Shown here: positions 1-28,617 of the stretch, piece after piece
How positions within the stretch are numbered: position 1 is the stretch's first letter
Layout of the letters: the number at the start of each line of letters is the position of its first letter
Source of the DNA: a virus
Length of the DNA stretch: 28,617 bases
Direction: 5' to 3' (one strand)
IMG/VR virus record: IMGVR_UViG_3300009151_007184
Span: 1-28,617 of that record
Notes under the pieces: generated by a model
Database searches by the model: none
What the model was told of the DNA's origin: nothing
What the model saw: the letters and a program-made list of their open reading frames with translations, nothing else
Translations under genes and position numbers: made by a program

Positions 1-182
1 GGTTCCCATCCTGATTCAAAATACATGTTCTGGGCCAGGCAATCTACCTGCTGGCGGGCGGATCGATTTAGATCCTCATATGTTACTTTTAGTGGACGCT
101 CCTGAGCGCTGGTGGTTTTTATTTCTGGTACTACGAATGCTGCTAGTATTGCTAATACAATTATAGGTATGATTTTAAACAT
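1..182 (-). CDS. Secreted cell wall hydrolase, SleB type (N-terminal part, runs off the window)
   Basis: The first 60 residues are visible; the rest lies beyond base 1. An N-terminal signal peptide is clear: MFKII, then a hydrophobic stretch to about residue 20, and an Ala-containing cleavage region near residues 25-27. After it comes VDCLAQNMYFESGWE, which matches the start of SleB-type hydrolase domains (CLAxNiYfEa-gE), including the Glu regarded as catalytic. The family cleaves peptidoglycan, so the protein probably acts in the periplasm late in infection. The ATG at 182 is preceded by AAAGGAG at good spacing. A perfect hairpin lies between it and the upstream gene, so it may have separate transcriptional control. 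The assignment rests on the short motif only. Confidence 0.72.
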   Translation of the reverse strand, partial: MFKIIPIIVLAILAAFVVPEIKTTSAQERPLKVTYEDLNRSARQQVDCLAQNMYFESGWE

Positions 183-201
183 TGTATCTCCTTTAGTTTA
201 A

Positions 202-224
202 GAGCAAGAGGAAACCTCTTGCTC
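202..224 (-). terminator. Perfect 10-bp stem hairpin, possible terminator
   Basis: GAGCAAGAGG and its exact reverse complement flank a 3-base loop, directly after the stop of the 97-aa gene and before the RBS of the SleB-type gene. On the minus strand it is followed by TTAAAC rather than a long T run. It may therefore be a weak terminator, an attenuator or an mRNA-stabilising hairpin. Confidence 0.5.
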
Positions 225-228
225 CGGG

Positions 229-522
229 CTATGCGGCGTTTTGTGTTACAGTAGATTTTTTAGTTGTAATTGTTGGTTTAGTTTCGATATTACTAACAAA
301 GCCGTTTAGTTCCTGAGCCTTACTAATAATTTCTTTTTCTGATGGATATACCGGAAAGCCTGGATGGTCTGGAATTGATCCGCCATTGAGTTTTGCTACC
401 TCAACCTTGACGTTCCAATCTTGACTGATGGATTCACGCTTACCAAAATAATCTTCGGTGAGCATGTCTTTCGCCATTTTTAAAAGTTCAAGGCGAATCT
501 CGAACGGTGTCATATTTGACAT
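229..522 (-). CDS. Conserved T4-like phage hypothetical protein, 97 aa
   Basis: Function is not recognised. The N-terminus (MTPFEIRLELLKMAKDML) resembles a small protein I remember from many T4-like cyanophages and related aquatic phages. The first half is predicted helical and charged. The C-terminal 20 residues are Thr/Lys rich and probably disordered. There is no signal peptide or membrane segment. The ATG has AGGAG about 9 bases upstream. A TATAAATA late-promoter match lies 67 bases upstream of the start, so expression with the virion and lysis genes is plausible. A strong hairpin follows the stop codon. Confidence 0.75.
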   Translation of the reverse strand: MSNMTPFEIRLELLKMAKDMLTEDYFGKRESISQDWNVKVEVAKLNGGSIPDHPGFPVYPSEKEIISKAQELNGFVSNIETKPTITTKKSTVTQNAA

Positions 523-588
523 AATTTACTGCTCCTGTGTTGTGTGTGAAATGATAGGTTTAAAGAGTCTATCCCTCTTGTGTAATTA

Positions 589-596
589 TATTTATA
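589..596 (-). promoter_or_regulatory. T4-type late promoter (TATAAATA)
   Basis: An exact match to the T4 late promoter core TATAAATA on the minus strand, followed by TAATTA. It sits in the 77-base gap between the stop of the Asp-hydroxylase-like gene and the start of the 97-aa gene. A TATAAT overlaps it, but no matching -35 hexamer is visible, which favours the late-promoter reading. It would drive the 97-aa gene and possibly the SleB-type hydrolase. Confidence 0.55.
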
Positions 597-599
597 TAT

Positions 600-1166
600 C
601 TAAGGATTTCTAGAATCATGTGGTACATCAAATACAAAGGTTATGCGAGTCTGATTGCCAGTGTTGACTGCGCCATGATCTAATTTATTATTGAACCAAA
701 AAAATGTTCCAGGTTCAATGGTTATGCTTTCTGCCGTACCGTCCGCATCCCAGACCGTATACACATATGTGCCCTGTATGCTGACATGATATCGATCTTT
801 GTTCAGGTAATAGCTACCAAAATCACAATGCCGTTTGGTCTCACCGCCTACGGGCAAGGTTAAAAAAGCACAGCGTCTAACAGTTGGCACCTTTAATTCA
901 TCTCGCAGCAGTTCCAGTATGGCCGTGTGTCGTTTAAAGGCCGGTGTAGGTATACTTATGTCGGTGTCGCCTACATACTGACCTTCGTGTTCTATGCCAC
1001 CCATGACCAGTTGCAGTGCATCACTCTGAGTATAAAACTGATTGGGATCCTGCTGAGCCGCACCTTCTAGTTTGCGTTGCAGACCCCAGTCACTGGAAAA
1101 TTCTCTTAGCTGATCTTTGATCAACTTTAAATCCAGACCAGTACGAATGATCCTTATATTACGCAT
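600..1166 (-). CDS. Aspartyl/asparaginyl beta-hydroxylase-like 2-oxoglutarate/Fe(II) oxygenase
   Basis: 188 aa with the double-stranded beta-helix signature of the Asp/Asn hydroxylase family. H113-x-D115 (KRHCDFGSYY) is the likely iron dyad, R125 lies in RYHVSI, and EPGTFFWFNN is followed by distal H164 (LDHGAVNTG) and R174, which probably binds 2-oxoglutarate. The family hydroxylates Asp or Asn side chains; the phage substrate is unknown. The start overlaps the stop of the RmlD-like gene in a TAATG, so the two are probably translationally coupled. Such oxygenases are recurrent in T4-like aquatic phages. A role in modifying a virion or host protein, or a sugar-linked molecule, is inference only. 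Confidence 0.8.
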   Translation of the reverse strand: MRNIRIIRTGLDLKLIKDQLREFSSDWGLQRKLEGAAQQDPNQFYTQSDALQLVMGGIEHEGQYVGDTDISIPTPAFKRHTAILELLRDELKVPTVRRCAFLTLPVGGETKRHCDFGSYYLNKDRYHVSIQGTYVYTVWDADGTAESITIEPGTFFWFNNKLDHGAVNTGNQTRITFVFDVPHDSRNP

Positions 1167-1969
1167 TATATAGGAATTGTTCTGATAAAGTCAATGGCTT
1201 CTTTTAATGCCTGATCCGCAGGTCTAAATTCTGATATGGCCTGCATCTTGTCAGTATTAAGCACACAGTTGCTGCGTGGTGCTATGGCCTTGCTGGCCCA
1301 TTCTTCGGTGGTATAAAATGGTTTATTAATGCCAGCAATTTCTGTGATCTGTCGGGTAGTGACGCCACCGGGATTGACTGCATTATAGATGCCTGGCAAT
1401 GGACGATCTTCTATGAATCGAACCACAGCTCGGGCCAGGTCGGGTAAATAGGTAATGCTGTTTTCAAAGTTGACCAGACGGTCATAGTTCCAGAGCTTCA
1501 TGAGCAGATTCTTGTCCAGATTGTCTGGACCAAAGGGCATGCGAAGTCGGAGCAGATAGGATTTTTTATCATAGCCATATTCTGTCCAGAGCTTCTGAAA
1601 CTCTGCCTTGGTGGCTGAATAAAAACTTCCATTGTTCCAGTTAAAATTTGGGGTGTCTGATTCAGTCCAGCCGTTGTCTTTATATCCAGTATACACACAA
1701 CCACTGGTCAGGTGCAGTATCTGACATCCAAATGTTCGTTCTAGATGAAGAGGGAAGTTAATGTTGCCCTGAACAGTATCTGCCTTGCGTAATTCGCAGG
1801 CATCTACATTGGGCACGCCAGTGAATCCGGCAGCATTGATGATAAAGTCTGCATCAAAAGGAATATATTTATTGTGGTTGGTCCAGATATAATGTATGCT
1901 CTGAGCGTCTAGCTCAGCAGCTATGTAACGACCAACATATCCATGACCAATCAATACTATTTTTTTCAT
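1166..1969 (-). CDS. RmlD-like NAD(P)-dependent nucleotide-sugar reductase (SDR)
   Basis: 267 aa, an extended short-chain dehydrogenase. The Rossmann motif GHGYVG lies near the N-terminus, INAAGFTG follows strand 4, and the active site shows a TSGCVYTG segment with YSATK as the Y-xxx-K pair. The layout resembles dTDP-4-dehydrorhamnose reductase and the reductase half of UDP-rhamnose synthases, which reduce 4-keto-6-deoxy sugars. It could complete a sugar begun by either 4,6-dehydratase in this window, but the nucleotide carrier cannot be read from sequence. The ATG at 1969 is chosen over the adjacent GTG because GGAG lies 6 bases upstream. The pqqA terminator lies immediately upstream with no room for a clear promoter, so expression may depend on read-through. 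Confidence 0.78.
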   Translation of the reverse strand: MKKIVLIGHGYVGRYIAAELDAQSIHYIWTNHNKYIPFDADFIINAAGFTGVPNVDACELRKADTVQGNINFPLHLERTFGCQILHLTSGCVYTGYKDNGWTESDTPNFNWNNGSFYSATKAEFQKLWTEYGYDKKSYLLRLRMPFGPDNLDKNLLMKLWNYDRLVNFENSITYLPDLARAVVRFIEDRPLPGIYNAVNPGGVTTRQITEIAGINKPFYTTEEWASKAIAPRSNCVLNTDKMQAISEFRPADQALKEAIDFIRTIPI

Positions 1970-1984
1970 CACAACTCCAATTAA

Positions 1985-2012
1985 TAAAAAAGGGGACCTA
2001 CGCCCCCTTTTA
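1985..2012 (-). terminator. Intrinsic terminator after pqqA
   Basis: Minus-strand AAAAGGGG, an 8-base loop, then CCCCTTTTTT forms an 8-bp stem with a six-T run. It begins 15 bases after the pqqA stop codon and ends about 16 bases before the start of the RmlD-like gene. Confidence 0.8.
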
Positions 2013-2026
2013 ATGTACCTGAATAA

Positions 2027-2098
2027 TTACTTATTCATTACGTACATTGTAACTTCAAAACCAAAGCGCATTTCTGTAGCTGCTGGTGTTGTCCACAT
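2027..2098 (-). CDS. pqqA: PqqA, ribosomal precursor peptide of pyrroloquinoline quinone
   Basis: A 23-codon gene. The peptide starts MWTTPAATEMRF and ends GFEVTMYVMNK. It has the same length and layout as the short PqqA of enteric and pseudomonad bacteria, including the invariant E-V-T-x-Y core with Glu15 and Tyr19. These are the two residues cross-linked by PqqE (with PqqD) and excised to become PQQ. PQQ is the periplasmic cofactor of methanol and glucose dehydrogenases. AAAGGAG lies about 8 bases before the ATG, a sigma70-type promoter and a leader with an inverted repeat lie upstream, and an intrinsic terminator follows. No pqqB, C, D or E gene is nearby, so the peptide would have to be matured by host enzymes. 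That it raises PQQ supply during infection of a methylotroph is inference. Confidence 0.93.
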   Translation of the reverse strand: MWTTPAATEMRFGFEVTMYVMNK

Positions 2099-2114
2099 AA
2101 TAGTTCTCCTTTAC

Positions 2115-2140
2115 GTTTATAAAATACCACATTTATAAAC
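2115..2140 (-). promoter_or_regulatory. pqqA: AT-rich inverted repeat in the pqqA leader
   Basis: GTTTATAAA and its exact reverse complement TTTATAAAC are separated by 8 bases, just upstream of the pqqA RBS. It could be an operator-like site or a weak mRNA hairpin. One arm also contains TATAAATG, one base off the T4 late promoter core, so a late start for pqqA is possible. Symmetry is seen directly; function is inferred. Confidence 0.5.
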
Positions 2141-2203
2141 TCATGTCATCAGAGAGTAGTAATCTTTTTCTCGACTGCTACAAGGTCTAATTTGAGGCTT
2201 ATA

Positions 2204-2230
2204 TTACATCATGAACAATTTCTTATTCAT
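2204..2230 (-). other. Eight-codon ORF at the predicted pqqA transcript start
   Basis: ATG, seven further codons (peptide MNKKLFMM) and TAA. The ATG begins exactly six bases after the -10 box of the pqqA promoter, the same geometry as three longer genes here. It could be a leaderless leader peptide, a 5' stabiliser or chance. It has no RBS. Confidence 0.25.
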
Positions 2231-2236
2231 AACACT

Positions 2237-2266
2237 ATTATATATGAACTGAGCCTAAGTTGTCTA
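2237..2266 (-). promoter_or_regulatory. pqqA: Sigma70-type promoter of the pqqA unit
   Basis: Minus-strand TAGACA (-35, five of six to consensus), an 18-base spacer and TATAAT. The preceding gene (co-chaperonin) ends about 36 bases upstream. The predicted transcript would have a leader of about 130 bases before the pqqA ATG. Confidence 0.7.
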
Positions 2267-2301
2267 GGGGGATTAGACTTAAATCAGGCTAATGATCTTC
2301 A

Positions 2302-2568
2302 TTAATCTTCTGAATCAAATATCCAGACTATGTTATCTTCGCTGACAACATAATGCGGAACATCATCTACGGTTACAGGATTGGCTTTATTCCAATCACA
2401 GAATACAACATCGTCTGGTTTAACCATGGTGACTTCGCTACCCACGGCCATGACCTGTGCTCGATCTACATTGCCATCAAAATCATTCTGTAAGATTATA
2501 CCTGATTCTGTTGTGGATTTCTTTTTAAGTCTGACTACTAGTACGTTCTTTTTTAGTGGTTTAATCAA
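2302..2568 (-). CDS. GroES-like co-chaperonin (gp31-type)
   Basis: 88 aa, a GroES-fold protein. The N-terminus (IKPLKKNVLVVRL) matches the first strand of GroES. Residues 17-30 fit the mobile loop with the IIL tripeptide at 24-26 that docks on GroEL. AQVMAVG, DDVVFCDW and the C-terminal strand VVSEDNIVWIF follow in family order. It is a little shorter than GroES (about 97 aa). T4 gp31 replaces GroES for folding the major capsid protein, and related genes occur in T4-like aquatic phages. The start is a TTG overlapping the TAA of the upstream gene; no ATG is in a suitable place. Confidence 0.85.
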   Translation of the reverse strand: MIKPLKKNVLVVRLKKKSTTESGIILQNDFDGNVDRAQVMAVGSEVTMVKPDDVVFCDWNKANPVTVDDVPHYVVSEDNIVWIFDSED

Positions 2569-2743
2569 AATCGCTCTCTTCCCATTTGTATTTAATTGCT
2601 GGTTCTGGTTTGTATTTTTTTCTAACTTCGCCCGTGGATGGGTCTAATTCGTATTCGGGCAGATTGGGTATGAGATCTTCTTCGGGTGGTGCTCCATAAC
2701 CCACACTGCGATCCCATTCTCTCTGTGTTATGCTATTCGCCAT
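2561..2743 (-). CDS. Small hypothetical protein, 60 aa
   Basis: Function is not recognised. The ATG at 2743 overlaps the end of the upstream oxygenase gene, and GGAGG lies 11 bases before it, so a longer upstream start is less likely. The protein is acidic and proline-rich. It contains YELDPSTGEVRKKYKPEP, the kind of short linker motif seen in small T4-like phage proteins, and ends in ESDFD. Its stop overlaps the TTG start of the co-chaperonin gene, so translation of the two is probably coupled. There is no signal peptide or membrane segment. Confidence 0.6.
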   Translation of the reverse strand: MANSITQREWDRSVGYGAPPEEDLIPNLPEYELDPSTGEVRKKYKPEPAIKYKWEESDFD

Positions 2744-3287
2744 GATGGAAGTATCCTCCAATTATGTATTTGTCATTGCTGATGGGCGTCAGTCCTGCAT
2801 GCAGGAAATGCAGGGTGGTTGTGAACATGAGCAATCTGCCGGCGCGTGGTGCTATCTTGAGGGGTTTATCTATGTCATAGAATTCGGTCTCCCCACCTTC
2901 GGTGACATCATTCAAGTACCAAAAATAGGCAACAAATCGTTTACAGCTGTTCAGGTCCCAGGCATCTACGTGTGGTGCAATCTGTTCATCAGTTCCGGCT
3001 CGATATCGTTTCATGCGAAGCTCTTCCCAGGTATGTTCGGGATTAACATGTCGTTCAGTTAAATGACAATCCTTCCAGAATTGCTGACGGTAATACATGA
3101 TGCTGGCATATAGTGGATCTAAGAAGTCCCATTTGGCCTGTATGACATTGATCTCGGTGAAATTCTGTATGCCCTGATTTAACACCAACTGATGCTGAGG
3201 TTCTGATTCGAACCGATCTATGATCTGCTGACACAGCTCTGGCGCCAGGGCATTGTCGTAGACTTTTATGTAATCGCTTAGGTTCAT
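2733..3287 (-). CDS. Prolyl 4-hydroxylase-like 2-oxoglutarate/Fe(II) oxygenase
   Basis: 184 aa. The iron and co-substrate residues of the prolyl-hydroxylase family are visible: H106-x-D108 (APHVDAWD), the GGETEF turn at 131-136, the distal His (H163 in HAG) and K173 in KYIIGGY for 2-oxoglutarate. The N-terminal part (YDNALAPELCQQII) also fits the family. It hydroxylates an unknown phage or host substrate. The start codon lies only six bases after the -10 box of the promoter at 3294-3322, which predicts a leaderless message, and no RBS is present. It heads a small transcription unit that continues into the 60-aa gene and the co-chaperonin. It is unrelated in sequence to the Asp-hydroxylase-like enzyme at 600-1166. 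Confidence 0.85.
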   Translation of the reverse strand: MNLSDYIKVYDNALAPELCQQIIDRFESEPQHQLVLNQGIQNFTEINVIQAKWDFLDPLYASIMYYRQQFWKDCHLTERHVNPEHTWEELRMKRYRAGTDEQIAPHVDAWDLNSCKRFVAYFWYLNDVTEGGETEFYDIDKPLKIAPRAGRLLMFTTTLHFLHAGLTPISNDKYIIGGYFHHGE

Positions 3288-3293
3288 GTTATA

Positions 3294-3322
3294 ATTATAT
3301 ATGCTTTCAGATTAAATGTCAA
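3294..3322 (-). promoter_or_regulatory. Consensus sigma70-type promoter, leaderless geometry
   Basis: TTGACA, a 17-base spacer, then TATAAT, perfect in both boxes. The TGA stop of the exonuclease gene lies inside the -35 box. Six bases after the -10 box is the ATG of the oxygenase gene. Confidence 0.85.
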
Positions 3323-3999
3323 TGAGTTTTTTCGTATAGGTCTCGATACTTTAGCAGACCTGGCACCCAGGGATTTCGTTTCTCTATGAACACCTGTGGA
3401 TGCGAATCTTCTACGGCTACCAAAACCACCAGCTGTGGGACTGGTATGCCGGTCAGTTCTTCGTACATGATGGCATAGGCACTGCACTGCATGAAATAGT
3501 TATGAATCCAATCATGCTGCTTGGGCTTACTGGCTGTCTTAAAGTCAATGATGCTGAGCCGGCCTTCGTATTCGGCTATGCAATCAACAGTTCCGGCCAG
3601 TCTTAGATGATGACTGAACAGACGAGTTTCCAAACAATGTATGTTGCTTATGGCTGACAGTACGGGTTTAAAAGTATTAAACAGTTCCTGCGTAAATATG
3701 TTTGCACCAAAATCTATGCTTTCATTCTTTAGATAGCTTTCCGTATAGCTATGCAGTCTAGTTCCACGACTGGCAGCTCGGGTACTGATTTTATTGGCCT
3801 CGGCTTCGCCAATGCGAGCACGCCAGGCTTCTATGGCTTCGCGTCCATGCTCGCTTAGTATGGTGGTGACACTGGGGTATCGTTGACCATCTGGTGTAGC
3901 ATAGACTCGGGTGCCATTTTCATTGATCTGTTGCAGACCAGGGACAGGTTTATAACTGCCCCCGAATCCAACATGATTAAAATTAAGCGCTGAGGACAA
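3319..3999 (-). CDS. PD-(D/E)XK family exonuclease
   Basis: 226 aa, similar in layout to the RecB/MGME1-like exonucleases of T4-like aquatic phages. YPSVTTIL near residue 41 and RGTRLHSYTESYL near residue 79 (with H83) precede the active site. D139 lies in GTVDCIAEYEGRL, followed by D152-F-K154 in IIDFKTA. A helix with QCSAYAIMYEE follows, the conserved QxxxY of RecB-like nucleases. It probably degrades DNA or processes ends in replication or recombination. The start is a TTG inside the 3' end of the endolysin gene, a 17-base overlap; no ATG is available before the conserved region. A promoter -35 box overlaps its stop codon. Confidence 0.8.
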   Translation of the reverse strand: MSSALNFNHVGFGGSYKPVPGLQQINENGTRVYATPDGQRYPSVTTILSEHGREAIEAWRARIGEAEANKISTRAASRGTRLHSYTESYLKNESIDFGANIFTQELFNTFKPVLSAISNIHCLETRLFSHHLRLAGTVDCIAEYEGRLSIIDFKTASKPKQHDWIHNYFMQCSAYAIMYEELTGIPVPQLVVLVAVEDSHPQVFIEKRNPWVPGLLKYRDLYEKTH

Positions 4000-4609
4000 C
4001 TAGATTGTTTTCAAAGTGATGTTTGCGTTCATCTAAACCCAGGGTGCCACCATTGATGACCTTGGTCATGCCAACAACGTCGTTGCTGTCGCAGTAGTTG
4101 TTTAGGTTATGAGTCTTCCAGAACCAGCAGGCACTTTCTATGGCACCAGTTAGGTTTTCGCAATAGGTAACTGCTTCGTCCAGACTCTTGCCAACGCTGG
4201 CCGCAAATTTTGTATAGTTGTCTTTGCCAGTTAACTGTATGGCACCACGACCACGGAATTTATATCCTTCGCCAGATGCTTCTGGACCATTGCCCATGCG
4301 ATCCGCATAGATTTTATTGGCAATCTTTTCTGGGTTACGGTTATAAGGGTTGGCACTTTCCAGTGTAGGAAATCGTTTAGGGAATACTTTATGAAGACCA
4401 TCGGCACTATAGTTAAGATTTTCTTTTAGCACAGTAAAGTCTGCACTCTCATGACCACACTGAGCCAGGAATCCAGCTACGCGTTCTACAGTTGTGATGT
4501 CGTATTTTGGAAATACCTGTTCAAATACAGCAAATAATTCAGCTGTATTTTTATTTTTTGGCAGACATTTTGCCAGTTTAGCTGCGTTAAAATCAAAATC
4601 AAAGGACAT
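3983..4609 (-). CDS. GH19 (chitinase class I-like) endolysin
   Basis: 208 aa, a glycoside hydrolase family 19 lysozyme. CGHESADFTVLKENLNYS carries the two likely catalytic glutamates, E54 and E63. RGRGAIQLTGKDNY and the C-terminal INGGTLGLDER are typical of phage GH19 endolysins, which cleave the glycan backbone of peptidoglycan. There is no signal peptide, so release would need a holin or another export route; no holin was recognised in this window. The RBS (AAGGAG) lies inside the end of the upstream glycosyltransferase gene, with an 11-base overlap. A second muralytic gene, the SleB-type one, lies about 4 kb downstream. Confidence 0.9.
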   Translation of the reverse strand: MSFDFDFNAAKLAKCLPKNKNTAELFAVFEQVFPKYDITTVERVAGFLAQCGHESADFTVLKENLNYSADGLHKVFPKRFPTLESANPYNRNPEKIANKIYADRMGNGPEASGEGYKFRGRGAIQLTGKDNYTKFAASVGKSLDEAVTYCENLTGAIESACWFWKTHNLNNYCDSNDVVGMTKVINGGTLGLDERKHHFENNLVVLSA

Positions 4610-5429
4610 AGCCTAACTCCTTGAGGTATAAGTTTGAATAATGGTTGATTAAATGTGGTGTAGCATTATGTCGATCCCATTGATGTATGACACTGGGGAT
4701 CTTACCATAGACACTGACACGACCATCATCTAGTATTTTAAGATCAGTTGGTGGAACCAGACACAAAGTTCCTACGCCTGTGGCATTGGGCAACTTGGTA
4801 TGAGGTAATAGATCCTTATGGAATATGTAATTGTATGGACCTTGCTCATCGGGTATTCCGCCTACTTCCATCATCTTTTTAATGTCACGTTGGTTCATGA
4901 GTGAGACTATGTATTGAATCATCATCTCTTGTGAACCTAAAGTAGTGCCTGAACATAAGATGCGATTAGCTTCTAGTTCCTTGGCAACTGCTTCGCCATA
5001 GTTGGTGGTCAGTACATATTTATTAAATCTTTCGCCCAGGTTAAAGCGAGGATCTTCTTCATTGACAAATAAATCTACCTGTCCGGGTTTGGGTTCGATT
5101 TCAGCAAAGATGTCACCCTGGAACGCAACGTCGCGTACATCCGAATGAAATACTCGATCATATTCTCCACGAGCCTCGAGCAGTATGTCCAGGTACTTAA
5201 AATAACGAGTATTATGAATAGCACTAGGAACGAAGTATCCAGCAGTATAGAATCTAACATCAACGCCACTCTCCAATAGGTAATTAAGTTTATCCTGAAC
5301 AATATCTGGTTCAACCAGCAGAATCAAATCTGCAGTCTCAGCCATGTAACGTTTCCAGCTTTCTACAAATACTGCTATGAGGTCTACCTTGTAGCCCCAG
5401 GCTGTACCAATAATTAAATTTTTAGTCAT
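4599..5429 (-). CDS. Putative glycosyltransferase with GT-A-like motif
   Basis: 276 aa. The N-terminal strand (LIIGTAWGYK) and the central RVFHSDVRDVAFQGDIF look like the nucleotide-sugar site of a GT-A fold enzyme, where D-x-R-D takes the place of DxD. A later RILCSGTTLGSQEMMIQYI segment fits an acceptor-side helix. Donor and acceptor are not predictable. It overlaps the next gene upstream by 8 bases and belongs to sugar cluster A, downstream of GDP-mannose dehydratase and a C-methyltransferase. A role in adding a deoxysugar to a cell-surface glycan, virion protein or DNA is inference. Confidence 0.65.
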   Translation of the reverse strand: MTKNLIIGTAWGYKVDLIAVFVESWKRYMAETADLILLVEPDIVQDKLNYLLESGVDVRFYTAGYFVPSAIHNTRYFKYLDILLEARGEYDRVFHSDVRDVAFQGDIFAEIEPKPGQVDLFVNEEDPRFNLGERFNKYVLTTNYGEAVAKELEANRILCSGTTLGSQEMMIQYIVSLMNQRDIKKMMEVGGIPDEQGPYNYIFHKDLLPHTKLPNATGVGTLCLVPPTDLKILDDGRVSVYGKIPSVIHQWDRHNATPHLINHYSNLYLKELGYVL

Positions 5430-6198
5430 ATACTACTACTCCTGTGTGTGCAATGGTTCCCATGAGATGTGTATGTTCAAGTTCAACTGGGTTGGTCTCT
5501 GAGAAATGTTTAAATAAAAGATGCTCAATGTCTATGTAATGTTTGGTGGTGATCTCCATGCAATCATCAATCATGCTATCAAATCTTTCAGTTACATCGT
5601 CTATCTGGTCTGGTGTAAAACTCCAGAGTCGGCTAGCATAACCATGACCTGTGCCAACGTTCTTTTGGGCATCTGGCATCCAGCTGACATCACGCTGACG
5701 GAATACATATTTACCAGCAACTGCATCGGTTTCATAGACTTCGGTTTCAAATAATGGACTTAGCTGATAGCGACCAGATATTTTAAAGATGCGATCTGTG
5801 TCACGCACAGGCTGCATGGTGTCATTATTTTTAATGGCATCTAATACTGCTCTCATCAGTGTAAGCTCTGCTACACTTTTTGTCAATCCCGTTGTGCCGC
5901 CCATTTCGGTTTTAACTGGTATGTTGTTGAAGAATTCCTTATGCAGGTGCGCAATCTGATCATTTTCCTGCAGGTTCATGTTGACCTGACAGCGAGCCTT
6001 GAGTTGACTCCAACGCAGATTTAATTCTCCCTCAGTATCCTGTATGGCTCGACCACCATCTACCAGTACCAGTATGGCATCTGGATATATGGCCTGTATG
6101 CTGTTGATAGTTTCATGAGTCTGCAGTATGCGAAGTTCTGGCGAATATACACCGACATTGGTGTTGATGGCACTGGTTATGATGAATGTAGGTTTCAT
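5422..6198 (-). CDS. Conserved phage protein of sugar cluster A, possible glycosyltransferase
   Basis: 258 aa. The N-terminus (FIITSAINTNVGVYSPELR) resembles proteins I remember from T4-like cyanophage sugar regions. IYPDAILVLVDGG resembles the second strand of a GT-A fold, and IFKISGRYQLSPLF with YVFRQRDVSWMP are the most distinctive motifs. There is no signal peptide or membrane segment. ATGA overlaps on the upstream side and an 8-base overlap on the downstream side place it in the glycosyltransferase operon. Function is inferred mainly from context. Confidence 0.55.
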   Translation of the reverse strand: MKPTFIITSAINTNVGVYSPELRILQTHETINSIQAIYPDAILVLVDGGRAIQDTEGELNLRWSQLKARCQVNMNLQENDQIAHLHKEFFNNIPVKTEMGGTTGLTKSVAELTLMRAVLDAIKNNDTMQPVRDTDRIFKISGRYQLSPLFETEVYETDAVAGKYVFRQRDVSWMPDAQKNVGTGHGYASRLWSFTPDQIDDVTERFDSMIDDCMEITTKHYIDIEHLLFKHFSETNPVELEHTHLMGTIAHTGVVVYD

Positions 6199-7094
6199 AT
6201 TAGTAATTCCGTTCCTCGGAAGTTTGGATAAAGTAATTGTTGTCTGATCAATTCAGTTGCTCGTACATCGTCAGTCACAGGTGTAAATAAGCAACGAGCC
6301 AGGTATCGACTACCACCACTGGGGCAATCTGTTGGCAACTTGCTGAAGTTCAGGAAGGTGCGTCTTGAATCGCCCAGGTTGGCTCGATTCTGGCAGTAGC
6401 TAAATGGCCCAGAATTTTTACCAATGATCAACTCACTCCACTGACTCAGATAACTGATCTGATTGATGTCAGATTCTAACCCAGCATTAATGTCTCGGGT
6501 ATAGTATATATTAGCCGCAGTTAGGCTGCTGGGGCTGGTGCAGACAAAGTTAATGTCTGGGAATTCTGCGGCCAGCTGACCAATGCTGTGGGTAAAATCA
6601 CTCATGCCACTCTGACCTGAGTTGGCACTGCCATTGCACACCAGTACCAGGCGCTGATCTTTATGGTCTCGCAACCAGCTATCTGCTCCGCTTACATCAA
6701 AGCAGCTGTAATCAATTTCAGGTAAATAGTAATCAGGATCTTCAGTCCAGTCCAGTTTAAAATACGCAAAGTATTCCTGCCAGATTGCATGCAGACGCTG
6801 AAAGTTAATATGCTCACCATGAGGGAATTTGGTGCCTTGCCAGCAACCTACCCAGGTGTTTATGTATACAGTTTCTTTATCAGTGCTTTCGGCAACTCGA
6901 GTCATGCGATCCATGAGAGGAATTTCATTCAGACCCAGGTGTGGTATGCCCAGGTCCCGTATGATGTCTGCATGATTGTTGTGTGCATAGCTAAATTCAA
7001 TGTCAGGCATCTGTTCCATCATGTCACGAACATAGCCCTTGCCTACAAAGCAATCGCCATTGTGGAACTGGTTAAAGAATATGATGTGTTTCAT
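6195..7094 (-). CDS. Putative GT-B (GT9/heptosyltransferase-like) glycosyltransferase
   Basis: 299 aa. FFNQFHNGDCFVGKGYVRDM at the N-terminus resembles the first loop of GT9-like enzymes (GD-xx), and the domain near the middle begins LVLVCNGSANSGQSG. Near residue 225, LIIGKNSGPFSYCQN resembles the donor-site segment where heptosyltransferases carry a D-SG-x-H motif. The sugar donor is unknown. It starts in an ATGA overlap with the C-methyltransferase and ends in another ATGA overlap, so it is firmly part of sugar cluster A. Alternative: a non-catalytic GT-B-fold protein. Confidence 0.55.
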   Translation of the reverse strand: MKHIIFFNQFHNGDCFVGKGYVRDMMEQMPDIEFSYAHNNHADIIRDLGIPHLGLNEIPLMDRMTRVAESTDKETVYINTWVGCWQGTKFPHGEHINFQRLHAIWQEYFAYFKLDWTEDPDYYLPEIDYSCFDVSGADSWLRDHKDQRLVLVCNGSANSGQSGMSDFTHSIGQLAAEFPDINFVCTSPSSLTAANIYYTRDINAGLESDINQISYLSQWSELIIGKNSGPFSYCQNRANLGDSRRTFLNFSKLPTDCPSGGSRYLARCLFTPVTDDVRATELIRQQLLYPNFRGTELLI

Positions 7095-8326
7095 ACCAGA
7101 TCAGCTTTGGTGATGATCTTGAACTCTGGACAGGGAACCACCAGGGCTCCACCATCTAGTAGAAATTGTCTTTCGCGTTCAATGAACTCATCGATAAAGT
7201 GCCAGGGCAGCACAAACAGGTAATCGGGTCGGGCTGCTCGCATTTCATCTTCGCTGATGATTGGAATTTCTGAACCTATGGTCTTTTTACCAAACTTATA
7301 GGGACTGCGTTCTGCAATGGCCACGATGTCCTTGGTGGTTAGGTTGAATAACTGTAGCAGTGTATTGCCCTTGGTTGATGCACCATAGCCATACACGGTT
7401 TTGCCAGCTTCACGAGCAGTGTTCATGAAGTCATAGACATCGGTCTTGAGTTTGTTGATGCGCATACCAAAGTTACCCCAGACATCTGAATCTGCTATGT
7501 CTGCTCGGGTTTCCATGGTCAGGATGGCATCGGTTCTGTACATGCAGACCTGACGCAACTGTTCGGTTCCAAATATCTTTGGATCACAACCCTGCTTGAC
7601 CAGATAGACTCGCATGCTGCCACCATTGACATCATTCAGATCAGCATCGATCACTGCAAATCCATGCTGCTGGAACAGGTATGCCAGACTGCCTAGACTG
7701 TAATAGTATACATGCTCATGACAGATGTTATCAAAAGCCATCTGACTTAACATCAGAGGTGTATAGCTCATTTGTAAGATTAGCACGCCATTGTCATCTA
7801 ATACAGCATGCAGATCTTCAATAAAGGGATTTGGATCGTCTAGATCATAGAACATGGCCACACAGGTAATGACCTTGGCTTTTTTATCTGTGGCTTTATC
7901 ATAGGCCGCTTTGCTAAAGTAATCCTGAATCACCGTAGCATGTTTGCTGCTTTCGGCATGAAATGTATCATCACAGGGATCTATGCCTACCTTGGTAAAT
8001 GTATCTGGAACCTGACGCAGTAATGTGCCATCATTGCAGGCTATGTCCAACCAGACATCACCAGGTTTGGTCTTGACTCGTTCAGTAACTTCGGTTACAA
8101 TTTTACCCAATTCCCGTGTCATGGTGGCATTAGTACCACTTCGATACCAATACCGACCCCACATGGCTTCGGGTGGAGCAACCTGGCCCAGTCTTACGGC
8201 TCCGATCTTTTTATCTAACCAAAGATCCAGACTGTATTTTTTACGATCCGTGCTGTGTTCGTCGGCATTTAAAAAGTCACTGACATAATGTTCGCCTAGA
8301 CTAAGTACTGGTTTTTCATTACTCAT
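7091..8326 (-). CDS. Sugar C-methyltransferase, TylCIII/NDP-hexose C-methyltransferase family
   Basis: 411 aa. The SAM-binding motif is VWLDIACNDGTLLRQ. HEHVYYYSLGSLAYLFQQHG and NGGSMRVYL are hallmarks of NDP-hexose 3-C-methyltransferases, and the C-terminal domain has the GYGASTKGNTLLQ signature. These enzymes add a methyl to C3 of 4-keto sugars, producing branched deoxysugars. The N-terminal zinc-binding cysteines usual in the family are not seen, although the following YWYRSGTNATM segment is kept. The ATG at 8326 has GGAG 7 bases upstream, so the longer reading frame start is rejected. With the GMD gene 0.4 kb upstream it suggests a 3-C-methyl-6-deoxyhexose (the virenose pathway is an analogy, not proof). 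Confidence 0.82.
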   Translation of the reverse strand: MSNEKPVLSLGEHYVSDFLNADEHSTDRKKYSLDLWLDKKIGAVRLGQVAPPEAMWGRYWYRSGTNATMTRELGKIVTEVTERVKTKPGDVWLDIACNDGTLLRQVPDTFTKVGIDPCDDTFHAESSKHATVIQDYFSKAAYDKATDKKAKVITCVAMFYDLDDPNPFIEDLHAVLDDNGVLILQMSYTPLMLSQMAFDNICHEHVYYYSLGSLAYLFQQHGFAVIDADLNDVNGGSMRVYLVKQGCDPKIFGTEQLRQVCMYRTDAILTMETRADIADSDVWGNFGMRINKLKTDVYDFMNTAREAGKTVYGYGASTKGNTLLQLFNLTTKDIVAIAERSPYKFGKKTIGSEIPIISEDEMRAARPDYLFVLPWHFIDEFIERERQFLLDGGALVVPCPEFKIITKADLV

Positions 8327-8705
8327 TGTTGTCTCCATATAATTTTTCTTCGATGATTTCACTGCCAAATTGTTCATTGATCTGTTTTTTAATCTCAGCT
8401 CGCTTATCGTTTGTCAGGGGTATATTCAAAGCTGCAGTATAGTATAAATCGCCACGGTCATCTTGTTTGATGCAGTTGCGAATGATGTCTTCTAGTTCCC
8501 AGATCTTTTCATTTACTTCCTTCAATTCTATATGAAAGTTATCCAGGTGTCGATCCTGAAGCGGAAAATAAATTAAACTTAGTTCCTCATACTCTACTCG
8601 GATATTATGACGCTTTTCGGTATCTTTGACTCGCTCCATTTTTATTTCTAAAATGGTAATCTTGTCTATGAGCTCTCCTAGGCTTATGGGCGCTAGTATT
8701 TTCAT
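8319..8705 (-). CDS. DUF6165-like protein of glycan clusters
   Basis: 128 aa, starting [25 protein letters not shown], typical of a small family that I recall as DUF6165 and that sits in LPS and glycan gene clusters. It is highly charged, and most of it is predicted helical and coiled-coil-like. No catalytic motif is visible. It starts in an ATGA overlap with gmd and overlaps the methyltransferase start by 8 bases. Function is unknown; an accessory or regulatory role in sugar metabolism is suggested only by neighbours. Confidence 0.7.
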
Positions 8706-9739
8706 GCGGTGTCCTTTTCAAATTGAGCTAATTTTAAATCTGATTTAACCATGTCTTTGACCAGACTCAGGAAGCTGATTTCTGGATGCCAGTTTAGTTT
8801 GGTCCTGGCTTTGCTACAATCACCTAATAATAATTCAACCTCGGCTGGGCGATAAAAATCTGAACTAATGGCTACTAAAAGCTGACCTGTTGCTTTATCA
8901 TGACCCCGTTCATCTATGCCAGTTCCGGTCCAGACTATGTCAAAGCCCAACTCAGCCGCAGCCAATTCACAAAAGGTACGAACTGTCTGAGTCTGTTCGG
9001 TACTGATGACAAAGTCTTCGGGTTCATCCAACTGCATCATGGCATGCATGGCTCGAACATAATCCTGAGCATGCCCCCAGTCTCGTTTAGCATCTATGTT
9101 GCCCAGCACAACTGGTGACTTGGTGCTGCCAACTGCCAGACGAGCTAGCTGACGGGTAATTTTTCGGGTAACAAAGTTTTCACCTCGGCGTGGACTTTCG
9201 TGATTGAACAGGATACCTGAACAGGCAAAGATGCCATAGCTTTCACGATAGTTGGTGGTGATCCAGTGCGCAAATAACTTGCTGCAACCATAGGGACTGC
9301 GAGGATAGAATGGAGTATTTTCGGTCTGTGGAGTTTCTCGTACCTTGCCAAACAGCTCTGAAGTGCTGGCCTGGTAATAGCGAATCTTTTTAGTTAATCC
9401 GAGGCTTCGAATAGTATCAAGTATACGTAGAGCGCCGAGAGCATCAACATCAGCAGTGTACTCGGGTAATTCAAAACTAACAGCAACATGAGACTGGGCA
9501 GCAAGATTGTAGATTTCGTCTGGCTGTACTTGATTAATGATATTACGAATATTAGTTGAATCAGTAAGATCTGCATAGTGTAGGTGGACATAGCTTTCGA
9601 TATTTTTTAGGTTAGGGTGACTTATATAGGATGAATTTCTGCGGATCAGACCGTGAACTTCATAATTTAATGTAAGTAAGTATTCGGCGAGATAGCTGCC
9701 ATCCTGACCGCTAATGCCTGTTATAAGGGCTTTCTTCAT
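8702..9739 (-). CDS. gmd: GDP-mannose 4,6-dehydratase
   Basis: 345 aa, full length. It converts GDP-D-mannose to GDP-4-keto-6-deoxy-D-mannose in the cytoplasm. [15 protein letters not shown] is the NADP-binding motif, [13 protein letters not shown] follows, the catalytic ASTSELFG has T126 and E128, and the Y150-xxx-K154 pair lies in [28 protein letters not shown] and [10 protein letters not shown] complete the family signature. The ATG has AAAGG upstream and the gene heads sugar cluster A. A weak promoter may lie at 9770-9798. The GDP-fucose or perosamine partner enzymes are not next to it; instead a C-methyltransferase follows. Confidence 0.95.
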
Positions 9740-9769
9740 GACAACCTTTCATCAGTTTAATAATGTACT

Positions 9770-9798
9770 AGTATATATCTAGAATTTTATATTGAGAT
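9770..9798 (-). promoter_or_regulatory. gmd: Weak candidate promoter before gmd
   Basis: TATACT with upstream TATA-rich sequence lies between the FmdB-type gene and gmd. The -35 region matches TTGACA at only about three of six positions with a 17-base spacer, so this is much weaker than the other promoters in the window. Confidence 0.3.
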
Positions 9799-10039
9799 TT
9801 GAACCAGGATTATTGCTGTGAATTTTTTGTAGTACCTCTTTGAATCCGTCGTCGGTTCTACGGATACCTAGCCTGACAGCATCACCAATTGGAGGCGCAC
9901 CAACAATTGTCTTTTCGACATGACCCTCAAGGCCACAGGCCGGACAGGGTTGAGTTGTAGGTAGGTGCAGTTCCGCGACTTTCAACACTTTTTCAAATTC
10001 ATGACTGCAATTATTGCAGCGATAATCGTATAGGGGCAT
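9779..10039 (-). CDS. FmdB-type zinc ribbon protein
   Basis: 86 aa. It starts MPLYDYRCNNCSHEFEKVL, the typical N-terminus of FmdB-family zinc ribbons, with CNNC and later CPAC as the four zinc ligands. The remainder is basic and probably disordered. FmdB was named after a regulator of formamidase in Methylophilus methylotrophus, but the domain is widespread, also in phages, so host physiology cannot be inferred from it alone. The ATG at 10039 is used because the family begins exactly there; a longer in-frame start would run into uvdE. The RBS is poor and the gene begins 8 bases after the uvdE stop. Confidence 0.8.
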   Translation of the reverse strand: MPLYDYRCNNCSHEFEKVLKVAELHLPTTQPCPACGLEGHVEKTIVGAPPIGDAVRLGIRRTDDGFKEVLQKIHSNNPGSNLNIKF

Positions 10040-10047
10040 ATTATTAT

Positions 10048-11061
10048 TTATCTCTTGGCATAGTTTAAGAAGGCGTCTCGAGCCAGATTCTTGGCTTTGC
10101 TTTCGCACTGTATGTCCCAGATATCCCTAAAACTCTGAGCCCAGTTATTGACTGCGTTGTTCCAATAAAAGTCACTATGCGCTCTGAGCTTGCTTTTCTT
10201 ATATCCAGCATCTAATAAAGATTGCATGTCTGGTCTGACATTGGGGTCATGATCAGGCAAGTAGTCTTCGCGACTCACACTATAATGCAGGGCAGGTCTG
10301 ACACCTCTCCAGCTATCTATCACAGGTTTTAATCGATCATCGTCAGGCTCTATGTATTCACCAGTACGAATCCAATGATGATGTATATCCAGAACCAGAG
10401 CACAGTGCTGGCTCAGCTTGACACTTTCGTCTATGCCCCAGCGTGTTTCGTCATTCTCTATGGTAATGGTATTACGAGCTTCAGGACTGAGGCGTGGCAG
10501 GGCAGCAATGATGCCTGCGGCACCCTGCTTACCAGCTATGTGCACATTGCATTTAAAGTCCTGGAATGTCTGACCATAGCCCATCCAGCGGATTAGATCA
10601 GCATGATATTCAAATTCTTCTAGGCTACGCTCCACGATACGAGGCATATCAGAAGCCAGCACAACAAACTGGCCAGGATGAAAAGACAACCGAACATCAG
10701 CACTGCGGCCCACCCGGCCAACTTCTCCGAGTGCCTTTTCTGCATATGCTCGTACATCACTTCGCTTCCAAAAATAACTCCAGCTAGGCTCAGTGTACAC
10801 AGGAAGTATATCACTGCCCAGGCGTACCATCCTTCGATTATCATCTAGTGTTCCTACCTTTTCAATAAGTTTACGAATACTTTCTATGTTATGTCGCATC
10901 AGATCCCAGAGTCGTTCTTCGGCAACGTCCCGAGTCTGACGATTCAACCAAGCCACAGTGGTCACACGAGTGTTCAGTTGCTTGGCTTCGTCATCGGGTT
11001 TAAAGCCGTTGATCTGTTCTGGACCGTCAATCCATTTACAACAAAACCCTACGCGACCCAA
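10048..11061 (-). CDS. uvsE: UV damage endonuclease UvdE/UvsE
   Basis: About 337 aa, a TIM-barrel metal-dependent endonuclease that nicks DNA 5' to UV photoproducts. Family motifs are in order: GRVGFCCKW at the start, LSFHPGQFVVL, CNVHIAGKQG, TIENDETRWG, LVLDIHHHW, LHYSVSRED and RAHSDFYWNN. The conserved His, Glu and Asp metal ligands are present. A TTG start at 11061 places the start at the usual family N-terminus and overlaps the upstream membrane-protein gene by 13 bases. An ATG at 11124 would add 21 residues and overlap far more. It could protect phage DNA in sunlit water and is placed beside DNA ligase, which would seal the repaired strand. Confidence 0.9.
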   Translation of the reverse strand: MGRVGFCCKWIDGPEQINGFKPDDEAKQLNTRVTTVAWLNRQTRDVAEERLWDLMRHNIESIRKLIEKVGTLDDNRRMVRLGSDILPVYTEPSWSYFWKRSDVRAYAEKALGEVGRVGRSADVRLSFHPGQFVVLASDMPRIVERSLEEFEYHADLIRWMGYGQTFQDFKCNVHIAGKQGAAGIIAALPRLSPEARNTITIENDETRWGIDESVKLSQHCALVLDIHHHWIRTGEYIEPDDDRLKPVIDSWRGVRPALHYSVSREDYLPDHDPNVRPDMQSLLDAGYKKSKLRAHSDFYWNNAVNNWAQSFRDIWDIQCESKAKNLARDAFLNYAKR

Positions 11062-11270
11062 TTTGGATTTTCCATAAGAACCACGCCCAGGACTATCCAG
11101 GCAACTATGAGTGCTACAATCCAACCATTGGGTTCTTTTTCCTGATTAGATTGCTGTGTATAATAAAACCCAGCTTCTCTGGCACTGCGAGCAAATCTAA
11201 AATTATTAGGATCTGAACCAGGGTCACGACGACCTGCCCAGTTATCTGTACGACTATCTTTATTATGCAT
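11049..11270 (-). CDS. Small tail-anchored membrane protein, 73 aa
   Basis: Function is not recognised. Residues 1-48 are polar and rich in Arg, Asn and Gly (WAGRRDPGSDPNNFRFARSA). Residues 50-66 (WIVALIVAWIVLGVVLM) form one membrane helix near the C-terminus, giving an N-in, tail-anchored look. The start overlaps the ligase stop codon and its end overlaps the start of the UvdE gene. Small membrane proteins are common in T4-like genomes; some act on the host envelope or superinfection, but nothing here shows which. Confidence 0.7.
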   Translation of the reverse strand: MHNKDSRTDNWAGRRDPGSDPNNFRFARSAREAGFYYTQQSNQEKEPNGWIVALIVAWIVLGVVLMENPNWVA

Positions 11271-12550
11271 TATTTAATATCCTTGTCTGAGTCTGGTGTA
11301 AATTTATCTGATCTAAATTCTATAAACACTGGTAAGAACAAACTTCCCTGTCCGGTACTTTTGTCATTGATACGGGCATTATACTTGACTGTAACGATCC
11401 GCCCGAGGCTATTAATAGCAGTAATGCTATTTCTATCATCATCACTAAAGCCCGAGCCCACATTGACCTTAACAGCACCATCAAGAGACTCAAGCACCAA
11501 AGCACCCAAACGTCCAGCATTTTTACCTGTACCTTCCTCCCAGCCTACGCATCTGAGATCGCATTCCAACTCACCTTTGAATTTAATCTGGTGTTTGGCT
11601 CTTTTATTTTCCCACACTTCGGTAACATCTTTGAGTATGATACCTTCGTGACCATTGTTAAAGTATTCGGTAAACTTGGCCTGAGCTTCGGCAATGTTGT
11701 TTACCATGTTCCATTCCACCAGATGAATGCGGCTGGTTAAAATTAAATTCATGAGTTTCTTAAATCTATCACCATAGATGGTACGACACACACCAGCTTT
11801 AAAATCTGCCACAGGTATGATGTCCCACAGCGTGGCTTCTACCTGAGCTGCTTCCATGCGGTTAATGGTTCCCTTGACACTTTTATTTAATATGCCATTG
11901 CCGGTCTTGCGATCTAATACCTGGCCAGCATTGACCACAATTAGCTCTCCATCAAACACCAGATTCTCACCGCCAGCCAGGCCTATGAAGTCTTCTTCTA
12001 GTTCGCCCAGCAGATCAATTTCTCGGCCATTGCGGGTGCGGAATTCAACCTTGCCATCCTGTACTATGGCATTGAATCTCATGCCGTCCATTTTAAGCTG
12101 AGTCATGGCCGGCCACTGAATACGATCCACCAGCTTGGCGTCATAGGGACTAGCCAGCATTACGGGGTATTCAGGAATCAGTCCTGGCCAGATTTTATTA
12201 ATGGTAGCCTCGCTTACACCACAACGCAGGTCCTTGGCCAGGATGCGCTCTATGATGGTGGCATCGTTTGGATGTACACTGCCCAGGACAATTTTCAGAT
12301 GCTCAATGCCTGCATTGCCCGTGACTGTTCGGCTGCTAAGCAGACTCAGTCTGGACATGGCGGATTTCAAGCTATCTTTGCCCTGGGGCTTATGATCGGG
12401 AATTTTACGTATATAGAATTGAGTATATGGATCATAGGCCAACCTAAAAGCTTCACATAGATCTGCATTATCCTTATTCTTGGTTAATACAGCTTCTTTG
12501 TGAAGACGACTGGCACTGCTGTTAATTTCATCTAGTATTTTTAATATCAT
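11270..12550 (-). CDS. ATP-dependent DNA ligase (T4 gp30-like)
   Basis: 426 aa. The adenylated lysine is K153 in motif I (QLKMDGMR). Motif III is LVFDGELIVV, motif IV NGHEGIILKD and motif V HQIKFKGELECDLR, followed by an OB-fold domain. An N-terminal helical domain (about 1-130, with CGVSEATINKIWP) is as in T4 gp30. It seals nicks during replication and repair. The ATG lies six bases after the -10 box of a promoter and has no RBS, so its message is probably leaderless. Length is somewhat below T4 gp30 (487 aa). Confidence 0.95.
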   Translation of the reverse strand: MILKILDEINSSASRLHKEAVLTKNKDNADLCEAFRLAYDPYTQFYIRKIPDHKPQGKDSLKSAMSRLSLLSSRTVTGNAGIEHLKIVLGSVHPNDATIIERILAKDLRCGVSEATINKIWPGLIPEYPVMLASPYDAKLVDRIQWPAMTQLKMDGMRFNAIVQDGKVEFRTRNGREIDLLGELEEDFIGLAGGENLVFDGELIVVNAGQVLDRKTGNGILNKSVKGTINRMEAAQVEATLWDIIPVADFKAGVCRTIYGDRFKKLMNLILTSRIHLVEWNMVNNIAEAQAKFTEYFNNGHEGIILKDVTEVWENKRAKHQIKFKGELECDLRCVGWEEGTGKNAGRLGALVLESLDGAVKVNVGSGFSDDDRNSITAINSLGRIVTVKYNARINDKSTGQGSLFLPVFIEFRSDKFTPDSDKDIK

Positions 12551-12556
12551 AACACC

Positions 12557-12585
12557 ATTCTATAGGAAAACCAACAAGATGTCAA
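12557..12585 (-). promoter_or_regulatory. Sigma70-type promoter of the ligase unit, leaderless geometry
   Basis: TTGACA, 17 bases, TAGAAT. The TGA stop of the upstream 66-aa gene lies inside the -35 box. The ligase ATG begins exactly six bases after the -10 box. Confidence 0.75.
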
Positions 12586-12782
12586 GTTATTTGTACCGAA
12601 CCAAAGGCTGTTGTATGTTCATAGACCTTGGTTTTTATGTGCTTGTTTGGATGCTGAATCTTTATTTCATTGACGATTATGGGCAGGTCATCCAGGCTGT
12701 TGATAAAGCCATGCATGTGCCAGCCCTTATTGCGACCTATGCTGTCTATGACCGCATATTCCAAGATCAGTTTTGGGGCCAT
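12582..12782 (-). CDS. Small hypothetical protein, 66 aa
   Basis: Function is not recognised. The protein starts MAPKLILEYAVIDSIGR and continues with GWHMHGFINSLDDLPIIVNE, suggesting a small alpha/beta domain. The ATG at 12782 is four bases after the preceding stop codon, so translation is probably coupled; a longer in-frame start at 12881 would overlap the upstream gene by 95 bases. Its TGA stop is part of the ligase promoter. There is no signal peptide or membrane helix. Confidence 0.55.
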   Translation of the reverse strand: MAPKLILEYAVIDSIGRNKGWHMHGFINSLDDLPIIVNEIKIQHPNKHIKTKVYEHTTAFGSVQIT

Positions 12783-12786
12783 CAGG

Positions 12787-13146
12787 CTATTCAACTGAGC
12801 CGCCTTCGGTATCGTCAGGTCGTTTGATTTCAACGTTGGGGGCATATGAAATATCTTCGGCACCCGTAATTGAAACCTCACCTGGGCCCGTGTCTAAATG
12901 AGCTGCAGCAAAATAGTCATTGTTGTAATCTGGGGTTAGATCCAGGTTGGTATAGGTATTGTGTAGGGTGATTTCATTATCTACAATGTCTACATGACCA
13001 GAAAATACAAATCCCGAACCCTTGAGAAATAATTCAAAGTTGCCAATGACATCATCTAACTGTTCGGCTTTGAAATCTAAATTGTTGCGAAATACTGTAT
13101 TGCCTTCGCTATCGTCTTCGTACATGGTTAAACTATACTGTGCCAT
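12787..13146 (-). CDS. Conserved phage hypothetical protein, 119 aa
   Basis: Function is not recognised. LDDVIGNFELFLKGSGFVFSGHVDIVD at 30-56 resembles a short motif I remember in T4-like aquatic phage proteins. It is strongly acidic, and the C-terminal 25 residues look disordered. AGGAG lies upstream of the ATG at 13146, and the gene overlaps the end of the dsbA-like gene by 14 bases. Confidence 0.65.
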   Translation of the reverse strand: MAQYSLTMYEDDSEGNTVFRNNLDFKAEQLDDVIGNFELFLKGSGFVFSGHVDIVDNEITLHNTYTNLDLTPDYNNDYFAAAHLDTGPGEVSITGAEDISYAPNVEIKRPDDTEGGSVE

Positions 13147-13402
13147 TTTGTGCTCCTGTTACGGTTGTATATAAGTTTATAAAATCTTCGTGTTGCTGTA
13201 CTTCTTCGTTCAGGTTGCGTTTGTGATACACGCCCATCATTTTACGAAATACTTTTTTATCCAGATCATAGCTGTCACAGGTATTTTTAATGATGTCGCT
13301 GATTAGGTCCCGTTCAGCTTCGGTACGGGTCAGTGCATTGCTGCATTCCTGCAGAGCCTGGCGAATTTTTATCAGATCCGCTGGATTATTTACTTGAGCC
13401 AT
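13133..13402 (-). CDS. dsbA: DsbA-like double-strand DNA-binding protein (late transcription)
   Basis: 89 aa, the same size as T4 DsbA. The C-terminal half has YDLDKKVFRKMMGVYHKRN, matching the T4 DsbA pattern of a VDGKMF-like turn followed by a helix ending in YHK; the N-terminal half is a charged helix pair. T4 DsbA binds DNA near late promoters and enhances late transcription. A TATAAATA late promoter elsewhere in the window is consistent with T4-style late control. GGAG lies 8 bases upstream of the ATG; it overlaps both neighbours by 14-17 bases. Homology is judged from short motifs and length only. Confidence 0.6.
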   Translation of the reverse strand: MAQVNNPADLIKIRQALQECSNALTRTEAERDLISDIIKNTCDSYDLDKKVFRKMMGVYHKRNLNEEVQQHEDFINLYTTVTGAQNGTV

Positions 13403-13574
13403 TGTTGTTCTCCTGGGTGGGTTTAGGTTGACGATCTTTGAACACAGGTTTGATGGCTGCTGCCAGCTCGGCCTGAATCATCATGTTTTTAAATATGCTG
13501 CGTATCTTCTTGGGTGTTCCAGCAATCAACTTCTTGCTGGTCTTGCTTAGGTTAAAACTGCTGTTGGGTTTCAT
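13386..13574 (-). CDS. Small conserved basic phage protein, 62 aa
   Basis: Function is not recognised. SFNLSKTSKKLIAGTPKKIR and NMMIQAELAAAIKPVFKDRQ resemble a short protein found next to DsbA-like genes in T4-like cyanophages, from memory. It is Lys-rich with a disordered C-terminus (KPTQENNNGSSK). The start overlaps the upstream stop in an ATGA, with AAGGAG before it. The end overlaps the DsbA-like gene. Confidence 0.65.
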   Translation of the reverse strand: MKPNSSFNLSKTSKKLIAGTPKKIRSIFKNMMIQAELAAAIKPVFKDRQPKPTQENNNGSSK

Positions 13575-13807
13575 ATTACTCCTTGATTAATCATGCGATA
13601 AATTTCCTGACGGAACATTTCCATGCTGCCTATCTTGCGTTTGTTAAGTCTGATGTCATAGCCGCTGCGTATCTCTATGCTGCCTATGCTGGTGGGTAGC
13701 TCATAATGGCTACTATGCCGAATGCTGCTCTCACGAGTCACGCCTGCGAAGGCCAGCAATTCTGTGAGTTCACCTTTGGTGACGTGACGGCTAAACCAGG
13801 CGTTCAT
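13571..13807 (-). CDS. Small hypothetical protein, 78 aa
   Basis: Function is not recognised. It starts MNAWFSRHVTKGELTELLAF; the ELTELLAFAGVT segment could be a short helix-turn-helix-like piece. The remainder (SIGSIEIRSGYDIRLNKRKIGS) is predicted beta. Both ends overlap neighbours as ATGA, so it is part of the 14.2-12.6 kb run of small phage genes. Confidence 0.6.
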   Translation of the reverse strand: MNAWFSRHVTKGELTELLAFAGVTRESSIRHSSHYELPTSIGSIEIRSGYDIRLNKRKIGSMEMFRQEIYRMINQGVI

Positions 13808-14208
13808 CCGCGTCTCATCTTGGCAATGTCGACAGCATCTTCGGACTGGAATACTGGTATGGCATTTGACTTATGCAACTGACCTATGCCTATCATGGCC
13901 GTGCCAGTATACTGGGTCACTTCTCGTTTAGCTGCTAGACCAGCCCCAGTATCCAGGCTAGGAATATGGTGGGTAAGGCGCTTAGGATCAACCACAGGAG
14001 CATTATGCACAACTGGATCGAATCTGGTAGCTCGCGATACCTTGGAATTTTTAGGATTATCTTTTTTAATGTCATAGCGAACCAGTAGTTCAGACCAGAC
14101 TTCGGCGTTGCGTCGAGCCTTGGCTGCGGCCTCGGCATTACGAAACTTAGGCTTACCTTTTTTCTTCCCAGTAGTCGAATACATGGGAGGCAATAAATGC
14201 ATGGTCAT
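13804..14208 (-). CDS. Conserved T4-like aquatic phage protein, 134 aa
   Basis: Function is unknown but the pattern is familiar from T4-like cyanophages: LPPMYSTTGKKKGKPK at the N-terminus, a basic helical region, IPSLDTGAG, then YTGTAMIGIGQLHKSNAIPVF and a C-terminal AKMRR. It is strongly basic in the first third. The ATG has GAGG 7 bases upstream and the gene is first after the promoter at 14232-14260, heading the run of small genes that leads to the DsbA-like gene. Confidence 0.75.
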   Translation of the reverse strand: MTMHLLPPMYSTTGKKKGKPKFRNAEAAAKARRNAEVWSELLVRYDIKKDNPKNSKVSRATRFDPVVHNAPVVDPKRLTHHIPSLDTGAGLAAKREVTQYTGTAMIGIGQLHKSNAIPVFQSEDAVDIAKMRRG

Positions 14209-14231
14209 AACAAATCCTCACGTAAAACATC

Positions 14232-14260
14232 ATTATATATGAACAGCACTGGGCTGTCAA
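14232..14260 (-). promoter_or_regulatory. Consensus sigma70-type promoter
   Basis: TTGACA, 17 bases, TATAAT, perfect in both boxes. It lies between the stop of the Gly/Tyr/His-rich secreted protein gene and the 134-aa gene. The leader is short and contains GAGG. Confidence 0.88.
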
Positions 14261-14264
14261 GCTT

Positions 14265-14585
14265 TTAGTAACAGGTACGGGTTCGGGTATGGTTGCCGTA
14301 CTGGTCAATGCTTTCGATCCAGGCTGTGCAATTCTGATAGATTGGTGTGCTTGGATATACATTGGTAGTTACTGGTGAACCATAGCGTGGTTGACCTAAT
14401 TCATAACCTATGACACCACCAATCAACAATGGCATTACATAGTTATAATTGTTGTTATAGTAACCACCATGGCCATAACCGCCATGATATCCACCGTTGT
14501 AATATCCGCCATGACCCCAACCATTGTGTGCAAAAGCACTGGTTGAAGCTGCTGCCAGAGTTAGTGCTAATAATATCTTTTTCAT
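14265..14585 (-). CDS. Secreted Gly/Tyr/His-rich small protein, 106 aa
   Basis: A standard signal peptide (MKKILLALTLAAASTSAFA, cleavage before HN) is followed by a low-complexity region about residues 20-48 made of GGYHGGYGHGGYY-type units. Next come a glycine-zipper-like hydrophobic segment (PLLIGGVIGYELG) and a C-terminal module with two cysteines (NCTAWIES ... RTRTCY) that could form a disulfide. This suggests a periplasmic or outer-surface protein. The ATG at 14585 has AGGAG upstream; a longer reading frame start would put the signal peptide in the interior. The function is unknown and it resembles bacterial surface proteins as much as phage ones. Confidence 0.7.
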   Translation of the reverse strand: MKKILLALTLAAASTSAFAHNGWGHGGYYNGGYHGGYGHGGYYNNNYNYVMPLLIGGVIGYELGQPRYGSPVTTNVYPSTPIYQNCTAWIESIDQYGNHTRTRTCY

Positions 14586-14593
14586 AAGTTCTC

Positions 14594-14896
14594 CTATGCT
14601 GTTAATTGTTGAGCCGCACGACCCCATTCTTTCAATCCATTTGTATTGGGTTCAAAACCCATCTTGATTAAAAACTTCTTGACATGACCAGGGATATAAC
14701 CCTTGCTACCCAGAACACCCAAGGGACTTTCACCATTGGCCAAGCGGTCAAAATACTCACTCTGAACAAAATTCTTGATCAAAAAGTTTTTAAACTGATT
14801 GTGGTCCTTGGCATACTTGAAACGAGCCACAAACTTACCATCATAGGTCAAATAACCGCCTGAATAATTAAAATTTTCTTTTATAAACATCATCAT
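14594..14896 (-). CDS. Small hypothetical protein, 100 aa
   Basis: Function is not recognised. It has YLTYDGKFVARFKYAKDHNQFKNFLIKNF and later GSKGYIPGHVKKFLIKMGFEPN, a mixed alpha/beta small domain that is basic overall. Two extra ATGs follow the first directly (MMM), so the exact start is uncertain by up to two codons. It is the first gene after the promoter at 14929-14957, with a weak AAAGG about 12 bases upstream. It continues into the secreted protein gene. Confidence 0.65.
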   Translation of the reverse strand: MMMFIKENFNYSGGYLTYDGKFVARFKYAKDHNQFKNFLIKNFVQSEYFDRLANGESPLGVLGSKGYIPGHVKKFLIKMGFEPNTNGLKEWGRAAQQLTA

Positions 14897-14928
14897 AATA
14901 TAATACCTTTCTCATTTAACATACAACC

Positions 14929-14957
14929 ATTATATATGATCTAGACCAAAATGTCAA
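14929..14957 (-). promoter_or_regulatory. Consensus sigma70-type promoter with upstream direct repeats
   Basis: TTGACA, 17 bases, TATAAT, perfect in both boxes. An ATG beginning a 9-codon ORF lies exactly six bases after the -10 box; its stop overlaps the start of the 100-aa gene. Two 17-bp repeats lie just upstream of the -35 box. Confidence 0.88.
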
Positions 14958-14959
14958 GC

Positions 14960-15001
14960 TCTAACCCATTGATTACAAAGAAAATCTAACCTATTGATTA
15001 C
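14960..15001. repeat. Two 17-bp direct repeats upstream of a promoter
   Basis: TCTAACCYATTGATTAC occurs at 14960-14976 and 14985-15001 with a single mismatch, 25 bases apart start to start. They end two to three bases before the -35 box of the promoter at 14929-14957. They sit where an activator would bind, and I did not see the motif at the other promoters. Confidence 0.75.
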
Positions 15002-15007
15002 TAAGTA

Positions 15008-15472
15008 CTATTTTTCTGCCTTAAAATCAGGCAATAATCCTGGGAATGCCTCGGCTACCACAGCCGCTGTCAGGCCTTTGTAGGCTTTGCTTAACTCTCG
15101 AGCCTTCATCTGGCACAGCAACTTGGCTTCGGTATGATGTACACCTTCCAGTATCTGCACCCAGATATTTTCTACCTGCAGACGTTTCATGCCCGGTGCA
15201 CGATTTGGATGATTTTTTACCACCAGATACATGCGACGGAATTCTGCATACAGATTGCTGTCATTAAGGTCTGGTGCATAGGGCATATCTGGATCCTTGA
15301 TGCGATATGGTGGATCACCTGGCGGCAAATCTAATTCAATGTTGGTGTCAAAGTTAATGCTTAGTACACCTCGCAGCACTGGGTTGTCCAGTTCCTGCAG
15401 CTTGGCTACCTTGGCGGCCTTGGTGGGAGCCAGGGTTACCTGCTCCAGAATTTCTACTACGCTTAGTTTCAT
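15008..15472 (-). CDS. DUF6433-like conserved phage protein, 154 aa
   Basis: It resembles a family I recall as DUF6433, widely conserved in T4-like aquatic phages: a short helical start (VVEILEQVTLAPTKAAKVAKLQEL), NPVLRGVLSINFD, a Pro-rich loop, then LYAEFRRMYLVVKNHPNRA and ENIWVQILEGVHHTEAKLLCQMK. No catalytic motif is visible. It directly follows RNase H with a TAATG overlap and an AGGAG, so the pair is probably co-expressed. Function is unknown. Confidence 0.75.
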   Translation of the reverse strand: MKLSVVEILEQVTLAPTKAAKVAKLQELDNPVLRGVLSINFDTNIELDLPPGDPPYRIKDPDMPYAPDLNDSNLYAEFRRMYLVVKNHPNRAPGMKRLQVENIWVQILEGVHHTEAKLLCQMKARELSKAYKGLTAAVVAEAFPGLLPDFKAEK

Positions 15473-16374
15473 TAAAAGTCTCCTAGACTGTCAATAAGAT
15501 TTTTCATGCGGTGCTCCATGAAATAATTTAATAGCTGACTCTTGTCCTTGCGTGGCTGAGTCTGCCAGGCACCAATGATGTTATTCCGGACAGTGTCGGG
15601 AATATAATCAAAATCAATCAAATAACGATTTCGCTGAAAGTTACGAGCTGTCTCGGTATCTACCTGAGCATGGAACTCGTCGGGGTTGATGTCCAACCAG
15701 GGGTCCATCTTCTTAGCCGTAATGGGTCTTTGGCGAGCCTCGGTGGTAAATGTATCGTCGGCCGACAATATGTTGGGGATTCCATCTCCCTTGTCACCCT
15801 TGATGATGTGCTGCATGAGATAATGCTGTATGCTCTGCTCAGGCTTGATCCACTTCTTATGTATGGGGCTGTACTGGGACACATTCTTGTACTTCTGTAG
15901 CTGTATAAAATCATGATCACCACTCAATATTAGGACAGGTTGAGGTTCAGGCTCGCCAAACAATCCTGCAGCAGTCTGCAGATCATTGGTCTGAGTCCAG
16001 AGAGTCAGGACAGCTATGACATCGTCGGCTTCGGCGCCTTCGACATCTATGACCTGGTAGGGGAAAATCTGATGCAGTTCGGCTCGAATTTCGCTCAGGG
16101 TGTCAAAGATTAGTTTCCAGTCAAAACCACTGTCTTGACGAGCCTTTTTACGGCTGGCTTTGTAATAGGGGAATTTATCTTTGCGCCAGTATTTGCGGTT
16201 ATCACAGGCAATGACCAATTCACCAAACTCAGCTCCAAATTTTACCTTGTAGCTGCGTATGGCATTGATGATCATGTGGCGTATGAGATCTTTGCGAATC
16301 TCTACATCGGTTCGACCGGCCAATTCGGCCATTAGAGTGCTGATGGCGGTCTGATTAAAATCAACAATTATCAT
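15472..16374 (-). CDS. rnh: T4 RNase H-type 5'-3' exonuclease/flap nuclease
   Basis: 300 aa, FEN/T4 Rnh family. The acidic cluster is visible: D5 (VDFNQT), D58 in CDNR, E115, D117 and D118 in EGAEADDV, D153 and D155 in SGDHDFIQL, and D194 and D197 in the helix-3-turn segment GDKGDGIPN. It removes RNA primers and 5' flaps during lagging-strand synthesis, working with phage polymerase, gp32 and DNA ligase. It is close in length to T4 Rnh (305 aa). It is the first gene after the promoter at 16401-16429, with GAAAG upstream of the ATG. Confidence 0.92.
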   Translation of the reverse strand: MIIVDFNQTAISTLMAELAGRTDVEIRKDLIRHMIINAIRSYKVKFGAEFGELVIACDNRKYWRKDKFPYYKASRKKARQDSGFDWKLIFDTLSEIRAELHQIFPYQVIDVEGAEADDVIAVLTLWTQTNDLQTAAGLFGEPEPQPVLILSGDHDFIQLQKYKNVSQYSPIHKKWIKPEQSIQHYLMQHIIKGDKGDGIPNILSADDTFTTEARQRPITAKKMDPWLDINPDEFHAQVDTETARNFQRNRYLIDFDYIPDTVRNNIIGAWQTQPRKDKSQLLNYFMEHRMKNLIDSLGDF

Positions 16375-16400
16375 GAGATACTTTCATTAAATATACTGCC

Positions 16401-16429
16401 ATTATATAGTATTTTGTTCTAGATGTCAA
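16401..16429 (-). promoter_or_regulatory. rnh: Consensus sigma70-type promoter of rnh
   Basis: TTGACA, 17 bases, TATAAT, perfect in both boxes. The TGA stop of the 53-aa gene lies inside the -35 box. The rnh start lies 27 bases downstream of the -10 box. Confidence 0.88.
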
Positions 16430-16587
16430 GCACAATCGCTGAATGCATCAATCCAACGTCTGTTACAGGCCGGATCTTTATCTGCACAGGGTGATTCTGT
16501 CTGAGATTTGGTTGGAATGCTCTGGACCATGGCTTCGGTTGCGATATTAACTAATTCAGTTGTTGTTTCTGGGTTATTGTCTTCCAT
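16426..16587 (-). CDS. Small Cys-containing protein, 53 aa
   Basis: A short gene in an otherwise unassigned gap. The ATG at 16587 is preceded by AGGAAG at good spacing. The protein begins MEDNNPETTTELVNIA and ends with CADKDPACNRRWIDAFSDC, with three cysteines in the last 20 residues. No function is recognised. Its TGA stop is built into the -35 box of the rnh promoter, the same arrangement as two other genes in the window, which supports it being real. Confidence 0.6.
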   Translation of the reverse strand: MEDNNPETTTELVNIATEAMVQSIPTKSQTESPCADKDPACNRRWIDAFSDCA

Positions 16588-16639
16588 GATTCTTCCTGCC
16601 TTGTGGGCTTTTAGTTATTGAGCTTTTGGCTCGGTATAA

Positions 16640-16647
16640 TATTTATG
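16640..16647 (-). promoter_or_regulatory. Possible late promoter variant (CATAAATA)
   Basis: One mismatch from the T4 late core TATAAATA, lying between the 54-aa and 53-aa genes. Weak evidence; chance occurrence in AT-rich intergenic DNA is possible. Confidence 0.25.
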
Positions 16648-16648
16648 T

Positions 16649-16813
16649 CTAATGTATGTTTGGTATGGTTAATTCAGCAGTAAGGTTCCAGTCTTCAACC
16701 GTGGCTCCGCGTGGAACGTCGATGCCTTCGATGATGGCTTTCTTTACGAACTCCATGAGCAGTCCATTGTATACGTTGTCGGGTAATTCTGTGATGTCAA
16801 GTTTAATCTTCAT
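16649..16813 (-). CDS. Small hypothetical protein, 54 aa
   Basis: Starts MKIKLDITELPDNVYNGLLM and contains FVKKAIIEGIDVPRGATVEDWNL, ending with a predicted beta strand. It begins three bases after the stop of the 209-aa gene, so translation is probably coupled, and the RBS is weak (GGGA). No function is recognised. It looks like a small folded alpha/beta domain. Confidence 0.6.
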   Translation of the reverse strand: MKIKLDITELPDNVYNGLLMEFVKKAIIEGIDVPRGATVEDWNLTAELTIPNIH

Positions 16814-16816
16814 AAT

Positions 16817-17446
16817 CTAATCCCAAAGGCTTCTGTAGTATTTTCCAAATAATTTCAATCCATTATCAATGCGTTCGTTATGTTTCTTCAACCCAACATG
16901 ATCTACTTTAATCTTACGAACCTGTTTATCAAGATCATCTTTTGGATTATTAGCTAGAGAATGATCATAAAACGGAGCTTCATGATCGTTCATGGATAGT
17001 TGTGTAAAGGTCCAGATCATTTCATCCAGTACATAGTCCCAGCGTTTAAAGAATTTTTTATCTACACCGTCATGAATCCTATGTACATCTGGATCAGCAG
17101 TGCCAGTGACATTGTGATTGGTTCTTAATCTGACTGGTACATCGGCATCATCAACAAAGGGAGCCCCGTGTTTGGTGGCCTTAAGTTGCCTAAGCATGGG
17201 CAGTATGATTGGACTTAAAGTGCTATCCAGACTCCAGGTATCATAATGATCAATTTTAACATAGTTAATGGGTGGATGCATGAAGTCCAGTAATCGCATC
17301 CAGGTTTCACACATGGGAGTTAATAGCTTATTAAGCCGTTTAACCCAGGGTTCATCATAATCAATCTCACGCCACCAGCAGATCACCTCACAGATCTTGT
17401 AGGGGCTTACCCAATGGTCTCGGTACTTGCTTATGTAAACCTTCAT
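16817..17446 (-). CDS. Conserved T4-like aquatic phage protein, 209 aa
   Basis: Function is unknown, but the motifs are familiar from many T4-like cyanophages: MKVYISKYRDHWVSPYKI at the start, YDTWSLDSTLSPIILPMLRQL, TKHGAPFVDDADVP, FKRWDYVLDEMIWTF, and a C-terminal NGLKLFGKYYRSLWD. It is rich in aromatic residues. There is no signal peptide or membrane helix. The start overlaps the upstream 373-aa gene in a TAATG, and it is followed by the 54-aa gene after three bases. Confidence 0.8.
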   Translation of the reverse strand: MKVYISKYRDHWVSPYKICEVICWWREIDYDEPWVKRLNKLLTPMCETWMRLLDFMHPPINYVKIDHYDTWSLDSTLSPIILPMLRQLKATKHGAPFVDDADVPVRLRTNHNVTGTADPDVHRIHDGVDKKFFKRWDYVLDEMIWTFTQLSMNDHEAPFYDHSLANNPKDDLDKQVRKIKVDHVGLKKHNERIDNGLKLFGKYYRSLWD

Positions 17447-18567
17447 TATAGTACTCTCAATAGGATTATTTCAGAATTAATACGACCATTTAATTTTGTT
17501 TCTGTAGTGGTTAGGTCACTGAGAATTTTTCTAAGCTGAACCTTGCCAGCATCCAGTACCTGTTTGGTAATGATGTCTGGTTTTCTAAGAGTTCTTTGCA
17601 CACTGGTGTCTGGATCATAGCCCTGCAGGCTTGTGCCTCGAACACTGAACCCAGCTGCACCAGTAGCATAATAACAGCCAAGCTTTTTATTACGAGTATT
17701 ATAGATCCAAAGCTGCTGAGCTCCAATGATTGAAGGTGCACTGACACTGGTTAATCCTAGCTCGGCAAATTCCCGTAGGTATTGCAGTTTGGCTACCTGC
17801 ACTCCAGCGGGCTTGGCTTTCTTGACCCGAACCTTCTGATTGGCTTTCTTAAAGTCCGCCCAACGCTGGCCATCTTCAATCAACTCTAGCAGGAAATTTT
17901 CTAAACGACCTCGCTGAGCCACAGTAAAGCAACTATAAGCCTCGGTCAATTGTTCATCTGCAGGCACCTGAGCTATTTCCGTAATACGCTGATCCAATAG
18001 ACTCTTGATGGCCGTTCCAAATACCTTGGGACTGTTGGCACCTTGCAGGTATTTAAATAAGTTAAAGTCAGTTTTACGACAGTCATTTAAAATAAAATTA
18101 TCAATTTCACCTTCCAACTCACCAAAGAATTCTGATTGTTTGGCAGCAAGTGCGTCCTGTATGCTGGGTCTTTTTACTGCATCTTCTTGCGCAGGTTCTG
18201 CAGGTGCTTTGACCGCCTGCTTGAGCATGTCTGCTATGGTATCGGTTAACTTGGTGTTATCTTTAGGACTTAGCTGAGCTCCATGTTCAGCCAGACGAGC
18301 CAGCCAACCAAATACTGGTCGCATATAAAAGTCTGGGACTGCATCAAAGGTTTTTAATTCAGCTGGTTGTTGCTTTTTGATCCAGCTTCTCAGATATGAT
18401 CTGGCTGTCTTTAGGTCCTTTTCATAGTTATACCAGTTAAAGGCTCGCATCAGAGCAATGTTATATCCAGGCTTAGTGTGGTCAATTTCGGCAGCTATGG
18501 GCTCTTTGCCATGCGCCATCTTTTGCATCATTTCTTCAATGTGTTTATTTGAAAATATATCAGCCAT
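17446..18567 (-). CDS. Conserved T4-like phage protein, 373 aa
   Basis: Function is unknown. The N-terminal part (about 1-130) is helical, with YNIALMRAFNWYNYEKDLKTARSYL and a linker rich in Ala and Pro near 115-130. The C-terminal domain carries LWIYNTRNKKLGCYYATG and GFSVRGTSLQGYDPDTSVQRTLRKP, a predicted beta-rich region familiar from aquatic T4-like phages. The RBS is AAGGAAAC and the start overlaps the upstream stop in a TAATG. A structural or DNA-related role cannot be decided. Confidence 0.75.
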   Translation of the reverse strand: MADIFSNKHIEEMMQKMAHGKEPIAAEIDHTKPGYNIALMRAFNWYNYEKDLKTARSYLRSWIKKQQPAELKTFDAVPDFYMRPVFGWLARLAEHGAQLSPKDNTKLTDTIADMLKQAVKAPAEPAQEDAVKRPSIQDALAAKQSEFFGELEGEIDNFILNDCRKTDFNLFKYLQGANSPKVFGTAIKSLLDQRITEIAQVPADEQLTEAYSCFTVAQRGRLENFLLELIEDGQRWADFKKANQKVRVKKAKPAGVQVAKLQYLREFAELGLTSVSAPSIIGAQQLWIYNTRNKKLGCYYATGAAGFSVRGTSLQGYDPDTSVQRTLRKPDIITKQVLDAGKVQLRKILSDLTTTETKLNGRINSEIILLRVL

Positions 18568-18845
18568 TATCGTTTCCTTCTGGCACGGGCCTCGTTAATT
18601 AATACTTCTTGTATTCTATTATCTTCTTGCAGTTTTGTCAAGCTTTTTGTTTGTGAATCGACTCGATTGTTTAAGATTCTGATCTCTTCGTTGGTGCCCT
18701 GTAATTCAACATTGACCTGACTCAGACGATCGCTTAGCTGATTGATGTACACTTCGTAGTTTTTGGTCTGTATGTAGCACATGAAGGCTATGTAACTGGT
18801 TATGGCTGCAAACAGAGCCAGGACAAGATTTAAGAACTTATGCAT
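18567..18845 (-). CDS. Small membrane protein with coiled coil, possible i-spanin
   Basis: 92 aa. An N-terminal membrane helix (about residues 4-24, FLNLVLALFAAITSYIAFM) is followed by a long coiled-coil region (about 35-80: INQLSDRLSQVNVELQG, RILNNRVDSQTKSLTKLQ) and a basic end. This is the architecture of inner-membrane spanins, but no lipoprotein o-spanin partner is visible next to it, and many T4-like membrane proteins look similar. The ATG at 18845 overlaps the upstream stop by 8 bases; a longer reading frame start would run deep into the upstream gene. Confidence 0.65.
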   Translation of the reverse strand: MHKFLNLVLALFAAITSYIAFMCYIQTKNYEVYINQLSDRLSQVNVELQGTNEEIRILNNRVDSQTKSLTKLQEDNRIQEVLINEARARRKR

Positions 18846-19149
18846 GTTTGAATTCCTGTATGGTTTCAAGTTTAAAGCTGCGCCAGGCCTGTTTGTCCAG
18901 ATCCCAGACACATAACACATTGATGTTTTCTTTACGGGTTGTTTCTTTGGTTTCTTCCAGAGCCGGAAGTAGGTCTGCATCCAAAGTACAGTTCATGACT
19001 CGCTGAGTTCCGTCAGCCTTGGTAAAGTTAATCTGCATCTGACCCGTGCTGAGATGTTCTTGCAGAAAAGATTTAAATTCCTGCTGAGCCTCGGGTTTGG
19101 CATTGTTATACCAGTTTGGTGTCCAGTCGGCTAATACAAATTTACCCAT
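18838..19149 (-). CDS. Small SH3-like phage protein (DUF2693-like), 103 aa
   Basis: The second half contains INFTKADGTQRVMNCTLD and NVLCVWDLDKQAWRSFKLETI. This pairing resembles a small SH3-like beta-barrel family, which I recall as DUF2693, common in T4-like phages. The first 40 residues are helical. The ATG at 19149 has GGAG six bases upstream and overlaps the upstream stop, so an upstream in-frame start is rejected. Function is unknown. Confidence 0.72.
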   Translation of the reverse strand: MGKFVLADWTPNWYNNAKPEAQQEFKSFLQEHLSTGQMQINFTKADGTQRVMNCTLDADLLPALEETKETTRKENINVLCVWDLDKQAWRSFKLETIQEFKHA

Positions 19150-19297
19150 GTTGTTCTCCATATAATTTAGTTAGGTGCTGATAGATTCGTACATAATAAG
19201 CAAATCTGCGGGGTTCACGTTCGGGGTTTGGTAAGCGATCTCCAAACATATGAACCATAGTATTCCAATGAAATTCTAAATCGGCTTCAGTTAACAA
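19142..19297 (-). CDS. Small conserved phage protein, 51 aa
   Basis: It contains TEADLEFHWNTMVHMFGDRLPNPEREPRRFAYYVRIYQHLTK, which resembles a short protein I recall from T4-like phages (MFG-LPNPE--P-RF-Y-V--Y). The start is unclear: a TTG at 19297 gives 51 aa and overlaps the upstream TGA, while the first ATG gives only 38 aa. A longer in-frame extension to 19417 lies across the upstream gene and reads as nonsense. Translation is probably coupled. Confidence 0.55.
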   Translation of the reverse strand: MLTEADLEFHWNTMVHMFGDRLPNPEREPRRFAYYVRIYQHLTKLYGEQHG

Positions 19298-19472
19298 GTT
19301 TATGACACTCCGCAGACATGAATTCTTCTGGATGTTTGATCTGATGTTCAAGCAACAACAGATGACCAGATGTCTGACAACTTTCAAAACTGGGGTATGT
19401 AGCACGACTGACTTCAACTACCGAACCAGTTATGCTTTTCATATATACGATTAAAATGAATACTATATCCAT
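19287..19472 (-). CDS. Small exported or membrane-associated protein, 61 aa
   Basis: MDIVFILIVYMKSITGSVVEV at the start gives a short hydrophobic N-terminus, and SFESCQTSGHLLLLEHQIKHPEEFMSAEC carries two cysteines that could form a disulfide. This layout resembles small periplasmic proteins of T4-like phages. The ATG at 19472 begins exactly six bases after the -10 box of a strong promoter and has no RBS, so the message should be leaderless. An internal ATG at 19442 is the alternative start. Confidence 0.6.
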   Translation of the reverse strand: MDIVFILIVYMKSITGSVVEVSRATYPSFESCQTSGHLLLLEHQIKHPEEFMSAECHKLVN

Positions 19473-19478
19473 AAGAGC

Positions 19479-19507
19479 AGTATATATGGGTTCTTAAATT
19501 TTGTCAA
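19479..19507 (-). promoter_or_regulatory. Sigma70-type promoter, leaderless geometry
   Basis: TTGACA (perfect), 17 bases, TATACT. The ATG of the 61-aa gene lies six bases after the -10 box. The stop of the GIY-YIG gene lies within the spacer. Confidence 0.85.
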
Positions 19508-19961
19508 GCACTTTTAGGGGTGGAATATTTATGACATGACTACGGTGAATTCTGACCTGTATAATGCCATTATACCAACTGGTCGGATTTTCCAGTACTT
19601 GGCGTGCAAATTGTTCTCGGGCCTCCAGATAGCTAAGGCTCCCCTTGCTGTCGGCGAAGTACAGTATGTCTCGGCGAAACCGATCTTCACCCAGAGCTGC
19701 TACATCGGCTCGGACCTCGGGACTGGAACTCCAATAGGTTTGCCAGTCGCTGTCTACCTGACTTCGAAGTTTTTTACGTTTCTTGACGCCATTCTTCTGA
19801 GTCACCATCTTGTATTTGACTTTGCTAAACTTGCTGAGTTTTTTACCTATGTACTGACGGCCAGTGTCTAGATTGGTGATCAAGTAAACAAACCCGACTT
19901 TGTCGTCGGGTAGTTGGGTGATTATTTCGTTCTGGTAATACCAGTTATTAATTGTCGTCAT
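19494..19961 (-). CDS. SegE-like GIY-YIG nuclease-family protein
   Basis: 155 aa. VGFVYLITNLDTGRQYIGKKL fits the GIY-YIG core (here VYLI and YIG), followed by a Lys-rich loop (KNGVKKRKKLRS), SDWQTYWSSSPEV, a Glu-containing segment SYLEAREQFARQVL and a final WYNGIIQVRIHRSHV. This resembles the SegE-like GIY-YIG family common in T4-like phages. Whether it is a homing endonuclease or a resident nuclease is not clear. The start could be 19973 (MFLP) or 19961 (MTTI); neither has a clear RBS. Its first bases overlap the upstream zinc ribbon gene. Confidence 0.72.
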   Translation of the reverse strand: MTTINNWYYQNEIITQLPDDKVGFVYLITNLDTGRQYIGKKLSKFSKVKYKMVTQKNGVKKRKKLRSQVDSDWQTYWSSSPEVRADVAALGEDRFRRDILYFADSKGSLSYLEAREQFARQVLENPTSWYNGIIQVRIHRSHVINIPPLKVLDKI

Positions 19962-20109
19962 CGGTAGGAACATCGTCTAGGTGTTCTTCGTCTAGACTTT
20001 CTCCACAGAATGGACAGGCGCGCACTGGATAGTATTCAACATCCATGTCATGCTGCAATTTAAACACTGCGTCACAGTTCTCGCAGGTTATATGTGTATT
20101 AAGTGCCAT
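19948..20109 (-). CDS. Small zinc ribbon protein, 53 aa
   Basis: MALNTHITCENCDAVFKL and RACPFCGESLDEEHLDD give two CxxC knuckles separated by about 24 residues, a typical rubredoxin-like zinc ribbon. An acidic tail follows. The ATG at 20109 has AAGGAA upstream and overlaps the stop of the preceding gene. Such mini zinc ribbons are common in T4-like phages; a nucleic-acid or protein-binding role is likely but not specific. Confidence 0.75.
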   Translation of the reverse strand: MALNTHITCENCDAVFKLQHDMDVEYYPVRACPFCGESLDEEHLDDVPTDDDN

Positions 20110-20335
20110 GTGTTTCCTTATGATTGCAACTATGGCAATCTGGGTTAGTTGATGGATCATTTACAGCCAGCCATCGGGGCGGTGAATCCGGACAACTGGC
20201 TCCGGACAATAGGGTCTTGGCTGGCATGAAACAGCCGCATAATTTACAGACCTTGAGTAGATTTCTAAAATGTTCACAGCCTTTGCAAATAGCCAATCTG
20301 GCTTCGGCCACGGTCAGCGTGGTCTCGCCAGGCAT
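20099..20335 (-). CDS. Cysteine-rich zinc-binding protein, 78 aa
   Basis: It contains AICKGCEHF, then KVCKLCGCFMPAKTLLSGASCP and a C-terminal CHSC. The CKxCGCxMxxKTxL pattern is typical of a small phage and bacterial family with several zinc knuckles. The start at 20335 overlaps the upstream TGA as TGATG; two further upstream codons (ATG GTG) are possible. It follows the RmlB-type gene directly. Function is unknown. Confidence 0.7.
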   Translation of the reverse strand: MPGETTLTVAEARLAICKGCEHFRNLLKVCKLCGCFMPAKTLLSGASCPDSPPRWLAVNDPSTNPDCHSCNHKETHGT

Positions 20336-21339
20336 CACCATATCCAGTTATCTCGATGCCATTTAACTATGCCGGCAATTTCAGCGTCAAGTTTACGCTG
20401 AGCCATCCAGCCCAGCTTTTTAAGCTTGGTGCCATTGATACTGTATCGCAAATCAGCACCGGGTCGTTCATAATTGGTATTTATGTAATCAGCTACATTG
20501 GCATCTGCACCGTAAAACTCTCGAACCACGGCTTCAACTACTTCCAGGTTAGATGTTTCATGGTTACCAGGTATGTTGTAGATTTCGTTGACGGTTCCAC
20601 TGTTGATGATGTGTATGACAGCATCTGCAGTATCCTCTGCATGTAACCAGGTACGACGCGGCGTTCCACCCAGATGCAAGGGAATCTTGCGGCCTAACTG
20701 CAGGAACTTGACTGCCTTGGGTATGAGTTTTTCTACATACTGGCCAGCACCATAGTTATTGGTTGGGCGAACTATGACATAGGGAACATCATGAGTACGA
20801 GCCCAGGCCAGGATCAGCTGATCTGCAGCTGCCTTGGTGGCTGAATATGGATTGCTGGGATGCAATAAATGATCTTCGCTAAAACTTCCGTCGATGATAT
20901 CACCATAGACTTCGTCAGTACTAAAATGCAGAAATATGGGCATGCCATAGCGACCCTTGCTGGTAATAAGCTTGAGTAAATGATGTACGCCATTGATGTT
21001 GGATTTTAGGAATACATCTGAACCATCTATGCTGTTGTCTACATGAGTTTCAGCTGCACAGTTGATAACATAATCACAATCCACCAGACGTTCAATTTCA
21101 TTGATGTCTATGGGCTGCAGATCAAATTCAACCTTGTTGTCATAGGAAATCATTTTTAATTCGGCTTCGCGATCTGGATTGGCAGCATAGGTTATTTTGT
21201 CTATGCCTATGACGTGCCAGCCTGCTTCCATGCATTTTTTAGCAACATAGAATCCTATGAATCCCAGACAGCCTGTTACATAGACAATTTTTTTATTAGT
21301 TGATGGTTGTTTGTTTTCTGCTAGAAATCCCATGCTCAT
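20335..21339 (-). CDS. RmlB-type NDP-glucose 4,6-dehydratase
   Basis: 334 aa. VYVTGCLGFIG is the NAD-binding motif, GIDKITYAANPD mirrors the RmlB loop, and AAETHVDNSI, STDEVYGD (T141, D142, E143) and Y165-xxx-K169 (NPYSATKAAADQ) form the active site; NNYGAGQYVEKLIPKA follows. The enzyme makes a NDP-4-keto-6-deoxyglucose, the entry step for dideoxysugars; similarity to RmlB points to dTDP, but CDP is not excluded. The start overlaps the SDR gene as ATGA. It is the last enzyme gene of sugar cluster B even though it should act first. Confidence 0.88.
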   Translation of the reverse strand: MSMGFLAENKQPSTNKKIVYVTGCLGFIGFYVAKKCMEAGWHVIGIDKITYAANPDREAELKMISYDNKVEFDLQPIDINEIERLVDCDYVINCAAETHVDNSIDGSDVFLKSNINGVHHLLKLITSKGRYGMPIFLHFSTDEVYGDIIDGSFSEDHLLHPSNPYSATKAAADQLILAWARTHDVPYVIVRPTNNYGAGQYVEKLIPKAVKFLQLGRKIPLHLGGTPRRTWLHAEDTADAVIHIINSGTVNEIYNIPGNHETSNLEVVEAVVREFYGADANVADYINTNYERPGADLRYSINGTKLKKLGWMAQRKLDAEIAGIVKWHRDNWIW

Positions 21340-22109
21340 AATATTCCCATTCTGTTTAAGTTAAGACCACATCCAGTATAATCTGCATCAGTCAAGGTGT
21401 TCAGTACGTTTAATTTTATATTGAATCCCTGGTCTTCTATATATGCCTGAGCAACCTGACTAATTTTCTTTTTAGTCAGGTACACCAGGTTTATGTCCTT
21501 GATCAGATTAAAATTTTCTACATAGTGTCGGACTATGCGAACAAAATCCGCTTGGCTGATGTAATCCATGTAGCGATCGTTATAAACATCAAAAGTTTCT
21601 TTGTTTTCAGCAGCTGCCTGATCAATGCGATTAAATAGACGAGTCTGAGCTATGATACCAAATAATCTGAGGTTGTACCAGTTTTGCCAGCGAAGTACAT
21701 CCCGAGCAATCAGATTCTTGCTGAGTGCATAGGGATACAGGGGCAACTGTTGTCTGAGCACATATTCGGGTCTGTCAGCACCAGTGCCCAGCTCACAACC
21801 AGATGCTATGTTGATTAGTTTACTACCATAACCATTGCAGATATTTTTAATGTTGTCCCAGATCACCAGGTTGGTATGTGTGATGCTGGGAGCCAGACTG
21901 GTTACATTGTCTGCTCCAGCGGCCGCACAGTGTATGATGACATTGAAACTTTGACCTGCAAACCAGGACTGTACTGCATTGGCATCCATGAGGTCCAGAT
22001 CAGTACGGCCCTGCAGGGCTACAACATCATGATCAGTCATCAGATGCTGGGTTAATATCTTACCTATGACGCCATTAGCGCCAGTTATTAGTATTTTCTG
22101 TCTTGCCAT
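21336..22109 (-). CDS. NAD-dependent epimerase/reductase of sugar cluster B (SDR)
   Basis: 257 aa. ILITGANGVIGKILTQHL is the Rossmann motif, IIHCAAAGADN follows strand 4, and IASGCELG with YPYALSKN gives the Ser and Y-xxx-K active site of extended SDRs. A likely role is reduction or epimerisation of the keto group of the branched sugar made upstream; the counterpart in the yersiniose pathway is the YerF reductase, an analogy only. The ATG at 22109 overlaps the beta-like TPP gene by 35 bases; an upstream TTG is possible but less likely. Confidence 0.75.
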   Translation of the reverse strand: MARQKILITGANGVIGKILTQHLMTDHDVVALQGRTDLDLMDANAVQSWFAGQSFNVIIHCAAAGADNVTSLAPSITHTNLVIWDNIKNICNGYGSKLINIASGCELGTGADRPEYVLRQQLPLYPYALSKNLIARDVLRWQNWYNLRLFGIIAQTRLFNRIDQAAAENKETFDVYNDRYMDYISQADFVRIVRHYVENFNLIKDINLVYLTKKKISQVAQAYIEDQGFNIKLNVLNTLTDADYTGCGLNLNRMGIL

Positions 22110-22635
22110 AATCTGGGAATTCAACTAGTATAGTACTACCCTTGCGTGTATATGCATACTTATAGGCATCAACGATGTCGTCTGAATGTTTTAATTCAAC
22201 AATGTTGATGTGCTGACACATGTTGGCAAAGGCTTGGGCAAAATTGCCACGATGCTGGTCCTGTGGGTCAACTGGTATTTCAGTACCCACGGCTACTCGT
22301 ATGATTACCTTGGGATCTACTTTACCTGAACTCATGCTGTGTAGTTTGTCCAGATGATTTACAATCTGATCGGCCGCACACAATAAGAAGTTCCAGCGTG
22401 GATATATGGCTATGGGTACATAACCATTCAGAGCCAGGCCTGTGCAATAACCCATCTGAAAGTTTTCTGTAATGGGAAATTCTAACTTCTGCTCGTCGGC
22501 TATGTCAATTAAACTGTTAAACATGCCTGTGCCAGCATAACGAACTGCCTGACCAACAAACAGCGTGTTGGGTTGTTGACTCAACCAGTTCATGGCCTTG
22601 ATTAATTCACGATTGTATAATTCGGTTCTGTTCAT
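22075..22635 (-). CDS. TPP-dependent enzyme, beta-like subunit (pyrimidine-binding domain only)
   Basis: 186 aa, corresponding to the first domain of transketolase/E1-beta proteins. FVGQAVRYAGTGMF and FPITENFQMGYCTGLALNGYVPI carry the catalytic Glu (E57) that activates thiamine diphosphate. The C-terminal transketolase domain of E1-beta (about 130 aa) is absent. It starts in a TAATG overlap with its alpha-like partner, and both together would rebuild one active site. In sugar clusters such pairs are thought to transfer an acetyl or similar two-carbon unit from pyruvate to a keto sugar (AviB1/AviB2-like); this is inference. Confidence 0.8.
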   Translation of the reverse strand: MNRTELYNRELIKAMNWLSQQPNTLFVGQAVRYAGTGMFNSLIDIADEQKLEFPITENFQMGYCTGLALNGYVPIAIYPRWNFLLCAADQIVNHLDKLHSMSSGKVDPKVIIRVAVGTEIPVDPQDQHRGNFAQAFANMCQHINIVELKHSDDIVDAYKYAYTRKGSTILVEFPDYGKTENTNNWR

Positions 22636-23270
22636 TAGAATTGCACCCTGACGCCCGCACCTGCGTGTGGATATTTAGTATTCTTGTATTTGTAGTAGAC
22701 CAGGTTAGGCGCCTCATAATCAAAGTCAAAACTAGGACTGGCATTGAACAGATACCAGGGTTTGCTACGACCCCAGACCAGATCAGTTGGAGTTTCTACA
22801 CTGAGTCCATTGTCTTCGATGATAAAGGTTATGGGCAATTGTTGTCCCACTGCATACTTATAGGCTTCGTGGAACGCACCGGTTTCAGCACTCATGTCAC
22901 CTAACCAGCACCAGACCCATTCGCCATTGCCTTTTAATTTATTGGCCGCAGCAATGCCCGTGGCTATGCTGGGTATGCCACCAACGATGCTGGAACAATG
23001 TATCTTATACTCAGGTAGGTTCATGACCATGCTCTTGCCAGCCAGAATCTGTTCTTTTAGATACTCAGGTGGAACACCTTTTAATAAACACTGATAATGG
23101 TTGCGCCAGGTAGCACAGACCCAATCTTTTTTAATGTCTATGCATTCAAAGATTTTGCGAATCTGTTCTTCATTGCCATCGTATAAATGTATGGGCGCTC
23201 GAATCTCAGCACGATTAAAGCATTCGGCTATGTCGGTTTCAAAGGCCTGTAATTCAGCTGCGGTCATCAT
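22635..23270 (-). CDS. TPP-dependent enzyme, alpha-like subunit (diphosphate-binding domain only)
   Basis: 211 aa, related to pyruvate dehydrogenase E1-alpha but much shorter (usual 320-380). TWRNHYQCLLKG and HCSSIVGGIPSIATGIAAA precede the TPP-binding motif GDMSAETGAFHEA ... IEDNGLSVET, with G124-D125 and N154 about 28 residues apart. The phosphorylation loops and the distal part of E1-alpha are missing. It starts in an ATGA overlap with the dehydratase and ends in TAATG with the beta-like subunit, so equal expression is likely. Confidence 0.82.
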   Translation of the reverse strand: MMTAAELQAFETDIAECFNRAEIRAPIHLYDGNEEQIRKIFECIDIKKDWVCATWRNHYQCLLKGVPPEYLKEQILAGKSMVMNLPEYKIHCSSIVGGIPSIATGIAAANKLKGNGEWVWCWLGDMSAETGAFHEAYKYAVGQQLPITFIIEDNGLSVETPTDLVWGRSKPWYLFNASPSFDFDYEAPNLVYYKYKNTKYPHAGAGVRVQF

Positions 23271-24598
23271 ACAAATAAGCTCATGAATCCATCAACCTTT
23301 TCACCTATGTAGGCAATCTGTTCTGGAGTTATCACCGGACTGGTTCCATGGAAGTAAGTGTGAGTAGTAACATGTGTGGCAACAGGAAAGTTAGTTTTAA
23401 TTTCATCCTGGTTGGCAAACAGGTTCAGATGCTGATAGGCTGGCTGCAGCATGATGTTGCCAGCAAAATATGGACGAGTCTGTATGAGATTTTCTTCCAG
23501 ATAGTCCACAATGTCAGCACGTTTGAATGGAGCATCCTTGCGTATGGTCAGAGGGAATGCAAACCAATCTGGATCGCTTTTAGCTCTGGGGCGTGGTAAA
23601 TAAAAGAACTCTTCGTACTTAGCATAGATGTCAAACAATAATTTATAATTACGACGACGCAACTGACCAATTTCTTCGAGCTTGTCAAGTTGTTTAAGAC
23701 CCATGCTGGCCTGTAATTCTATGGGTTTAAGATTGAATCCAATTTCATCATACACATACTTGTGATCGAATATCTCGCCAGGCATGCTTGGAATCCATTC
23801 ATCAAATCGTTTACCACAGGTTCCGCATTTAAGTTTGTTGGCTTCGGGTCCTACACAGTAGCAACCACGACCCCATTCACGTAAACTACGCACAATGGTC
23901 TCGGTATTTTTATCTTTGCAGGCTACAAATCCACCTTCACCCATGGTCATGTGATGAGCCGGATAAAAGCTACAACTTGACATTTCACCAAATGAACCCA
24001 GAGGTTTACCATCATAGGTACTGCCCAGTCCATCACAGCAGTCTTCTAATAACACCAGGTTGTATTTGTTGACCAGTTCCATAACCTGATCCATGTTAGG
24101 TGGATTACCCAGCACATGAGCAAAGGTAATGACCTTGATGTTGTGCTTCTGGATCAGAGCCTCGGCCAGGGTTAGGTCTAGATTAAGAGTTTCGTATTCA
24201 ATGTCTACGAATACTGGAATAAATCCCATTTGCAGGGTTGGATTGAGCGTGGTTGGAAACCCTGCAATGGGCATGAGCACCTTGGTGCCCGGGGGAAAGT
24301 TATGGCCGCGTCGGCTTTTTAGGGCTGCCATCATCAGTAGGTTGGCACTGGATCCTGAGTTGGTTAGGACTCCGTGTTCTTTGCCAAAGTGTTTGGGAAA
24401 TTTATTTTCAAAACGCAGGCAGTCTTTGCCCATGACCAACCAACCATCTAGTAAGGTGCCAGCGGCAGCAACTATTTCCTGATGATCAAAATAAGGACCT
24501 GCATAGTTTACAAAATCCTTGCCAGCGGTCCAGGTCTTGGCCGCATTCTTTTCGGTTACAAATTCTTCAATCGCGTTTAATATTTCTTGTTTATCCAT
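23267..24598 (-). CDS. RfbH/DdhC-type NDP-4-keto-6-deoxyhexose 3-dehydratase
   Basis: 443 aa, DegT/DnrJ/EryC1 fold. In SFYPAHHMTMGEGG the PLP lysine of aminotransferases is replaced by His (about residue 215), the hallmark of CDP-6-deoxy-4-hexulose-3-dehydrase (E1). A four-cysteine segment, GRGCYCVGPEANKLKCGTC (about 246-261), lies where E1 holds its [2Fe-2S] cluster. So it should remove the C3 hydroxyl to give a 3,6-dideoxy sugar, needing a partner reductase (E3), which is not seen here. It starts at the ATG 24598 with GGGG upstream. It is in the same operon as the split TPP enzyme. Confidence 0.88.
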   Translation of the reverse strand: MDKQEILNAIEEFVTEKNAAKTWTAGKDFVNYAGPYFDHQEIVAAAGTLLDGWLVMGKDCLRFENKFPKHFGKEHGVLTNSGSSANLLMMAALKSRRGHNFPPGTKVLMPIAGFPTTLNPTLQMGFIPVFVDIEYETLNLDLTLAEALIQKHNIKVITFAHVLGNPPNMDQVMELVNKYNLVLLEDCCDGLGSTYDGKPLGSFGEMSSCSFYPAHHMTMGEGGFVACKDKNTETIVRSLREWGRGCYCVGPEANKLKCGTCGKRFDEWIPSMPGEIFDHKYVYDEIGFNLKPIELQASMGLKQLDKLEEIGQLRRRNYKLLFDIYAKYEEFFYLPRPRAKSDPDWFAFPLTIRKDAPFKRADIVDYLEENLIQTRPYFAGNIMLQPAYQHLNLFANQDEIKTNFPVATHVTTHTYFHGTSPVITPEQIAYIGEKVDGFMSLFV

Positions 24599-24611
24599 AA
24601 TCAACCCCGTT

Positions 24612-25295
24612 TTAGTAAATGACTTTTTCTTTGTATTCCTTGACTAACTCCAGACGCTCATTAGGCTGAGTGCCTGGCCAATGTATGAGCCAATCACCGG
24701 TTTCCCATTGACCCCTTTGATCATGCACATCTGTTGTCTTGGTATAGTTCCAAGGTGCAACTTTATACATTTTGTATTCATAACTGTTCATGAAATGCTG
24801 TGGCATGATTTCCATGATGTCTGTATACTTATCAGCACTGTCCAGCATGTATTGCTGTTCCTTATACTGATGATGTGCATACTTGCTCATGTTGTCCATG
24901 ATGTCCTGCAACCAGGCACGAGCTTCTGGAGTGTTTTTAATTAAGATGCTATCACAGTTGATGGCAAAATTAAAATCCGAACTCATGATGATGTGTGGAG
25001 CCGCAGCATCTTGACTCTTGGCTTCGGCAACTTTATCTTCGATGCGAGTATTAAAATTGGTCACCAGACTGTCGGTTCCAGTCCACCAGATCCATTCGAT
25101 GTCGGCATAGGCTTCAAAAGTATCTAACAGGAACTGTATCTTTTCAAAGCCAGGTTCAAATCCATAAAAGTCTTCGGTCTTGGCTATGTAAGCGTAGCCA
25201 TGTTTTTCTGCATATTTGATCTTGTTGTTGTCCCAGGTTTCTGTTGCCAGTTCCTGATACTTTTCATTGTGCATGGTAGCTATAGCTATGGTCAT
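24612..25295 (-). CDS. Putative GT34-like glycosyltransferase
   Basis: 227 aa. IEWIWWTGTDSLVTNF is similar to the nucleotide-sugar site of GT34 galactosyl/xylosyltransferases (normally DxD; here TDS). DFNFAINCDSILIKNTPEARAWLQDIM and the C-terminal GDWLIHWPGTQ also fit the family. The start overlaps the upstream GT92-like gene in an ATGA. Donor unknown; placement in sugar cluster B suggests it transfers the sugar made there or a linked residue. Confidence 0.65.
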   Translation of the reverse strand: MTIAIATMHNEKYQELATETWDNNKIKYAEKHGYAYIAKTEDFYGFEPGFEKIQFLLDTFEAYADIEWIWWTGTDSLVTNFNTRIEDKVAEAKSQDAAAPHIIMSSDFNFAINCDSILIKNTPEARAWLQDIMDNMSKYAHHQYKEQQYMLDSADKYTDIMEIMPQHFMNSYEYKMYKVAPWNYTKTTDVHDQRGQWETGDWLIHWPGTQPNERLELVKEYKEKVIY

Positions 25296-26152
25296 TTTAT
25301 TTGCTCTTTCAATATGTTCATCTGATTAATAATTTTGTCGCCAAATCTGTCCCAGATACTGCTGTCAGGTATGTCATTGTAATCATATTCGTGAAACACG
25401 CTGTCAGGTATCTGAGCACCTGGAGCGTCTGGAGTTCGATCTGCGGTACTGCCACGCGCTTGCTTTTTAGTTTTAAAATATTCCCAGCTCTTGCACTGAT
25501 AATGATTGATTCTCAGGGGTGCATGAACTGGATCTGTTCCGGTATTCAGGGGATTATGTATGGCGTTACCTGTTACATCCACAGTTCCGAATTCACTCTG
25601 GAACAGATGTGGATTACTGCCACTTATCCACCCGGCTTTCCCTCGTCCCCGTACAATACTTTTGATGTGGTGGTTCGTAACCAGATTGTCAGCACCACGA
25701 TTAACGTAGCTAGCAGTAACAAGCTCTGGGTCAGCCACCAGACCACTGCTGCCAAAAGCACACCAATAAACACCCCAAGCACTGCAATGGTAATCTCTGA
25801 TAGAATTGATAACATCTCTTATACTTTCTGCCTCGGTTGGATAATAAAATTCATCCATGTCAGCAAAAATCAAATAATCCACCGTAGGTAAGACTTCAGT
25901 TAATGCATGCTGTAGCATAGGATAATGTACATTATAACCGTCTCTGTAGTGAATGTCAATAGAATATCCAGCTGCACGAAGCCGTTCATAGATGCTCTGA
26001 GTTTCATCTGTGCTCATGTGGTTGTAGATCACAAAATGATCCACACCCTGGATTAAATAATAACTAAACCATTCTAATATGTACTTGGCTTCATTGCGTT
26101 GCATGCTAGCAACAGCTATGACATCACGCCCAGACGTCGTTCCAGTTTCCAC
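25292..26152 (-). CDS. GT92-like glycosyltransferase
   Basis: 286 aa. VASMQRNEAKYILEWFSYYL, FVIYNHMSTDET, the metal motif FADMDEF and the C-terminal RINHYQCKSWEYFKTKKQARGS are the signature of GT92 (DUF23) glycosyltransferases. The gene overlaps the nrdB end by 29 bases with a GTG start, the only start before the conserved N-terminal strand; an internal ATG would cut into it. Donor and acceptor are unknown. It begins sugar cluster B right after nrdB. Confidence 0.78.
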   Translation of the reverse strand: METGTTSGRDVIAVASMQRNEAKYILEWFSYYLIQGVDHFVIYNHMSTDETQSIYERLRAAGYSIDIHYRDGYNVHYPMLQHALTEVLPTVDYLIFADMDEFYYPTEAESIRDVINSIRDYHCSAWGVYWCAFGSSGLVADPELVTASYVNRGADNLVTNHHIKSIVRGRGKAGWISGSNPHLFQSEFGTVDVTGNAIHNPLNTGTDPVHAPLRINHYQCKSWEYFKTKKQARGSTADRTPDAPGAQIPDSVFHEYDYNDIPDSSIWDRFGDKIINQMNILKEQIK

Positions 26153-27098
26153 TCAAAGCACCTTTTGCATAATCAGTCACTCGGTTTTCAAAGAAGTTTC
26201 CATGCACAGGAGCATTGATCATTTCTTCTACCCAGGGCAGAGGATTCTTCTTGCGTTTGAAGATACCCTTGAGACCTAAACTTATGAGTCTGCGGTCTGC
26301 AATGTATCTAATGTATTCTTTTACATCGGTTTCGGTCAGGTCTCGCATTGGACCACCTGCAAAACTTAGCTCAATGAACTTGTCTTCGAGCTCTACCATT
26401 TTCTCTGCTATGGTATATATGCGACTTTTTAGATCGTCGTTCCAGATTTCGTTGTTCTCTTTGATGTATTCACGGAACAGTTTAATCATGTTTTCTGCAT
26501 GCTGTGTTTCGTCAACTATGCTCCAGGTAACAATCTGACCCATGCCCTTCATCAAGCCATGGCGAGGAAAATTAAGCAGCATGATAAAACTGCTAAACAA
26601 CTGCATACCCTCAGTAAAAGCGCTGAACACAGCAATATGTGCTGCCGTGGATGCCAGGTCGCCGTTCTTGTTAGACAGTTCCAGTACGTAATCATGTTTA
26701 TCCTTCATGGCCTGGTATTCCAGGAATTCGTTATAGGTGCTTTCAGGCATACCCACGGTTTCAATCAGATGTGAATATGCAGCAATGTGCAGAGCTTCAC
26801 GAGCCGCAAAGCCCATGAGCATCATGCGTATCTCTGGTTGCGGAAAATATGGCAAATAGTTTTTAACATAACCACCGGCAACGTCAATGTCACCCTGTGT
26901 AAAGAAACGGAATATGTTGGCTAAGAATTGTTTTTCAGCTACACTTAACTTCTTTTTCCAGTCCTTGACATCTTCTGCCATGGGGACTTCGGTGTGCAGC
27001 CAATGACTCTGTTCATGTTTGAGCCAGGCATCATAGGCCCAGGGATAGTTAAAGGGTTTAAAATGATTGCGATTGTCGGTCAGTCTGCTTTTTGCCAT
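26124..27098 (-). CDS. nrdB: Class I ribonucleotide reductase, beta subunit
   Basis: 324 aa. The diiron ligands appear as D70 (FTQGDIDV), E101 and H104 in AAREALHIAAYSH, E163 in FTEGMQLF, and E197 and H200 in DETQHAEN; the radical tyrosine is Y108. It supplies the tyrosyl radical for dNTP synthesis with NrdA, as in T4-like phages. The upstream HNH gene and a nucleotidyltransferase separate it from nrdA. AAGG lies before the ATG. It is shorter than T4 NrdB (388 aa), typical of compact phage versions. Confidence 0.95.
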   Translation of the reverse strand: MAKSRLTDNRNHFKPFNYPWAYDAWLKHEQSHWLHTEVPMAEDVKDWKKKLSVAEKQFLANIFRFFTQGDIDVAGGYVKNYLPYFPQPEIRMMLMGFAAREALHIAAYSHLIETVGMPESTYNEFLEYQAMKDKHDYVLELSNKNGDLASTAAHIAVFSAFTEGMQLFSSFIMLLNFPRHGLMKGMGQIVTWSIVDETQHAENMIKLFREYIKENNEIWNDDLKSRIYTIAEKMVELEDKFIELSFAGGPMRDLTETDVKEYIRYIADRRLISLGLKGIFKRKKNPLPWVEEMINAPVHGNFFENRVTDYAKGALSGNWNDVWA

Positions 27099-27105
27099 GA
27101 TTGCC

Positions 27106-27570
27106 TTATTTAGGTAATGGTCCTACGTATTTTGTATATGCTGCGGTCCAGTCAGCTGCAACGTCTTTCTGTACATCAGCTGCATTAACTTTACCATCGC
27201 AGATTAGTTTGTGAAGTTTGTTCTCAAGTGCATCTTTGGTATGAGCATTCAATGGTTTAGTTGTATAACTTTGTGGCCAAAGATTTTTAACATCATTAGC
27301 ACCACCTAGTTCTAAACTGATTAAATGATCAATTTCGTACTTGTCTGATTTTGGATCAATCTTGTATACAGCAAATACCTGTTTCTTTACGGACTCAGGT
27401 ACATTGCGAACACCTGGCTGACCAGTATAACCGCTTACGCAGTATTCTTTTGGTGTAACCTTGGTGTTAACTACACCTGGTGTTAATTTTGCGTCTGGTT
27501 TAATTGGACTTTCTGCCAACACTGATGTTGCAAATGTAGCAAAACCCAATACTACTAATAATTTCTTCAT
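27106..27570 (-). CDS. Secreted HNH endonuclease-like protein
   Basis: 154 aa. The signal peptide is clear (MKKLLVVLGFATFATSVLA, with cleavage before ES). The HNH core is YEIDHLISLELGGANDVKNLWPQ, preceded by a conserved region with CVSGYTGQPGVRNVPES. This looks like the short secreted HNH proteins of Proteobacteria rather than a phage homing nuclease. It could degrade DNA in the periplasm (for superinfecting phage or nutrient DNA); this is inference. AAGGAG lies 6-7 bases before the ATG. It sits between the nucleotidyltransferase and nrdB. Confidence 0.8.
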   Translation of the reverse strand: MKKLLVVLGFATFATSVLAESPIKPDAKLTPGVVNTKVTPKEYCVSGYTGQPGVRNVPESVKKQVFAVYKIDPKSDKYEIDHLISLELGGANDVKNLWPQSYTTKPLNAHTKDALENKLHKLICDGKVNAADVQKDVAADWTAAYTKYVGPLPK

Positions 27571-27572
27571 GT

Positions 27573-28058
27573 TTACTCCTTGGTTAATAATTCAGGTGAA
27601 TGTTGTGGTATACTTGACTCTATGCCCAGATTTTCTTTGCGACGTTTTTCTAATTCATAGGTGCGTCTTCGTAAATCACTGCTGCTATATGTATGCTCTC
27701 GGGGATGATAGTATAATTCTATGCCTCTGTCAATGCAATACTGCTTGCCCGTAAAATCACGATTTAAATATTCTTCGCTTAGGAATCTTATGTGCATGGT
27801 CTGTGTTTTGATCAGATTTAATAATTCTTCTTCGGTGTCATAGACCAGAATTTCATCCACGTATTTACAGGCCTGTAGCTGTACATAGCGTTCATAGATG
27901 CTCTGTACGGGTACATTTTTAACACCCGGTCTGTCTATGGCCGGATTGGTCTGTAGTGCTACCTTGAGATAGTCACAGCGTTCTTTTTCCATTTTAAGCA
28001 TGGTCACATGCCCGGCATGGAGCAGATCAAAACTACTGCAATTAAATCCTATTTTCAT
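27573..28058 (-). CDS. HxGH-family nucleotidyltransferase (cytidylyltransferase-like)
   Basis: 161 aa. The N-terminal FNCSSFDLLHAGHVTML contains the HxGH motif and the C-terminal half YSSSDLRRRTYE is the KMSK/ISTT-like loop. This fold transfers a nucleotide to a phosphoryl substrate, such as glycerol-3-phosphate, heptose-1-phosphate or a pantetheine-like acceptor. Specificity is not readable. It could activate a precursor for the neighbouring sugar clusters. The ATG at 28058 overlaps the stop of the upstream tiny ORF as TAATG; an upstream TTG would add five residues. Confidence 0.8.
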   Translation of the reverse strand: MKIGFNCSSFDLLHAGHVTMLKMEKERCDYLKVALQTNPAIDRPGVKNVPVQSIYERYVQLQACKYVDEILVYDTEEELLNLIKTQTMHIRFLSEEYLNRDFTGKQYCIDRGIELYYHPREHTYSSSDLRRRTYELEKRRKENLGIESSIPQHSPELLTKE

Positions 28059-28147
28059 TACCAATGTTTCCAAATGTTAACAATAATGTGAATACAAGTT
28101 ACAATTTCTATGGTTCTTAGAACCCACCAGACTCGGGGATCGTTCAT
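28058..28147 (-). CDS. Tiny membrane peptide, 29 aa
   Basis: An ORF filling the gap between nrdA and the nucleotidyltransferase exactly: it begins as TAAATG directly after the nrdA stop and ends as TAATG at the next start. AAGG lies 4 bases before the ATG. The peptide starts MNDPRVWWVLRTIE and ends in a hydrophobic helix with several Ile and Trp (about residues 6-26), so it looks like a single-pass membrane peptide. No function is recognised. The exact fit and the RBS argue for a real gene. Confidence 0.55.
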   Translation of the reverse strand: MNDPRVWWVLRTIEIVTCIHIIVNIWKHW

Positions 28148-28617
28148 TTAACCTTCGCAGGCTATGCAAACACCATCATCGGCCTGAGCCAGAGCAGTTA
28201 GATCAATCTCCTTGATGACTTCGCGCTCAATGCGTTTACTGACCTTGTCTGCCTTGGCAATTTTATCGCTTCGGCAATAGTACATGGTCTTTAATCCCTG
28301 TTTCCAGGCCTGGAAGTGAACTGCATGTATGTATTTGATATGGCTGTCGGGTCTGAAGAACACATTTAAACTCTGTGCCTGGTCTATGTACTCCTGACGA
28401 TCGGCTGCATGCTGTACTACCCAGCGCTGATCAATCTCCATGGCAGTCTTGAACACATCCTTGGTCCAGTCATCCAGGTAATCCAGATGCTGTACACTTC
28501 CATCATTGGCTATGATGCTGCTCCAGGCTTCATCATACTTGTCACCGGCTTTTTCCTTGAGTATGATGTCCAGGTATTTATTTTTATTTAAATGGGATCC
28601 TGAAAGTGTATCCTGAC
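28148..28617 (-). CDS. nrdA: Class I ribonucleotide reductase, alpha subunit (C-terminal part, runs off the window)
   Basis: About 156 codons are visible up to the window edge, with no start codon. SVQHLDYLDDWTKDVFKTA, DQRWVVQHAADRQEYIDQ and QSLNVFFRPD are the conserved C-terminal region of NrdA, and KTMYYCRSDKIAKADKV carries the tyrosine pair of the radical-transfer path. The tail ends CIACEG, a CxxC pair that re-reduces the active site in place of the host CxxC tail. It pairs with the nrdB gene 1.1 kb downstream. Confidence 0.95.
   Translation of the reverse strand, partial: QDTLSGSHLNKNKYLDIILKEKAGDKYDEAWSSIIANDGSVQHLDYLDDWTKDVFKTAMEIDQRWVVQHAADRQEYIDQAQSLNVFFRPDSHIKYIHAVHFQAWKQGLKTMYYCRSDKIAKADKVSKRIEREVIKEIDLTALAQADDGVCIACEG

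Follow-up and report, generated by a model that had tools for sequence, protein, structure and literature searches.

On the minus strand of the window, that is, the whole stretch of 28,617 bases analyzed here, positions 2027–2098 hold a pqqA gene of 23 codons and a TAA stop, whose translation, MWTTPAATEMRFGFEVTMYVMNK, is a 23-aa PQQ precursor. The sequence-only reading, which had named no strand, took this ORF for a PqqA of 23 codons with Glu15 and Tyr19, and the family searches agreed: the peptide passed the cut-offs of both the Pfam family PF08042 (40.3 bits, E = 3e-10; cut-off 21.1) and the NCBIfam equivalog TIGR02107 (38.8 bits, E = 5.6e-10; cut-off 20), E-values that make a chance ORF untenable. 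The residues that become cross-linked, Glu15 and Tyr19, are in place as the E-x-x-x-Y of an EVT-Y core. No second PqqA match was found across the record, and none of the 14 control genomes searched for the family gave any (0/14). By its translation, the two family models and its conservation, the ORF is a true PqqA. A PHROGs search with the 23-aa peptide returned no match, and an Rfam search of the window no RNA element.

The gene is framed by several signals on the same strand. An AGGAG ribosome-binding site (2106–2110), kept in relatives, stands 7 nt before the ATG, and beyond it lies the sequence TATAAAT (2131–2137), whose TATAAA core is present in most aligned relatives and missing in L325. 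This motif resembles a T4-type late promoter, and we take it to be a candidate of that kind. Farther upstream is a sigma-70-like promoter, TAGACA-18-TATAAT (2237–2266; 11/12 consensus score), which is given as a prediction because four such sites were found in the region and 2.8 were expected by chance. Downstream of the stop codon, a predicted intrinsic terminator (1988–2011) combines a 10-bp stem with a T-rich tail. When seven phage relatives were aligned, the TATAAT box, the ribosome-binding site, the ORF and the terminator all recur, the stem-loop and T run of the latter with changed bases; the first promoter hexamer is not kept. The ribosome-binding site, promoter and terminator initially read from the letters were, in short, all predicted again around pqqA.

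Directly upstream of pqqA is a GroES-like co-chaperonin gene (2302–2568, minus strand; PF00166, phrog_3188). Among groES-linked loci of the window's lineage, pqqA lies directly downstream in all eight that were testable, while the ninth is cut off; the linkage is thus consistent in relatives, and no GroEL was seen in the window. The other genes of the window, an IMG/VR virus record, include a T4-type RNase H, NrdB, an ATP DNA ligase, an endolysin and a phage exonuclease (Pfam, PHROGs), and the RNase H is closest to those of cyanomyophages and of the OM43 myophage Melnitz (~48% identity). These T4-like genes sustain the claim that the contig is from a phage, and on gene content it is a fragment of a T4-like phage. 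A sugar-nucleotide/glycan gene block, part of which was compared with Pfam, occupies 4599–9739 and 20335–26152, with epimerases, a DegT-type aminotransferase, glycosyltransferases, a methyltransferase and two short transketolase-like ORFs.

The statement that no pqqBCDE lies nearby also held: when host PqqC, PqqD and PqqE and a fragment of PqqB served as tblastn queries, the window gave no match. The same queries had no match in 174 other viral loci, so that the linkage to pqqBCDE that is usual for pqqA, without defining it, was not seen at phage pqqA in any of these 175 loci. No methanol dehydrogenase was found in the 28.6-kb fragment.

The presence of PqqA in cultured phages was evaluated by tblastn against a collection of 50,697 phage records. 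Nine Methylophilales phage records were found, and every one contains PqqA: P19250A, whose peptide is identical to that of the window, Venkman, MEP301, MEP401, MEP402 and four Melnitz strains (the taxonomy holds further Methylophilales phages, HIM624-A and MEP431–434, outside these nine). PqqA is also present in the uncultured phage ctXG6705. The cultured pairs are Venkman and Melnitz on H5P1, MEP401 on FZCC0133, and P19250A on IMCC19250. In the medium published for H5P1, PQQ is present at 1 nM (PMC9004378). Searched against the full set of phage records, the MEP301 region shares with P19250A, MEP401, MEP402 and ctXG6705 no DNA beyond the stretch that holds pqqA. The only other matches, in two records of an Acinetobacter phage (MD-2021a), were set aside, as the inspected record (CAKLQF020000010.1) contains a bacterial pqq operon; with ppk and pqqABCDE, it looks like bacterial chromosome. 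Matches in plasmids, all large Burkholderiales replicons, were likewise set aside. The MD-2021a records show that bacterial contamination does occur, but the probability that the gene of the window is a contaminant or a chance ORF is practically negligible, given the T4-like phage genes, the lack of pqqBCDE matches alongside and the E-values reported above; the isolates, cultured phages whose complete genomes carry pqqA, already refute contamination.

A gene so short had been thought easily missed in annotation, and none of the nine Methylophilales records annotates pqqA: the gene is either passed over or overlaps an ORF called on the other strand. The site has no annotated gene in P19250A, MEP301, Venkman, MEP401 and MEP402, whereas in Melnitz and ctXG6705 an opposite-strand ORF is annotated there instead. 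Two hypothetical proteins of this kind, Melnitz gp152 (L008, 2961–3056) and UOF77531.1 (L003, 2067–2195), are probably spurious calls that hide pqqA.

In IMG/VR, a scan for codons of G(F/L)EVTMY found at least 120 contigs, and all 120 sites listed read as PqqA-like ORFs. A second scan used a DNA pattern of the N-terminal half only, leaving Glu15 and Tyr19 free to vary, and 120/120 viral ORFs among the matches listed were 23 aa long with E15 and Y19. Conservation of this pair in related phages, a check proposed along with the sequence-only reading, was therefore complete among those matches. Over codons 14–23 (112 distinct sequences), dN/dS was ~0.02 with saturated synonymous sites. The combination of saturated synonymous sites and rare protein changes indicates strong purifying selection on the peptide and not on the DNA. 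The 6-kb neighborhoods of 174 viral pqqA genes fell into 29 groups, a number that short loci may inflate, and by this comparison pqqA recurs in many unrelated phages. These results bear on the idea that pqqA is a passenger or an element acting at the DNA level (a picked-up host gene, a recombination or attachment site, or an RNA function), with no role for the peptide. Such an element could well be patchy in relatives and form a small self-contained unit, and PqqA is in any case short and conserved; nevertheless, selection on the peptide, together with the recurrence in 29 neighborhood groups and the retention of the ribosome-binding site and terminator, makes this explanation highly unlikely.

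The pattern of the nine records does not extend to all relatives. Longer contigs were fetched by a terminase like that of P19250A or MEP401, and only 8 of these 25 had PqqA; of the others, some are fragments or possibly belong to phages of different hosts. In one contig of 37.5 kb, whose terminase is 97% identical, pqqA is missing from the syntenic site. The generalization that all methylophages carry pqqA was dropped on account of this count. Phage pqqA is an accessory gene, widespread but patchy, and not essential.

One phage contig of 72 kb (IMGVR_UViG_3300025120_009955) combines pqqA with a XoxF-like PQQ alcohol dehydrogenase (608 bits, PF01011), directly followed by a 946-aa molybdopterin formate-dehydrogenase-like protein. 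Its phage genes include NrdA/NrdB and tail-fiber-like genes, and GroEL/GroES, DnaK, IscU/IscA and curli-like genes were also noted by eye. The pairing of pqqA with a PQQ or methanol dehydrogenase is shared with the Lake Baikal virus VP_266.

Methanol oxidizers of the OM43 and LD28 groups are abundant in coastal seas and lakes. In a host sample selected by pattern, the peptide of the window is letter-for-letter the commonest PqqA of Methylophilaceae (61/171). It has the same 23-aa sequence and the same E15 and Y19 as the chromosomal PqqA, but differs in its setting: it lies in a phage genome, with a predicted promoter and terminator of its own, and other pqq genes were not found beside it. A search of 120 Methylophilaceae genomes found 1–12 copies of pqqA in every one, while pqqE was above the cut-off in 117 of the 120 and usually in a single copy. 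In OM43 hosts, pqqA copies also occur far from pqqE, in line with earlier reports of extra host copies, some away from pqqBCDE (PMC9851590), and of several pqqA with one pqqBCDE (PMC4109929). The most abundant OM43 transcript is xoxF (PMC5120137). From the identity of the peptide, the host counts of pqqA and pqqE, xoxF and the cultured isolates, we infer a Methylophilaceae host for the window contig; the methylotroph host first suggested for it gains from the same identity and from the fact that isolates with pqqA infect Methylophilales.

PqqA is a substrate, one peptide being used per PQQ, while the enzymes are reused. For this reason, of all the components, it would probably be exhausted first once host transcription falls during infection, and our main reading, to which we give a probability of about 0.8, is that in a T4-like lytic phage of Methylophilaceae the orphan pqqA acts as an auxiliary metabolic gene supplying the consumable part of PQQ synthesis. 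It is a host-type metabolic gene inside a real phage genome, and its function has been kept by selection. The phage would transcribe pqqA as a short unit of its own and produce the 23-aa peptide, host PqqD would bind it, host PqqE would cross-link Glu15 and Tyr19, and host PqqF/G, PqqB and PqqC would complete PQQ. When host transcription is shut down by the phage, the enzymes would stay and fresh PqqA be lost, a gap that pqqA alone could fill; the loading of XoxF methanol dehydrogenase would then go on, and with it methanol oxidation, energy and carbon flow until lysis. PqqE with PqqD is known to cross-link the Glu and Tyr of PqqA, after which later enzymes release PQQ (PMC10906245), and because its sequence is identical to host PqqA, the phage peptide would very likely be accepted. 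According to work cited in PMC6520949, M. extorquens has less PQQ when pqqA is disrupted, and work cited in PMC9851590 had cell extracts convert added PqqA to PQQ. The supply role first proposed from the sequence fits these data, since the peptide equals host PqqA and hosts have 1–12 pqqA yet usually one pqqE. Against it stand the patchy presence in relatives and a 28.6-kb fragment without methanol dehydrogenase; moreover, pre-made PQQ may last for one infection, and new synthesis then need not limit.

A genuine PqqA could also have the opposite effect, excess peptide tying up PqqD/PqqE (and SAM), lowering host PQQ and diverting resources. PqqA does bind PqqD tightly (Kd 0.39 uM; PMC10906245) and pqqA has its own predicted promoter, but the phage sequence is that of the normal substrate, identical to host PqqA, it retains the two residues that react, although a decoy could do without them, and some phages pair pqqA with methanol dehydrogenase (the 72-kb contig; PMC7678222), so that such damping appears quite unlikely. 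It is also unlikely that PQQ made from the phage peptide serves another use, such as redox protection or a different PQQ enzyme, in place of methanol oxidation: hosts may have several PQQ dehydrogenases and PQQ is redox-active, but the named carrier phages infect methylotrophs, and xoxF is the top OM43 transcript (PMC5120137). The supply reading remains the preferred one.

Phage PqqA as a kind is already known from Lake Baikal, where in 2020 VP_266 was described as a Methylophilaceae virus with PqqA and methanol dehydrogenase, and the same role was proposed (PMC7678222). The phage of the window resembles VP_266 in being T4-like, in its predicted Methylophilaceae host and in encoding PqqA, and differs in that no methanol dehydrogenase was seen in its fragment. 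The same paper states that the isolate P19250A is without PqqA and methanol dehydrogenase genes (PMC7678222); contrary to this, P19250A encodes an identical, unannotated PqqA. Viral pqqA is also listed in a 2026 reservoir study (PMC13188868), and PqqA does not come up in the main text of the papers describing Melnitz, Venkman, MEP301 and MEP401. Within the literature searched, the breadth of its occurrence and the result on selection appear to be new, as does the failure to annotate it in isolates.

Cyanophages carry psbA (D1) and similar auxiliary genes, by which the phage supplies the fastest-used part of the host energy system. By analogy, phage pqqA would supply the part of the host system consumed fastest, although PqqA is neither an enzyme nor a reaction-center subunit but a peptide substrate from which a cofactor is made. 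If OM43 and LD28 bacteria regularly receive extra PQQ precursor from their phages, methanol oxidation would be kept going during infection, in the way that cyanophages maintain photosynthesis. We lean, with less confidence than for the window itself, toward the broader view that methylotroph phages repeatedly took only the consumable precursor, in many unrelated lineages and largely invisible to gene callers, and that the gene would set both the PQQ supply and the methanol turnover of an infected cell. Auxiliary genes below 30 aa are in general easily missed in annotation. Finally, a scan of IMG/VR for GMEVTSY found eight viral contigs, five of which read as PqqA ORFs of the alphaproteobacterial type; OM43 PqqBCDE queries had no match in the available stretches around these five (L332, L333, L336, L337 and L338), and the contigs could be from phages of other methylotrophs.
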